NCBI GenBank assembly: GCA_002356435.2
Contig: AP018040.2
Coordinates: forward strand, 186,001 to 250,000
DNA: 64,000 nt
Source: Petrimonas sp. IBARAKI
GTDB lineage: Bacteria; Bacteroidota; Bacteroidia; Bacteroidales; Dysgonomonadaceae
Reading direction: 5' to 3'
Position numbers and translations under genes: made by a program. A model generated the notes under the pieces. It did no database searches, was not told the origin of the DNA, and saw only the letters and a program-made list of their open reading frames with translations. This document shows positions 1-64,000 of the stretch, piece after piece. Every line of letters begins with the position of its first letter. Positions within the stretch are counted from its first letter, which is position 1.

Positions 1-426
1 ATCCTTTTGCCCGGCAAATCGGCGGCGGGTGCAATGGCGGCAGTACATGGCACACATATCGGTGATGAGAAAAAGTACACGGTCGGGATACCGATGCGTG
101 AGTCCGGGCACGGGAGAGTCGCCGTCTTCATGCAGGGGGTCGTCGAGGTCGCCACGGGAGATGTGCAGCTCATTAATAGTAGGAATCGCCTGCTTGCGGA
201 TGGGGCAATGCGGATCTTCCCTGTTTATCAAACTCAGGTAATAAGGCGTGATGGCCATCCGCAGTGTTTTTAGCGATTCGCGTACCCCTTCCTCTTCTTC
301 CCGTGTCAGGCGGATATGTTGTTTCAGGGCTTCAAGTGATTCAATGCGGTTCTTCACTTGCCATTTCCAATCGTTCCATTGTTCGTCGGGAACGTGAGAA
401 AAAAATTGGCGGATTGAAGTGCTCAT
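1..426 (-). CDS. kamA: L-lysine 2,3-aminomutase, N-terminal part (runs off the window)
   Basis: This gene is read from the raw sequence; only the first 142 codons lie in the window. It encodes the radical-SAM, PLP-dependent enzyme that turns L-lysine into beta-lysine, the first step of lysine fermentation. The radical-SAM cluster ligands are visible as C125, C129 and C132 in CAMYCRHCTRRRFAGQ, which is typical of KamA. The N-terminal helical region (RQFFSHVPDEQWNDWKWQ) also fits the family. The usual length is about 415 residues, so two thirds, including the PLP lysine, lie beyond position 1. It is the last visible gene of an operon after kdd, with an 87-nt gap. Identity is secure from motif and context. 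Confidence 0.93.
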   Translation of the reverse strand, partial: MSTSIRQFFSHVPDEQWNDWKWQVKNRIESLEALKQHIRLTREEEEGVRESLKTLRMAITPYYLSLINREDPHCPIRKQAIPTINELHISRGDLDDPLHEDGDSPVPGLTHRYPDRVLFLITDMCAMYCRHCTRRRFAGQKD

Positions 427-513
427 GTTATTTATGATTTGCGTTATGCTTTGAGCGTTGGGCAAAGAGTAAAGAGTGGAGTATCCTTCACCCTTTGCTC
501 CTAGTTCTGCTAA

Positions 514-1554
514 TTAGGCGTATAATTCCGTAAAGATATTCCGCAGTTTTTTTGACTCCCGGAGAAGTTGAAGCGTGATTTCGGCGTGTCCGCGGGTGTA
601 ACCGTTGCCCACGATCATCGTCACGTCACTGCCCACACCTTCGGCTCCGAGAGCCGCTTTCGTGAAACTGGTTGCCATAGAGAAGAAATAAACCACACCC
701 GTATCTTTGGTGATAAGGATACTGGTCATTTCGGTATCGGGGATATTTACGTTGTTGATGGTAACATCGGCAAGTTGCCCGCTGGTGAGCACTTCTATTT
801 TTTCCAGAACGGCCACCGGTTGCGTGGCATCGGCCGGAAAGACGTGATCGCAAAAGCCGAGTGTGGTAAGCCGGTCGGTACTCTTTTGCGAATGGGTTAT
901 CCCGATAACTTTTCCAGTAATGCCGGCCCTTTTTTTGGCCTCGTAGCAGCAGAGCATTCCCGATTTTCCGCCGGCGCCGATAATCACCACCGTGTCTCCC
1001 GGTTTCACCAATTTGGCGGTTTGTGCAGGCGCCCCTGCAACGTCTAACGCCGAGAGGGCCAGCTTCTCGGGCAAGTCTGCAGGTATCCGGGCGTAGATTC
1101 CACTCTCGAAGAGGATGGCTTTCCCGTCGATATCTACCTGGTCCACTTCGTCGCGGATCTCCTTGATGTTGTCAATACGCAGCGGGGTAAGCGAGAGGGA
1201 AACCAGGGTGGCAATCTTGTCTCCAATTTTTAGGTCGGTCTTTCCGACGAGCGCATCCCCGATTCTTTCGACCGTTCCCAGCAACATCCCTCCCGAACCC
1301 GTCCACGGATTGCGGTGTTTACCCTGTGTGGCAACGATTTCGAACATGATTTCCTTTATTTTCTCGTGGTCGCCTCCGGCACGCGCCGAGATATCGGTAA
1401 ACGATGCCGAGTCGATGTTGAGGGTCTGTACGTCGATGAGGATTTCGTTGTCGTAAATCTCATCCATGTTGTTGTCGATTTTGTTTGCCGGTTGCGGCAA
1501 CACGCCTTTCGGCTCAATGACGCGGTGTGTGCCGTACTTGTTTCCTTTTTTCAT
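514..1554 (-). CDS. kdd: L-erythro-3,5-diaminohexanoate dehydrogenase
   Basis: The 346-residue protein oxidises 3,5-diaminohexanoate to 5-amino-3-oxohexanoate with NAD(P)+ in the lysine fermentation pathway. The N-terminal region is GroES-like (residues about 30-160) and a Rossmann fold begins near 188, with the nucleotide-binding loop G193-A-G-G-K-S-G199. The length matches known Kdd proteins. It lies between kce (77 nt upstream) and kamA, the expected pathway partners, and all read on the same strand. The family assignment rests on the Rossmann motif, the length and the cluster; activity is inferred from known Fusobacterium and Clostridium clusters. Confidence 0.92.
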   Translation of the reverse strand: MKKGNKYGTHRVIEPKGVLPQPANKIDNNMDEIYDNEILIDVQTLNIDSASFTDISARAGGDHEKIKEIMFEIVATQGKHRNPWTGSGGMLLGTVERIGDALVGKTDLKIGDKIATLVSLSLTPLRIDNIKEIRDEVDQVDIDGKAILFESGIYARIPADLPEKLALSALDVAGAPAQTAKLVKPGDTVVIIGAGGKSGMLCCYEAKKRAGITGKVIGITHSQKSTDRLTTLGFCDHVFPADATQPVAVLEKIEVLTSGQLADVTINNVNIPDTEMTSILITKDTGVVYFFSMATSFTKAALGAEGVGSDVTMIVGNGYTRGHAEITLQLLRESKKLRNIFTELYA

Positions 1555-1631
1555 GTGGTTATATTTGTTTTTAGGTTTGGACCAGGAAGCAATCCTGTTG
1601 ATTCTATTCGTGGTAATTTATTCCTGTTTAC

Positions 1632-2456
1632 TCATAATGGGTTTAATCCCAGAATAGCTCGTGCTTCCGCAGGCGTGGCGATCTCCCGGTTCAGGAGTTT
1701 TGCCATTTGAACCACTTTATTTACGAGTTCACCGTTGGATTTTGCCAATACGCTGCGAGACAGGTATAGGTTGTCTTCGAATCCCACGCGTACGTGTCCT
1801 CCCATGGCGATGGCGTGTGCGGCAAGGATAAATTCGCTCCGCCCTATTCCGGTGGCAGTCCACGTTGATCCGGCCGGAATCCGGTTCACCATCCATACCA
1901 GGTTCTCGACGGTTGCCGCGGCACATCCGGGAACACCGAGAACAAAGTTGAACTGCATGGGCGGGCCGGGGACATATCCTTTGGCTGCTAGGTGAAGTGC
2001 GGTCTCCAGGTGTCCCATTTCAAAACATTCATACTCGGGTTTAATGTTGTTTTCAATCATCCTTTTTCCGAAGTCGCGCATCATGGGAAGAGTATTTTCG
2101 AATACTTCGTCCCCGAAATTGCAGGTGCCGCAATCGAGTGTGGCCATTTCCGGGAACAGTTCGGTGGGTTGAAGGCGCTCTTCTGCCGTCATTCCTACCG
2201 CCCCGCCGGTGGAAGGAAGCAAGATGACATCGGGACGTGAAGCCTTTATAGCTTCCATGCAAACACGAAAACGCTCTTTGCTTTGCGTGGGCGTGCCGTC
2301 ATCTTCGCGCACATGTACGTGAACGATGGCTGCGCCGGCATCGTAAGCCGATACCGCTTCGCACACAAGTTCTTCTACGGTATAGGGTACAGCAGGGTTG
2401 TGTTCCTTGGTTACTTCCGCCCCGCAAATGGCAGCTGTGATGATAAGCTTTTCCAT
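1632..2456 (-). CDS. kce: 3-keto-5-aminohexanoate cleavage enzyme
   Basis: This 274-residue BKACE-family TIM-barrel protein condenses 5-amino-3-oxohexanoate with acetyl-CoA to give L-3-aminobutyryl-CoA and acetoacetate. The family start (MEKLIITAAICGAE) is present. The metal-binding H46 and H48 are seen in IVHVHVRE. Conserved LLPSTGG and GGHVRVGFEDN segments match the active-site loops of the family. It starts 13 nt after the kal stop, so the two are cotranscribed. BKACE enzymes vary in substrate, but the flanking kal and kdd make the lysine-pathway activity the clear choice. Confidence 0.94.
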   Translation of the reverse strand: MEKLIITAAICGAEVTKEHNPAVPYTVEELVCEAVSAYDAGAAIVHVHVREDDGTPTQSKERFRVCMEAIKASRPDVILLPSTGGAVGMTAEERLQPTELFPEMATLDCGTCNFGDEVFENTLPMMRDFGKRMIENNIKPEYECFEMGHLETALHLAAKGYVPGPPMQFNFVLGVPGCAAATVENLVWMVNRIPAGSTWTATGIGRSEFILAAHAIAMGGHVRVGFEDNLYLSRSVLAKSNGELVNKVVQMAKLLNREIATPAEARAILGLNPL

Positions 2457-2469
2457 AAGTAATTATGTA

Positions 2470-2862
2470 TCATGAATTATTTTTCCGCTGACAGTTTTTG
2501 GGCACCACGCAGGTTCCGCTAGCACGGCATACAAGGAGGGGCTCTTCGAGAACGTCGGCAGCCGATGGAGAGATGTCGGGACGGGGTTTAATGACTTTTT
2601 TAGCCTCAAACGCCATCTTGCGTGAGGAATTTCCCCGATGCGTTATTTCGCCCGTAGCTTCAATATAATCTCCTGCGTAGACCGGAGCTAGAAACTCCAC
2701 ATTGTCGTATGCGACGAAAAGGCCTTCGTCGCCGTCGTTGGCAATAAGTAACTCCGTGGCCACGTCGCCGAAAAGCTGCAGCATTTTTGCCCCGTCAACC
2801 AGGTTACCTCCGTAGTGTGCATCGTGAGCGCTCATCCGCACTCTGATAAGAGATTTTTTCAT
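2470..2862 (-). CDS. kal: 3-aminobutyryl-CoA ammonia-lyase
   Basis: This 130-residue hotdog-fold protein removes ammonia from L-3-aminobutyryl-CoA to give crotonyl-CoA, which is later reduced to butyryl-CoA. Small size, the opening [23 protein letters not shown] and the [13 protein letters not shown] strand match the Kal subgroup of hotdog thioesterase-like proteins. It sits between atoD (10 nt upstream) and kce (13 nt downstream), in the order expected for lysine fermentation operons. Without this context it would be called only a hotdog-domain protein. Confidence 0.9.
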
Positions 2863-2872
2863 CGATATTTTT

Positions 2873-3520
2873 TTAATGTTGAATAATAAAATCCACGAAT
2901 ATATGGGGCGTATGAACCGCTTCCGGGCTTAAGGAGCCGGTGGGGACAATTTCATCCGCTTCCGCGATTACCGTTTCTGCAGCCATCGCCATAAGCGGAT
3001 TAAAGTTTTTCATTGTGCCTTTATAGATGAGGTTTCCCCACTCATCGCTTATGCTTGCCCTTATAATGGCCACATCGGCCTTAATGGGTTTTTCGAGCAG
3101 ATAATCCTTGCCTTCCACCCGGATGACTTCTTTCCCTTCTTCAATAACGGTTCCCAATCCAACGGGTGTAAGGACTCCGCCCAATCCCGCCCCGCCGCAA
3201 CGGATTCGCTCCGCAAGGGTTCCCTGCGGACTGAACTCGATATCCATTTCTCCGCTGTTCATTTTTTTCCCCGAGTCGGGGTTGGTGCCGATATGAGAAA
3301 CAATCAGTTTTTTTACCCGGTGATTGGATACGAGTTTACCACACCCTTTATCGGGATACCCTGAATCGTTTACGATAAGGGTAAGGTCTTTCACGCCGGT
3401 GCGTACCAGTTCGTCAATAAGGGTATCGGGAGCCCCGTGTCCTAAGAATCCCCCCACCATAACAGTCATTCCGTCTTTTATTTTGGTTGCAGCAGCGCGG
3501 TATGATATTAATTTCTTCAT
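2873..3520 (-). CDS. atoD: Acetoacetate:butyrate CoA-transferase subunit A
   Basis: The 215-residue alpha subunit of a class I 3-oxoacid CoA-transferase would move CoA from butyryl-CoA to acetoacetate in the last steps of lysine fermentation. The conserved [19 protein letters not shown] segment (about residues 21-39) and the later [17 protein letters not shown] stretch are typical of subunit A. Subunit B, which carries the catalytic glutamate, is not adjacent: the next gene is kal. The partner is probably beyond the left edge or elsewhere. This is the first gene of the operon, with a good promoter about 100 nt upstream. Confidence 0.9.
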
Positions 3521-3620
3521 GGGTTATATATTGTTACTCTGTTTGCTTATAAACGGCAACATGTTGTGTCTTGCTTACATTTTGTCGTAATATGACTAGA
3601 TATTGGCAAATAAGGCAATA

Positions 3621-3650
3621 CAAAAGTAACAAAATATTTCTGACACACAA
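3621..3650 (-). promoter_or_regulatory. Promoter of the lysine fermentation operon
   Basis: On the minus strand a TTG (3648-3650) lies 19 nt before TACTTTTG (3621-3628), a good match to the Bacteroidota TTTG / TAnnTTTG promoter. Transcription should begin near 3614, giving a leader of about 95 nt before atoD. The consensus is established; use of this site is inferred. No B12 riboswitch was recognised in the leader. The rest of 3521-3814 shows no gene. Confidence 0.55.
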
Positions 3651-3814
3651 CTTTTTTTTAAAGAAAAAAGAGGTGAGGTCGTCCTTGTAAATAGCTGACA
3701 AATAGCTGTATGTGCTGTCTTTGTGGTAAGTAGAGCGCGGATTTTCTTACACTTTATTGCGACACGCAAAGAAGTTGTGTCAATTTTTATCGGTATAGGC
3801 TTCTTCCTGATAAA

Positions 3815-4834
3815 TTAGACAAACGAATTTTCGAAATTCAGGAGTTTTCCCAGGAAAAAATTTCTTTCCTTCTCGGTGATAAACGATGCCAGGAAGGAGT
3901 TTTTGGCTAACGTATAAATGTCGTTTCTCGACAATTGGAGTGCTTCTGCCGTTTGCAGGTAGTTGTCGTTAATGTATCCTCCGAAATAGGAAGGGTCATC
4001 GGAATTGAGGGTGACGAGGATTCCTTTCTCGAGGAAGGACCTGACCGGAACATTTTTCAGGTCTTCCACTACCCTTAGTTTGAGGTTTGATAATGGGCAT
4101 ACGGTCAGGGGGATTTCCCGTTCACGCAGTTCTTCCATTAAATCAGGATCATCCACAGAGCTGACCCCGTGATCGATCCGTTCTGCCTCCAGCAGGTCGA
4201 TGGCCTCCCAGACATATTCTGCAGGACCTTCTTCTCCGGCATGGGCAACCACAAAAAAGCCTTCCTCGCGTACCCGGTTGAAAACATGGAAAAACTTTCC
4301 CGGCGGATGTCCGTTCTCCGAAGAATCGAGCCCTACGGCAATGATTTTTTCTTTATGCAACAAGGCGGATTCCAGGGTCTCTTCGGCGGATTTTTCGCTT
4401 AAATGGCGCAGGAAACACATGATCAGTTTCGTTGAAATCCCCCATTCGGTTTTGGCGTCACCCATTGCCCGGGTAATTCCGTTGATAACCGTTGCAAAGC
4501 TTACGCCGCGGGTGGTATGCGTTTGCGGATCGAAAAAGATTTCGGTATGGACGACATTGTCGGCATGTGCCTTCCGCAAGTAGCTTGCGGTGAGGTCGTA
4601 AAAATCCTGTTCGTACAAAAGTACGCTGGCTGCTCCGTAGTAGATATCCAGAAAATCTTGCAGATTATTGAAATTGTATGCTTTACGCAACTCTTCCACG
4701 GAGTTGTACTGTAGGGGGACATTATTCCTTTGAGCGATTTCGAAAATCAGCTCAGGTTCGAACGTACCTTCGATATGTACGTGCAGTTCTGCCTTAGGAA
4801 TTAACTCAATGTATCTTTTTAGATTTTCGTCCAT
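3815..4834 (-). CDS. Adenine deaminase, type 2 (adenosine/AMP deaminase superfamily)
   Basis: The 339-residue protein is a zinc-dependent amidohydrolase that probably converts adenine to hypoxanthine and ammonia in purine salvage. Zinc and catalytic residues are visible: H18 and H20 in ELHVHIEGT, H198 and E201 in VAHAGEEGP, and D279 and D280 in LNSDDPSYFGGY. The IEGT motif, the FFDPQTHTTRG segment and SDDPSYFGGY are those of the type 2 adenine deaminases rather than of true adenosine deaminases (LDGS and a shorter SDDP context). It reads away from the GH92 gene and has its own promoter-like element. Adenosine deaminase remains the alternative. Confidence 0.85.
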   Translation of the reverse strand: MDENLKRYIELIPKAELHVHIEGTFEPELIFEIAQRNNVPLQYNSVEELRKAYNFNNLQDFLDIYYGAASVLLYEQDFYDLTASYLRKAHADNVVHTEIFFDPQTHTTRGVSFATVINGITRAMGDAKTEWGISTKLIMCFLRHLSEKSAEETLESALLHKEKIIAVGLDSSENGHPPGKFFHVFNRVREEGFFVVAHAGEEGPAEYVWEAIDLLEAERIDHGVSSVDDPDLMEELREREIPLTVCPLSNLKLRVVEDLKNVPVRSFLEKGILVTLNSDDPSYFGGYINDNYLQTAEALQLSRNDIYTLAKNSFLASFITEKERNFFLGKLLNFENSFV

Positions 4835-4861
4835 ACTCTTTGTTGTTGCTGATTATTTTTG

Positions 4862-4889
4862 CAAAAATACACGAAGCTTTCGGTTTCAA
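4862..4889 (-). promoter_or_regulatory. Candidate promoter of the adenine deaminase gene
   Basis: The minus strand reads TTG (4887-4889), a 17-nt spacer, then TATTTTTG (4862-4869). This fits the Bacteroidota consensus apart from a short spacer. It sits about 28 nt before the start codon. Confidence 0.4.
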
Positions 4890-4913
4890 AAATTATTTGC
4901 AAAAGAATTTAGG

Positions 4914-4941
4914 TTGTGTTGGACGATTATGGTTATTTTTG
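4914..4941 (+). promoter_or_regulatory. Candidate promoter of the GH92 gene
   Basis: TTG at 4914-4916 is followed after 17 nt by TATTTTTG at 4934-4941. It is back to back with the adenine deaminase promoter and 39 nt before the GH92 start. The spacer is a little short, so the call is tentative. Confidence 0.4.
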
Positions 4942-4980
4942 CACGAAATATAGGTAGAAGTTGAATCAATCATTTATCGT

Positions 4981-7224
4981 ATGCGATCCGGACTGTTTTT
5001 TATTCTTTTTCTTGTGATTTCTTCGAATTTTTTCGGTCAAGACCTTACCGGTTTTGTCAACCCCTTTATCGGTACGACCAACTACGGCACCACCAATCCC
5101 GGGGCGGTACTGCCCAACGGAATGATGTCGGTGGCCCCGTTTAACGTGATGGGGTCGGATGAAAACAAGTTCGATAAGGACAAGCAATGGTGGTCTACAC
5201 CCTACTCGTACGAAAATAAGTTCTTTACCGGATTCTCGCACGTAAACCTGAGCGGAGTGGGGTGCCCCGAGGCCGGCTCTCTTTTGCTGATGCCCACATC
5301 GGGAGAATTGAATGTCAATTACAAGGAGTATGGCAGTGGGTATGCCGGTGAGCAGGCGTCGCCCGGCTATTATACCAACCGGTTGACCAAATACGGCATA
5401 TTAACCGAAGTTTCGGCCACTACACGCACGAGTATCGCCCGTTTTACCTTTCCGAAAGGGCAGGCAAATATATTGCTGAACCTGGGGGAAGGTCTTACCA
5501 ACGAAAGTGGTGCCTGGATGCGTCGCATCAGTGATACCGAAATTGAAGGGATGAAAGTGCTGGGGACTTTTTGTTACAACCCCCAGGCGGTTTTTCCCAT
5601 TTATTTTGTGATGCGTGTCAGCAAACCACCGGTGACTGCCGGATATTGGAAGAAACAACGCGAAATGACTGCAGAGGCTGCTTGGGACAGCACGGCAGGC
5701 ACACGGAAAATTTACACCCGTTATGGGCGGGATATTGCCGGAGACGATATCGGAGCCTACTTTTCTTACGATGTTAAAGCGGGTGAAACCATCGAAGTAC
5801 AGATCGGGGTTTCCTTCGTAAGCACTGCCAATGCCCGCGAAAACCTGGAGGCCGAGCAAAACGGCTTTCAGTTTGATAAGGTCAGGACTGCTGCCCGCGA
5901 AAGCTGGGAGAAAGAGCTTGCCCGTGTAGGGATTGAAGGAGGTACCGCCGACCAGAAAGTGGTTTTCTATACCGCACTTTATCATGCGCTCATCCATCCC
6001 AACCTGTTTAATGACGTGAACGGCCAGTATCCGGCAATGGAAAGTGATAAGATCCTTACCTCCGGAGCAGGGCGATACACGGTTTTTTCGCTTTGGGACA
6101 CGTACAGGAATGTGCATCAGATGCTTTCACTGCTTTATCCCGAAAAACAATTGGACATGGTCCGTTCGATGGTGGATATGTATAAAGAAAGCGGATGGCT
6201 GCCTAAATGGGAGTTGTATGGCCGCGAGACACTTACGATGGAGGGTGACCCTGCTATTCCGGTTATCGTAGACAGTTGGATGAAAGGGTTGCGCGACTTC
6301 GACGTGGAAACGGCTTACGAAGCCATGTATAAATCGGCCACTACGAAAGGTAAAGACAACCTTCTTCGCCCGGATAACGATGATTACCTTAGACTGGGTT
6401 ATGTGCCGCTTCGTGAAAAATACGACAATTCCGTTTCTCACGCGCTCGAATATTACATCGCCGATAACGCCTTGTCAAAATTTGCTGCTGCCCTAGGAAA
6501 AAAAGAAGATGCTGCCCGCTTTCGCGCCCAGTCGCTGAATTATTCCCGTTATTACTCGCCCGAATGCGGGGTGTTCCGCCCGCTATTGCCCGACGGAACT
6601 TTCCTGTCGCCTTTCAACCCCAAGCAGGGCGAAAACTTTGAAGACGTACCCGGATTTCACGAAGGCAGTTCATGGAATTATTCGTTTATGGTGCCGCATG
6701 ATGTGCCGGGATTGATTAAACTGCACGGCGGTAACAGAAAATTTACAAACAAGCTTCAGGAGGTGTTTGACGATGAGCATTACGACCCCACCAACGAGCC
6801 GAATATCGGTTATCCCTATCTTTTCAGTTACGTGAAGGGGGAGGAGTGGCGTACGCAACAACTTACGCAGGAGCTTTTGACCCGGTATTTTAAGAATTCT
6901 CCTAACGGACTTCCGGGAAATGATGATACGGGCACCATGTCTGCCTGGGCCGTTTTTTCGATGATGGGTTTTTATCCCGACAATGCCACAGAGCCTTTTT
7001 ACACTTTTACAACTCCGATTTTCGATAGAATAACGTTGCGGTTAAATCCGGACTACTACGATAACAAGGTTTTGGAGATGGAAATTGTTCGCCCCGGAAA
7101 AAATGCCCGGTTTATCGATAAAATTGTGATCGACGGAAAAAAATTCAACGGCTACCGTATTTCACACGAACAGCTGTCGAAAGCCCAAAAAATAGTTTTT
7201 TACCTGAAAGAAAGGAATCATTAA
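4981..7224 (+). CDS. Secreted GH92 family alpha-mannosidase
   Basis: The 747-residue protein belongs to GH92, calcium-dependent exo-acting alpha-mannosidases that trim mannans and N-glycans. A signal peptide (MRSGLFFILFLVISSNFFGQ) starts the protein. The N-terminal beta-sandwich opens with VNPFIGTTNYGTTNPGAVLP. The catalytic helical domain contains the acid region FHEGSSWNY near residue 560 and the base motif GNDDTGTMSAW near 645, with NEPNIGYPYLFSY between them. The length is standard. It stands alone, convergent with the acyltransferase gene at a gap of only 7 nt. Linkage preference cannot be read from the sequence. Confidence 0.93.
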   Translation: MRSGLFFILFLVISSNFFGQDLTGFVNPFIGTTNYGTTNPGAVLPNGMMSVAPFNVMGSDENKFDKDKQWWSTPYSYENKFFTGFSHVNLSGVGCPEAGSLLLMPTSGELNVNYKEYGSGYAGEQASPGYYTNRLTKYGILTEVSATTRTSIARFTFPKGQANILLNLGEGLTNESGAWMRRISDTEIEGMKVLGTFCYNPQAVFPIYFVMRVSKPPVTAGYWKKQREMTAEAAWDSTAGTRKIYTRYGRDIAGDDIGAYFSYDVKAGETIEVQIGVSFVSTANARENLEAEQNGFQFDKVRTAARESWEKELARVGIEGGTADQKVVFYTALYHALIHPNLFNDVNGQYPAMESDKILTSGAGRYTVFSLWDTYRNVHQMLSLLYPEKQLDMVRSMVDMYKESGWLPKWELYGRETLTMEGDPAIPVIVDSWMKGLRDFDVETAYEAMYKSATTKGKDNLLRPDNDDYLRLGYVPLREKYDNSVSHALEYYIADNALSKFAAALGKKEDAARFRAQSLNYSRYYSPECGVFRPLLPDGTFLSPFNPKQGENFEDVPGFHEGSSWNYSFMVPHDVPGLIKLHGGNRKFTNKLQEVFDDEHYDPTNEPNIGYPYLFSYVKGEEWRTQQLTQELLTRYFKNSPNGLPGNDDTGTMSAWAVFSMMGFYPDNATEPFYTFTTPIFDRITLRLNPDYYDNKVLEMEIVRPGKNARFIDKIVIDGKKFNGYRISHEQLSKAQKIVFYLKERNH

Positions 7225-7231
7225 CGTTGAG

Positions 7232-8539
7232 TCAGCTGTGGTTGATTTTAATCAGCTCCGTTAACTCTCTCCAACTGTCGGGGAACTTCTTCACAAATCG
7301 GTTAACGCACCATTTTCTGGCAAGAGATTTTGCCCATTTACGCCACCAGCATGCAAAATAGAACGTTGCAGGCATTAGAAAAGAATAGGCGAACGCCCAC
7401 CATCCGTTGAAAACCAGGCCAACGATTAGGGATTGAATAACAACGAAAGCGGGGACGATAAACATACCGGAAACGACACGGACCGTCGGTATAAACTGAT
7501 CGTCTTTAAAAAGCCCGAGTAGTTTTCTGTAGCCAATTATGGGAAAGATTCCGTTGACAAACCCGAAAACGGCCAGGGGCAGCGAAACGATCAGGAGCAA
7601 CAGGTGCAAGACGATTAAAACCGTTGAGGCCGGTTTTAAGACATTGTCCCTGGATGTTAACCGGTGTTTTTTGAGTATGCTCTCTGCCCTGCGGAAATTT
7701 TCAATGTGCGTATCGAAGGAGGGCCTGTCCCGGTGGAACATCTCATCCAGCGTGTGGACAACCTCCTGCGAAGCCAGCAGATAATCTTCTTGCTTCCCGG
7801 CATTTTTTCCCCTTACCAGTTGGGGTGCGTTCCAATCGATGGCCCAAACGTATTCATCGTAAAACGCATCGTTCCATATGTTCACGATCAGTCTCTTCAT
7901 GCTGTTTTCCAGATCGTGCCTCAAAGAGTTGGCTGCCATGTTGGGGTTTTCTTCGTATTGTTTGCGGTAATCCGCCACTTGGATGGGTTTCCCGAAAACT
8001 ACGTACGCATCGGAAAGGAATCCGAAAATATCCGGGTAATATACCCCTACGGGAATAACTTCGCTGTTCAAGGTGAAATCCTCGCTTGCTTCTATGGGCA
8101 ATACAATTCGGGAAATGGCCTTCTGAACAGGCAGTAATGACATTTTGGGATTATGCCTCCCTTCTGGATATAGCGCTATCGGAATTCTCTTTTTCAGCAG
8201 CTCTCCGCTCAACCGAAACGATTCGTTGTTGTTCCCCAGGTTTTCCACCCCATCCCGGATGCGATATACCGGCATAATATGAAGCCACTTCATGATAGCG
8301 GCAACGGTAGGTTTCCTGAATACATCCGCACGGGCCAGGAAAACCGGTTCCTTTTTACAAGCGTTCAACAACAAAAAAGGATCGATAACGGCGTTACGGT
8401 GGTTCGATGCAAAAATTACCGGATGATCTTCGTTGATGTTTTCAGTCCCCTTGTATACAATTTTCCTGTAATGCAGGTTGAGGGTGATCCGTTCGAAAAA
8501 ACGGACAATTTCGTATCCTTTACTGTATTCGTACTTCAT
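7232..8539 (-). CDS. PlsC-type glycerolipid acyltransferase with C-terminal membrane segments
   Basis: The 435-residue protein carries an N-terminal LPLAT domain that transfers acyl groups to lysophosphatidate or glycerol 3-phosphate at the inner membrane. Motif I is SNHRNAVIDPFLL (H47, D53), with the one-residue longer spacing common in Bacteroidota. Motif III is LYPEGRHNP (E125, G126). Hydrophobic stretches at about residues 305-330 and 360-395 suggest membrane helices. The start codon overlaps the stop of the upstream BASS gene (ATGA), so the two are translationally coupled. The acyl acceptor is unknown. Confidence 0.85.
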   Translation of the reverse strand: MKYEYSKGYEIVRFFERITLNLHYRKIVYKGTENINEDHPVIFASNHRNAVIDPFLLLNACKKEPVFLARADVFRKPTVAAIMKWLHIMPVYRIRDGVENLGNNNESFRLSGELLKKRIPIALYPEGRHNPKMSLLPVQKAISRIVLPIEASEDFTLNSEVIPVGVYYPDIFGFLSDAYVVFGKPIQVADYRKQYEENPNMAANSLRHDLENSMKRLIVNIWNDAFYDEYVWAIDWNAPQLVRGKNAGKQEDYLLASQEVVHTLDEMFHRDRPSFDTHIENFRRAESILKKHRLTSRDNVLKPASTVLIVLHLLLLIVSLPLAVFGFVNGIFPIIGYRKLLGLFKDDQFIPTVRVVSGMFIVPAFVVIQSLIVGLVFNGWWAFAYSFLMPATFYFACWWRKWAKSLARKWCVNRFVKKFPDSWRELTELIKINHS

Positions 8540-9504
8540 GATGTTACAGCAATGTGTTTAATGGATTCTCTCCGCCAGTAAAAAGCCAGCATCAGACCGG
8601 CAACAATGTGCCAGATTCCCCACCAGGCAGCAATAAATGCCATTCCCCCAAGCTCCAGTTCCGGAGGAAAAACCCGGGGATTAAAAATTAAGGCCAGTCC
8701 CAGCCCCGAGTTCTGTATTCCCGTTTCGATAGAGATAGTCCGGGAGTTAAGTTTATTTATCTTGAGGGCTCTGGGGAACAGGTATCCGCCTAAGAAGGCG
8801 ATCCCATTATGCAGTAAAACAATCAAAAAAACCAGGTGGATGTATTTCAGAAAAAGGGAGAAATTTCCCGCCAACGCTCCTGCAAGGAAAGCGATAAAAA
8901 ATAAAACCGATGCAATCTGTACGTGTTTTTCCACTTTTTTTACGAATACCGGAAATTTCATCCCGACGATCATTCCCATTATCACAGGTATTCCCAGAAT
9001 GATGAAAACAGTGCGGAACATTTCCACGGGATCGATGGTGATTGGAACCAGAAGTGGGGATTTGCTAGCGTAAAGCCCGCCCCAGTAAGCAAAATTGAGA
9101 GGCGTCATAAACAAACTCAATACGGTGGTGGTTGCCGTCAGGCTTACAGACAAAGCCACATTCGACTTCGACAATGCCGAAATCATGTTTGAGACATTCC
9201 CGCCGGGACAGGAAGCTACCAGGATCATTCCCATTGCTACCGGGACGCTCGGTTTGATAACGAGGACCAGCAGGTAAGTTAAAGCCGGCAGCAGGATATA
9301 TTGCGAGATAACCCCCACTATAGCCGGCTTGGGATTCAATGCGATGTCCCTAAAATGTTTGGGTCTTATGCCCAACGCCACACCAAACATAATAAACGCG
9401 ATGGCTATATTCATCATGTTTAACGAGTTTTGGTTGAAGTTGAGTTGTACCGTGTTCAGCTGTTCCAGGTTTCCGAATAGTGACAAAAGCGGCAAATGTT
9501 GCAT
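8536..9504 (-). CDS. BASS family (bile acid:sodium symporter-like) transporter
   Basis: The protein of about 322 residues has nine to ten hydrophobic helices. It also has the family signature SCPGGNVSNMISALSKSNVALSVSLTATTT and the late ETGIQNSGLGLAL sodium-site segment. Members move organic anions such as 2-oxoacids or bile acids with Na+. An in-frame ATG lies 35 codons further upstream, but a strong promoter sits between the two candidates. The start at 9504 (MQHLPLL) is therefore used, about 20 nt after the predicted transcription start. It is coupled to the acyltransferase gene by a 4-nt overlap. The substrate is unknown. Confidence 0.85.
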   Translation of the reverse strand: MQHLPLLSLFGNLEQLNTVQLNFNQNSLNMMNIAIAFIMFGVALGIRPKHFRDIALNPKPAIVGVISQYILLPALTYLLVLVIKPSVPVAMGMILVASCPGGNVSNMISALSKSNVALSVSLTATTTVLSLFMTPLNFAYWGGLYASKSPLLVPITIDPVEMFRTVFIILGIPVIMGMIVGMKFPVFVKKVEKHVQIASVLFFIAFLAGALAGNFSLFLKYIHLVFLIVLLHNGIAFLGGYLFPRALKINKLNSRTISIETGIQNSGLGLALIFNPRVFPPELELGGMAFIAAWWGIWHIVAGLMLAFYWRRESIKHIAVTS

Positions 9505-9530
9505 AGGGAGTACTTTATGATTTCCAGCCG

Positions 9531-9561
9531 CAAAGGTAACTTTTTTGAAAAGAAACGCAAA
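9531..9561 (-). promoter_or_regulatory. Promoter of the BASS-acyltransferase operon
   Basis: The minus strand reads TTTG (9558-9561), a 19-nt spacer (counting from the end of TTG), then TACCTTTG (9531-9538). This is one of the best Bacteroidota promoter matches in the window. It lies inside the longest open frame and so decides in favour of the downstream start of the BASS gene. Confidence 0.6.
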
Positions 9562-9716
9562 GCTAGATTTCGATAAATCTGTTTTAAATTCATTTAATAA
9601 AATATCCAATCAAAATTAATTGCTATTTTTGCAAAGGATAATCGTTTCCTATGTTTTACGTATATTAATTACCAACATACATATAAAGAGGTTAAAAAAA
9701 TTACTTCCGCGAAAAC

Positions 9717-10421
9717 ATGAAAGAAGAAAAGTTAGTCCGTTGCCGTCCTTGCGGTTATGTAATGAAAGAGAGCGAACTGGGTGATGTTTGTCCTGCTTGT
9801 GGTTTACCGAGAGATGTATTTGAGCCCTACCGGGAAAAGGTCTCTTCCGGACGTTTGCGGTTTTTAGCCCTGGATATCCATCCCATAGCTATTCACCTTT
9901 CGCAGACATTTGTTGCCCTTGTGCCGTTTCTCATCATCTTCCATTATCTCTTCCCGGACTTTGAGCCGACGATCATCCATTCGGTGATTGCCTTTTCGGT
10001 ATACTTGTTTCCGCTCACCCTTATATTGTCTGCATTATCCGGGTATGCAGACGGACTTGTACGTTTTAAAACGATAAACACCCCTTTGTTGTTAAAGAAG
10101 ATTATTCTCAGTGTCATCGTGATTGCACTTGCCGTTATTCAGGCGATAGTTTTTAGGCGTGATATTTACCCCTGGTACTTTCTACTTCTTTCTCTCGGAT
10201 CGCTTGCTACCGCCGTGCAACTGGGTATGTTGGGAAAACACCTAATCAACGTAATTCTTCCGGGCACTCTGGTGCTCCGCGGTGTGAAAAAACAAGCGTC
10301 ATCCGCTGAGCCGGTAAAAAGTCCGAAAATGAGTCCGGAAGAAATTGCCCGGCGGGTACAGGAAAAGCAAGCAGCAAAAGCGCGTGCGCAGAAAGAAAAC
10401 GGAACGAACAATACAGAATAA
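9717..10421 (+). CDS. Rubredoxin-like zinc/iron ribbon membrane protein
   Basis: The 234-residue protein has an N-terminal rubredoxin-like ribbon with C9, C12, C25 and C28 (CRPC and CPAC). A basic hinge follows, then about four hydrophobic helices (roughly residues 60-180) resembling DUF2231-type membrane domains, and a charged, alanine- and lysine-rich tail. It may pass electrons at the membrane or simply bind a metal; no experimental role is known to me. It reads toward the Tat-exported protein 45 nt downstream, so the two probably share a transcript. A TATTTTTG element at 9624-9631 could serve as its -7 box, but no clear -33 box was found. Confidence 0.75.
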   Translation: MKEEKLVRCRPCGYVMKESELGDVCPACGLPRDVFEPYREKVSSGRLRFLALDIHPIAIHLSQTFVALVPFLIIFHYLFPDFEPTIIHSVIAFSVYLFPLTLILSALSGYADGLVRFKTINTPLLLKKIILSVIVIALAVIQAIVFRRDIYPWYFLLLSLGSLATAVQLGMLGKHLINVILPGTLVLRGVKKQASSAEPVKSPKMSPEEIARRVQEKQAAKARAQKENGTNNTE

Positions 10422-10466
10422 TTCCTGAGAAATACAGATATCAGTTTATCAAATAAAAACAATAAA

Positions 10467-11477
10467 ATGAAAGACAAAGAGATTTTTACAGAAAGGCTTT
10501 CCAGAAGAGGTTTTCTGGGTGCTGCTGCTGCGACGGCTGCTTCAGTAATTCCGTTTTCTACATCGTACGGGAGTACTCAGTCATCGGCTCCGGGAAAGGG
10601 TATTCCGAATTCGAAATTCAGTGGAGTTCAGGTCGGTGCCATTACCTACAGTTTCCGTGACTTGACCGGTGGCCTTGAAGCAGTTTTAAAGGCTTGCGTT
10701 GATGCAGGCTTAAGCTCCGTTGAGCTGATGGGTACAGGCGTGGAGGATTACCTTGGAGCTCCCAAAAATCCGTTGCAACGTCCTCCCGGTGCTCCGCGTC
10801 AGCTTTCCGATGCAGAAAGGAAGACGCTGGATCAGTACAACCGCGACTTGAAAGAATGGCGAAAAGTAAACGGAACGCTGGATAAATATGCCCAACTCCG
10901 AAAAAAATTCAACGATGCGGGTGTGAAAATCCATATCTATAAATGGGTGGCCGGAAATACGGAAGAGGAACTCGATTATTCATTCAAAGTGGCCAAAACA
11001 CTTGGGGCAATAGGAATCAGTGCTGAACTGAACGATGAAAATGCCCGGCTGATGGGGCCCGTTGCCGCCAGAAACGGGATGTACGCCATTTTACACAACC
11101 ATTATCAGTTTGGAGAGCCCGGTTTTGATGTAGACGGGTTGTTGGCATACTCACCGGCCAACATGCTGAACTTCGATATAGGGCATTACCTGGGGTCAAC
11201 CGGGTTGAACCCTGCCGATTTTATTCGGAAATATTACAACCGGATTGCAAGTATTCACGTAAAGGATAAGACGAGCGCAACGAATGCCACGCAAAAGAAT
11301 ACTAACCAGGTATTCGGGCAGGGAGAAACCCCCATTGCCGAAGTGTTGCGCTTAATCCAGAAAGAGAAGTGGCCAATTTATTGCGATATCGAATTGGAGT
11401 ATCCGGTTGTACCCTGGTCAACTTCGGTAAAGGAGGTAAGAACCTGTATGGAGTATTGCCGGCAGATATTGATTTGA
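10467..11477 (+). CDS. Tat-exported sugar phosphate isomerase/epimerase-like TIM-barrel protein
   Basis: The 336-residue protein starts with a twin-arginine signal (LSRRGFLGAAAATAA, R13 and R14), so it is exported folded, as is usual for metal-bound enzymes. The rest is a xylose-isomerase-like TIM barrel (AP endonuclease 2 family). Likely metal-site segments are HNHYQFGEPGFD and CDIELEYP, and SIHVKDKTS is a typical late strand. Members include sugar epimerases, isomerases and 3-keto-sugar enzymes, and the substrate is not predictable here. It lies between the rubredoxin-like gene and rarA, 14 nt before the latter. Confidence 0.82.
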   Translation: MKDKEIFTERLSRRGFLGAAAATAASVIPFSTSYGSTQSSAPGKGIPNSKFSGVQVGAITYSFRDLTGGLEAVLKACVDAGLSSVELMGTGVEDYLGAPKNPLQRPPGAPRQLSDAERKTLDQYNRDLKEWRKVNGTLDKYAQLRKKFNDAGVKIHIYKWVAGNTEEELDYSFKVAKTLGAIGISAELNDENARLMGPVAARNGMYAILHNHYQFGEPGFDVDGLLAYSPANMLNFDIGHYLGSTGLNPADFIRKYYNRIASIHVKDKTSATNATQKNTNQVFGQGETPIAEVLRLIQKEKWPIYCDIELEYPVVPWSTSVKEVRTCMEYCRQILI

Positions 11478-11491
11478 TCCGTGAGAAAGTG

Positions 11492-12757
11492 ATGAGTGCA
11501 CCTTTGGCAGAACGGTTGCGTCCGCGGAGCCTGGACGAATTTATCGGGCAAACACATTTGGTCGGTAAAGGGGCTGTTTTGCGCAAGATGATCGATTCGG
11601 GCCGGATCCCTTCCATCATTTTCTGGGGACCGCCGGGTGTCGGCAAAACTACGCTGGCAAACATCATTGCCAACACGTTGCACGCTCCGTTTTTTAAGTT
11701 AAGCGCCATTAATTCGGGAGTAAAGGATGTGCGGGACGTGATTGAGAAGGCCAAGAACAACCGTTTTTTTGAAGCTGCTGCCCCCATTCTATTTATTGAT
11801 GAGATTCACCGGTTCAGCAAGTCGCAACAGGATTCCCTGTTACATGCCGTAGAAACCGGAATCATTACGCTCATCGGTGCAACAACGGAGAATCCATCGT
11901 TTGAAGTTATCCGCCCGTTGCTTTCGCGTTGTCAGGTTTACGTTTTGAAATCCATGGAGGTAAAAGACCTGCAGGTGTTGATGGATCGTGCGCTGACCGA
12001 AGATGATATCCTGAAAGGAAAAGAGATCGAAGTTGAGGAAACCGATGCTCTTTTCCGTTTTTCGGGAGGTGATGCGCGTAAGCTGCTGAATATTATGGAG
12101 CTGGTTATAGCTGCAGAAGAGACCGGAGAAAAAATCGTTATCACGGATAAGGGTGTTACGGAGCGCTTACAGGAAAATCCGGCGGCGTACGATAAGGGTG
12201 GCGAGATGCACTACGACATCATTTCGGCGTTTATAAAATCCATTCGCGGGAGTGACCCCGATGCTGCGGTTTACTGGCTGGCGCGGATGGTTGCGGGAGG
12301 GGAAGATCCTAAATTTATCGCGCGCAGACTGGTTATCTCGGCTGCTGAAGATATCGGGTTGGCCAACCCCAACGCCCTGCTGCTGGCCAATGCCTGTTTT
12401 GATACCCTTCAGAAAATCGGATGGCCAGAAGGGCGCATCGTATTGGCGCAAACAGCCATATACCTGGCTACCTCCCCGAAGAGTAATTCCGCTTACCTGG
12501 CTATCGACAGCGCCATTTCGAAAGTGGAGCAAACGGGAAACCTCCCTGTACCGCTGCATTTGCGCAACGCTCCCACTTCGTTGATGAAGGAGCTTGATTA
12601 TGGGAAGGCTTACAAATATTCCCACGATTACGAGAATAACTTTGTCAAACAGGAATACCTGCCCCGGGAGTTGAAAAGCAGTAAGTTCTGGCAGGCTCAG
12701 CCCAATCCTTCGGAGGCGAAAATGAAGGAATTGATGAAAAAATTGTGGGGAAAATAA
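11492..12757 (+). CDS. rarA: Replication-associated recombination protein A (AAA+ ATPase)
   Basis: The 421-residue protein of the RarA/MgsA/WRNIP1 family acts at stalled forks with SSB and the clamp loader. Walker A is GPPGVGKT (residues 46-53) and Walker B is LFIDEIHRF (D103, E104). The sensor segment TENPSFEV and the C-terminal MgsA tetramerisation domain (GGEDPKFIARRLVISAAEDIGLA) are complete. The open frame begins earlier, inside the previous gene, but family starts align with MSAPLAERLRPRSLDEF, 14 nt after the previous stop. It is convergent with lptD with only 4 nt between the stop codons. Confidence 0.95.
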   Translation: MSAPLAERLRPRSLDEFIGQTHLVGKGAVLRKMIDSGRIPSIIFWGPPGVGKTTLANIIANTLHAPFFKLSAINSGVKDVRDVIEKAKNNRFFEAAAPILFIDEIHRFSKSQQDSLLHAVETGIITLIGATTENPSFEVIRPLLSRCQVYVLKSMEVKDLQVLMDRALTEDDILKGKEIEVEETDALFRFSGGDARKLLNIMELVIAAEETGEKIVITDKGVTERLQENPAAYDKGGEMHYDIISAFIKSIRGSDPDAAVYWLARMVAGGEDPKFIARRLVISAAEDIGLANPNALLLANACFDTLQKIGWPEGRIVLAQTAIYLATSPKSNSAYLAIDSAISKVEQTGNLPVPLHLRNAPTSLMKELDYGKAYKYSHDYENNFVKQEYLPRELKSSKFWQAQPNPSEAKMKELMKKLWGK

Positions 12758-12761
12758 ATGC

Positions 12762-15497
12762 TTAATACCAATTGCTTACGTTGTCGTACGGTGATGAACG
12801 CTGATCGTATTTCAAGTCTTGCAGCATGGAAGCGTTGGCTCGGATGGTAAAATTGTACGATTTATACGGCCCGATGGGGATAAAACTGGCCGACATGCTC
12901 CAGCAGTGCAGGTTCCGGGTCAGTGAGCAGTTGATGCTTGTGAATTTTTTATAATCAAAATTATAGTCGGTATTGAACGTCAAGTTCCAGTTTTTGGTCG
13001 GTTGGATGGAACCGCTGAAACCTAGGCTGTGCGTCAACTTTCCCGGATATTCCATCCGGTCAAAATCGAAATTCTGCATATCGTACCCATACCTTACCGA
13101 ATAGTTAAACGAGAGATTCCACTGAATCTGATTTTTCAGGTAGCCGTCATCGTCAAATTCTCCTATGGACTGGCTTCCGGTATCAAAAACACTTTTCTTT
13201 GCGGCGGTTTCGTTTGGATTCCGTCCCATCGTGCCGTCATCAGGAAGGTTGGCGTTGGAGTCTTCTCCGCCCTCCTTGTCCTCGTTGCTAGCGTCTTCTT
13301 TGCCGAACAGTTTCTTAAAGGTATCCTGGTTGACGGAGTAGGAGAACGAGGTGCCGGTACTTTGCAGTTTTCCGATTCCTTTGCCGTTAAAAACACGTAG
13401 TTTGTCCACTGCAACCGGCCTTCCGTTCTTGTCCAGCTCATAGACGTACGGGTCCCAAGTAGCGTTAAGGCTCAGGGTGTAGGATTTTGACAATTTCAAA
13501 CGGACATTGGTGTTGATCATGCTCCATTTCATGGAGTCTGCCATCATGTTGTAGCTGAAGTTTACTCCCAGGTCATCGATCAGGCTCATCTTCTTGAATC
13601 CGGTACTGTCGCTTTCGCTTTTCACTTTCATCTCGAGATTGTTCTTAAAATCGAATCCGATACTCCCGCTTTGTCCTGCAGGAGCGGTTCCGAACATCAT
13701 TCGGGAATAAGGCGAATAAGAATATTCCACATCCTCCCCGAATTCATTGCGGTAAGTGTATTTTTCGTAGAAACCGTACTTTGGATCTCCAAAATCGGGT
13801 TTGTAACTCAGGCTGATGCTGGGTGAAAAGACGTGACGGATGGCTTGAACTTTATCTCCGAAAATCTTCCAGGGAACGTACATTCCGTACAGTTTTGTAT
13901 TGGCACTGATGGAGGCGCCATAGTCGTACACCCTTTTGAATCCGTTTACGGTATCCACAACCACGTTTCTTTTTTCCACCGGATCCCAGGCCTCTTTTAT
14001 TCCACCGGTGTACCACCGTTCGGTGTAGTTCACCGACGGAGATATCTGGATCACGTCGAACAGCGAAAAGGTGGCACTCACCGGGATGCTGTGGCGCATG
14101 CCGTTTTGCCAGTCTTTGATAAGGTTTGATTTGAAGAACCTGTTCTCCTTGATTTTGTTTATCGAGTTGCGGAATTCACCCGAATAACTCATGGATATTT
14201 TTTCGTACCACCTTTCGGCGCCTACCATTTTTTTACGTTTAAAGGGGTAGATACGGTTCATGGTGATGGAGATATTGGGCAACGTTGCAGAGACAGTGGA
14301 ATCGCTTGAGACCTGATTGATATTCATCGATGCCGATAAACTCCAGGGCGAATCGGGGAAGCGCTGCGTGATGTTTACACTCGAGCTTTTGGTGTTGTTG
14401 GATGCCTCGCGGGAGTAGAGCCGGGATAAGTCGTTCAGGTTGGCACGGCTTGTTGAGAAGTTCACACTGGCGGAAAACGTCCGGTACATGTTGGATTTCG
14501 GGTCTTGCGAGTGGGTCCAGTTAATCCTGAAATCTTTGGAGACCGAATAGGCACCGGGAATATTCAGGTCTTTTAATCCCTTATCTCCGATGACGGTATT
14601 CAGGTAGCTTCCGTTTACACTACCGGAAAACTTGTACCTCTTGCGGTAATTAGACCGTGCACTAAGCCCCCAGGTCCCTTTGGTATATATCTCGCCGGTC
14701 AGCGCTAAATCAACATAATCGTTAATGGCAAAGTAATATCCGCCGTTCTGAAGATAAAATCCGCGTTCCATCTCATCACCATACGATGGCATAATTATTC
14801 CCGAAGAATAGGTTTCGGTGAAAGGGAAAAAAGCAAAGGGCAGGACAATAGGGAAAAGCGGGACATCGGCAACCACCAGCCAGGCCGGGCCTGTGACAAC
14901 ATCTTTTTCGGGACGTACCTTGGCTTTCGACAAGTTCAGGTAAAAATGCGGATGATCGTGCAGGTCGCAGGTGGTGTATTTGGCATTCACCATATAGAAG
15001 GAATTGTCGGCATTCTTTTTCGCCGTGTTGGCGACGATGTTCCCTTCTCCCTGTTGCGTTATAACGTTGGATATAAATGCCTTGCCAGTGTCGAAATTGT
15101 AGCGGACCTTTTTCATTTCGTATTCGGTACCTCCCTGCGTAAATACGGGAAACCCGAACTCCTTTCCGACTGAATCGAGCCCGAAGGTGGATGAGATGAG
15201 ATTGCTATCCAAGTTCATGGTGATCTGTTCCCCCTTGATGCCCAGGTCGCCGTATTTTACATCGGCGTCACCGTAAAGGTAACCCAAATTGCCTTTGGTG
15301 AAAACCATGGAATCCTGGGCTGTATAGAATACCGGGGCCGTGAGCTTCTCTTTTGTCGATAGTGAGTCTGCAGTAACTGAGTCTGTGGGCTGTTGACGCA
15401 ATGAATCACTGCTCAGCGTTCTTGTTTGGGAAAAAGAAAGTTGAGGAAGAAACGTGGTTACGGTTAGAAAATATAAAACGGTTATGAGTTGTTTCAT
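12762..15497 (-). CDS. lptD: LPS assembly outer-membrane protein LptD (Bacteroidota form)
   Basis: The 911-residue protein is the outer-membrane LPS translocon barrel. A signal peptide (MKQLITVLYFLTVTTFLPQLSFSQ) is followed by an OstA-like N-terminal beta-jellyroll (ADVKYGDLGIKGEQITMNL), then a long barrel rich in alternating aromatic strands and ending in an aromatic residue (NVSNWY). Acidic, glycine-rich loops occur near residue 740. The first ATG of the frame at 15530 overlaps a -7 promoter box, so the second at 15497 is chosen, which also puts the signal peptide at the terminus. It is longer than enterobacterial LptD, as is normal in this phylum. Confidence 0.88.
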   Translation of the reverse strand: MKQLITVLYFLTVTTFLPQLSFSQTRTLSSDSLRQQPTDSVTADSLSTKEKLTAPVFYTAQDSMVFTKGNLGYLYGDADVKYGDLGIKGEQITMNLDSNLISSTFGLDSVGKEFGFPVFTQGGTEYEMKKVRYNFDTGKAFISNVITQQGEGNIVANTAKKNADNSFYMVNAKYTTCDLHDHPHFYLNLSKAKVRPEKDVVTGPAWLVVADVPLFPIVLPFAFFPFTETYSSGIIMPSYGDEMERGFYLQNGGYYFAINDYVDLALTGEIYTKGTWGLSARSNYRKRYKFSGSVNGSYLNTVIGDKGLKDLNIPGAYSVSKDFRINWTHSQDPKSNMYRTFSASVNFSTSRANLNDLSRLYSREASNNTKSSSVNITQRFPDSPWSLSASMNINQVSSDSTVSATLPNISITMNRIYPFKRKKMVGAERWYEKISMSYSGEFRNSINKIKENRFFKSNLIKDWQNGMRHSIPVSATFSLFDVIQISPSVNYTERWYTGGIKEAWDPVEKRNVVVDTVNGFKRVYDYGASISANTKLYGMYVPWKIFGDKVQAIRHVFSPSISLSYKPDFGDPKYGFYEKYTYRNEFGEDVEYSYSPYSRMMFGTAPAGQSGSIGFDFKNNLEMKVKSESDSTGFKKMSLIDDLGVNFSYNMMADSMKWSMINTNVRLKLSKSYTLSLNATWDPYVYELDKNGRPVAVDKLRVFNGKGIGKLQSTGTSFSYSVNQDTFKKLFGKEDASNEDKEGGEDSNANLPDDGTMGRNPNETAAKKSVFDTGSQSIGEFDDDGYLKNQIQWNLSFNYSVRYGYDMQNFDFDRMEYPGKLTHSLGFSGSIQPTKNWNLTFNTDYNFDYKKFTSINCSLTRNLHCWSMSASFIPIGPYKSYNFTIRANASMLQDLKYDQRSSPYDNVSNWY

Positions 15498-15527
15498 CAA
15501 CGAAAAGCCCCAATCTGATTCTAAGCG

Positions 15528-15535
15528 CAAAACTA
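15528..15535 (-). promoter_or_regulatory. -7 box for lptD
   Basis: TAGTTTTG on the minus strand matches TAnnTTTG and lies about 30 nt before the chosen lptD start. No clear -33 TTG is seen at the usual spacing, so confidence is modest. Confidence 0.35.
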
Positions 15536-15579
15536 ATCAATTTAGGTTTAATAGCGTTAAAAAATATCCAAAATAAAAC

Positions 15580-16884
15580 TTAAGACAAGTTTATTAACGC
15601 TTTTTTAAACGCAGCAAAATTCCGGGGGAGCGGATACGATTGTTTTTTTTGTTTCATGAATGCCCCTAATCCTTCGGGAATTTCAATTTCCTTTGCGATA
15701 CAACTCTCCACGGTTTCCTTAAATTTGGCAGGGTGTGCAGTGGCGAGGAAAATACCTGCCTCACCGGCTTTCCGGCCTTCCTTCAGTGCCAGGTAAGCAC
15801 AGGCGCCGTGTGGGTCAAGGAGATAGCTTGATCCTTTGTATACCCCTTTGATAGCCGATTGTATCTCTTCGTCGGAAAACCGGTATCCGGAAATATCTTT
15901 TGAAATGGCTTCGTGAGAGTGTCCGTAAAGGTCGAGGATGCGCTCGAAGTTGCTGGGTGAACCTACGTCCATGGCGTTGGCTATGGTTTGTACAGAGGGC
16001 CGGGGAGTATATTTCCCCGACTGTAGGTATTCCCGAAATACATCGTTGCGGTTGTTAGCGGCAATAAACCGTTTTACCGGTAATCCCATCCGTTTGGCGA
16101 AAAGCCCCGCGGTAAGGTTGCCTAGGTTCCCGCTGGGCACAGACAGGATCACATCCGTAGAAATCCCTTGCCTGGCCAGTTGTGCATAAGCGTAAAAATA
16201 ATAAAACGACTGAGGCAGGAAGCGCGCCACATTGATGGAGTTGGCTGAGGTGAGATTCATCTGCAGGTTTAGTTCTTCATCCATAAACGCCGATTTCACC
16301 AGGGCCTGGCAATCGTCGAACGTCCCGTCAATTTCGAGTGCAACAATATTTTTTCCCAAGGTAGTGAACTGAGCTTCCTGAATATCGCTTACCTTTCCCG
16401 ATGGGTACAAAACGAAAACGCGGATGCCCTTTACTCCCAAAAATCCGTTGGCAACCGCGCTTCCCGTGTCGCCCGAAGTGGCGACCAGTACTTTTACCTC
16501 TTCCTGCCTCTGTTCCTGCACGAAATAGGATAACATCCGTGCCATGAACCGGGCCCCCACATCCTTGAAGGCAAAGGTTGGCCCGTGAAAAAGCTCCAGC
16601 GCATAAATTCCGTCTTCCACCTTTACAAGAGGAATGTCAAAATTGAGCGTGTCGGCAACGATCTCATCCAGTTTTGTTTGTGGGATATCTTCCCCAAAGA
16701 AAGCCCGGGCTACCGTTCTAGCGATGGTTATCAGTCCAAAACGGCCGATTTCATCGAAAAAAACCTCCGGAAGATGGGGGATACTTTCGGGCATATAAAG
16801 CCCCTTGTCGGGAGCAAGTCCTTTTACCACGGCTTCCCGGAGCGATACAACGGGTGCGGACTGGTTGGTGCTGTAATAGTTCAT
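15580..16884 (-). CDS. thrC: Threonine synthase
   Basis: The 434-residue PLP enzyme converts O-phosphohomoserine to threonine. The PLP lysine is K107 in PTFAFKDVGARF, and the phosphate-binding SGDTGSAVANGF and SGNLGNLTAGL segments are present. The N-terminal MNYYSTNQSAPVVSLREAV matches bacterial ThrC. It is the third gene of the threonine operon, starting 3 nt after the preceding stop. Confidence 0.96.
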   Translation of the reverse strand: MNYYSTNQSAPVVSLREAVVKGLAPDKGLYMPESIPHLPEVFFDEIGRFGLITIARTVARAFFGEDIPQTKLDEIVADTLNFDIPLVKVEDGIYALELFHGPTFAFKDVGARFMARMLSYFVQEQRQEEVKVLVATSGDTGSAVANGFLGVKGIRVFVLYPSGKVSDIQEAQFTTLGKNIVALEIDGTFDDCQALVKSAFMDEELNLQMNLTSANSINVARFLPQSFYYFYAYAQLARQGISTDVILSVPSGNLGNLTAGLFAKRMGLPVKRFIAANNRNDVFREYLQSGKYTPRPSVQTIANAMDVGSPSNFERILDLYGHSHEAISKDISGYRFSDEEIQSAIKGVYKGSSYLLDPHGACAYLALKEGRKAGEAGIFLATAHPAKFKETVESCIAKEIEIPEGLGAFMKQKKQSYPLPRNFAAFKKALINLS

Positions 16885-16887
16885 GTT

Positions 16888-18093
16888 CTACAAAATCAGA
16901 TTCTTCATAAATTCATCCCCGCGAAGAAGGCCAAAAACACCTTTTTTCGCAGCAAACTCATCGTATGTTTTTACGCTGTCGGGTTCAATTCCTTTGTGAT
17001 AGACAACAAAAGGAACGGCATCACGGGTGTGTGTGCGGATAGCACAGGGAGTGGGATGGTCGGGCAAGACGGCAATAGTGACGGGTTCGTCCCACGTTGA
17101 GGTTTCTTCGAAAATGGGTTTTACGATGCGCGAATCGAGGTATTCGATGGTTCTCACTTTCAAATCCACATCCCCTTCGTGTCCGGCTTCGTCGCTGGCT
17201 TCAATATGCAGGAAAACAAAATCGTTCTCTTTCAGTGCATCCAGGGCGGCACGGGCCTTCCCTTCGTAGTTGGTGTCGTACAACCCGGTGGCACCTTCCA
17301 CCTGGATAACCTCCAATCCTGCATATACACCGATCCCCCTGATGAGGTCAACGGCCGAGATTACCGCTCCTTTTTGAATAGGATATTTCTTGTTCAGCGG
17401 CTGCATGCCGGGGCGATACCCGGGCGACCACAGCCAGATGCTGTTGGCCGGATCTTTTCCCAGGGCAATCCTCTTTTGATTTACGGGATGAGCCGGCAGT
17501 ATTTCTTGCGAGGCAAGGATCAGTCTGTTCAGTTCGTCAGCAGTGCTTTGGGCGGGCTCTTCGGCCGGTTTGATCAGCAAGGGGTAAAAAGGCTTGTCGG
17601 GAACATCGTGGGGCGGGGTACAAACGATGTTTTTGTTTCCACCTTTCATTTTTAATAAATGGCGGTACGAAACACCGGGATAAAAGCGAAACCGGTCATT
17701 CCCGAGCCTGTCGTCCAGAAAATGAATCAGTTCGGCAGCTTCTGCTGTGGGAATGTGTCCGGCAGAGTGATTCTTCAGCACATCGTTGTCGATAGTCACT
17801 AAATTACACCGCATTGCCATTTCGTCCGGCAGAATATCTACACCCATGCTGGCGGCTTCCAACACACCCCGGCCTTCGTACACCCGGGGAACATCGTATC
17901 CCAACACGGAAAGATTAGCAATTTCGCTTCCCGGAGACATGCCTTCGGGAATGGTGTCGAGCATGCCGCTGCGTCCTTTTTGTGCCAGCCTATCCATATA
18001 CGGTGTTTTGGCTGCCTGTAGGGGCGTCCTGTTGCCGAGTTTTGCAACGGGTTCGTCTGCCATGCCGTCTCCGAGGATGATGATGTATTTCAT
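16888..18093 (-). CDS. apgM: Archaeal-type phosphoglycerate mutase-like protein, probable homoserine kinase
   Basis: The 401-residue protein is an alkaline-phosphatase-fold member of the apgM family: metal site near D9 (IILGDGMADEP), HIEASDEAGHEGD, and DHPTPCAIRTHTRDAVPFVVY. Members are named cofactor-independent phosphoglycerate mutase. Here the gene sits exactly between thrA and thrC (10 and 3 nt gaps), where homoserine kinase is needed and no GHMP-type thrB is present. In Bacteroides this family has been proposed to supply homoserine kinase. The long frame starts at 18201 inside thrA, but MKYIIILGDG at 18093 is the family start. Confidence 0.88.
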   Translation of the reverse strand: MKYIIILGDGMADEPVAKLGNRTPLQAAKTPYMDRLAQKGRSGMLDTIPEGMSPGSEIANLSVLGYDVPRVYEGRGVLEAASMGVDILPDEMAMRCNLVTIDNDVLKNHSAGHIPTAEAAELIHFLDDRLGNDRFRFYPGVSYRHLLKMKGGNKNIVCTPPHDVPDKPFYPLLIKPAEEPAQSTADELNRLILASQEILPAHPVNQKRIALGKDPANSIWLWSPGYRPGMQPLNKKYPIQKGAVISAVDLIRGIGVYAGLEVIQVEGATGLYDTNYEGKARAALDALKENDFVFLHIEASDEAGHEGDVDLKVRTIEYLDSRIVKPIFEETSTWDEPVTIAVLPDHPTPCAIRTHTRDAVPFVVYHKGIEPDSVKTYDEFAAKKGVFGLLRGDEFMKNLIL

Positions 18094-18103
18094 TTTTCTT
18101 TCT

Positions 18104-20548
18104 TTATCGTATGTTCGCAATAGAAATAATGTCGGAAAAAACGCCAGCAGCGGTAACGCTTGCCCCTGCGCCATAGCCTTTGATGACCATCGGATACTCA
18201 TTGTAGCGTTCGGTGGTGATCATAATGATGTTGTTGCTACCTTCCAGGTCGTAGAAAGGATGTCCCTTTTCCACCTCGTGTAAGCCGACTTCGCACAGGC
18301 CGTTGTCGTACGTAGCAATAAAGCGGAGCTTTTTCCCTTCTTTATCGAGTTTTTTTCTCCGGTTTTCAAAAGCTTCATCCATTTCGGGGATGGTTGACCA
18401 GAACTCATCAAGGGTGCTTTCGAAATACTTTTGCGGGATGAACAGGTGCTTTTGCACATTTTCCTGTTCCACTTGAGCGCCGGCTTCCCGGGAAAGGATT
18501 ACCAATTTGCGGGTAACATCCAATCCGCTCAGGTCGATACGGGGGTCGGGCTCGGCAAACTGAGCGTCCACCGCCATTTTTATGGCTTTGCTAAAAGGAA
18601 CATCCTCGCTCAGGGTATTGAAAATAAAGTTCAGTGTCCCCGATAGTACTGCTTGGAGCTTGACGATTTTATCTCCCGAGTTGGTGAGGGAGTTCATCGT
18701 GTTGATAATGGGCAATCCCGCCCCTACATTGGTTTCGAAAAGAAATTTTGTTCCGGTTTTTCGGGCGGTCTCCTTCAGGTGATGGTAGTTCTTGTAGTCG
18801 GACGAGGCTGCAATTTTGTTTGCCGTCACCACTGATATATTTCTGGATATCAGACTTTCATACAATTCTGAAATGGCCTGGCTGGCAGTACAATCCACAA
18901 AGACGGAATTGAAGATATTCATTTTGAGTATTTCATCCCGGATCAGTTGAGGTGAACTTTTGACGCCCCTGGACATCAGGTTTTCGAAGTAATTCTCGAG
19001 GGAAATCCCGTCGCGCGAGAACAAGGCTTTTCGTCCGTTGGCAATTCCTACAATGTTTATTTTCAGCTTGTTCTGTTCCTCTAAAATGTGCTTTTGCTGC
19101 TTAATCTGTGCCAGCAGTTTGCTCCCGACCGTTCCGGTTCCGATAACGAAAAGGTTTAATTCCTGGTAAGGCGACAAGAAGAACGAATCGTGGATGATGT
19201 TGAGTGCTTTTTTCAGGTTGGTTTTGGCGATCACGCAGGAAATATTGGTTTCCGATGCACCCTGAGCTAGCGCGACAACGCTGATACCACCCCTTCCCAA
19301 CGTTCCGAAAAATTTGCCGGCAACCCCCGGCACGTGTTTCATGTTTTGTCCCACTACGGCAATGGTTGCCAGGTCGTATTCGACAATAATCTCGTTGATG
19401 CTTCCCCTCTCTATCTCTTTCGCAAATTCTTTGCTGAGTACTTTTTGGGAAAGCGGGGCATCTTGGGTGCGGACTCCGATGGATGTGCTGTTTTCGGAGG
19501 ATGCTTGGGAGACCAGAAAAACGCTGATGCCGTTATCCGCCAATGCCGTGAAGATCCGTTTGTTTACGCCGATAACTCCTACCATGCCGAGTCCTTGTAT
19601 GGTAATCAGGGCGGTATCGTTGATCGACGAGATGCCTTTGATTATTTTTCCGTTAGGGGTCGGCTTTATATTGCGGATAAGTGTGCCCTCCGAAGCAGGT
19701 TTGAAAGTATTCTTTACGCGGATAGGTATGCTTTTGTGGTAGACGGGGAAGATGGTTGGGGGATAAATCACTTTTGCCCCGAAGTTGGAAAGCTCAATGG
19801 CCTCCGTAAACGAGAGTTCTTCAATGACGTAAGCCGAGTTGATGATTTTGGGGTCGGCCGTCATGAAGCCATCCACATCCGTCCATATTTCCAGCACAGA
19901 AGCGTTAAGTGCAGCAGCGATAATGGCGGCGGTATAGTCCGATCCACCCCGGCCCAGGTTAGTGATATCGTCCGCCTCCTTGCTCGACGAGATAAATCCA
20001 GGAACTATAGCCACTTTGGGAAGCGGGTCACTTAAAAATGCCTGCTTGATCAGTTCGTTGGAATACGCGATGTCGGGGATGTGATGGCTGAATTGTTTTG
20101 TGGTCTTGATAAACTGAGTGGAATCATAAACTCTAGCCCCGTCGATTATTTTGCTTACGATTAGCGAGGAGAAACGTTCGCCGTAGCTGACGATCTTGTC
20201 CGATGTCTTCTGCGACAGGTCTCCGATCAGGTAAACACCCCGCAATATGTTGCGCAGGTCTTCGAACATCGGGTCGATTTTCTGCCTCAGTTCCTTTTGA
20301 TCGACAGCGGAAACTACCATTTCCCTGATCATCTCCTCGTGTCGGAAGATGATTTCTTCCAATATCGATTGGTAACCCGGGTTTGCATTTAACGCAAAAT
20401 CTGCCGCCAGTAAAAGACGGTCGGTCACACCTCCAAGAGCGGAGACCACTACAATCACCGGCTCTTTTTCAGCTTCTATGATGTTTTTGACCAAAAGCAT
20501 ACTTTCGGGAGTCCCTGCGGATGTCCCTCCGAATTTCATAACTTTCAT
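18104..20548 (-). CDS. thrA: Bifunctional aspartate kinase / homoserine dehydrogenase
   Basis: The 814-residue fusion carries out the first and third steps of threonine and methionine synthesis. The aspartokinase domain opens with MKVMKFGGTSAGTPESM, and two ACT regions follow at about 310-450. The homoserine dehydrogenase Rossmann loop IGTGTVGSKLL lies near residue 465, with the catalytic region LSGTLNFIFN later. The open frame extends 30 codons upstream, but KFGGTS proteins start as chosen. It heads the thrA-apgM-thrC operon, and a threonine-rich leader lies about 125 nt upstream. Confidence 0.96.
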   Translation of the reverse strand: MKVMKFGGTSAGTPESMLLVKNIIEAEKEPVIVVVSALGGVTDRLLLAADFALNANPGYQSILEEIIFRHEEMIREMVVSAVDQKELRQKIDPMFEDLRNILRGVYLIGDLSQKTSDKIVSYGERFSSLIVSKIIDGARVYDSTQFIKTTKQFSHHIPDIAYSNELIKQAFLSDPLPKVAIVPGFISSSKEADDITNLGRGGSDYTAAIIAAALNASVLEIWTDVDGFMTADPKIINSAYVIEELSFTEAIELSNFGAKVIYPPTIFPVYHKSIPIRVKNTFKPASEGTLIRNIKPTPNGKIIKGISSINDTALITIQGLGMVGVIGVNKRIFTALADNGISVFLVSQASSENSTSIGVRTQDAPLSQKVLSKEFAKEIERGSINEIIVEYDLATIAVVGQNMKHVPGVAGKFFGTLGRGGISVVALAQGASETNISCVIAKTNLKKALNIIHDSFFLSPYQELNLFVIGTGTVGSKLLAQIKQQKHILEEQNKLKINIVGIANGRKALFSRDGISLENYFENLMSRGVKSSPQLIRDEILKMNIFNSVFVDCTASQAISELYESLISRNISVVTANKIAASSDYKNYHHLKETARKTGTKFLFETNVGAGLPIINTMNSLTNSGDKIVKLQAVLSGTLNFIFNTLSEDVPFSKAIKMAVDAQFAEPDPRIDLSGLDVTRKLVILSREAGAQVEQENVQKHLFIPQKYFESTLDEFWSTIPEMDEAFENRRKKLDKEGKKLRFIATYDNGLCEVGLHEVEKGHPFYDLEGSNNIIMITTERYNEYPMVIKGYGAGASVTAAGVFSDIISIANIR

Positions 20549-20672
20549 GTGTATGAATATATTTTTACCGTTGTGAACGGTTTTTTTAATGAAACAAAAA
20601 AAAGTAGGATGGCATGTGGCAAACCGGTTGATTTGCATGTGGCAAACAGCGTTGCCGTGTGGATGTAAAATA
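20549..20672 (-). promoter_or_regulatory. Candidate attenuator RNA between the threonine leader and thrA
   Basis: After the leader stop codon the transcript can form GGCAA-loop-TTGCC. The pairing TTGCC occurs twice, within two 13-nt direct repeats (plus-strand GCATGTGGCAAAC at 20612-20624 and 20635-20647), so alternative pairings exclude each other. A run of eight U follows (complement of 20594-20601). I do not see a clean terminator stem touching the U run, so the mechanism is only proposed. A small hairpin (ACCGTT-CACA-ACGGT) lies just before thrA. Confidence 0.4.
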
Positions 20673-20741
20673 TTATATAACCCCCCAGGGGGTCATAGTC
20701 ATAGTGAAGGGAGTCGTGTATGTTGAATGTGAAAAAATCAT
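20673..20741 (-). CDS. Threonine-rich leader peptide of the threonine operon
   Basis: A 22-codon frame with six threonine codons (positions 7, 9, 10, 13, 15 and 17) ends in TMTMTPWGVI and a TAA stop. It begins about 14 nt after a predicted transcription start and ends 124 nt before thrA. The layout matches amino-acid attenuation leaders such as enterobacterial thrL, where ribosome stalling at Thr and Ile codons controls readthrough. The last codons overlap a very stable ACCCC-CTGG-GGGGT hairpin. No homolog is claimed; the call rests on composition and position. Confidence 0.55.
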   Translation of the reverse strand: MIFSHSTYTTPFTMTMTPWGVI

Positions 20742-20761
20742 CGCAACGTCTAAATATATTG

Positions 20762-20769
20762 CAAAGATA
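20762..20769 (-). promoter_or_regulatory. -7 box of the threonine operon
   Basis: TATCTTTG on the minus strand fits TAnnTTTG and would start transcription near 20755, just before the leader peptide. No good -33 element is seen in the AT-rich sequence upstream. Confidence 0.45.
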
Positions 20770-20835
20770 AAGGAATAATTTAAGAAAATGATAAAAATGC
20801 TGAAAAAATGGAGGTTAAACAATAAAAATAAAACA

Positions 20836-20873
20836 AACACCCCAACCAGCAATTCAAAGCTGGTTGGGGTGTT
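20836..20873 (-). terminator. Rho-independent terminator after the sorbose-1-phosphate reductase-like gene
   Basis: A perfect 15-bp inverted repeat (arms 20836-20850 and 20859-20873, core CACCCCAACCAGC) has an 8-nt loop. On the minus strand it is followed by TGTTTTATTTTTATT. It lies 75 nt after the dehydrogenase stop and ends the E2-E3-E1-aldolase-dehydrogenase unit. Confidence 0.85.
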
Positions 20874-20947
20874 GAAAAATAAAGAATGAATTTATTTTAT
20901 ACGTCTCCCATCAATTTTATTGACTAGAACCTTACGCTTCGTTTTAT

Positions 20948-22219
20948 TCATTTTACAATATTCGCTAGCAAATAATTTTCTGCTTCTACGCTCCACATTC
21001 CCTTATGGTTGTTACATATATTGGCTAGTTCTTTGAACAGCTCACTGGTTTTCCCTAATTTCTCAAAGTCAGTGATAGGGGTTAATGGCATTGTTAAATG
21101 CGTATATATAAGTTTTTTACCTCCAGGAATATTGGGAAGATTATTGGTTGCTTCCACTACTGCATCAAGCCCTCCTATGTGAGTGACCAGACCTGCAGGG
21201 TCAAGTCCTTTGTTCATAATATCTAGCGCTTCTATCATGTCGTCATTGTTCCCTCCGCTCGTGCCCACAATATGAGTATAAGCGTAATGAACGTTGTAGA
21301 AATTAAGCATTGCTCCAAAGTTGGGATCATTTGGACCGGCGAAGAAGTTGAGACAACCATCAAAAGCAAGGATAGCATCACCCTGTTCCACCACAGGCTT
21401 TACAGCCGCAAAGACGAACACATCATCATACCCGGTATCACCGCTAAGAGCCTTCAGTTCTTTGATTGGGTCGGATATTTTTCCGGTGTTAACATAATGT
21501 AAGTCAATGTTTTTTGATGCGGCGAATTCAGTGGTATAGATTGCTGCTGCCCTGTCTAGGCGTGATTGATCCATATCGGTTACCACTAGCAGGGAAGGTT
21601 TACGTTCCTCTCGATGTAGCACATAATTGATTGCAGCAAGTCCCATTGGACCTACTCCTGCGAGTATCGCCATTTTTCCACCGTCTACTATCTCCATTTT
21701 GTGTTTATAACTACCTGGGATAGTATGGTAGTTTGCGTGCATGGCACCGATTACGCATGAGAGTGGCTCGGCCAGCGATGCGGGATAATAACCCTCTCCT
21801 TGATAGGAAAGCAAACAACCCTGTTCCATTACTTCGTTAGGAATGATTACATATGTAGCATCCCCTCCAATATATTTATAACTATAACCTGGAGCGCTTA
21901 ATATGCCTACCGGACCCTTTTCATAATAGAGTGCCGGCTGAATAGAGAATTTATCTCCTGGCTTAAATTTGTTGGTCCACTTGGCTCCGATCTCCAATAG
22001 TTCTCCAGTGAACTCATGTCCGATGATGATTGGGTTTTCTGCCACATCGTTAGGTATTCGTTTATGATCTATACCCTGTGTCGATGCCTTATAAGAAGAC
22101 ATACACAATGAATCAGATACCACTTTGGCCAAGATTTCATCTTCCTTAATTGGTGGTAATTCAAACTCCTCCAGACGGAGATCTCTTTTACCGTAAAGTC
22201 TTACTGCTCTTGTTTTCAT
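20948..22219 (-). CDS. Zinc-type alcohol dehydrogenase, L-sorbose-1-phosphate reductase-like
   Basis: The 423-residue medium-chain dehydrogenase resembles SorE-type reductases. It has an N-terminal GroES-like domain with LCMSSYKA and NPIIIGHEFTGELLEIG, and a nucleotide-binding domain with the loop LAGVGPMGLAAINYVL near residue 200. The frame opens earlier, but MKTRAVRLYGKRDLRLEEF at 22219 is the family start. It lies 168 nt after the aldolase gene and before a strong terminator. The partner aldolase suggests oxidation or reduction of a ketose or polyol phosphate; the substrate is not certain. Base composition is AT-richer than the E1-E3 genes upstream. Confidence 0.8.
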   Translation of the reverse strand: MKTRAVRLYGKRDLRLEEFELPPIKEDEILAKVVSDSLCMSSYKASTQGIDHKRIPNDVAENPIIIGHEFTGELLEIGAKWTNKFKPGDKFSIQPALYYEKGPVGILSAPGYSYKYIGGDATYVIIPNEVMEQGCLLSYQGEGYYPASLAEPLSCVIGAMHANYHTIPGSYKHKMEIVDGGKMAILAGVGPMGLAAINYVLHREERKPSLLVVTDMDQSRLDRAAAIYTTEFAASKNIDLHYVNTGKISDPIKELKALSGDTGYDDVFVFAAVKPVVEQGDAILAFDGCLNFFAGPNDPNFGAMLNFYNVHYAYTHIVGTSGGNNDDMIEALDIMNKGLDPAGLVTHIGGLDAVVEATNNLPNIPGGKKLIYTHLTMPLTPITDFEKLGKTSELFKELANICNNHKGMWSVEAENYLLANIVK

Positions 22220-22387
22220 AATATTTTTAATGTCGATAATTACACCGTACAACTTATACTTTTAATAATTAATTTTCTAATAGTAATATAGAAGAAGTAT
22301 TTATCTTCTAAATAGATGAATATCTTTAATCTACGATTGTTTAAAGGTAAAGCTATTTTTATTGGATATCTTGATATGAAAAATAGA

Positions 22388-23047
22388 TTATACATCGTAA
22401 ATATTTGAACTGTCCTTTTTAAAATCTAACACTCCTTTATCAGTCATCGGATGTTTCATAATGGCTTCCAATATCTCATATGATGCAGTAACAGCATGGC
22501 AACCAACCATGCTTACTCTATAAATTTGATCAACATTCTTGAAGCTAGCAGCTAGTACTTTACACTTTATATCATATAACTTGAATGTTTTAACAATATC
22601 TGACACTACTTCTATACCGTGGGATGAAATATTATCTAATCTATTGACATATGGTGCCACAAAGTCAGCTCCAGCTTTTGCTGCTATTAATGCTTGCTGT
22701 TGTGTAAATATTGCTGTTGCGGTTACATTCATCCCTGCATCCTTAACCATTTTTATTGCTTTATACCCATTTTTGGTTACTGGAATCTTGACGTAATAGT
22801 TGTCGTTCAACTCGAAATAATCACGGTATCGTTTTGCCTCATGTAATATGTCCTCTGCCTCTTCACTAATAGTTTGTATGTGTAACATCTTCCCTTCTAT
22901 ACATTTCTGTATTTTGGCAACAACACTTGACAAAGTTTTGTTTTCATGTGATAATATTGTAGGGTTTGTTGTTACTCCATCTATAGGAAAATAATTAAAT
23001 AATTCCTTTATCTCGTCTATATTGGCTGTGTCGGCTAAATATATCAT
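22388..23047 (-). CDS. fsa: Fructose-6-phosphate aldolase / transaldolase-like protein
   Basis: The 219-residue class I aldolase of the FSA/TalC subfamily reversibly cleaves fructose 6-phosphate to dihydroxyacetone and glyceraldehyde 3-phosphate. D6 (LADTANIDE), the Schiff-base lysine K87 (YYVKIPVTKNG) and Y133 (APYVNRLD) match the FSA-type residues; the tyrosine separates aldolases from transaldolases. The KVLAASFKN strand is also conserved. It begins 18 nt after the E1 stop, so it belongs to that transcript, yet its AT content is clearly higher than that of E1. True transaldolase activity is the alternative. Confidence 0.85.
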   Translation of the reverse strand: MIYLADTANIDEIKELFNYFPIDGVTTNPTILSHENKTLSSVVAKIQKCIEGKMLHIQTISEEAEDILHEAKRYRDYFELNDNYYVKIPVTKNGYKAIKMVKDAGMNVTATAIFTQQQALIAAKAGADFVAPYVNRLDNISSHGIEVVSDIVKTFKLYDIKCKVLAASFKNVDQIYRVSMVGCHAVTASYEILEAIMKHPMTDKGVLDFKKDSSNIYDV

Positions 23048-23065
23048 TGATTCTATTTTTGTATG

Positions 23066-25525
23066 TTAAATTCCTTTTTTTGCTCTCCTGATCATTTCGG
23101 CATCGGTGAAATTCTCACCGGGCATATACCCTTTGAGGGGCTGTATGCGTTCGTGGATCATATCGATGAACCAGCCTGGCTGCGGGAAGAACGCGCCTTC
23201 AAGTTCGTGAGCCGGCGTGATCCAGTTGCGTGACCCAAGCACCGCAACGGGCGCGTCCAGGTAATCGAAGCAGAGCGAACCGATGGTTGCCGCCAGGTCG
23301 TTCAGGAACGAGCCGCGGGCAGTCGCATCGCCGGCAACAATGATCTTGCCGGTTTTCTTCACCGAGGCGACCACTTTTTCGTAATTGAACGGCACCAGTG
23401 AACGGGCATCGATCACTTCGGCGCTCATCCCATGGACCGACTCCAATTCTTTTGCCGCCTGGAGCGCGGGATAAAGCGTGTGTCCGATGGTCAGGAAGGT
23501 GATGTCCTTTCCCTCTTTCTTCACGTCGGGTTCACCGATGGGTATTTCGTAATATCCGGCAGGAACGCCCCCTTCATGGAATTGCTCGCCGATATCGTAG
23601 ATGCGCTGGCTTTCAAAGAAGATCACCGGATCGGTTCCCTGAAGCGCCGCGTTCATCAGCCCCTTGGCATCGTAAGGCGTCACCGGGAAACAAACCTTGA
23701 TGCCCGGGATATGTGCCACAAGCGATGTCCAGTCCTGCGAGTGCTGCGCGCCGTATTTGGAGCCCACCGAAACACGAAGCACGACCGGCATCTTCAGCAC
23801 GTTGCCGCTCATTGCCTGCCATTTGGGAAGCTGGTTGAACACTTCATCGCCACAACGTCCCAGAAAATCGCAGTACATGATTTCGGGGACAACCCTTCCT
23901 CCGCACATGGCGTAACCGATGGCCGTACCTACGATAGAGGCTTCCGATATGGGTGAGTTGAACAGGCGGTGATATGGCAAGGCTTCCGTCATCCCTCCGT
24001 AAACGGCAAAGGCGCCTCCCCAGTCGCGGTTCTCCTCACCGTAGGCAACGAGCGAGGCATCCTTGTAAAACCTGTCCATGATGGCTTCGAAAATGGCGTC
24101 GCGCAACTGGAACTGCTTCATCTTGCTGAACGGCTTGCCTTCGGCATCGAACGCAAAACGTTCCTTGCCGGCTATCTTCTTCACGCGGGAGTTCTCCTCC
24201 ATCGGCATCAGCACGTCGGGCCTTGCATCGGAGAAACTGTCCACGGAACCGTTCGAGAACATCATATCCCCGATCGCGTCGGGATTTTTCATGCGGGGCG
24301 AAATCTCATCGTTGATCGATTTGAGGAACATCTCGTGGATGAGCGTCCTTATGTCATTCCAGATGGCGTCAAGCTCGTCCTGGACGGCCACGCCCGCCTC
24401 CAGCAACTGTTTGCCGAACGACGCAATACAGTCCTGTCTTTCCCAGGCTTCCACTTCCTCCCTGGTGCGGTAGGAAGACGCGTCGGAGGGAGAGTGCCCG
24501 CTGTATCTGTAGGTCAGGACATCCAGCAAGACCGGCCCGTTTTTCTCATCAATTATTTTTCGCTTGCGTTTGTAAGCGTCAATTACCGCCAGCGGATTGT
24601 AACCGTCCACGCGTTCGGCGTGCATCTGTTCCTCGTTCACACCTGCACCGATACGGGCTGCGATGCCGTAACCCATGGTCTCGCCACAGGTCTGGCCGCC
24701 CATCCCGTACTGGTTGTTCATGATGTTGATGATCACCGGAAGCCCGCCCTTCATATCTCCGTCCCAAAGCTCCCTGAACTGGTCCATGGCGGCAAAAGTG
24801 ATCCCTTCCCAAACAGGTCCGCAAGCCATCGATGCGTCACCTATGTTGGCAACCACCATGCCGGGTTTGCGGTTGACTTTTTTGTATAACGCGGCACCAA
24901 CGGCTATGTCTCCCGATCCACCCACGATGGCATTGTTGGGATACACGCCGAAAGGCGTGAAGAAGGCGTGCATGGAACCGCCCAGTCCTCTGTTGAATCC
25001 GGTTTCCCGGGCAAAGATTTCAGCCAATGTTCCGTAAACCAGAAAACGGCGGGCAAGCTCCCTGGTTGTTCCGTTGAAATCCTTTTGAACGATTTCCAGT
25101 ACCGAACCGTCAAAGAATCCCTGCATTATCTTCAACAGTTCCTTATCGGCAAGCTTATGGATGGCAGACATCCCCTTGGCCAGGATTTCACCGTGCGAAC
25201 GGTGGCTCCCGAAAATAAAATCATCCACGGTAAGTGTCCAGGCCATCCCCACGGCTGCCGACTCCTGTCCGATGGACAAGTGGGCCGGACCGGGGTGGTT
25301 GTACGCCACACCGTTGTATTCACCTTTGGTTTTGATAAGGTTAAGCATGGTTTCAAACTCGCGGATGAGCGCCATGTCGTGATAAATGGCTTTTAGTTCC
25401 TCGTCGGTAAAATTTTCGCGTTCTTCTTTTACCGTTTTTTGATACTGATTGACAGGAATGGGCTGAAATTCCACAAAGCCCGGTTTCCGGGCTTCAGCCG
25501 GATCAATAAATTGAATTTTTGGCAT
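23066..25525 (-). CDS. 2-oxoacid dehydrogenase E1, alpha and beta subunits fused
   Basis: The 819-residue protein joins an E1-alpha domain (about 40-400) and an E1-beta domain (about 465-819). The thiamine diphosphate motif is GDASMACGP near residue 228, with NNQYGM about 40 residues later. The beta half shows VAYGEENRDWGGAFAVY, PISEASIVGTAIGYA and the late AGDATARGSFLNDLAATI. It decarboxylates a 2-oxoacid (pyruvate, branched-chain or acetoin type) and passes the acyl group to E2. Single-chain alpha-beta fusions are common in Bacteroidota. E3 and E2 are directly upstream in the same direction. Confidence 0.9.
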   Translation of the reverse strand: MPKIQFIDPAEARKPGFVEFQPIPVNQYQKTVKEERENFTDEELKAIYHDMALIREFETMLNLIKTKGEYNGVAYNHPGPAHLSIGQESAAVGMAWTLTVDDFIFGSHRSHGEILAKGMSAIHKLADKELLKIMQGFFDGSVLEIVQKDFNGTTRELARRFLVYGTLAEIFARETGFNRGLGGSMHAFFTPFGVYPNNAIVGGSGDIAVGAALYKKVNRKPGMVVANIGDASMACGPVWEGITFAAMDQFRELWDGDMKGGLPVIINIMNNQYGMGGQTCGETMGYGIAARIGAGVNEEQMHAERVDGYNPLAVIDAYKRKRKIIDEKNGPVLLDVLTYRYSGHSPSDASSYRTREEVEAWERQDCIASFGKQLLEAGVAVQDELDAIWNDIRTLIHEMFLKSINDEISPRMKNPDAIGDMMFSNGSVDSFSDARPDVLMPMEENSRVKKIAGKERFAFDAEGKPFSKMKQFQLRDAIFEAIMDRFYKDASLVAYGEENRDWGGAFAVYGGMTEALPYHRLFNSPISEASIVGTAIGYAMCGGRVVPEIMYCDFLGRCGDEVFNQLPKWQAMSGNVLKMPVVLRVSVGSKYGAQHSQDWTSLVAHIPGIKVCFPVTPYDAKGLMNAALQGTDPVIFFESQRIYDIGEQFHEGGVPAGYYEIPIGEPDVKKEGKDITFLTIGHTLYPALQAAKELESVHGMSAEVIDARSLVPFNYEKVVASVKKTGKIIVAGDATARGSFLNDLAATIGSLCFDYLDAPVAVLGSRNWITPAHELEGAFFPQPGWFIDMIHERIQPLKGYMPGENFTDAEMIRRAKKGI

Positions 25526-25609
25526 ACTGTTTTATTTTTTCGATCGATTTTACAATCGTCATTTTTCTTATAAATTGTTATTGGGTTTTGAACAAGCAAG
25601 TCGGGGCAA

Positions 25610-26965
25610 TCAAAATTCAAAAATCACTTCCTTGAATATTTCACTTACTGTAGGATGCGGAAAAACGACCTCTTTCATTTCTTCGAGCGTCATCTCCTGC
25701 TCTATTGCCAGACAGGCGCCGTAAATCATTTCACTGCTCGGGTTTCCCAGCATGTGAACACCGATGACTTCGCCGTATTTTTCACCTGCAAGCACCTTGC
25801 ATAATCCGACACCGCCCTCGTTTTCTGCGACAAAACGCCCGGCATAGGCCATGGAGAGTCTGGCTACCTTGTAGGCAATCCCTTTTGCCCTGGCACTTTC
25901 TTCGGTTTCACCCACACCTGCAATTTCAGGGTTGATGTACACGACTCCCGGAATGGCATTATAACGCATAATGTCGTCTTTTCCCGTAAGGTTGTTAACC
26001 ACCACTTCGCCTTCACGGCTGGCGGTATGCGCCAAAAGCGAAAAACCGGTAACGTCGCCGGCGGCAAAGACGTTGGGCACATTGGTACGCATCTTTTCAT
26101 CGACCTTGATGCCTCCCCTGTCCAGTTCCACATTCAGATTTTCGAGTCCAAAACCCCTGGTCACCGCGCGGCGCCCGACGCTCAACAGGATTTTATCGCC
26201 TTCAACGGTGCGTGTTTCTCCCGCCTTCTCAAAAACCACTTTATTTCCGTCCACCCGGACCACCTTGGCGTTAAGGTGAAATTCGATGCCTTTCCTGGTG
26301 AAAATATCGCGCGAAAGGGCTGATATCTCGTAATCGTTGTTTCCCAGAATCTCGGGAAGCATCTCGATCACGGTCACCCTGGACCCTAAACTGTTGTAAA
26401 AACTGGCGAACTCCATCCCGATAACTCCTCCCCCGATGACGACTAGACTTTTGGGTTGCTCCTTGAGTTCAAGAACCTCACGGTTGGTCAGGACAACATC
26501 GCCGGCTTCCCCTAATCCGGGAATGGGCGGAACCGACGCTTCGGACCCGGTACATATCAACAGGTTGTTTCCCAGGTAATGCTCTCCGTTGCAAACCACC
26601 TCGATTCCCTTGGCGCTTCTGCCCGAGATCCAGGCTTCGCCTTCAACAACCGCAACATCGCTGGCCTTCATCTTGGTTTTCACGCCGGCGACCAATTTGC
26701 GCACCACTTTATTTTTGCGGGATACAATCTTGTCGTATTCAAAACGGACATTCTCCGCAAAAACACCGTATTTGTCCCCGTGAAGGGCATTCTCATAGGT
26801 CTTCGCACTGTAAAGCATGGTCTTGGTGGGAATACAGCCTTCGTTAAGGCAAACGCCTCCCAGGCTTTTCTTCTCGAACAGCACCACCTTCAGCCCCTTG
26901 TGCCCTGCGCGTTCCGCGGCCACATAACCGGCCGGTCCACCGCCGATGATCAGTAAGTCGTACAT
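25610..26965 (-). CDS. lpdA: Dihydrolipoyl dehydrogenase (E3)
   Basis: The 451-residue flavoprotein reoxidises dihydrolipoamide with NAD+. The FAD loop IIGGGPAGYVAAERAG, the redox disulfide C39/C44 in GGVCLNEGCIPTK, the NAD loop VIGGGVIGMEFASFY and the C-terminal HPTVSEI with catalytic histidine are all present. It lies 17 nt after E2 and 84 nt before E1. Confidence 0.95.
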   Translation of the reverse strand: MYDLLIIGGGPAGYVAAERAGHKGLKVVLFEKKSLGGVCLNEGCIPTKTMLYSAKTYENALHGDKYGVFAENVRFEYDKIVSRKNKVVRKLVAGVKTKMKASDVAVVEGEAWISGRSAKGIEVVCNGEHYLGNNLLICTGSEASVPPIPGLGEAGDVVLTNREVLELKEQPKSLVVIGGGVIGMEFASFYNSLGSRVTVIEMLPEILGNNDYEISALSRDIFTRKGIEFHLNAKVVRVDGNKVVFEKAGETRTVEGDKILLSVGRRAVTRGFGLENLNVELDRGGIKVDEKMRTNVPNVFAAGDVTGFSLLAHTASREGEVVVNNLTGKDDIMRYNAIPGVVYINPEIAGVGETEESARAKGIAYKVARLSMAYAGRFVAENEGGVGLCKVLAGEKYGEVIGVHMLGNPSSEMIYGACLAIEQEMTLEEMKEVVFPHPTVSEIFKEVIFEF

Positions 26966-26982
26966 TATTTTGTTTTTTTAGA

Positions 26983-28329
26983 TTAATAATCGATTTCAAG
27001 ATTTTCTATTTCCAGGGCAATCTGCTTCAGGAAGCGTGTGGCTTCCCCGCCGTCAAGCGCCCGGTGGTCGTACGTGAGGCTCAGGCCGATGTAGGGAACA
27101 AAGGCATAAACCCCGTCACCCAGGTCTTTCGGACGCGGAACTATCGTGTTTACCCCCAATATGGCGGATTGCGGCAGGTTAATAACGGGAGTGAAGATCT
27201 CCACTCCGTAATTCCCCAGGTTGGACACGGTGAACGAACCGGCCTCGGCGGAAAGGATATCCGGATTCACGCTGCCCGCCTTGCAGGCGTTCGCCACCTC
27301 TTTCAGCTGGTTTGAGAGCCCCACGATCGACAGGTCATCGGCATTCTTCACCACCGGCACCATCAGGCCACGTTCAGTGTCCACCGCCAGCCCGAGATGC
27401 ACCTTGTTGAAAAGGCGCATGCTGTCGCCCAGAAATTGCGAATTGACGTTGGGGAACTTCTTCAGGGCCTTGATCACGGCATGGCAAACCATGTCGTTCA
27501 GCGTGATGTTTGCCGATAGCTTCCGGGCTTCCACATCCGCTTTGACCTGTTTCCGGAGCTCAAGGATCCGGCGCGCGTCGGCACCCAGGTGGTGGGTAAG
27601 CTGCGCCGAGTTTTGCAGTGAAGCGTGCATGGCTCTTGCAATGAGCTTGCGCATGTTGGAGAGCTTCCTGTCCTCAAAGTCGTTGGCGTAGACAGTATTC
27701 GGCGAGGGAATCAAATCGGCGGACCGGGCTGTCCCCGCCAAGCCGGTGCCCGATTGTGGCTGCAGGTTTTCCTGCGAGGCAATCTTTTTTGCCAGGGGAG
27801 TCATTTTCGGACGATTTTCCAGGGTTGACAGGACGTCTTTTTCCAGGATGCGTCCCTGGGGCCCTGACCCGCTTATCGCTGCGGTATCGACCGCTTCCTT
27901 TGAGGCGAGGTTTTTGGCCCGGGGAGAAATGAAACGGGTTCCGGGTCCTGCGTTCCGGGATTCGAGCTTCTGCGGGGCGTTATTTTCAGGCCCGGCGCTT
28001 ACAGTTTCCTGTCTTGCAGTTATCGACTCCTCGCTACCGCTATCGGACCCGGGCTCCGGACTGCCTTGCAGCAAAGCGGAATAATCCTCGCCGGGCTCAC
28101 CGATAATCATCATGTTTCCCAGGACGGGCACCTCATCACCCTCCCGGTAAAAACACTCGAGAACCACTCCGTCCGAAGGGGATTCCTCCTCGAAGGAGGC
28201 TTTATCCGTTTCATAGGAAAAAAGGACTTCGCCTTTCTTTACATTATCCCCTTTTTTCTTGTTTATTGAGCCGATAATACAACTCTCGACCGACTGCCCC
28301 TGCTTGGGCATAATTACTAAATTTGCCAT
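26983..28329 (-). CDS. 2-oxoacid dehydrogenase E2, dihydrolipoyl acyltransferase
   Basis: The 448-residue core protein has one lipoyl domain (K43 in YETDKASFEEES), a long flexible linker, an E3-binding domain (FISPRAKNLASKEAVDTAAISGSGPQGRILEKDVL) and a C-terminal acyltransferase domain. The catalytic H422 and D426 lie in TYDHRALDGGEA. It is the first gene of the complex operon. No clear promoter was recognised in the 178 nt upstream. Acetyl, branched-chain or acetoin specificity cannot be told from the sequence. Confidence 0.92.
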   Translation of the reverse strand: MANLVIMPKQGQSVESCIIGSINKKKGDNVKKGEVLFSYETDKASFEEESPSDGVVLECFYREGDEVPVLGNMMIIGEPGEDYSALLQGSPEPGSDSGSEESITARQETVSAGPENNAPQKLESRNAGPGTRFISPRAKNLASKEAVDTAAISGSGPQGRILEKDVLSTLENRPKMTPLAKKIASQENLQPQSGTGLAGTARSADLIPSPNTVYANDFEDRKLSNMRKLIARAMHASLQNSAQLTHHLGADARRILELRKQVKADVEARKLSANITLNDMVCHAVIKALKKFPNVNSQFLGDSMRLFNKVHLGLAVDTERGLMVPVVKNADDLSIVGLSNQLKEVANACKAGSVNPDILSAEAGSFTVSNLGNYGVEIFTPVINLPQSAILGVNTIVPRPKDLGDGVYAFVPYIGLSLTYDHRALDGGEATRFLKQIALEIENLEIDY

Positions 28330-28507
28330 TGATTACTAATTCAACTATCTGTTTTTAACTTAAAATTTTGCTTTCTAGGATTTATTTTGTTTCATTAGTG
28401 TCCCCCCCTCTTTCACAACAGAACGTCCCTTTTTATAAAGTCACAATAAGGGTAATCTATTTTCCGAAGAAACAATCCGTAGTTATATTTATCTATAAAT
28501 CCGTGTG

Positions 28508-30394
28508 TTATTTAATTTTTCCGGTGGCTGCATCTGGGTTTTGGTGTAACCAAATCCGGTACAATTCAAAAAAGGTAGGAGCATCTAATAATTCAATATC
28601 GGGGTTTAATTTCCCCAATTCTTCCGTAACTGTCACGTACCAATCGGGTGTTTTTAAAATATTCCGGAACCAATGAAAGGGTATAGGTCGCTCAGAAACC
28701 CTCTGGGCAACACGTTGAGCAGCTTCTTTCGGATTTTGTTGGATATCTTCATCAGATCGTAATACAGGCATATTTCCGTGCAGCACGGTCAACGGCACCT
28801 TTTGGGGCACGATACCATCTGGGCTAAATGAGGCATAACAATCCAATCCTTCTTTTGTGAGACCAGGAGCAGTGCCATCAATGACAAAGCCGGTAATGGT
28901 AAGATCCCATCGGTTGTAGTAGGGAGTGCAATGTTTCGCCCATGCATCCAAACCCGATTTCAAGCCCGATATTTCCCGGGGTTCCTGCAACATCCCGGGC
29001 ATCAGGTAACCCGCACCATTGTCGGCTGCCACGAAATAATCATTGGACGTTGCCGTCTCACGATAATAATCCAGAGCCATCGGCACCCTCTTTTCCAACA
29101 CTGGGCTAATTGCCCACATCATTGGTACTTTTCCCCTGCTTTTATTGTCCCAGATGGTAGGTGTGCGCTGGGCCACCCAGGAGGATGCATCATAATCCCC
29201 TACGTAGAATATGATAAAATCTCTTCCTTTGAAATCCACCTTTCCTTCATCATCGAGATACCCCCTCTGTTTCAACTCGTCAATCGACACCTTTTTTTGC
29301 GGATATTTCTCTTTCAAAGGGAAATGGGTCCAGAAAGAGGCATTGGCCAAAGCACCATATCCAATGGCGTCGGCATCTTTAAAGGCATTGTATGCCCCGA
29401 TAAGCTTGGAAAACTCCCATTCTGTAGCCACATCACCGTGCATGCCTCCCGCATGTTGTGTATATTTAAAAGCCCACGAAGGAAATCCACCTATGTAGCA
29501 CATCTTCTCTCCTTTATTTATTCTGTAAGCTTCGGAAAGAAATTCTTTCAGTGTTGCCAGGTCAGTTCCCACAGCCTGATCGGTGTCGTCAGTAGCCGGC
29601 TCATCCCCCCAGGGAGAGAGGTCGAAGAAGAAGGCTTTCTTGCTTACAAAAAAGTCATGATTACTCAAGGTATGGTGATTCACAACCGTTGCAGTGGGGT
29701 TCATACGCCATCTCTGGTCAATGTAATAGGCTCCAAACTCACCGGAACATTGATTGGTTTTCATGTATCTCTCAATAAACCAGATGTATGGATCGTTTTT
29801 CAGGGAGCCGGTCGAGACCCTGTTGGTACCGGGTATCGTCCCTTTCCCTGTGAAGAGCGGTGTGCCATCCTGATTGATCAACCTCTCCTTCACTTTCAAT
29901 TTTGGTCCTGCGAGCACAACGCGCGAATAGAGACTTCCCGGTGCAGGATCATAGCGAACCGCTATCAGGTCCTCGATTCCTGCAATGGCTGAGGCAACGT
30001 TACTGGTTGATGCTATCGAAGAATCGTAGAGAACAACGCCATTGATAAAATGTTTGTAACCTTCGATCAGTTCCACGATATCGTGATAGACTACCGTATC
30101 TTTATCGTGCAGCCATTTGCCAGGCTGACGGTATTTATGCCACCAGTAAGTGTCAACCTCTATATCGGATTGGACCACATAGTTGATAAACAGACGGGGC
30201 GCATCCCGGTTGACAATTCCCTGTAGGGTGGCTGTTGCGTGAATATCATCCCACATGCTCTCAACCAGTTGAGGGTCGTTTAAATCATAATGCAGGCTGT
30301 ATTTCAGGTCAAACAGTCCAATTGATTCGGAATTGGGAACATTGCATGAGAAAGATAACAGCAGGCAAAGTGAGCTATAAATAAAATTTTTCAT
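28508..30394 (-). CDS. GxGYxYP family protein, putative glycoside hydrolase
   Basis: The 628-residue secreted protein belongs to the GxGYxYP family, a predicted glycoside hydrolase group without a known reaction. Its namesake motif reads GAGYLMP in AADNGAGYLMPGM near residue 460. Other shared blocks are ATLQGIVNRDAPRLF, DLSPWGDEPATDDTDQAVGTDL and WAISPVLE. The signal sequence MKNFIYSSLCLLLSFSCN may be a lipoprotein signal (C17). The ATG overlaps the stop of the upstream GH92 gene (ATGA), so the two are coupled. It ends the MFS-isomerase-kinase-MtlD-GH92 operon. Confidence 0.8.
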   Translation of the reverse strand: MKNFIYSSLCLLLSFSCNVPNSESIGLFDLKYSLHYDLNDPQLVESMWDDIHATATLQGIVNRDAPRLFINYVVQSDIEVDTYWWHKYRQPGKWLHDKDTVVYHDIVELIEGYKHFINGVVLYDSSIASTSNVASAIAGIEDLIAVRYDPAPGSLYSRVVLAGPKLKVKERLINQDGTPLFTGKGTIPGTNRVSTGSLKNDPYIWFIERYMKTNQCSGEFGAYYIDQRWRMNPTATVVNHHTLSNHDFFVSKKAFFFDLSPWGDEPATDDTDQAVGTDLATLKEFLSEAYRINKGEKMCYIGGFPSWAFKYTQHAGGMHGDVATEWEFSKLIGAYNAFKDADAIGYGALANASFWTHFPLKEKYPQKKVSIDELKQRGYLDDEGKVDFKGRDFIIFYVGDYDASSWVAQRTPTIWDNKSRGKVPMMWAISPVLEKRVPMALDYYRETATSNDYFVAADNGAGYLMPGMLQEPREISGLKSGLDAWAKHCTPYYNRWDLTITGFVIDGTAPGLTKEGLDCYASFSPDGIVPQKVPLTVLHGNMPVLRSDEDIQQNPKEAAQRVAQRVSERPIPFHWFRNILKTPDWYVTVTEELGKLNPDIELLDAPTFFELYRIWLHQNPDAATGKIK

Positions 30395-32679
30395 TTGATT
30401 TTGTTTGAATATGAGTAAGGGAAGTCTGAATCTTTTGTACCCCTTTGTTTGTTTGGGGCATCATCCATTTCAATCTCTATTGTTATACCTTCCATCAGTT
30501 CAGTATGTTTCAGGTAATTTTTTGTGTAGGTCTCTCCTTTAAGTTCCACCCTTTTTATAAAGCGGTTTTCGGCGTTGTTATGGGGTGCATTGATCACCAC
30601 ATTCTTTCCGTTTTCCAGGTGTATCGTTGCTTTTTTAAAGAGAGGGCTTCCCAGTACATACTGATCGGTTCCGGGACAAACAGGGTAGAAGCCGAGGGCA
30701 CTAAACACATACCATGCCGACGTTTGTCCGTTGTCTTCGTCACCACAGTATCCGTCCGGTGTCGGCCAATACAGACGGTTCATCACTTCACGCACCCAAT
30801 ATTGGGCTTTCCAGGGTTCACCGGAGTAATTATAGAGATAGGTCATGTGTTGAATCGGTTGGTTGCCATGTGCGTAGTTTCCCATGTTCATGATTTGCAT
30901 TTCCCGTATCTCGTGGATCACAAAACCATAATAGCTTTCATCGAACAGAGGGGGAAGATTGAACACCGAGTCGAGCATCTGGTTGAATGTTCTCTTCCCT
31001 CCCATCAGGCCGATTAATCCCTGCACATCGTGAAAAACGGACCAGGTATAATGCCAGCTGTTTCCTTCGGTGAAAGCATCTCCCCATTTAAAGGGATTGA
31101 AAGGAGCCTGAAAGGAGCCATCTTCGTTTCGTCCACGCATCAATTTCGTCTCCGGGTCAAACAGGTTGCGGTAATTTTGGCTTCGTTTGGCGTAAACTTC
31201 AATTTCAGCGGCAGGCCGCTTCAGTTTCTTTCCCAACTCATATATACACCAGTCATTATAGGCATACTCAAGTGTGCGTGCGGCATTCTCGTTGATCCCG
31301 ACATTATAGGGTATATACCCCATTTTATTGTAATATTCATGTCCGATGCGTCCGGTAGCAGCGCTTTTGGGGTTTACGTTTTTTGTTCCATGCACTACAG
31401 CCTCCCACAAGCGATCAATGTCATACCCTCTGATTCCTTTCAGATAGGCATCCGCAACAACGGAAGCTGAGTTATTCCCGATCATCGAGTTCCGGTGTCC
31501 GGGACTTGCCCACTCGGGTAGAAAGCCGCTTTCAAGGTAGGAATTAACAAGACCCTCTTGTATTTCTGCATTTACAGAAGGAAAAACAAGGTTCAGGAAT
31601 GGAAATAGGCTGCGGAAAGTATCCCAGAACCCGGTATCGGTGTACATGCGTCCGGGCAGTACTTTTCCGTTGTAGGGGCTGTAATGAACGATGTTGCCTC
31701 TGACGTCAATCTCATACAGTTTTCTCGGAAATAGCAGGGAGCGGTAGAGACAGGAATAGAATGTTCGCGTTTGGTCAACCGTACCTCCTTCAACCTCGAT
31801 TGCTTTCAACACTTTATTCCAGGCTTCTTTTCCGTTCTGTTTCACCTGATTAAAGTCATCTGTTCCCAACTCTTTCAGGTTCAATTCTGCCTGTTCATGA
31901 CTGATAAATGAAGAGGCAACACGGGCGATGACCTTTTCACCTTTGGTAGTGCTAAAGCCAATGACAGCACCGGTATGGGCCTCCCTATTTTCCAGTTGAT
32001 TTATCCTGAGTTTCTGGTTATCAAAGGTGGCATGATAAGTGAAAGGTTTATCAAACAGGATGACAAAGTAGTTCTTAAAATTATCGGGGACACCGCCGCT
32101 GTTTTTGGTTGAGTATCCAATGATTTTTTTTTCGGAAGGAATGATTTGAACATATGAGCCCATATCGAGTGCGTCAATGACCACAAAGGAATTCTCATTT
32201 TCAGGGAATGTGAAACGGAACATTGCAGCCCTTTCCGTCGGGGTAATTTCGGCAAGTACGTCATGCTCGGCGAGATAGACGCTGTAGTAATAGGGCTTTA
32301 ACGTTTCTGCTTTATGAGAAAACCAACTGGCACGTTCCTCCTCATGAAAAAGAGGTTTACCGGTAACCGGCATAATGGAGAACTGTCCATAATCGCCGAT
32401 CCAGGGGCTGGGTTGATGTATCTGTCTGAATCCATTTATTTTATCACTTTCATAGGAATAGACCCACCCATCGCCCATTTTCCCAGTCTGGGGAGTCCAG
32501 AAATTCATTCCCCAGGGTAATGCAATGGCAGGATATACATTCCCGTTAGACAACGCATGTTTCGACTGGGTTCCCATCAAGGGATTCACCCATTCTACGG
32601 GATCAGCGATTTTTCCCACTATCTGTGCATAGCTTTGAAAAGTAGAAAGCAGCAAACAGAGAATAACAATTTTCTTCAT
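30391..32679 (-). CDS. Secreted GH92 family glycosidase
   Basis: The 762-residue GH92 protein has a signal peptide (MKKIVILCLLLSTFQSYAQ). Its N-terminal sandwich opens with WVNPLMGTQSKHALSNGNVYPAIALPWG. The catalytic domain carries TEGNSWHYTWSVFHD near residue 540 and YCGDEDNGQTSAWYVFSALGFYPVCPG near 646. All expected acid and base residues are in place, so exo-mannosidase activity is likely. It is coupled to the GxGYxYP gene and lies 79 nt after another GH92 gene. Confidence 0.92.
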   Translation of the reverse strand: MKKIVILCLLLSTFQSYAQIVGKIADPVEWVNPLMGTQSKHALSNGNVYPAIALPWGMNFWTPQTGKMGDGWVYSYESDKINGFRQIHQPSPWIGDYGQFSIMPVTGKPLFHEEERASWFSHKAETLKPYYYSVYLAEHDVLAEITPTERAAMFRFTFPENENSFVVIDALDMGSYVQIIPSEKKIIGYSTKNSGGVPDNFKNYFVILFDKPFTYHATFDNQKLRINQLENREAHTGAVIGFSTTKGEKVIARVASSFISHEQAELNLKELGTDDFNQVKQNGKEAWNKVLKAIEVEGGTVDQTRTFYSCLYRSLLFPRKLYEIDVRGNIVHYSPYNGKVLPGRMYTDTGFWDTFRSLFPFLNLVFPSVNAEIQEGLVNSYLESGFLPEWASPGHRNSMIGNNSASVVADAYLKGIRGYDIDRLWEAVVHGTKNVNPKSAATGRIGHEYYNKMGYIPYNVGINENAARTLEYAYNDWCIYELGKKLKRPAAEIEVYAKRSQNYRNLFDPETKLMRGRNEDGSFQAPFNPFKWGDAFTEGNSWHYTWSVFHDVQGLIGLMGGKRTFNQMLDSVFNLPPLFDESYYGFVIHEIREMQIMNMGNYAHGNQPIQHMTYLYNYSGEPWKAQYWVREVMNRLYWPTPDGYCGDEDNGQTSAWYVFSALGFYPVCPGTDQYVLGSPLFKKATIHLENGKNVVINAPHNNAENRFIKRVELKGETYTKNYLKHTELMEGITIEIEMDDAPNKQRGTKDSDFPYSYSNKIK

Positions 32680-32758
32680 GATTTCTTTAATCTGATTTTA
32701 TACAGTATGATACAATTATTTCTACAGCATTTCCTTCCAGAAGAAAGGGAGAAATCCA

Positions 32759-34987
32759 TTACTGCTGCATATCTTTCGCTGACGGTGGAGGAGAGTCAAC
32801 GCCCCATTCCTTGTTCGGGCGGTCACCCATCTCCAGCACCAGAGTGCCGCCTTTGATCAGTTCATCGTGTGTAAACCAGCTGTGGTTCCGTGGTTCTCCG
32901 TTGAACGTGGCAGATTGTATGTATTTGTTGCTCCACGAAGTGTTTTTTGCTTCTACAGTAAATTTGTTCCCGTTGTCCAGGTTGATGGTCGACTTGGTAA
33001 ATACGGGACTTCCAATGGTATAAACAGGGATGCCCGGCGTTACAGGATAAAAACCCAGTTGTGAGAAGACCACAAAAGCCGTCATCCCACCTCCATCTTC
33101 ATCACCTGGGATCCCCATAAGGTCGTTACGGAACCAACTCTCCAGCAGCATCCGGATACGTTTCTGTGTCTTCCAGGGCTGTCCAGCATAATTGTAGAGA
33201 TAAGGTATGTGAAAGCTTGGTTCGTTACCCATCACAAACTGGCCTACATTACCAGTGGCATCGGGATGAACGGCGTAGTATTGCCATTTGGGCAGCTTCA
33301 GATCCTCTACAAAAAGCTGATCCAGTTTCTGAATAAAGGGTTGATTGCCACCAAACAGATTGATCAGGTCGGAGATATTGTGGCGCACATCCCAAATATA
33401 GGTCCAGGCATTGTTCTCATCGTAGTATGCCCTGGCACCTATCCCTCCTGAGAAAATATAGTCGAAGGGTTCTATAAATGCGCCGTTTTTATCTTTTGGG
33501 TGAAAGAAGCCGGTCTCTTTGTTGAACAAGTTGCGATAATTGTATGCACGGTTCAGGAAAAAGGTATAATCATCCTCTTTTCCCAAAGATTTTGCCAGTT
33601 GGGCGATGCTCCAGTCGTCATAGGAGGCGGCCTGCGTAACGGCAACAGAGTTTCTCTGTTCAAAATCACTGACGATTGCCACCGGCTCTTTTTCACCGGG
33701 ATGCAGTCCCGGGAACCATCCATGTTCATGATAAAAATCATCCAGTTCTGTCTTGGGAGCACGCCGCCAAGGAATCATTGTTTCGTTGAGGACGGTATTT
33801 TTCATCCCCTCAAATGCTTTTTCCACGTCAAACTGAATCCCTTTACTCAAAGCATCGGCAAACATTACTGCAGCATGGTTGCCATTCATGCAGTGGGCAT
33901 CACCGAACACACAAGGGAATGTAGGCATCCATTTTTCTTCAGAATTTTCATACATTCTGATGTAGGATGCCAGTTTCTCTTCTTCCGCCTTGGGATTAAG
34001 AATGATTTGTAATGGATGTAGGGCCAGGTAATTATCCCAGATCCAATCATCTGTCCAGAAGGGAACACCTCCATCATCGTGCACTTTCCCATCAAAACCA
34101 TTGTAATATTTGCCATCCTCCGAAATATTGATCATCCTTTCGTGAGCCCGGTACAGGGAGGTATAAAAAACAGTCTTCTGATCTTCTGTTGCTCCTTCTA
34201 CTTCTATTTTACCCAATGTCTCGTTCCATTTTGTACGCGCTGCACTTGCAAGAGCATCGATATCGAATTCCGCGATTTCGTTTTCCAAGTTATTTCGAGC
34301 CTGTTCGTGGCTGATATAGGATATGCCATAGCGAATACGCACTTCATTGATATTATCTGCAAACCGTACATAACTGGCTTTAAGGTTCTCCTTGTTTTTA
34401 TTTCCTGTCTCTATAGGTTCCTGATCAAATTCAAGATAGAAGTAATGTTTGGTTCCATGGTATATCTCATATCCATGCATGGTATTTCCCTCTGCAAATA
34501 GTTCTCCATTACCTACCGTACGTAACATAACGTATCTTGGACCTTCATTTTCATATGTCAGTGAAAATATTGCTGATCGGGCAGCCGGTGCGAAACGGGT
34601 CAGTATGCCATGGTCATCGAGATAGACTGAATAGTGATAGGGGGTAGATTGTTCATGATCGTAACGATAATTCATGTTCGGTGTCAACTCGGTCAGTTCT
34701 CCACAGTAGGGCATCAAATAGAGCAGATCTCCCTGGCGATGTGAAGGTACATTCAGTGGCAGTCCTTGCATACGGTCGGTAACAAACTCGGTATGAGCAG
34801 GGATCATGCGTAACATGCTATTAGGCAGATGTGTGACCGGAAATGTAGGCACCAGTAGGATACTGATATTTCCAATGCGATTGTTGACATAATCAACCGG
34901 ATCTTTTTTCTTATCCTTTCTATCTATTTGTTGGCATGATACAGAGGCAAATGCCAAAATCGTTATAAGCAATACTATTTTTTTCAT
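32759..34987 (-). CDS. Divergent GH92 family lipoprotein
   Basis: The 742-residue protein has a lipobox (ASVSC, C18), so it is probably anchored in the outer membrane or faces the periplasm. The GH92 fold is recognisable, but key blocks differ from canonical members: VNNRIGNISILLVPTFPVTHLPNSMLRM replaces the usual NPFIGTxxxGNxxPG opening, ENNAWTYIW replaces EGxxWQY (near residue 524), and GDEDGGGMTAFVVFSQLGFYP ends in TAF instead of SAW. The carboxylates remain, so it may act on an altered sugar or linkage. It begins 2 nt after the MtlD-like stop. Confidence 0.85.
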   Translation of the reverse strand: MKKIVLLITILAFASVSCQQIDRKDKKKDPVDYVNNRIGNISILLVPTFPVTHLPNSMLRMIPAHTEFVTDRMQGLPLNVPSHRQGDLLYLMPYCGELTELTPNMNYRYDHEQSTPYHYSVYLDDHGILTRFAPAARSAIFSLTYENEGPRYVMLRTVGNGELFAEGNTMHGYEIYHGTKHYFYLEFDQEPIETGNKNKENLKASYVRFADNINEVRIRYGISYISHEQARNNLENEIAEFDIDALASAARTKWNETLGKIEVEGATEDQKTVFYTSLYRAHERMINISEDGKYYNGFDGKVHDDGGVPFWTDDWIWDNYLALHPLQIILNPKAEEEKLASYIRMYENSEEKWMPTFPCVFGDAHCMNGNHAAVMFADALSKGIQFDVEKAFEGMKNTVLNETMIPWRRAPKTELDDFYHEHGWFPGLHPGEKEPVAIVSDFEQRNSVAVTQAASYDDWSIAQLAKSLGKEDDYTFFLNRAYNYRNLFNKETGFFHPKDKNGAFIEPFDYIFSGGIGARAYYDENNAWTYIWDVRHNISDLINLFGGNQPFIQKLDQLFVEDLKLPKWQYYAVHPDATGNVGQFVMGNEPSFHIPYLYNYAGQPWKTQKRIRMLLESWFRNDLMGIPGDEDGGGMTAFVVFSQLGFYPVTPGIPVYTIGSPVFTKSTINLDNGNKFTVEAKNTSWSNKYIQSATFNGEPRNHSWFTHDELIKGGTLVLEMGDRPNKEWGVDSPPPSAKDMQQ

Positions 34988-34989
34988 AA

Positions 34990-36153
34990 TTAATCATTTT
35001 TTGTGTATAATAAATCTATAGGTAACTGACATACCTTTTCAAGAATATGGCGGTTACCTTTTTTTGCTTCCTCGAAAAAAATCTTATCAGAAGGGTAATA
35101 GTTACCATTCTGATCTTTTCCCCTGAAAGAGATGCCGGCCTCTATTGCATTTAATATCAGAAGATATGGTTTGTTTAGATTGAGTGCTGCACGTAGCGGC
35201 GCCACCAATCTGTCTTCGGGACTCAGTTTCCGGTACAAATCGCATCCAACCCGAAACAAGGTGTCCCCCAGGCTTCTATTTCTGAACCGATGCAGCAGGT
35301 CGTCAATATGTTCCTCCAATTGCTGATGGGTGAACTCATCCGGGTAGAGAGCTTGTAGGATGTCGGCTGCCTGTAACATTGTTTGCCGTACATCACGAAG
35401 GAGCTTCTCGTCATCCAAGACCTCACTAATATATATAGCGTCAGGATGAGTCTGGTATCCCAGATAAGCTGCTGTTGCATGCCCTAAATTATGGATAAAC
35501 AATTTTCTGTCTACCCAGGCCTTTATGTTTTCTTTGGGTGCCAGAAAAGGGACCTCGGGGATGGGGTTTAAGAAACTTTTTTTTGCGACAATCAAGGAGT
35601 TGTAGGGTTCTGCAAAAACCTGTAACGGATCTTCCTTGATGTCTTCTTGAGTCATTATTGGAACCATCTTTCCGATACTCGTCTCAACCAACCCTACCAA
35701 TTGATCTAACGGATAATCTTCCGGTAGATATTTTCTTAACTCCTCTCTGATAAAAAAATCAGCATTACGCATATTCTCAGCAATGATTATATCTAACGGC
35801 ATATTACCATAATCCTTCCTTCTGGCAAGTAAAGATTTGGCAATGATTGGGATAGCTGTCCGTAAGCCCTGTTGTCCGACAGATAAAGAGACAATACTTA
35901 CATGCTTCAATTCTTCCATTATACGCTCCTCGTCTTCCAGACATAGACCTTTAATATTGCTTATTCGAACAGTTTCTTCCTTATCGCCATCTTTGATAAT
36001 TACCCGGTATGCTTTTACCCGGTTCATCTGGTCTATCAAGGACCTGTTAATATCCACAAAAAGCACTTCATAACCTGAACGGTTGAATACCTGGCCGATA
36101 AAAGATCTTCCTATTTTCCCGGCACCAATAACTACAATTTTTTTATTATTCAT
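34990..36153 (-). CDS. mtlD: Mannitol-1-phosphate 5-dehydrogenase-like protein
   Basis: The 387-residue polyol-specific long-chain dehydrogenase interconverts mannitol 1-phosphate and fructose 6-phosphate with NAD(H). The nucleotide loop is VVIGAGKIGRSFIGQ at the N terminus. The catalytic K-x4-N-x2-H motif is KLFIHNLGHA near residue 217, and GDTLFRVGCDLYRKLSPEDR is a family hallmark. In this operon it would connect mannose-derived fructose 6-phosphate to mannitol 1-phosphate. A pentitol phosphate is the alternative if lyxose is the real substrate. It follows the kinase gene by 12 nt. Confidence 0.87.
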   Translation of the reverse strand: MNNKKIVVIGAGKIGRSFIGQVFNRSGYEVLFVDINRSLIDQMNRVKAYRVIIKDGDKEETVRISNIKGLCLEDEERIMEELKHVSIVSLSVGQQGLRTAIPIIAKSLLARRKDYGNMPLDIIIAENMRNADFFIREELRKYLPEDYPLDQLVGLVETSIGKMVPIMTQEDIKEDPLQVFAEPYNSLIVAKKSFLNPIPEVPFLAPKENIKAWVDRKLFIHNLGHATAAYLGYQTHPDAIYISEVLDDEKLLRDVRQTMLQAADILQALYPDEFTHQQLEEHIDDLLHRFRNRSLGDTLFRVGCDLYRKLSPEDRLVAPLRAALNLNKPYLLILNAIEAGISFRGKDQNGNYYPSDKIFFEEAKKGNRHILEKVCQLPIDLLYTKND

Positions 36154-36165
36154 CAGACTGGATTT

Positions 36166-37374
36166 TCATTGTGGATAATTCTTTTGTATTTGAATCAGGT
36201 ACTCGTTGTAAAAGGATTCAATTTTTTTCCTTTTTTCTCCTGACTCTTTTTCATAAAACGTACCCCCATGATAGAAGCAGGCATATCCTCCAGAGACTAC
36301 TCCCATAGCAATAGCCTTAGGCATATCAATTTGCTGCGAGGGATGTTCCAACAACTGTTGTGCAATACTTGCAATCACTCCTCCCGCAAAGTTGTCTCCA
36401 CATCCAGTAGTATCTCCCACCTTTTCAGGGTGCTGGATTATCATCTCCTTCACCTTTTCGGATACTGGCATACTGCCTTTTGAGGTGCCAAACAATGGAT
36501 TATTATATGCAAAATAGAGAGGATTGGCTCCATGCGTAATCACAATTCCGCCGACACCACTTTTCTGAAAGAAGCACAAGGCATCGTCAACCGAATCCTT
36601 GCCGCTTAATCGGAGCGCCTCTTCCCTATCGGCAATCAATAGATCGGTATGTCGGTATGTCTCTGATGAAGAGCCTAACGGCCATGCTGCATTTGGGTTC
36701 TTTTTCTCATTCAGGGAGTCATAAACGGTATTGACAATCGTCAATGCGTTTTTTTCTTTTGACTTTTTGAGCAACTCTGTCAGTGATTGATGGATATTGG
36801 GTACCAAAGCGGTACCTCCGAAAACGACAATGTCGCTCTCAAAGAAGGTATCATCCAGGTCTTCGGGAAAGAGATCCCATGCAGCTCCGATGTTGTTGAT
36901 AAAAATCCGTTCCCCATGCCCCTGATCATAATCGGGATCGGAAAGTACATCTGTGAATGGTGTATATTTTTCCGATAATTTGAACTTGCCAATTTTCAAC
37001 GGCGTTCTTTGTAAGTTCTCATCAATATAAGCTGCCCCCTTATCCATGCCTTTACTCCCATAGAAATAGACGTCGGCATTCATTTCGGCAAGCATTTGTG
37101 CCGTATGAATCAATGAAACGATGGAAGGCCCTCCGATATTGAGTGTTACCGGTGAATTGCCATTGGTGATTTCTTCTCTTACCTTCAAATAATCTTCACC
37201 TGTGAATTTTTCAAATTCATCCCTGAAAACCAGTTTGCCGGGTGATAATCCACCATCTCCCGGATTTACCGAGAGAAACCGTTTAAATATATCACCCGTA
37301 AAGTTCACCGGTTTGTAGAGATAATCCACCAAAGCGCACCCTGTACCAGATATTCTGAATGTTTTGCTGCTCAT
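36166..37374 (-). CDS. PfkB family carbohydrate kinase
   Basis: The 402-residue ribokinase-fold kinase has the catalytic motif VGDTTGCGDNFAGGV near residue 319, the N-terminal GTGCALVDYLY strand and an internal NIGGPSIVSLIHTAQML motif. It is longer than typical fructokinases (about 300-320), with extra sequence near residues 30-75 and 130-165. It most likely phosphorylates the fructose (or xylulose) made by the adjacent isomerase. Its ATG overlaps the isomerase stop by one base (TAATG), which indicates coupling. Confidence 0.85.
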   Translation of the reverse strand: MSSKTFRISGTGCALVDYLYKPVNFTGDIFKRFLSVNPGDGGLSPGKLVFRDEFEKFTGEDYLKVREEITNGNSPVTLNIGGPSIVSLIHTAQMLAEMNADVYFYGSKGMDKGAAYIDENLQRTPLKIGKFKLSEKYTPFTDVLSDPDYDQGHGERIFINNIGAAWDLFPEDLDDTFFESDIVVFGGTALVPNIHQSLTELLKKSKEKNALTIVNTVYDSLNEKKNPNAAWPLGSSSETYRHTDLLIADREEALRLSGKDSVDDALCFFQKSGVGGIVITHGANPLYFAYNNPLFGTSKGSMPVSEKVKEMIIQHPEKVGDTTGCGDNFAGGVIASIAQQLLEHPSQQIDMPKAIAMGVVSGGYACFYHGGTFYEKESGEKRKKIESFYNEYLIQIQKNYPQ

Positions 37375-38054
37375 TACCCGATAAACTTTACATAATCTGA
37401 TACTAACAGATGGATTGGTTCTTCGTCCTCAATAATTTGCGGGAATCGTCCTATTGTTTCGTGGAAACGATTGTCGGCAGTATCATCGTTTACTGTACTA
37501 ACTTCACCTACAAGGACTTTTCCTTTTCCGGGCTCTCCATAAAATCGGTGATAGACACCCTGCTCGAGACAAATACTTTCTCCGGGTTGTAAAATCACCT
37601 TCCCACCGGGTTCAGCAACTCTCTCTACTCCATCGGTTTTTAACCGTATCGGTGTCGTTTCATCCAGTAAATCATCGGATGTCGTATTGTAAAGTTCTAT
37701 TACCAGATTGCCTCCACCACGATTGATGATATCCTCCATTTTTGCCCAGTGGAAATGCATAGGCGTTTCCTGATTTTCCTCCACAATCATTATCTTCTCA
37801 GCATAGGGTTTCTTATCCACATTATATTTCCCATTCCGCAATGTGAACAGGAAGAGTCCTCTCTTGTAAAAATCACCGGAACCAAAATCGGTTATGTCCC
37901 ACCCCAGCATATTGTCCATAACTTCTGCTACAGAGTCCTTGTTCTTTTTCCAGTCTGAAAGAGACCAATAGGCCCAGGGGGGCAAGTGGAACCGATGATC
38001 AGCTAAAAATGCTTTCGCTCCTTCAATAATCTGATTAACTTCGCTACGTTTCAT
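37374..38054 (-). CDS. D-lyxose ketol-isomerase (also D-mannose isomerase)
   Basis: The 226-residue cupin enzyme converts D-lyxose to D-xylulose and, with many homologs, D-mannose to D-fructose. The manganese ligands H100, H102, E107 and H169 are seen in TPMHFHWAKMED and EQGVYHRFYG, as in the characterised E. coli enzyme. The surrounding motifs (WAYWSLSDW, GWDITDFGSGDF) fit the family. Next to GH92 and beta-mannosidase genes, mannose is the more likely substrate. It lies between the MFS transporter (32 nt upstream) and the kinase. Confidence 0.9.
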   Translation of the reverse strand: MKRSEVNQIIEGAKAFLADHRFHLPPWAYWSLSDWKKNKDSVAEVMDNMLGWDITDFGSGDFYKRGLFLFTLRNGKYNVDKKPYAEKIMIVEENQETPMHFHWAKMEDIINRGGGNLVIELYNTTSDDLLDETTPIRLKTDGVERVAEPGGKVILQPGESICLEQGVYHRFYGEPGKGKVLVGEVSTVNDDTADNRFHETIGRFPQIIEDEEPIHLLVSDYVKFIG

Positions 38055-38086
38055 TTCCTTAGAATTTAATATATTACAATTTTAAT

Positions 38087-39250
38087 TTATTTTTGGACGT
38101 TGTTTTCTTCTTTTACCATCACGGAGCAGTACAAAAGGTATCCCATCAATAACAGAAGCAGGGCCATTGCTACTGACTGATTAAAAGCATCGGCGAGCAA
38201 TCCCATTAGTGGGAGTATAATGGCACCACCGGCAACTCCCATAATCAGCAAACCGGATATTTCGTTGGCATTCTCCGGTTTGCGCTTCAAGGCAAATGAG
38301 ACGATGATAGAAAAGACATTGGCCACAGCGAAACCCACTATAAAAATCAACGTCAGAATAGCCCAAACCTCATTCAAGAACAGCATGACAAAAAGTGCAG
38401 GGATGGCAACGAGCATACTTATCTTGAAAAATTTTTTAGCAGAGAAGGAGACCAGCAGGAGTGCCCCGATAAAGGTACCTATGGTCCTGGCAATAAAATA
38501 GAGGCTTGTTCCCAGGCCGGCTTTTTCTAGTGGGATATTGCATTTTTCAATCAGGAGTTTGGGGACAGTCGTGTTAAGCCCAACATCAATACCTACGACA
38601 AACAGGATTCCTATAAAAAAGAGAAGGATCATCTTGTCGCTCAACAGAGCGAAAGTTTTACCCAGCGAAGATGATTTCTGTTTAGGGGTCTCTTCTTTTA
38701 TCGGAGTGAGCATCAACCACAACCCGATGGCGATTGTCACCAATCCGTAAATAAGAAAGACCAGCTTCCAGTCCCCAAACCGTACGGCCGTCCAACTGGC
38801 GATAATGGGCCCCAGAAAGGCAGCTATAGCTTTAATAAACTGACCCATTGTCAGGCTGCTTGTAAGTCGATCACTGCTAACAACATCAGTCAGGAGGGGA
38901 TTTATGGAGACCTGGATAATGGTGTTCCCAATCCCCAACAATGCGAATGCAAACAGCATTATCGGAAAGTTATAGACAATTAATGGAATAATCATTGCCA
39001 ATAAGGTAAGCATCATGCTGATGATGACTGTACGCTTTCTCCCCAGGCTATTCAATATCATGCTCGTTGGGACAGATAGAATGGCAAACCACAAGAACAG
39101 GCTAAAAGGGAGCAGATTGGCTATGGAGTCTCTCAGTCCAAAATCCTGTTTCACATAATTGGTCGAGATTCCAACCAAATCCACTATTCCCATTACAAAA
39201 AAACTGCTTATAACGGGTAACACCTTCAATAAGGAGATTCTATTTTTCAT
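38087..39250 (-). CDS. MFS sugar transporter
   Basis: The 387-residue protein has twelve hydrophobic helices and the loop motif SLGRKRTVIISM between helices 2 and 3. It resembles the FucP/FHS-type sugar:proton symporters frequent in Bacteroidota. The genes after it act on free mannose, so mannose or a mannose-containing disaccharide is the expected cargo. It is the first intact gene after a LacI operator, with a decayed open frame in between. Confidence 0.85.
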   Translation of the reverse strand: MKNRISLLKVLPVISSFFVMGIVDLVGISTNYVKQDFGLRDSIANLLPFSLFLWFAILSVPTSMILNSLGRKRTVIISMMLTLLAMIIPLIVYNFPIMLFAFALLGIGNTIIQVSINPLLTDVVSSDRLTSSLTMGQFIKAIAAFLGPIIASWTAVRFGDWKLVFLIYGLVTIAIGLWLMLTPIKEETPKQKSSSLGKTFALLSDKMILLFFIGILFVVGIDVGLNTTVPKLLIEKCNIPLEKAGLGTSLYFIARTIGTFIGALLLVSFSAKKFFKISMLVAIPALFVMLFLNEVWAILTLIFIVGFAVANVFSIIVSFALKRKPENANEISGLLIMGVAGGAIILPLMGLLADAFNQSVAMALLLLLMGYLLYCSVMVKEENNVQK

Positions 39251-39281
39251 AATTCATATTTAAAAAACATTTTCATTTTTT

Positions 39282-39646
39282 TTATTCTACAGTTTCACTT
39301 TTGGAAATTTGTGTTCCTAGGACTTTGGCATAATTTCTTTTCCTGTTGGTAAACATAACCTGAGAGCTTTCTTTCACCCATTTTCTGTGTCCTGTGAAAA
39401 TTTAAAGGAATTCAAGATGCAACTATGTATCGTATATTACTATTGTTTCATCCATGACCTGAAGCAACATTTCTGTTTTATTAGCAGGATCAGACGATTT
39501 GAGTTCCCAAATATTGGCTGACCTGTATTGTCGGAATGTTTGGGAAAAGCCTCCTGTTCAAGAATTAACCGATCTGTTTGAGCCTTTATACCCGTTTCGT
39601 AGAGTAACATAATCAGTAAAAACAATATTTCTTTATTATTAAACAT
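39282..39646 (-). pseudogene. Decayed secreted-protein gene between the LacI operator and the MFS gene
   Basis: A frame starting at 39646 opens with a convincing signal peptide (MFNNKEILFLLIMLLYETGIKAQ). It then seems to shift by one base after EAF: the next frame reads FRQYRSANIWELKSSDPANK and stops near 39417. Further on, a 37-codon open stretch (TGHRKWVKESSQVMFTNRKR, ending ETVE at 39282) runs to just before the MFS gene. Together they look like the ends of a secreted protein that lost its middle. No family is recognised. The rest of the 463-nt gap holds only the operator at its upstream end. Confidence 0.35.
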
Positions 39647-39657
39647 TTACCTTTATT

Positions 39658-39673
39658 GCTAAACCGGTTAACT
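39658..39673. promoter_or_regulatory. LacI-type operator A (MFS-mannose operon)
   Basis: GCTAAACCGGTTAACT is a near-palindrome centred on CCGG. It shares its 13-base core AAACCGGTTAACT with three other intergenic sites around this locus. It lies just before the decayed frame and the MFS operon. No good promoter box was found close by, so the operon may also be read through from lacI. Confidence 0.7.
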
Positions 39674-39713
39674 CACCGGGCAAAAAATTATTCACTTATA
39701 TTAGTCATTCGTA

Positions 39714-40712
39714 TTAAGCATGTCGTCTGATTTGTGCTTCAAGTAAATACTGATTAATCGTATTTTTGCCATTAATTTGATTCATTAGAATATCGACTGC
39801 TTTTTCACCCATATCCTTAATCGGTTGTTCAATGAAATTAAAAGGAATATTTGCAATTGAAAATGAATCAATTTTGTCAAAGCAAACAACATCCATTTCT
39901 TCAGAAATCCTAATACCTTCTTTATGCATATATTTCATACCCGTAATGAAAACCCTTCTAGAACAAAAGAATATAGCATCAACTTTATCCGTATTATTTT
40001 TAAATTCAACTATGGCCTTATGTATCTCTTCTTCTTGTTGCTCATAGTTAATATCCTTAATTAATGCCGGATCAAACAAATTGTGCTGATTTAAAACATC
40101 AATACATCCCTGTTTCCTGTCCATCAATGCATTTAACTTAATGTCGTAACAAACAACAGCAATTCTCCTATTTCCTTTTTCTATCAACATTTCAGTCATT
40201 TTTGCAGATATTTTATAGTTATCTACGATGATGTAGCTGGCATTGATTGCGGGATAAAAGCGGTCAACTTGGACTAATGGAATGTGTCTTGCAATTATTT
40301 TTTGCGTAATTTCTTCTCCTCCATCAACAGGAACTAAGATAATTCCATCCGTCTGTCTATTTAAAAGTATAGTAACGGCATCATTAAATTCATCTAATCT
40401 TTCGTTTGTGTTTGTAGTGATTACAGTATAACCATATTTTTTTGCTCTTTCTTGGATATGGAATGTCAGATTTCCAAAAAATTCATTTGAAATATCAGTA
40501 ATTATCACACCAATTGACATGCTTTTGCCGGTAGTAAGGCTCCGAGCGATTTCATTTGGATAGTAGTTCATTTCTACAGCTAACTGTCTTACCTTCTGAC
40601 TTGTTTCATCACTGATGCGACCTGATTTGGCTTTTCCGCTCAACACCAGTGAGACTGTTCCTTTCGAAACACCTAACTTATCTGCGATATCCTGCATGGA
40701 TACTTTTTTCAT
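39714..40712 (-). CDS. LacI family transcriptional regulator
   Basis: The 332-residue regulator has an N-terminal helix-turn-helix (VSMQDIADKLGVSKGTVSLVLSGK) with the hinge MNYYPNEIARSL, then a periplasmic-binding-protein-like sensor domain (SIGVIITDISNEFFGNL). It probably binds the AAACCGGTTAACT operators found before its own gene, the MFS operon and susC. That would make it the local regulator of the mannoside locus. The inducer is not known; mannose, fructose or a phosphate derivative are candidates. Confidence 0.92.
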   Translation of the reverse strand: MKKVSMQDIADKLGVSKGTVSLVLSGKAKSGRISDETSQKVRQLAVEMNYYPNEIARSLTTGKSMSIGVIITDISNEFFGNLTFHIQERAKKYGYTVITTNTNERLDEFNDAVTILLNRQTDGIILVPVDGGEEITQKIIARHIPLVQVDRFYPAINASYIIVDNYKISAKMTEMLIEKGNRRIAVVCYDIKLNALMDRKQGCIDVLNQHNLFDPALIKDINYEQQEEEIHKAIVEFKNNTDKVDAIFFCSRRVFITGMKYMHKEGIRISEEMDVVCFDKIDSFSIANIPFNFIEQPIKDMGEKAVDILMNQINGKNTINQYLLEAQIRRHA

Positions 40713-40739
40713 ATCTGATTCGAGTTGGAATAATAAACC

Positions 40740-40752
40740 AAACCGGTTAACT
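40740..40752. promoter_or_regulatory. LacI-type operator B (lacI autoregulation)
   Basis: AAACCGGTTAACT lies 28 nt before the lacI start and about 38 nt downstream of the -7 box of its promoter. This position suits repression by blocking the early transcript. Confidence 0.7.
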
Positions 40753-40782
40753 TATCGTTTCAAACATTTATTACATTTATTA

Positions 40783-40814
40783 CAAAAATATGTTTAAATC
40801 ATTAAGAAAACAAA
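40783..40814 (-). promoter_or_regulatory. Promoter of the LacI regulator gene
   Basis: The minus strand has TTTG (40811-40814), a 20-nt spacer, then TATTTTTG (40783-40790). Transcription would start near 40776 and run through operator B before the coding region. Confidence 0.55.
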
Positions 40815-40896
40815 AATAAAACATTATTTAACTCTCAAATTAAAAAATCTCTACGAAATAACTTTAGGCAAAGCACCTTAGGAGCAAAATGGATGT

Positions 40897-42261
40897 TTAT
40901 TTCTTTTCATTTTCAATTTCATTAACTCGATGTAACCAATATCCCCAGTATTCATCGACAAATTTGATCACAGGTTTCGGTGACCAGTCATTATTATATA
41001 AACTAAAATTACTGTTTGAGTTATTTGTCACACTTACGAATTCCCATCCAAAACGAGTACCTTGAATGAGTGTATTTTCAAGAATCGCTTCCAGTTCACT
41101 GTTTTTAAAAGACACAAAATCGCTTCCATTAAAAGTCATGTGTTCAGTAATAGCCCAGTCTCTTTTCAGAGCATTCTTCACTTGATACACTCTATCATAC
41201 GCCTTTTGATTAGGTTTATTTGAGGGGAAGTACCATGACCAATTAACCTGAATTATATTTGCTTGCGTGAGATGAGTCAAGAATTCAATTGGATCGCCCA
41301 TCCGAAATTGTTGCTCCTTTTCATTTGCATCTAGATAATCGACAGCAATATAAGCATTATTGCCAGCTATTTCGCGGTAAGCAAGTGCATCTTCGTTAAC
41401 CCATTTGGCTAGAAATTGTGCTCTGAATTTGTTCCATGTAGGATTTGTAATAAAAGACGCAGGTTGTGGAAATGAAGAAGGCATTTCTGATTCTGAATCA
41501 GTGATTTTATTCTCTTCTCTCCATTTATTATATTCATTGCGTGCTGCTTCACTGTAACAAAGTGCAATGGCACCCATGTATTGCGGCTCAACAGTTGTCT
41601 CAAAATATAGAATTTTCTTTGTATCTATGCCTTTTGCCAAATTTTTTATAAATTTATGGACAGTAGATCTATAACCGGGATGAAAAATTGAAACCACTTT
41701 AGATCCAAATCCATATTCGGTATCAGTAACCATTTCACCTTTGTAATCGATTGCAAACGCATCAGGATGTAGAGCCCAAAAACCTTCGGGGATAGTTCCT
41801 CCTCCCACTGCGTAGGTTTCGACCGATAGACACGGATACATTCCTTTTGCATAAATTGCATTGATAAGCTTATTTAGAGGCTCAAGAGATTTATCGGGTA
41901 TACCATCTCCATCTGTATCGAAATGATGCCAATAGCAATTAAGCTCAAGTGTATTAAAATGATAATTCCTCAATTTATCCAAGTTTGAAATAAACATGTC
42001 AACCACTACTGGGTCAGCAAAATTAATTAATGGCTTACCAATTTTAAGAAATACCCATTCATCATCCAAATAGAATTTTCCGTTTTTTATATTCCATAAA
42101 TTATAATTTACTGTTGGATTTGCATTAATAGGGGGGTTAGGGTAGTCGGCTTTTGTTAATGGTACATTCTCCGGTTGAGTTTGTTTGTCATTACATGAAT
42201 AAAGACAAAGCGAAATACAGCACAAGGTAATTAACGCAAAAGCTAATTTTTTCAGATACAT
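40897..42261 (-). CDS. Lipoprotein with a putative clan GH-A-like TIM barrel, family not recognised
   Basis: The 454-residue lipoprotein (lipobox LYSC, C23) looks like a beta/alpha-barrel glycosidase. FYLDDEWVFLKIGKPL opens as in GH2, GH5 and GH42-like enzymes, and NTLELNCYWHHFD resembles an early barrel strand. Candidate acid/base and nucleophile glutamates sit in LYFETTVEPQYMG and WAITEHMTFNG. A DTDGDGIPD stretch could bind calcium. I cannot name a family. It follows the GH2 beta-mannosidase by 70 nt on the same strand, which points to a beta-mannoside or related substrate. Confidence 0.6.
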   Translation of the reverse strand: MYLKKLAFALITLCCISLCLYSCNDKQTQPENVPLTKADYPNPPINANPTVNYNLWNIKNGKFYLDDEWVFLKIGKPLINFADPVVVDMFISNLDKLRNYHFNTLELNCYWHHFDTDGDGIPDKSLEPLNKLINAIYAKGMYPCLSVETYAVGGGTIPEGFWALHPDAFAIDYKGEMVTDTEYGFGSKVVSIFHPGYRSTVHKFIKNLAKGIDTKKILYFETTVEPQYMGAIALCYSEAARNEYNKWREENKITDSESEMPSSFPQPASFITNPTWNKFRAQFLAKWVNEDALAYREIAGNNAYIAVDYLDANEKEQQFRMGDPIEFLTHLTQANIIQVNWSWYFPSNKPNQKAYDRVYQVKNALKRDWAITEHMTFNGSDFVSFKNSELEAILENTLIQGTRFGWEFVSVTNNSNSNFSLYNNDWSPKPVIKFVDEYWGYWLHRVNEIENEKK

Positions 42262-42331
42262 AGTTTAAATCTTTTAATAATAATTATTTATATTCGTATA
42301 CTCAATGAAATTGTTGAAAGTTTTGGTTAAG

Positions 42332-44416
42332 TTACTCTCTTAAATATTTTTTTAGGTATGAATTGTCTTTCCATATTTTGCTTAACTCATCCACAACAGG
42401 TTTTGGATTACCTTCAAAATCAATAAGAGACGTATTGATCGTGCAAGGATAGCTGTCGTGCCCCATCCAGATAATAAATCCACCGCAAGTCGGAAATCTT
42501 TCCTTGCTTTTTTTTAATGCAAGGACAAGGCCCTCCATTTGTCGATTTTGACTCCATTCTATATATTCATTGAGATTATCCACGCTTCTCCCGGATTTTA
42601 AATATTCTTCCCACTGAATCCACCAACTAACGCTACGCCACAGTGGATTTTCCATACTTGCCGGTAGTAATTGAAACTGACCTTTATATTTATTCATAGT
42701 TTCTGCTGACATAGCACCCGGGACTCCCACCTCCGAGCGGAACATAGCATCATCTCTATCCCAATATTCTTTAACAGCAGACATTGTTCTGTCTGTTTCT
42801 GTATATGGGAGGTCCCACGGGCCGTGTACATCCCAGTTTTTCCCTGTCCCAAAGTTATTGAGGTTTCCATAAATGTTCGGGCCAGACGGGCTTCCTGTTA
42901 GAAATCTTCTTGTAGGATCTTGTAACATCAAAACCTCTTTTATAGATTTTATCATTATATGTTTGTGAGTGACAGGCGCTGTATCTCCCAATTCATAAAG
43001 TTCATTTCCTCCACACCACAATAACAAACTGGCGTGATGATGAAGACGCTTAACATAGTGATTAACGATTTGGGTCATTTCGTGCACTGCTTTTAAATCT
43101 TCTGGAGGATAATTCTCAAGTCCTGAAGAGCTTAACGGGAAGTCCTGCCAGATAAGTATTCCTAACTCATCACATAAATCATACAGCCACTCTTTTTCTG
43201 GAAAACCTCCTCCCCAAATACGAATAGTATTTATTCCCAAATCTTTGTATAGATGAAGTAACTTAGCATAATCGTCAAACTGTAAATCAGCAAAGTTTGG
43301 CCTAATAGGTGTCCAATTTATGCCTTGTAGAAAGATAGGTTGACTGTTAATGTTACATATCCAAGGCTCTGCATCGATGGGGGCATTTTGACTTTTTGTC
43401 CACTCAACGTGTCTGAAACCAATACGTTTTGTGGTTTGCTGTAATAAGTTACGATTTTCATCTATTAAGTTTACGTGTAAATTATATAAATTTTGCGGGC
43501 CCAGTTCATTAGGCCACCAGCGTTCAATTTTCAGATCGTCCCAGACCTTATTAAACTCCAATTGATCTGTTGAGAAAGAATCTTCGAATACAACTTTCCC
43601 ATCGGTACTTGTAAGAGAGATTTGAAGATGTTTTCTTAAAGCCGTATTATTCAATTCTAGTGAAATTGATAATTTGCCGATATTCTTACTTTTGTTAGCT
43701 TCGGTAAAAACTTTTAAATTATTAAACAGGGGTTGATTATCCTTTATTTTATGAAAAAAAACTTTATCCCAGATTCCAGTTTGAACTATTCTGGGCATCC
43801 AGTCCCAACCATAATTAAATCTTGATTTCCATTCAGTTATCTTTGAAGTCCATCCGATCTGTCCCAAGTTCTCAGGTGGACATTCAAAAATAAGGACAAT
43901 ATTGTTGTTATTTTCTTTAATAAAAGGAGTAATATCGAAACGATGCGGAATAAACATGTTATCAAACTTCCCTGCTTCTTGCCCATTTACCATTACAATA
44001 CCCTTATAATCTAGTCCCAGAAACTCAATAATCACCTTTTCATTTTCCTGTGCAGACAATTTTTCGCTTGGTATTTTGGCCCCAATTAACCAATGCCTAT
44101 TTTCAATCCATTCAATTTTTGTACTGTTGACGCCCATGTTCCAATCTTCAATAATGTTAGCATTTTTTAATGCTAACTGTACTGATCCAGGTATATTAAT
44201 TGGGATATTGGCATACTCAGCCCAACTACCTTCAAGTTTTTCAAAATTAAAATTCATCCTCCAAACATTCGGCCTATATCCCCATAAACGCCATTCCAGT
44301 GAAGAAGCATCGAGTGTGTATCCCGGTTCCATATTAAAACTGTTTGCATTTATTTTTATGGTTAGGATTGGGAAAAGGCTCAAATATAATAGAGTAAGTA
44401 GTAAAAGTTTTTTCAT
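42332..44416 (-). CDS. Secreted GH2 family beta-mannosidase
   Basis: The 694-residue GH2 protein has a signal peptide (MKKLLLLTLLYLSLFPILTIKINA). Its jellyroll and Ig-like domains occupy about 30-310 and include the YGWDWMPRIVQTGIWD block of beta-mannosidases. The barrel has NTIRIWGGGFPEKEWLYDLCDELGI. The acid/base glutamate is in LLLWCGGNELYELG near residue 469 and the nucleophile in FRSEVGVPGA near 560. The C terminus is shorter than in long beta-mannosidases. It starts 10 nt after the GxGYxYP gene, so the two are cotranscribed. Confidence 0.92.
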   Translation of the reverse strand: MKKLLLLTLLYLSLFPILTIKINANSFNMEPGYTLDASSLEWRLWGYRPNVWRMNFNFEKLEGSWAEYANIPINIPGSVQLALKNANIIEDWNMGVNSTKIEWIENRHWLIGAKIPSEKLSAQENEKVIIEFLGLDYKGIVMVNGQEAGKFDNMFIPHRFDITPFIKENNNNIVLIFECPPENLGQIGWTSKITEWKSRFNYGWDWMPRIVQTGIWDKVFFHKIKDNQPLFNNLKVFTEANKSKNIGKLSISLELNNTALRKHLQISLTSTDGKVVFEDSFSTDQLEFNKVWDDLKIERWWPNELGPQNLYNLHVNLIDENRNLLQQTTKRIGFRHVEWTKSQNAPIDAEPWICNINSQPIFLQGINWTPIRPNFADLQFDDYAKLLHLYKDLGINTIRIWGGGFPEKEWLYDLCDELGILIWQDFPLSSSGLENYPPEDLKAVHEMTQIVNHYVKRLHHHASLLLWCGGNELYELGDTAPVTHKHIMIKSIKEVLMLQDPTRRFLTGSPSGPNIYGNLNNFGTGKNWDVHGPWDLPYTETDRTMSAVKEYWDRDDAMFRSEVGVPGAMSAETMNKYKGQFQLLPASMENPLWRSVSWWIQWEEYLKSGRSVDNLNEYIEWSQNRQMEGLVLALKKSKERFPTCGGFIIWMGHDSYPCTINTSLIDFEGNPKPVVDELSKIWKDNSYLKKYLRE

Positions 44417-44426
44417 AGTTTGTTAT

Positions 44427-46199
44427 CTATTTCTTATTTAGTGTTGTTTTGTAAAAATGGAAAAAATTATAAGCGTCAATAACTTCTATATCAAGCTCAG
44501 GTCTCATCTCTTTTAATCTACTTATAGCCGAAATCACTTGGTTAGGGCTTGTCCATACTATTCTAAAAAAGTAATATTTTGGTGTTTCATCAGTTGATTT
44601 TGGGATAGATGATGACATTTCCTTAGCCGTTTGTTCAGCATTGTGGAAATTTGCTGCGTTATTAATTAGCTCAATTACCGGCATCCCATTCCAAACGTGA
44701 GGTGTAGGCAATTTCCCTCCATTGCCATGAAAATCGATAACAATCGTAGCAAATCCATCCGGAGAAAATTGTGTGAATGCATCTTTAACGGCAGCAGAGG
44801 GTTCGTCCCAATCAAGGACCATGGGTGATAATGACATGTCCCATTGTTCATAGAATTTTTTATTATGATTAATAAACAATGGCAGGTAGGCCGGATCAAT
44901 ACGATTAGGATTCATATATCCTGCAGCACTTGCGTCCGCTGCAAAAAAATCATTGTCGGTTTTGGTTTCATATAGATACTGCATAATATCAGGATAAGTT
45001 TCGGACAGATTGGGATTTATTCCCCATAAGAAAGGCATTGAGCCTCTTTTTTCATCATCCCAACGGGTGGGCATAAATTCGTACAATGGTGTAGCAGAGT
45101 CATAATCAGCCATCAAAATAGCAATGTACGTTTTGTTTTTTTCAGGATTTCTCAATGTTGGCCGGCCTTGTTTCATATTTTTCTGTGGAGCTTGAGAATG
45201 TACTGTTTGATTAAAACAATTATGCGCTACAGTATTCTGATAACAGTTGTAAGGTGATATAAGGTGTACGGTCTCCCATTCAGTTGGTACTGGATCGTGT
45301 TTACTTGGGTAGCCTTCAATGTTACTGTACTTAGGGAAGGAGAAGAAACCTGCAACTTCCGTCATTTGTTGACCATTTGTCAATTTAAAAACGGCTTCCA
45401 ACATCAATTTGTAAGTATCCAAATCTGTGCCAAGTGCTTGATTTGGATCATCCAAAGGGACTTCATCACCCCAAGGAGATAGGTCATAAACAAAAGCGCG
45501 GTTATAGACAGCCCAATCCCTTGTTACTATATAGCTTACGTCACCTTTATGGCGGGTCATATATGAGTCTTCGTACAAAAATAACCAATGGGGGTTACAT
45601 CGTTTTGTTTCCAGATATTCTTTTATTGCCCAACGATATGCATCGTTTTTTTTACTCCCAGTAACAGAGCCCGTAAACATTCCCCTAAAATCTTTAATAA
45701 TAGGTAAATCGATTATATTTAAATATTTATTAGCCATTTCAGGGCTTAAAACCAGTCCATCCTCTAAACCCGCTAAGGTAGTTGCTACGTTAATTGTAGC
45801 AGGGACTTGGGTATCCCAGATAATAACACCCTTCATTTTTGTTTTGGCAATTTCCAGCAGTTGTTCAAAAGTATCTATATGAACTTGTTCTTTACCAGCC
45901 ATCCAGCCTTTTGTGGAAAAAATGTTGAGCCAATAGGAGGGTTTATTTAAGGTATTAGACAATACATACAAGTGTGTCCCGTTTCTATTTAGTACACCTT
46001 GAATGCAAGCAACTGCCATTGCTTCGTCATACGATGAGATTGTAGACGAACCTTTCAATTTGTACAAATAGATAGCATTCTCCGGCTTTTCAATAACTTT
46101 TAACTTTGGTGTATCCTCATGCTTATTGCAACTACAACTCACAGCCATGATGAAAATGCCAAGAAATAAAGTAATGAGAAAATGTTTAAATAAATTCAT
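44427..46199 (-). CDS. GxGYxYP family lipoprotein, putative glycoside hydrolase
   Basis: The 590-residue lipoprotein (lipobox AVSCSC, first cysteine near residue 22) is a paralog of the other GxGYxYP protein of the locus. Shared blocks are VACIQGVLNRNGTHLYV, YDLSPWGDEVPLDDPNQALGTDL and WGINPNLSETYPD. Its namesake motif is altered to AAGYMNP near residue 426. No reaction is established for the family. It heads a short unit with the beta-mannosidase and the clan-A-like lipoprotein, just after the SusCD terminator. Confidence 0.8.
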   Translation of the reverse strand: MNLFKHFLITLFLGIFIMAVSCSCNKHEDTPKLKVIEKPENAIYLYKLKGSSTISSYDEAMAVACIQGVLNRNGTHLYVLSNTLNKPSYWLNIFSTKGWMAGKEQVHIDTFEQLLEIAKTKMKGVIIWDTQVPATINVATTLAGLEDGLVLSPEMANKYLNIIDLPIIKDFRGMFTGSVTGSKKNDAYRWAIKEYLETKRCNPHWLFLYEDSYMTRHKGDVSYIVTRDWAVYNRAFVYDLSPWGDEVPLDDPNQALGTDLDTYKLMLEAVFKLTNGQQMTEVAGFFSFPKYSNIEGYPSKHDPVPTEWETVHLISPYNCYQNTVAHNCFNQTVHSQAPQKNMKQGRPTLRNPEKNKTYIAILMADYDSATPLYEFMPTRWDDEKRGSMPFLWGINPNLSETYPDIMQYLYETKTDNDFFAADASAAGYMNPNRIDPAYLPLFINHNKKFYEQWDMSLSPMVLDWDEPSAAVKDAFTQFSPDGFATIVIDFHGNGGKLPTPHVWNGMPVIELINNAANFHNAEQTAKEMSSSIPKSTDETPKYYFFRIVWTSPNQVISAISRLKEMRPELDIEVIDAYNFFHFYKTTLNKK

Positions 46200-46267
46200 A
46201 GTTAATAGGTACTAATTTATCATTAATGACTATAATGTTATGAAGAGTTTTTTTTGAACAATAAACA

Positions 46268-46310
46268 ATCAAGCTAGGACTATTGCCACAAGCAATAGTC
46301 CTAGCTTGAT
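46268..46310 (-). terminator. Strong hairpin terminator after the SusC-SusD-DUF3823 operon
   Basis: A perfect 18-bp inverted repeat (arms 46268-46285 and 46293-46310) has a 7-nt loop, and TGTTTATTGTT follows on the minus strand. It lies 10 nt after the DUF3823 gene and may act as a partial terminator or as an mRNA 3' end stabiliser, as seen in many SusCD operons. Confidence 0.75.
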
Positions 46311-46320
46311 CGAAGTGGTG

Positions 46321-47517
46321 TCAGTACTCTTCGTAAAACTTCATATTGTCTATTTTAACTTCAACAGGTCCCTGAACATCAAGATGATACATTCTAAAGA
46401 AGTTGATAGCAGAAAGATCAATATTACCTCCTGATATCTCAGCTTCAGACAATTTCAGAACAACTCTGTTCCAGCCGTTCTTGAGTCGAAGTTGACTCAT
46501 GAAATTCCAATGTAGCTCTTGTGAATCAGGATTTCCGGAGCTTGTTATTTCAATCTGACCCGGCCAGTCCCAATTGAAAAGTGAAACGTCTGAGATATAT
46601 AAATCAAATTGTAATACACCGTATTCAAGTCCCACTTTAGAATCAACAGGCTGATCGAAGTTTTTTTGTATGATGAATCCACCGCCGGAAGTAAACTTAA
46701 TGGCATATGATCCTTGCTGGGGATTCTCTGAGCTCAAAACTGGCCCGTCACCTCCAGCCCAACCCTGTATTGATTCACAATTGTCGAATATCGTCCCTAC
46801 AGGTTCTGGCTCAGGCACAATTTCGCCAATTTCAAACAGCTTAGAAGGTGCATAATTAAACTTAATTCCAGGAACAGAAGTTACGGCACCAACTCTAAAG
46901 TAGTAAGATTTATTAGGTTTAAAGAAAGTTGAGTTTTTAGCAAGATTTATTGCTAATTTGAAAACTTCTTCTGAGTTAACCGGCCTATTAATTATTCTTT
47001 CACTTGCAACTAGACGAACAGGTTCACCTACAATTGATTCACTATGAGCATATAAACCAATTTTTCTCACTGCATCAGGGGTGTTCTGTTGAATTGAAAA
47101 GGTTACAATTATCGTATTTCCATCTTTTACAAAAGATACATCTTTTATTCTTAAATACGGTGTAACAACAAAATCCAATTTCGTATTATTATCTATTTTA
47201 ATTTCTTGTTCATCAAGTTGCAGGAAATTCCTTGAATCAGGCTGAACCGTGTATGTATTTGAAAATAAAAGTGTATTAGCATACGTCCCATCACTCTTAA
47301 CTCTCAAATATTGTGGTGAAACGGGATCATAGCCATGTTCTATCAATTTAATTGTTGTACCGTTAATTAGATCTGATTGAACCAGTTCATTAGTTTCAGA
47401 ATCAATTATACGTCCTGAAATTGAAGCATCAGGGTAATCATAATTATCAAGTTTACATGAATATAATAATGTTGAGAAAACGCAAGAGAAAAAGAGATAT
47501 TTGATTATTGTCTTCAT
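46321..47517 (-). CDS. DUF3823-type SusE/F-like surface lipoprotein with a carbohydrate-binding-like domain
   Basis: The 398-residue lipoprotein (C21 in LLYSCKLDNYDYP) starts with a DUF3823 segment: an SGRIIDSETNELVQSDLINGTTIKLIEHGY carboxypeptidase-like fold and a second sandwich. It ends with a beta-sandwich of about 145 residues (IFDNCESIQGWAGGDGPVLSSENPQQG to the C terminus) that resembles carbohydrate-binding domains. It probably sits at the cell surface beside SusD and binds the glycan. It is the third gene of the SusCD operon, 20 nt after susD. Confidence 0.75.
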   Translation of the reverse strand: MKTIIKYLFFSCVFSTLLYSCKLDNYDYPDASISGRIIDSETNELVQSDLINGTTIKLIEHGYDPVSPQYLRVKSDGTYANTLLFSNTYTVQPDSRNFLQLDEQEIKIDNNTKLDFVVTPYLRIKDVSFVKDGNTIIVTFSIQQNTPDAVRKIGLYAHSESIVGEPVRLVASERIINRPVNSEEVFKLAINLAKNSTFFKPNKSYYFRVGAVTSVPGIKFNYAPSKLFEIGEIVPEPEPVGTIFDNCESIQGWAGGDGPVLSSENPQQGSYAIKFTSGGGFIIQKNFDQPVDSKVGLEYGVLQFDLYISDVSLFNWDWPGQIEITSSGNPDSQELHWNFMSQLRLKNGWNRVVLKLSEAEISGGNIDLSAINFFRMYHLDVQGPVEVKIDNMKFYEEY

Positions 47518-47537
47518 ATTATATTATTGTTTATTAG

Positions 47538-49445
47538 TTAATATTCAGGATTTTGTATCAGATCATTTGATCCTATTCCCGGAATCGGACCGTAGTACAT
47601 CCTTTTGTCAAATGAAAGCGGAACACCTCTGATTATATGTTTTCTGACAAAGATATACTTTGGTGGGCTTACTCGTAAATCTAATACAGGTAATAAGGCT
47701 TTGGGAATTGTATTATTAAATTCTTCATGAAACTCCCTTCTGCGAATTAAATCCCACCAGCGTTTATTCTCAAAAGCAAATTCTACCCGCCTTTCTCTTA
47801 ATACATTTTCTATTGTCAGGTTTATATTAGTGGTGTGACCAGCCCTTTTTCTGGTTTCGTTTAAAGCATCTTTGGCAATAGTTTGAGCTCCTCCTTCTGA
47901 ATATCCACTTTCTACTACTGCTTCAGCATAATTCAACAAAACTTCTGCGTAACGAAATTCCATCCAGTCGTTCGTGGAAAAACCTAATGAACTATTTCCA
48001 TCAACCGGAGTTGGGGAAAGAAACTTTTTAAAGCTAAATCCTGTACGAGTCATTTCAGCCAGATGTTGTTGGTCAAACCCTGAATACTCTTTCCATGAAT
48101 CTGCGCCAAATGTATGGTAGGTCACTCCATTAACAGTTATTGATGCTTTATCAGCTTCAATAACTGGTGTGCCATCCGGTTGAATGTACCCGGCTTGTAT
48201 GTTGATTGTGTTTCCTTTCCATTCTGTACCGGGTAATATTACTGTAGACCACAACCTCGCATCTTTGTTTTTAAAAATATCAAACGGTGTATCAAAGTGT
48301 AAATAATTTTTATCCCCACTGTAGCCGTTATAATCATTTATATTGCCGTTTGCAGTGGTGACAATTGGTGAATCCTGACCAGGGTTTTGATAAGATTCAT
48401 AAGTATCCACTAGCTCTAAAGTAGGATTCATCCGTCCAGGATGTGGGGCGCCATCAGCAGTTTGATTAGGGTTAAACCAGAAATCCATGCTGTGGCCACT
48501 TCCCGGTTTCCCGTAACCATATACGAGTATTGCTTCTTCTGGAGCTATATTTGGATCTTGAAAAAGTTTTAAAATGTTGTCTATAGCTTCATCTACGGTT
48601 GATGGATTTGCTTTATATAGCCCGTGAAAACCGCCATCCATAATGGCTTTTGATGCTTCTATACATAATTTATAATAGTGGTTAGCATTTGATTCGTCCA
48701 TTCCCACTAATCCTAATGAAACGGCTTCTCCTGATAACGGAGCTTTGTTCCAATACTTTGCGATGGATCCGGCATGAAGTGCAGCCCTGGATTTCAGTGC
48801 ATATGCCGCCCATTTTGTGGCTCTTCTTGAATCATTTCCGCTTCTTTTTTCAGGTAGAAATTTAATAGCTTCATCACACTCGTTCATAATAAAATCCCAA
48901 GTCTCTTTTTCAGTACTTCTTGGAACTTTTAATAGGTCAATTTCAGAGGTATACTCCTGAAAAACATCAATAATAGGTAGTCCTCCATACCGTTTTGCTA
49001 AAGCAAAATAAGTAAATGCTCTTAGAAAATGTGCTTCACTAAGAAGTTCGTTTTTCTTATCTTCACTAAGAGTTGATATATTAGGTATTTCTTTGAACAA
49101 TAAGTTAATATCTCTATTTAATTTGTAACCTGCATTCCACCAGGGGAAGTTCTCCCCATCAACTAAGTGATTGTATTCCGAGTTAACAGCGTTGCCCGCT
49201 TGAGCATCAGGATGAATGCCAACAGTATTAACCAAGCCGGTATGAAAACCTACACGATTGTAAGTAAAGTCCTCGAAAGGAGCTTGATAATATAAATTTG
49301 CAAAATATACACGAATACCATCTTCGCTTGCCAACAATACTCCTGAGCTTACTTTGTCAAGTGGTTGTAAATCCATTATATCGCGACAAGATGAGAAAAA
49401 TATCAAAGAAAATGGAATTATTAATAATATATATATTCTTTTCAT
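47538..49445 (-). CDS. susD: SusD/RagB family nutrient-binding lipoprotein
   Basis: The 635-residue lipoprotein (C20 in IFFSSCRDIMDLQPLDKVS) is the surface lid of a SusCD importer. The helical TPR-like part is visible in NELLSEAHFLRAFTYFALAKRYGGLPI. The conserved C-terminal blocks are FRYAEVLLNYAEAVVE and RRVEFAFENKRWWDLIRRR. It pairs with the SusC gene 90 nt upstream. Glycan specificity cannot be read directly, but the neighbours suggest mannosides. Confidence 0.95.
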   Translation of the reverse strand: MKRIYILLIIPFSLIFFSSCRDIMDLQPLDKVSSGVLLASEDGIRVYFANLYYQAPFEDFTYNRVGFHTGLVNTVGIHPDAQAGNAVNSEYNHLVDGENFPWWNAGYKLNRDINLLFKEIPNISTLSEDKKNELLSEAHFLRAFTYFALAKRYGGLPIIDVFQEYTSEIDLLKVPRSTEKETWDFIMNECDEAIKFLPEKRSGNDSRRATKWAAYALKSRAALHAGSIAKYWNKAPLSGEAVSLGLVGMDESNANHYYKLCIEASKAIMDGGFHGLYKANPSTVDEAIDNILKLFQDPNIAPEEAILVYGYGKPGSGHSMDFWFNPNQTADGAPHPGRMNPTLELVDTYESYQNPGQDSPIVTTANGNINDYNGYSGDKNYLHFDTPFDIFKNKDARLWSTVILPGTEWKGNTINIQAGYIQPDGTPVIEADKASITVNGVTYHTFGADSWKEYSGFDQQHLAEMTRTGFSFKKFLSPTPVDGNSSLGFSTNDWMEFRYAEVLLNYAEAVVESGYSEGGAQTIAKDALNETRKRAGHTTNINLTIENVLRERRVEFAFENKRWWDLIRRREFHEEFNNTIPKALLPVLDLRVSPPKYIFVRKHIIRGVPLSFDKRMYYGPIPGIGSNDLIQNPEY

Positions 49446-49535
49446 AAAAGTAATTTATTTAATTAGTGCATTAATGTAATCTGATGTTTTCATTTTATTC
49501 ATTGATAACAGAAGTAATATAATGTTTACGACATT

Positions 49536-52500
49536 CTAGAATGTTAGATTGACACCGAGATTAAAACTCTTATTTAGCGGGTATACCCAACCGGCATTAT
49601 ATGCTCCCTCGATACGCTCCGGGTCAAAAGGTTTTACAAACGGATCAGTTAAAGTAAGTAGATTATAGCCGTTTATGTATACTCTAAGATTTTGCATGTT
49701 GAGTGAATTTACAAACTTTGAGGGTAGACTGTATCCAACTTCTAGTGATTTTAATCTTAAATAAGATGCATCGCGTCTCCACACTGAACTTTCATGGTAC
49801 ATGGCTCCCACATCAGGTTGTCGTCTTATCGCAGGCCAGTCACCTTTTATCCATTCGCTGTCTGAGGTATATGGATCGGACAAATGCCATCTGTTGTAGA
49901 AATATGCTGGCATATTGCCATCATTCCAGAGCATTGTTGCATAATTGTGTGTAAATCTTACGCTATATTTACCTGATCCCTGCCATAACATGTTAAAATC
50001 AAAATCTTTCCATTTTGAATTGAATATTAAACCGTAATGCAATTTTGGATTACCTCCCCATGCTAAAGGGATAATATCATTTCCATCAATTACACCATCA
50101 TCATTGACGTCTCTGTATCGAAAATCACCTGGAATCTCGAGACTGTTACCCAAAGTGCCATTTTGAATTGGAGCATTAACAATTTCTTCTTTTGATTGAA
50201 ATTGACCAATATAGTCATACATCCAAATTACATCACTCCATCTTTCATTTTGTCCGTTGCGCCAACGATCCATACTATTTACAAAAGGACCCCTTTCTGC
50301 ATATACAACCATTCTGCGTGCAAAATTGACATTCCCGCTAACATTAAATGAAAAATCAGTTGTCACTTTTTTAGCGTAGCCGATAGAGAGTTCAATACCC
50401 CTCACTCTATCTTTATTTAAATTCTCTTGAGGTAAACTTGCTCCAAAAGTATTTGGCAGTGTGGCATTTCGGTAAGCCAATAATCCCGAACGATCTCTTT
50501 GATAAACATCAAATTCAAGATTTATTTGATTGTTTAATAATCCTAAATCAAATCCAAGATCTTTAACGATCGAAGTATACCATGTCAATTTTTCGTTAAC
50601 AACCCCAGGCGCAGATGCCCCACTTGTCCATGTTCCATTAGCAAATTCATGCCCGCCAGCGTTCAAAGAAAAACCACCTATGTATTGAAAAGGACTTCCT
50701 GCATCTTCACCTATAACACCATATGAACTTCTTAATTTTAGATTTGATATGAAGGGTACATTATTTTTAATAAAGTTTTCTTCCGATATTCTCCATCCCG
50801 CAGAAACAACGGGAAAAAATCCCCACCGTCTATCCGGATGGTATCTAAAAGAACCATCATACCTTGCTGCAAATTCAAATAAATATTTTCCCAGATAATC
50901 GTAATTTAATCTCCCCAATAACGAACGAAAACCTGATCTGTCTTCCATTCCACTTGTCCTTTGATTATTCTCATCACCCATATTAATTTGGTCAATAGTA
51001 AAAAACTGGAACTCTCTTTGTAATGCAGCAGAACGAGACCAACCATTACGCTCTTCATACACTCCTGTAAATCCTAGATTGTGTTTTTCATCAAACGTTT
51101 TCTTATAATTTACATGAGCTTGTAAAGTAATACCATTTCCATCGGACCATCCATTATTTAAAGTGGTTGGATGACCAAAGCGTATTGGAACATATTCATC
51201 ACTTGTTTGATCGTAAGTGAACATGTTAAAACTTTTGTATAACGATTTTGAGTAACCGTTACCATGTTCATAGTATGCTATCCCTTTTAACTCAAGGCCT
51301 TCAACAAATGGCACATCATATTTTAATGATACGGAAGATTTAAAGGATTTAGCAACACCTTTGGTATAGCCAACTAAGTCTGAATTTGATGTGACTAATG
51401 GATTATATGCTTGACCGTCATAAACATAGGCCGGGTAATCTACATTGTTGTTTGCATAGGGAGTATGAATTGGCAGCTCCGAAACAGTTCCTCTTATGAT
51501 ATCCATTATTGGCCATCTTGAGCCATCCTTTTCATCATACCACCCTGATAAATCAATTTCAGTAGTAAGATTATTATTCAAGCGTGCAGTAACATTTGAT
51601 CGAAAAGAATACTTTTCGTACTGGATGGCATTTGATTTTAACAATCCGGGATCTTTTAGGAATCCCAGGCTGGCGTAATAATTAACTTTATCACTTCCGC
51701 CTCGAACGGAAAAAGTATGTTGTTGCTGGATGGCTGTTTTTTTCATTGTTTCATTATACCAATCAACACTTTCATAGCCTTCCCCTCCTTGTCGCCACAA
51801 TTCGACTTCTTCTTTGGTGTAAATAGGAGCTAATCCCATATTTACAGCGGCATCATTACGCATCTCAATCCACTGATAAGCATTTGCCATTTCGGGCATT
51901 TCAGTTGGATTGCTAATGCTGATAGATCCGTTATATTGAAATTTTGGTTTACCTTCAGAACCCCGTTTTGTGGTAACTAAAATAACCCCGTTTGCCGCAT
52001 TCATACCATAAATTGCGGCTGCTCCATCTTTAAGAATAGATATGTTTTCAATATCTTCTGGATTGAGACGTTGAAATTCTGTACTGCTGACCCTGGTCGT
52101 GCCATCTATTATAAATAAAGGAGATCCGAACCCACGAATGTTGATCATTGCATCGTATTCACCAGGAGCACCTGTGTTTTGACGAATCTGTAATCCTGGT
52201 ATTTTACCCTGTAACCTTTGAGCCAAGCTTGTATGCGTGGTTGTTAGAATGTCTTCATTTTTTATTGTGCTAATTGCAGCTGTCAGATTTCCTTTTTTTT
52301 GTGTACCATAACCAACGACCACTAATTCGTCCAATGTTTTCGTATCTTCCTGGAGTACAATGTTCAAAACATTTCTGCCATCCACTTTAATTGTACTTGT
52401 AATCATGCCTATGTATGACACTTCTAATATAGCATCCGAGTGCACATTGCTTAATACGAAATTACCATCACTATCCGTAACTGTCCCATTATTACTGTTT

Positions 52501-52652
52501 TTCTCTATAACAGTTACTCCTATCAACAATTCTCCGTTTATATCAGTAACAGTACCTCTGACGGTAGTGTTCTGAGCAAATACACATAGTGGAAATATCC
52601 ACAACATGGTGAATAATATCCCTTTAATTAGCTTTAATGATTCTTTTTGCAT
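49536..52652 (-). CDS. susC: SusC/RagA family TonB-linked outer-membrane transporter
   Basis: The 1038-residue barrel imports oligosaccharides with TonB energy. A signal peptide (ending CVFAQ) is followed by a carboxypeptidase-regulatory-like domain (VRGTVTDINGELLIGVTVIEK), the TonB box region DELVVVGYGTQKK, a plug domain (LQGKIPGLQIRQNTGAPGE) and a 22-strand barrel ending in NLGVNLTF. The extra N-terminal domain is the normal SusC form, not the anti-sigma signalling form. Two LacI operators lie upstream within the long leader. Confidence 0.96.
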   Translation of the reverse strand: MQKESLKLIKGILFTMLWIFPLCVFAQNTTVRGTVTDINGELLIGVTVIEKNSNNGTVTDSDGNFVLSNVHSDAILEVSYIGMITSTIKVDGRNVLNIVLQEDTKTLDELVVVGYGTQKKGNLTAAISTIKNEDILTTTHTSLAQRLQGKIPGLQIRQNTGAPGEYDAMINIRGFGSPLFIIDGTTRVSSTEFQRLNPEDIENISILKDGAAAIYGMNAANGVILVTTKRGSEGKPKFQYNGSISISNPTEMPEMANAYQWIEMRNDAAVNMGLAPIYTKEEVELWRQGGEGYESVDWYNETMKKTAIQQQHTFSVRGGSDKVNYYASLGFLKDPGLLKSNAIQYEKYSFRSNVTARLNNNLTTEIDLSGWYDEKDGSRWPIMDIIRGTVSELPIHTPYANNNVDYPAYVYDGQAYNPLVTSNSDLVGYTKGVAKSFKSSVSLKYDVPFVEGLELKGIAYYEHGNGYSKSLYKSFNMFTYDQTSDEYVPIRFGHPTTLNNGWSDGNGITLQAHVNYKKTFDEKHNLGFTGVYEERNGWSRSAALQREFQFFTIDQINMGDENNQRTSGMEDRSGFRSLLGRLNYDYLGKYLFEFAARYDGSFRYHPDRRWGFFPVVSAGWRISEENFIKNNVPFISNLKLRSSYGVIGEDAGSPFQYIGGFSLNAGGHEFANGTWTSGASAPGVVNEKLTWYTSIVKDLGFDLGLLNNQINLEFDVYQRDRSGLLAYRNATLPNTFGASLPQENLNKDRVRGIELSIGYAKKVTTDFSFNVSGNVNFARRMVVYAERGPFVNSMDRWRNGQNERWSDVIWMYDYIGQFQSKEEIVNAPIQNGTLGNSLEIPGDFRYRDVNDDGVIDGNDIIPLAWGGNPKLHYGLIFNSKWKDFDFNMLWQGSGKYSVRFTHNYATMLWNDGNMPAYFYNRWHLSDPYTSDSEWIKGDWPAIRRQPDVGAMYHESSVWRRDASYLRLKSLEVGYSLPSKFVNSLNMQNLRVYINGYNLLTLTDPFVKPFDPERIEGAYNAGWVYPLNKSFNLGVNLTF

Positions 52653-52767
52653 TTCATTCTCAATTTAAGTTACATTTAATTATTTGGTAAAAAATAGGTG
52701 TCACATTACAGGTTTTTTTATTTTAAAAATTTATATATTTGATTATGGAAAATATAATTAGCGGCTT

Positions 52768-52785
52768 GCTAAACCGGTTAACTAT
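52768..52785. promoter_or_regulatory. LacI-type operator C (susC leader)
   Basis: GCTAAACCGGTTAACTAT is identical over 18 bases to operator D. It lies about 116 nt before the susC start and some 210 nt downstream of the predicted transcription start. Confidence 0.7.
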
Positions 52786-52939
52786 GTTTTTCGAAATTTT
52801 TCCTAATTTATTAATGTAAATCTTTACTTAAACTAAATCGTTGTTTAATATTTTTTTGTTGATAAAATTATATTTATCTACTAGTGAGTTATGGCATGAG
52901 TCAATTTTTTAAAATACTTTGAGAGATCTCATCAAGTAT

Positions 52940-52957
52940 GCTAAACCGGTTAACTAT
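52940..52957. promoter_or_regulatory. LacI-type operator D (susC promoter-proximal)
   Basis: GCTAAACCGGTTAACTAT lies with its centre about 41 nt downstream of the susC -7 box, the same geometry as at the lacI promoter. Together with operator C, 172 nt away, it could allow DNA looping. Confidence 0.72.
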
Positions 52958-52988
52958 ACTTGTCTACAATTATATATCGTATTTTTGT

Positions 52989-53020
52989 CAAAAATAAGTA
53001 ATTTCTATCAATAATACAAA
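52989..53020 (-). promoter_or_regulatory. Promoter of the SusC-SusD operon
   Basis: The minus strand has TTTG (53017-53020), a 20-nt spacer, then TATTTTTG (52989-52996), which is a good Bacteroidota consensus. Transcription would begin near 52983. Confidence 0.55.
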
Positions 53021-53289
53021 ACATATACAATAAATTAACTAAGATTAACTAAACGTGGAGTGTTATAGATATTTACGAGTTTCTCGGGTTTTTAAAAAGC
53101 TATCAAAATATTTTTAAATTTACACGTAAAACGAAGAGTCGATGTTAAAATTTTAGTTTCAAGTCGCATGACGAATGCTTCAAATCCCGGGCAAGTTCAC
53201 CCATGAGTTTATTATTTAATCTTCTGTTCGGTTTAATCCCTGACATGCAAATAAATCGTTCAAGCAGATAAACATTGTTTATCATTGTT

Positions 53290-53625
53290 TTACATGATGC
53301 CTTCAAAAGGAGTTTCCTCCTTCTTTTGCCGGGTTAACAGAGGTAAAAGATGCGTTAAAGTTGAACAATGGCTTTGTAACGTTCCTTGCCTGCGATTATC
53401 TGTGTCCGGAGAAATTTTTGGTATCCCTGAAACAACACCCGGTTTGGAGATATTTTCGGGATCAATGGCTATGGCTTTTCGATCTCCGGTTAGGACCCTG
53501 TCAGACAAAGACAAGTTGAACTCCATCCAATCAAAATCCTTCGAGAAGTTCTCGCTATATCGCCATTCACACGATTTTCCATATCTTCCCGATTGTCGGA
53601 AATTAATTATCCCGGAAACGACCAA
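53290..53625 (-). pseudogene. Probable DDE transposase remnant
   Basis: A frame of about 110 codons without a usual start contains INFRQSGRYGKSCEWRYSEN, DFDWMEFNLSLSDRVL and RKAIAIDPENISKPG. This recalls the N-terminal part of IS4-like transposases of Bacteroidota, with the first catalytic Asp in AIAIDP. After that the reading is unlike a transposase, and the rest of the element is missing. No terminal repeats were seen. The sequence up to 53911 holds nothing else I can identify. Confidence 0.4.
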
Positions 53626-53911
53626 GTATAAAAATAAACGCCCCCATAAGGAATCATTGGAAACTTTTGTTTAACTTCGTGGCTAGTTTACCAGAAACAT
53701 CACTACAGATACCTCTATATTGGTCAAGCACGCTGAACTTTTTTACGTTTTTAATAGTTTTTAATCAGCTGTAATTATGTCGAAACCAGAAGTATAACTA
53801 TCTTATTTATTTTGAACTATGTTGTGTAAATCATTGAAATTAATCAGTTATTTGAATATTTACCGAAGTATCCCCTAAAAAGATATCTTCTCTTTTTATT
53901 TTTTACATGCA

Positions 53912-54934
53912 ATGGGAACAATAAATTATCGCCGTTTTTCATGCAATGTTGTCACAATTGTTTTCATCCTGTTTTTGGGGATGAAAACCCCTCTGCAGGC
54001 CCAACAGAATTGTTCATTTCCTCAGCGGCGTACATTCTCAGTAGAAGATAACAAAATTCGAATATACACCCCGGAAGTCGAGGATACCGTCAAACTACTG
54101 GTAGCATCCGATACCCATTTATGGATGAGCGATGAACGTGAAAACGATTTTCAAAAATTCAGTAAACGAATGTCAGACGCATATCACGTTACAAGGCATT
54201 ACGATACAAAGGAAGACACCAATCCCGAAAAAGCTTTTCTCGAAACAATTTCAAAAGCGAGCAATTTAAAAGTAGATGCCATTGCACTGTTGGGTGATAT
54301 TTTCAGTTATCCGTCAGAGGCTGCAATTGAATGGGCAGCCAAAAATCTGAACGATTCGGGCATACCTTATTATTACGTATGCGGAAATCATGACTGGCAT
54401 TATGAAGGTATGCCGGGACCATTAAAAGACTTGCGGCAAAAATGGATTAATAATCGGCTCTTAAAAATGTTTCATGGAAATGATCCCATGAAATATTTTG
54501 TCGATTTAAAAGGAATGCGACTTCTTTTTATCGATAACTCAACGTATGAAATTTCATACGAACAATTGATGTTTCTGCAACAACAGATTGAAACAAAAAA
54601 ACCACTTATTGTGATGATGCATATTCCCTTGTATGCAACAGGGCGAAATGTCGGATTTGGCTGTGCTCATCCAGATTGGAAATCATCAAACGACCACTCA
54701 TTTGAGCTTGAAAAACGCGAACCCTGGCCGCGAGATGGGCATTCTCCAGTTACATTTAAATTTAGAGAAGAAATAATTAATGCTCCTAATGTACTTGCGG
54801 TTTTTGCCGGTCACATTCATAAACAGTCGCTCGATGTTATGAAAGGAGTTCCTCAATTTGTAACACAGTATAATGCTTGTGGTGCATTTTACGACGTAGT
54901 GATTATTCCCCAACGAGCTATAAGTGTAAAATAG
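53912..54934 (+). CDS. Secreted calcineurin-like metallophosphoesterase
   Basis: The 340-residue phosphoesterase has a signal peptide ending in LQAQQ. The metal motifs are complete: D67 and H69 in ASDTHLWM, GD in ALLGDIFSY (near 128), GNHD in VCGNHDWHY (near 157), H in MMHIPLYA, and GHIH in FAGHIHKQ (near 305). It would remove phosphate from a periplasmic substrate; phosphorylated mannan is a reasonable guess given the neighbours, but only a guess. It heads a plus-strand run with a lipoprotein and a GH2 gene. Confidence 0.87.
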   Translation: MGTINYRRFSCNVVTIVFILFLGMKTPLQAQQNCSFPQRRTFSVEDNKIRIYTPEVEDTVKLLVASDTHLWMSDERENDFQKFSKRMSDAYHVTRHYDTKEDTNPEKAFLETISKASNLKVDAIALLGDIFSYPSEAAIEWAAKNLNDSGIPYYYVCGNHDWHYEGMPGPLKDLRQKWINNRLLKMFHGNDPMKYFVDLKGMRLLFIDNSTYEISYEQLMFLQQQIETKKPLIVMMHIPLYATGRNVGFGCAHPDWKSSNDHSFELEKREPWPRDGHSPVTFKFREEIINAPNVLAVFAGHIHKQSLDVMKGVPQFVTQYNACGAFYDVVIIPQRAISVK

Positions 54935-55024
54935 AAAATTAATTGATGTCGTATAAGTGGTTTATTACATATCGATTTTGGATGATTTGTTCAGTTGCAA
55001 GAACCAATAAGAGTCAATAAAAAT

Positions 55025-56269
55025 ATGGAGGGAATTAAAATAATCTATTTAGGAATTATTATTGCAATACTTTCAAGTTGTAGCGGTAAAAACCCGAAAT
55101 TAGACTACCTCTTTGATGAAACAGGGATATCAAGAGAAAATCTGGAAAACTATCTTCAACGGTCGGTAACGATGGCAGAATTCCTGACGGTAGACCCTTT
55201 CTGCAACGACGCCACCTACCCGGATAAGGAAAGAGATGTGAAACTGATTCAAAATATTGGAGCCAAATTTATTGGTCGCTCCATTTATCGCTGGGGGGAT
55301 GAGGAAGACTTTAACGACCCCTGCTTTTTGCAAAACGCGAAGATTCTTGTGTCGAAGGTACACAAAAATGATCCGGATGTGATTTTTCAGGCGGCAATTT
55401 TTGAGGCAATAACCACGGAAGTAAACAGTATCGAGTTACCAGAATGGGTTTTTGTCGAATTTGGAATGCCTTACGAAAAACGTAAATTCCGCTACGATGA
55501 GATGTTGAATAGGGACGGCAAATATGTTGATTTTTGGGACAAAAACTCGAGTGTTCCCGATATCACACGTTCAGAAACTCAAATGTGGTTCATGTTTCTC
55601 GCCGGCACATACATGCATATCGGTTGCGAAGCGCTTCATTTGGGACAGATCGCGCTGATAGGCATGGAAGACCGGAATTACGAACACTGGGGGAAAATGC
55701 TGGACAAGATTCGCGGTTATGCAAGAAAGCATGCCCGCAGAAAATGGGTGTTGCTGGATGCACATACACCCTCTGGCGGGATGGTTGTCAATGGTGAAAG
55801 CCTGTTGGATTTCAATTCATTCCCGTTGCGGATCAAAGAGATCCCTGACAAACCACAACATTCTGTTCTGGAAATGGGTTATCTCGACAGCTTTTTTGGT
55901 CGCAGCCAAGGAGGCATCACTCCTTCCGGATGGGAATGCGAGTCTTTGCCATACCTGGTTGAGTTCGACAATTTTGGGGTGAGCGACAGGCCGGGTGAGG
56001 CGACTATTGATTCGCACTATGTCTGGGGGTACGATGAGATCACATGGTTTTGTCTTCAGAAAGAAGTCTACCGAAAAGAATGGCTGAGGTATGCCTACGA
56101 CTGGATCCTAAAACATGACCCTAACGGATTTTTACAGATGCCTGTGTGCCGCATTATGGTGACAGGTGATGGGCAGCCGGTTAAGAAATGCCACGCTAAC
56201 ACACGAACAGCCGATGTCCCCCATGGGCTGAACCTGGAAGAGACCATTAAAAATATTTGGTTGCAATAA
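55025..56269 (+). CDS. Lipoprotein of unrecognised family, possible glycosidase
   Basis: The 414-residue lipoprotein (C19 in AILSSCSGKNP) has no family I can name. The frame opens 10 codons earlier, but MEGIKIIYLG at 55025 gives a proper lipoprotein signal. Regularly spaced blocks (KFIGRSIYRWG, VIFQAAIFEAI, YMHIGCEALHLGQIALIGMEDRNYEHW, KWVLLDAHTPSG, ATIDSHYVWGYDEITWF) look like the strands of a TIM barrel, with acidic residues at strand ends. It lies 10 nt before the GH2 beta-mannosidase gene, so it is probably part of the same glycan pathway. Confidence 0.6.
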   Translation: MEGIKIIYLGIIIAILSSCSGKNPKLDYLFDETGISRENLENYLQRSVTMAEFLTVDPFCNDATYPDKERDVKLIQNIGAKFIGRSIYRWGDEEDFNDPCFLQNAKILVSKVHKNDPDVIFQAAIFEAITTEVNSIELPEWVFVEFGMPYEKRKFRYDEMLNRDGKYVDFWDKNSSVPDITRSETQMWFMFLAGTYMHIGCEALHLGQIALIGMEDRNYEHWGKMLDKIRGYARKHARRKWVLLDAHTPSGGMVVNGESLLDFNSFPLRIKEIPDKPQHSVLEMGYLDSFFGRSQGGITPSGWECESLPYLVEFDNFGVSDRPGEATIDSHYVWGYDEITWFCLQKEVYRKEWLRYAYDWILKHDPNGFLQMPVCRIMVTGDGQPVKKCHANTRTADVPHGLNLEETIKNIWLQ

Positions 56270-56279
56270 ACAGAATACA

Positions 56280-58612
56280 GTGAAAAACTACAATCGATTG
56301 ATCCTATTCATCCTATTCAGCATGCATACAATCTTTGCAGAATCCCAGCTACAGCAGCTGGACTGGCAGATAGCGTATCACAAAGAAGAAGCGGCTTCAC
56401 CCCAAAAATGGGTTAACGCACAGGTTCCCGGAGCTGTACAGTTGGATGTAATGAGCGGAGAGGAGTATGCACAGCCCTGGTGGTACGGAGACAACTTTCG
56501 TCAGTTCGACTGGATGGAGTCCTGGTATTTCACATACAAAACCCGTTTTAAGAAACCCGTTTTAAAAAGAGGGGAACGGCTGTTCTTTTTTTCGAAAGGG
56601 ATCGATTATCAGTTTAAGATGTACCTGAACAGCCAGAAGATATGGGAACAGGAAGGGATGTTTACTTATGTTGATCTGGATATAACGGACTACCTGGAAA
56701 GGGAAAATGAGCTGAAAATCGTGCTCATGCCCATTCCAACGATTGGCGTTCCCTATGAAAAGGGTAAGGAGACGTACCGCCAGAACGCACGTGAGAGTGT
56801 TAAGCCCGCAGTCAGCTATGGCTGGGACTGGCACCCGCGCCTGGTCACCCGCGGCATATGGGATGAAACCGGACTGATAGTCCGTAATCAGTCGCGTTTC
56901 TGTGACGTTAAACTGGACTACAGCCTGAATGAGGCCCTGACAGATGCAGATATATCCCTTGGGATTGAAGGGAATGAAATTGCCGGGAAAAAAATCAGAT
57001 GGATTTTGACCGATCCGGAAGGAAAAATTGTTGTTGATAAACAGTTTCTGGTAAACGACGACAAGAGTATCAGCTATCATTCCCTGCCTGAAATCAAGCT
57101 TTTGTGGCCCAACGGATACGGCCTGCCATCGCTATATAGCAGTAAGCTGCTGCTGTTGGATCAAAACAATAGGGTGTTGGAACAACATGCCGAAAGGATA
57201 GGGTTTCGCAAGGTGCGGCTGATCATGAATGAGAAGCTACAGGAAGAATCCGATTTCCCAAAAACCCGCTCTGTGGCACCCATGTCGCTGGAAATCAATA
57301 ACCGTAGAATTTTTGCGAAAGGCTCCAATTGGGTTCATCCCGAGCTGTTCGTCGGATTAATCACCTCCGAGCTGTACCGGAAGCAGCTCATCCTGGCCCA
57401 AAAAGCCAATTTTAACCTATTACGCGTGTGGGGTGGGGGCATCACCAACAAAGAGGTTTTTTACGATATTTGTGATGAGCTGGGCATCATGGTGTGGCAG
57501 GAGTTTCCATTGGCTTGCAACAACTACACCGATGATGAGAAATATCTGAAGGTTCTGGAGCAGGAAGCTCGTTCAATTATCGACAGAATAAAGAAGCATG
57601 CTTGTCTTGCCATCTGGTCGGGGGGAATGAATTGTTCAACAGCTGGAGCGGGATGACTGATCAGTCGCTGGCCCTGCGCCTGCTCAACAGTCTTTGTTAT
57701 GAGCTGGATCGCCACACTCCCTTTATATACACATCACCGCTTTACGGCATCGGCCACGGACATTATATTTTCTACGACAGAGAGCGGGATGAGGATGTGT
57801 TTCAATGGATGGCACGAGCCAGAAATACCGCGTACACAGAATTCGCGGTTCCCGGGGCTGCCAATATTGAAGTGTTGAAAAGCTTTATCTCGAAAGAAGA
57901 GTTTTTTCCTCCAAAACCGAATACGGCCTGGGAGAGTCATCACGCCATGGGGGCATGGCAGGCGGACAGCTGGCTGGACATGCCAACACTGGAGAACTAC
58001 TTCGGCAAAATAAAATCAATCGAAGAGCTGGTTGCCTACAGCCAGTTGTTACAGTGTGAGGGATTGAAGTTTATTTATGAAGAGGCACGCCGTCAAAAGC
58101 CTTTTTGCAGCATGGCGTTGAGTTGGTGTTACCAGGAGCCTTGGCCAACAGCGGCGAACAACAGCCTGATCAATTGGCCGAACAAAGTGAAGCCTGCATA
58201 CCACCATGTGACCAAAGCATGTCGACCCATATTGGCCAGTGCGCGCATTCCGAAATTTGAGTGGAGTGCCGGAGAGCACTTTTCATGCGACCTATTCATG
58301 TTGAACGATGCCTATAGAAGTCTTGAAAAATCAAGCATGGAGGTTGTCCTGCAATATGATGATAAGGAAATGCTGTTGATGAGATGGGATTGCCCTGCAT
58401 CCGATGATTTCCGCAATGTGGAAGGCCCCACAGCAACAGCAGTGATTCCTGAGATGGAGAGAGATCTGTTCACCCTGTCAATACGGGTAGCGGGTAAACC
58501 GGAATACAATTCATCCTACCTGCTATACTATTCAGGGAATAACAGTAAAAGAGCGCTGCCCTCAGAGGCATACTATAAAGGAGAAACAGAATTTACCTAC
58601 AATAATAATTAA
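56280..58612 (+). pseudogene. GH2 family beta-mannosidase split by a one-base frameshift at the catalytic motif
   Basis: Two overlapping frames together make one secreted GH2 protein of about 777 residues. Frame one runs 56280-57656 (signal peptide, jellyroll domain, YGWDWHPRLVTRGIWD, NLLRVWGGGITNKEVFYDICDELGIMVWQ, LAIWSGG). The second frame resumes at GGNELFNSWSGM near 57622 and runs to 58612, with the nucleophile region TEFAVPGAAN. The shift falls in six G at 57620-57625; seven G would restore the frame at GGNE, the acid/base motif. It may be a sequencing error, a recent null mutation or -1 slippage. The C-terminal part is otherwise intact. Confidence 0.85.
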
Positions 58613-58615
58613 CAG

Positions 58616-58643
58616 ATCAACAGTCGAGTTGATAATTTTTTTT
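58616..58643 (+). terminator. Probable terminator after the GH2 gene
   Basis: A 6-bp stem (ATCAAC / GTTGAT, 58616-58621 and 58628-58633) with a 6-nt loop is followed by AATTTTTTTT. It sits in the 55-nt gap between the convergent GH2 and FAD oxidoreductase genes. The stem is AT-rich, so strength is uncertain. Confidence 0.5.
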
Positions 58644-58667
58644 ACTTGTAAGCTGTTATGAAAGTTA

Positions 58668-60371
58668 TTATTCAATTTCAAGTATAAGCTTGTCGTTCAG
58701 TAATTTTTCTTTTAACAGTGTGTAATCAATATCCTGTACCGCCTTCCTTTGGTCTATTGCCTGGCATGCAGCCGTTGCTGCGGATTGCCCCAGTACCATA
58801 AATACGGGTTCCATACGAATAGACCCAAACGCAATATGGGTTGCGCTTAAGCACACGGGCACCAGCAGGTTTTCGCATTCATCTTTTTTAGGAACGATTG
58901 ATCGATAGCTTATCGGATAAGGATTTGGGACATGCGCTTCCACGTTCCCTTCGTTCTGCACAAAACCGTTGGCATCGACATATCGTTTTACGTGGTGCGA
59001 ATCCATACCGTAAGCTCCCATACCCACAGGATCTTCAACGACCTCTATTCGTTCGCAATTTTTCTGCGTCATAACATATTCGCTTTTCATGCGGCGGGCC
59101 TCCCGGATATAAAGCTGTTCTTGCCAGCCGTTGCTTCCCTTTTCATATTCATCCTTACAGGTACCCCACTTTGATACCGCATCCCTTACTTTTTGAGGAA
59201 TCCGGGGATGATAAGCCAATGTCCACATTAATCCCTGCTGATAGTTGCGATGAGCCTGAACGATTTTTTCCCTCTCTTCATAACTTGCTTCGGGATAATC
59301 GTAGTTCTGCCCGATAAAATCGGTGGAAAATCCTTTTTGATTGTTTGTGTCCGTTTTCCTGTTCGGCATGGGTGAATTTATCCAGGGAACCAGTTTATCG
59401 CCGTAAGTATACATTTCTTCAATCGGACCGATGGCCGCTTCGTAATTTCTGAAAAGGAGTTCATAATTTATCTCCTTGTAGTTGTCCGGTTTTTTGAAAG
59501 GAATCCTATTCTCGGGGTGATCCGTCAGCGTCATTCGGAAACAGTATGCCTGGATACCTTTGTCTCCGTGTCCATCAATCCCCGGTTTTCCTCCTTCAAC
59601 GATGTAGGGTAACAAACCACTGCTTGGGTCGCCTTTAACCACGTAAGGATCTACTGCATCGATAAAATTATGGTTATGAGCATTTCTGGAAAGCGTCCAA
59701 TTCAATGTCCTGTTAATTCTGTTTGCCTGGACTCCGTTCAGCGTTTCTCCATATTCATTGTTTGATTCTCGTCCAACGCTGCATGATACTTCGGCAGCAG
59801 CCATCAAGTCACCCTCATAAGTTGCGTCAATAAACATTTTTCCGACATACCTTGTACCATTTTCCATCTCAGCAGAGATAATTTTGCCACCTTTCTTTAT
59901 CACTCCGTTTCCTCTGTTTAATCTTTCTCCGTAAACGATATCGACTTTCTCGCCGGAGAGCATTTGATGATACACTTTCAAGGCTGCAGAAGGTTCAAAT
60001 GTCCACATGGCATCTTCATCTTTTTCGGTTCTTGTTTGCCCTTCGTCCATATAATCACTTCTGCTTTGCCATTTCCAGTTTTCCGGAACTTGATAGTATC
60101 TGTTGATATTTTGGTAAAATTCTCTGGAGATTCCGCCCACTACATGTTTGTTCCCGATATCCGTTTGACCCAGTCCTCCTGTAGTCAGTCCCCCGAGTCT
60201 TTTACCTGGTTCGATAAGTACGACCGATTTGCCCATTCTTGAAGATTGAATAGCGGAGGCTATGCCTGCGGATGTGCCGCCATAAACAACAACATCGTAA
60301 CTTTTTGTTTTTTGGCCAAAAGAGGTTACAATAAAAAAAGCGAGAATAATGTTTGTCAATAATAATCTCAT
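58668..60371 (-). CDS. Secreted FAD-dependent oxidoreductase
   Basis: The 567-residue flavoprotein of the FAD_oxidored type has a signal peptide ([20 protein letters not shown]). The dinucleotide loop is [43 protein letters not shown], and [24 protein letters not shown] is the family's second motif. The start at 60371 places the signal peptide at the terminus; the frame itself opens 9 codons earlier. Members are common in polysaccharide loci, but their substrate (a sugar or polyol) is mostly unknown. It is convergent with the GH2 gene. Confidence 0.85.
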
Positions 60372-60601
60372 AGTCTGTTTTTTTGAAGTTATTCTCATCC
60401 AAGATGATTGTGTTAATCCTGGGTTTATCTGTTTTTCAATTCCCGAATATAATTTTCAGTGAAATGACGGAGCGTTATGTGATCGGTTATGTCGTTTTGC
60501 GAGCATAGTTTTTCGCAGGATTTATAATCCAAATATATATAAATTTGTAGATATAGTCAAAGAAAAATAAAATTTACTTTTGCGGTGTTGTTGAAAAATA
60601 A
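60372..60601. other. Intergenic region upstream of the FAD oxidoreductase
   Basis: This region is AT-rich and shows no clear minus-strand promoter. It carries a plus-strand TACTTTTG box (60575-60582) just before a small open frame. Confidence 0.4.
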
Positions 60602-60730
60602 ATGGCTTTAAAGGACTATTATTATTCAAGAAATGACAATTGTGAAGATACACCATGCATCATCTCTGAAAACTCCAAACTTTGTGGATTGCTGGATGGA
60701 GCATTGTTTTTGAAAGAGAGTATTGTTTGA
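60602..60730 (+). CDS. Possible 42-residue small protein
   Basis: A 42-codon frame (MALKDYYYSRNDNCEDTPCI...) with four cysteines begins 20 nt after a TACTTTTG promoter box (60575-60582) and ends just before the convergent beta-galactosidase stop. No -33 box is found at the usual distance and no homolog is known to me. It could equally be the start of a lost gene or chance. Confidence 0.2.
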   Translation: MALKDYYYSRNDNCEDTPCIISENSKLCGLLDGALFLKESIV

Positions 60731-60738
60731 TCACTTAT

Positions 60739-63918
<3,180 letters not shown>

Positions 63919-64000
63919 TTAATGATCTTATACTGCTTTACACGGTTATAGTGAGCAGAACAGAGTTACTAAGAAAGGTACACTGAAATCGGTAACGAAG

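Follow-up and report, generated by a model that had tools for sequence, protein, structure and literature searches.

Organization of the threonine locus

The window, a stretch of 64,000 nucleotides from Petrimonas sp. IBARAKI, carries thrA for a bifunctional aspartokinase/homoserine dehydrogenase I (18104..20548; NF006959, 994.6 bits), an apgM-type gene for a proposed homoserine kinase (16888..18093; TIGR02535, 562.3 bits), which also matches the cofactor-independent phosphoglycerate mutase model NF003242 with 574.8 bits, and thrC for threonine synthase (15580..16884; TIGR00260, 307.3 bits). By position, these three minus-strand genes form a threonine-making operon directly downstream of a short Thr-rich frame, so that a leader precedes the biosynthetic operon for its own amino acid, as expected of an attenuator. 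All features of this leader lie on the minus strand and are given in window coordinates.

Reading towards thrA, the region begins with a promoter box, TATCTTTG (20762..20769, read directly in the sequence), which we take to be a Bacteroidota-type -7 box. A box of the TANNTTTG kind occupies the same place in 52 of 55 family sequences, the exceptions being L038 (none in range), L065 (misplaced) and L072 (misplaced or doubtful); L065 and L216, with wrongly placed boxes, and L072 were excluded from the pairing tests described below. The leader frame (20673..20741; 22 codons and TAA) encodes MIFSHSTYTTPFTMTMTPWGVI and contains six Thr codons (ACA, ACG, ACT, ACT, ACT and ACC), and its stop codon lies 124 nt before the thrA ATG (20548). 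Its last codons, ATGACCCC-CTGG-GGGGTTAT, form a stable CCCC/GGGG hairpin, P1 (TATGACCCC-CTGG-GGGGTTATA; 20676..20697), whose 5' arm contains the last Thr codon (ACC) and a Pro codon, the stop codon following just 3' of the hairpin. Box, frame, distance to thrA and hairpin agree with an earlier sequence-only reading of this DNA, as does a 13-bp direct repeat at 20635-20647 and 20612-20624. That reading had placed the start of the frame about 14 nt after the box; the actual distance is 20 nt, and 14 nt would fit a transcription start, itself unmapped, about 6 nt after the box.

P1 is followed by a linker with a U-rich tract, ATTTTACATCC (20661..20671), which the U fraction in 52 family sequences marks as a candidate RNA polymerase pause zone, and then by the hairpins P2, GGCAA(cgctgt)TTGCC (20641..20656), and P3, GCAAATC(aacc)GGTTTGC (20619..20636). 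By inspection, a pre-leader CGTTGC (20743..20748) is complementary to GCAACG of P2 (20650-20655), a pairing that would close the leader start region. A run of eight U (U8) is indeed present (20596..20603), 15 nt after P3, and U-rich sequence at a similar distance recurs by inspection in many family members. Just before the thrA start lies P4, ACCGTT(cac)AACGGT (20567..20581), of which CCGTT..AACGG is exact in five of eight genus-mates and altered in L003, L008 and L009. The stretch 20549-20759 folds better than its shuffles (z -2.89). At 20836-20873, close upstream of the thr promoter, the window also has a strong terminator hairpin of 15 bp (AACACCCCAACCAGC..); L002, from the same species, has another sequence at this site, and the neighbourhood has therefore changed close to the promoter.

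The leader frame evolves like coding DNA

The leader frame is open in all eight usable genus-mates, one of which (L002) belongs to the same species; a ninth (L010) is cut by a contig end and was left out of the eight. The peptides of these genus-mates end in MTPWGVI, MAPQGVI, MTPQGVI or MTPMGVI. For a broader comparison, the 45 nt before P1 were taken from 51 distinct family and 32 distinct Bacteroides-type sequences. Stop codons interrupt the leader frame in 1/51 and 0/32 of these and frame 1 in 46/51 and 27/32, respectively; frame 2 is mostly open too, with stops in 4/51 and 1/32. Threonine is concentrated in the leader frame, with 4.6 (family) and 3.4 (Bacteroides-type) residues per 15 codons against at most 1.2 in the other frames. 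Differences at codon positions 1, 2 and 3 number 233, 198 and 501 in the family (157 pairs) and 130, 237 and 434 in the Bacteroides type (119 pairs). Judged by these comparisons, the leader frame evolves like coding DNA, and the coding signal and the Thr enrichment together give what is expected of an attenuator, namely a short ORF rich in codons for the product of its operon. Neither of two outcomes that had been named in advance as grounds for abandoning the leader, a frame not conserved in close relatives or evolution like noncoding DNA, was encountered.

Threonine codons run right up to the hairpin, which is itself opened by the last of them. Counted back from P1, Thr occupies position -2, -4, -5 and -6 in fractions of 0.85, 0.79, 0.67 and 0.63 of 52 family sequences, position -2, -6 and -8 in 0.85, 0.67 and 0.76 of 33 Bacteroides-type sequences, and each of the positions -1 to -6 in 0.33 to 0.63 of 27 other sequences.

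Distribution of the leader

The same type of leader, in which Thr codons before thrA lead into an ACCC(C)/GGGGU hairpin, occurs from the family to the phylum. It was counted by a rule applied to the 350 nt upstream of thrA, which asked for an open frame from ATG whose last 12 codons include two or more Thr, for a C-run/G-run hairpin that begins with a Thr codon, and for a stop within 12 codons. Four sets of loci were used. The family set comprised 90 fetched loci, chosen without second copies, weak matches to a single domain and a few further places such as G037 and G094, the order set 49 of 53 non-window places, and the phylum set the best 29 new places from the 129 of 148 genomes with a match; together with a genome-contig set, they lost 5 (family), 2 (order), 2 (phylum) and 1 (genome-contig) loci that had no recognised start or less than 250 nt of upstream sequence. 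Of the usable loci, the rule then held for 52 of 85 in the family, 17 of 47 in the order, 9 of 27 in the phylum and 47 of 79 in the genome-contig set; the sets overlap, as 13 of these last 47 are family members (the rest being mostly Bacteroides) and L169 and L177 repeat family genomes. Shuffled sequences gave expectations of 0.05 for the family, 0.00 for the order, 0.05 for the genome-contig set and 0.00 for the phylum, and no reverse strand satisfied the rule. Carriers include Bacteroides fragilis (L229), B. fluxus (L206), B. salyersiae (L228) and Proteiniphilum MAGs.

The rule was missed in 33/85 family, 30/47 order and 18/27 phylum loci, and the leader is therefore dispensable. In the family, these are mostly whole genera: by the rule, no Thr leader was found in any fetched locus of the genera g3 and g4. 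The Prevotella-titled records, too, lack it by the rule. L083 and L085-L109, mostly of g3 and g4, retain thrA without a rule-defined Thr leader. The P1 motif is nevertheless present in three family loci that miss the rule, L026, L038 and L065. Ala has replaced the last Thr in L026, and the distance from P1 to thrA exceeds 350 nt in L038. L227 also misses the rule through loss of the Thr codon at P1.

The idea that P1 is a module shared by several operons was rejected, since a covariance model of it (R1), run with the stricter filters of Infernal, finds only the thrA copy in the Petrimonas genome. Beyond the window and G092, a member of the same family, R1 matches stay at chance level (40 of 393 genomes at E<=0.1, about 39 expected). 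No control-codon leader was seen before ilvD and no P1-type leader before hisG, which has a canonical leader of its own.

P1 and the U-rich sequence behind it

By sequence comparison, the best conserved parts of the element are P1, which overlaps the last Thr codon, and the U-rich sequence about 10-16 nt past its G-run. In 41 family sequences, five of the eight P1 pairs never vary, and the ACCC(C)..GGGG core recurs in other families; P1 is conserved in sequence with almost no covariation. Six of 52 family sequences have changed TGG to TAG, which moves the stop to two codons past the P1 Thr codon and ends the peptide in ..MTP with the hairpin intact; it is therefore the RNA, not the WGV tail, that is kept. 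The stop lies four codons past the P1 Thr codon in 33/33 Bacteroides-type sequences and two codons past it in 14/27 sequences of other families.

Past the G-run, the U fraction reaches 0.75-0.92 at nt 10-13 in the family (n=52); Bacteroides shows 0.70-0.94 at nt 14-16, and the remaining sequences 0.52-0.81 at nt 11-13. This spacing, on which the pause reading is based, is blurred by other U-rich positions. All three groups have a high U fraction at nt 1 (0.89-1.0; 0.89 in the others), and the family and Bacteroides reach 1.0 at nt 1-2; U is further frequent at nt 4 and 6 in family sequences, and in Bacteroides its fraction is 0.67-0.79 at nt 18 and 20-22. If the count starts instead where the longer P1 stem of the family ends, inspection places the U tract only about 5 nt away. 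The tract may be a site of polymerase pausing. Kissing of the P1 and P3 loops was discarded, as by inspection it is not kept.

Folding downstream of P1 and a possible long-range pairing

Compared with shuffles, the 78 nt after P1 fold more stably in the family (n=54, mean z -2.05) and not unusually in Bacteroides (mean z -0.45). RNAalifold returned only P1 from the family alignment, in which P2 and P3 align poorly. At the place of P2, inspection finds stems of other sequence in relatives, such as AAGCAG/CTGCTT, AAACAA/TTGTTT and GCGGC/GCCGC. P3 is a covarying hairpin by comparison of 41 family sequences, with changes on both sides in six of seven pairs and 77.1% of cells paired. The covariation score of the combined P1 and P3 structure exceeds all 500 shuffles, though its number of double-changed pairs was reached by 36 of 500, in a test in which related sequences can exceed shuffles without any structure; a register slid by -1 still scored 0.087, against 0.127. 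Rows with wrongly picked hairpins were not used (L161 among the P1 stems; L166, L168, L275, L280, L284, L286 and L312 among the single-sequence folds).

In Bacteroides, the pre-leader GUAGAAAC and the early leader codons (AAGUACUAUCC) are complementary to the linker GGAUAGUAUUU..GUUUCUAC, and by inspection L263, L225 and L230 retain this pairing despite changed letters. True partners paired better than mismatched ones in the Bacteroides type (p=0.018, 13 representatives); with a longer 3' target the value was p=0.20 (18 representatives), and in the family it was 0.07 (19 representatives) and 0.08 (27 representatives). Taking the whole leader as partner gave no excess in Bacteroides (2336/5000) and a modest one in the family (157/5000). 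We regard a long-range pairing over the leader start as likely in Bacteroides and as no more than possible elsewhere. A pairing of the transcript 5' end with the thrA start, suggested by a single-sequence fold, was dropped, as inspection shows that it is not kept in relatives.

Search for a terminator

A further hallmark of an attenuator, a canonical terminator, was not found between the leader start and thrA in the window, where P1 is the only minus-strand terminator-like match (tail TAATATTT). Of 55 family sequences, 40 have a terminator-like match between P1 and thrA (4.4 expected), as do 11 of 37 Bacteroides-type sequences (2.9 expected); these counts include the identical pairs L020/L021 and L159/L212. 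In 38 of the 40 positive family sequences the match is P1 itself, with poor tails such as TAAATTTT and TAATTTTT, and in five (L048, L059, L075, L076 and L077) P2 and a U-run look terminator-like.

The sequence-only reading had proposed a Thr leader peptide with a possible attenuator in which GGCAA pairs in mutually exclusive ways with two TTGCC copies ahead of the U8 run. The peptide is strongly supported by its conserved frame and Thr codons and by third-position variation, and U8 is present; the attenuator is not supported. Because 15 nt separate U8 from the last stem, P3, it is not a canonical terminator tail. Comparison of thrA upstream regions in relatives, as that reading had advised, found the frame and the Thr codons conserved, but not the GGCAA/TTGCC pairings: both TTGCC copies are exact in only two of eight genus-mates (L002 and L003), five keep one, and L009 has neither. 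We rejected this switch, since the second copy is lost within the genus and P2 and P3 differ in sequence in other genera.

Discussion

Leader-peptide control of threonine synthesis before thrA is well supported by these comparisons, because the frame is intact and coding-like and the combination of leader and P1 recurs far above shuffled expectation. The Thr-rich frame and P1 probably act together as a threonine sensor read by the ribosome. A close known system is the leader of the enteric thr operon (thrL), a short Thr-rich peptide before a thrA-led threonine operon. Our element resembles it in exactly this arrangement and in the presumed readout of Thr-tRNA charging, and differs from it in lacking a canonical terminator in the window and in the conserved ACCC(C)/GGGGU hairpin that lies within the last part of its ORF. 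The corresponding Rfam family Thr_leader, RF00506, gave no gathering-level match in the window or seven related loci, nor was it among the 10 Rfam matches up to E=10 at 20480-20960. No Rfam family matches the thr leader, Bacteroid-trp (RF01692) included. The enteric thr leader contains eight ACC codons, according to a passage of PMC1183508.

Leader-peptide attenuation as a kind is old, and candidates exist in this phylum; the earlier remark that no equivalent is known there was too strong in view of what PMC2864571 (Bacteroid-trp) and PMC9723704 (flavobacterial leaders) report. The former lists Bacteroid-trp as cis-regulatory in Bacteroidetes in its Table 1, and the latter reports strong clues that leader peptides attenuate amino-acid operons in a flavobacterium and names conserved 5' elements before hisG and pheA in flavobacteria. 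Leader-like sORFs in long 5' UTRs are described for B. thetaiotaomicron in PMC7366714. The words aspartokinase and homoserine are absent from the main text of PMC8040213, and among the matches listed by our literature search, no thr leader-peptide case was found for the phylum. The thr case is new as far as this search shows.

The Petrimonas genome itself offers two further leaders for comparison. Bacteroid-trp matches at C1:3488432-3488571 (L126 255-395) with 38.5 bits, below the cut-off of 49, and by eye this trp leader holds a frame, MNISLANGYWWRYLQLNRS, before an apparent trpB; a GC-rich terminator-like hairpin followed by TTTTCG can be read on the coding strand, the terminator scan having scored only the opposite strand of this hairpin. 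Like the thr leader, it is a control-codon leader before an amino-acid operon in the same phylum; unlike it, the trp leader is separated from its gene by this terminator-like hairpin, and its ORF does not end in a hairpin of the P1 type. The hisG leader (L317 minus strand, about 2107-2224; C1 near 1899.5-1899.6 kb) encodes MKVNKLHHHHFHTCNQAS, followed before hisG by a 12-bp terminator with a T-run, resembling a textbook attenuator. Both the his and the thr leader are control-codon leaders, but only the former has such a terminator.

We consider it moderately probable that the thr leader measures charged Thr-tRNA and sets thrA-apgM-thrC expression through a pause at P1 and the position of the ribosome. 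The transcript would begin with the translated Thr-rich peptide, whose translation gauges Thr-tRNA charging, and P1 would form behind RNA polymerase and hold it at the U-rich sequence, as a hairpin-stabilised pause, until the first ribosome arrives. A polymerase-holding hairpin fits what these leaders share, namely Thr codons next to and within P1, a stop in or right after P1, and U-rich sequence further on. In the E. coli trp leader, a passage of PMC1183508 describes a pause hairpin that overlaps the control-codon ORF and holds polymerase until the ribosome arrives. P1 overlaps its control-codon ORF like the E. coli trp/his pause hairpin treated there, and its pause role is proposed by this analogy; unlike that hairpin, P1 is the part best conserved across families, in sequence and in pairing. 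A ribosome on the Thr codons would displace P1, and one stalled there, beside the hairpin, would keep P1 and the downstream RNA in an "on" form. If the ribosome reaches the stop, in or just past P1, it would instead leave, the long-range pairing would fold the leader start away, and transcription or translation of thrA would then be cut back. Because no canonical terminator was found, Rho-dependent or other non-canonical termination is our first guess for this off step, the candidates for which are Rho-dependent termination, atypical termination at P1 and translational control.

The second of these possibilities can be taken further, to P1 as an atypical intrinsic terminator at the ORF end that a ribosome stalled on its 5' arm blocks directly, with no antiterminator. 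The excess of terminator-like matches, P1 being one in 38 of 40 family sequences, speaks for it, and so do the T6-T7 run after P1 in L161, L163, L167, L168 and L185 and the further pairs that extend the P1 stem in L166 and L168. Yet in most groups the main U-rich stretch lies about 10 nt from the G-run, many members of the phylum have a P1 of 5-6 bp followed by mixed AU sequence, and it can be argued that without starvation, too, a ribosome following polymerase closely would block P1; we regard this explanation as unlikely. Similarly doubtful, in our judgement, is control of translation or decay of the thrA message, with P2, P3 and P4 switching access to the thrA start. It would suit the lack of a canonical terminator, the long and variable spacers to thrA and the P4-type hairpin that the window and its genus-mates have just ahead of the start of thrA, but no conserved pairing between a leader element and the thrA start was noticed in single-sequence folds.

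The classical attenuator with a terminator ending at U8 has in its favour that the alternative pairings exist in the window, and the five family sequences in which P2 and a U-run resemble a terminator; it is nevertheless improbable, given the loss of the second TTGCC copy in most genus-mates, the different P2 and P3 in the rest of the family, the gap before U8, and the his and trp leaders of the same genome, which show a proper terminator and a GC-rich hairpin with TTTTCG. That P1 could be a protein-binding or DNA element next to an incidental Thr-rich frame is suggested by its sequence conservation with almost no covariation. This reading is largely refuted by the codon-position and frame test, that is, by third-position bias and Thr enrichment in one frame only, and where the stop has moved into the P1 loop, the frame is open up to that stop; we give it hardly any weight.

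To return to the ribosome-read sensor, a bolder and decidedly tentative version of it would hold that the thr sensor is old and common to the Bacteroidota. A single, strongly conserved hairpin within the end of the ORF, made of Thr-Pro or Thr-Leu codons (ACC CYN) facing GGGGU, would then be the whole ribosome-read switch; it would set a pause about 10-16 nt downstream, a non-canonical, probably Rho-dependent step would decide transcription, and the downstream folds would be free to change between genera.

As the element is present in Bacteroides species, it is testable with existing genetics, and it would enable annotators to spot leader peptides missed so far upstream of thrA. Natural Shine-Dalgarno sites are rare in Bacteroidota, and the thr leader is a case of leader-peptide control where such sites are rare and an ordinary terminator is not seen. 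As far as our literature search shows, leader-peptide control of threonine synthesis has been undescribed for this large phylum.
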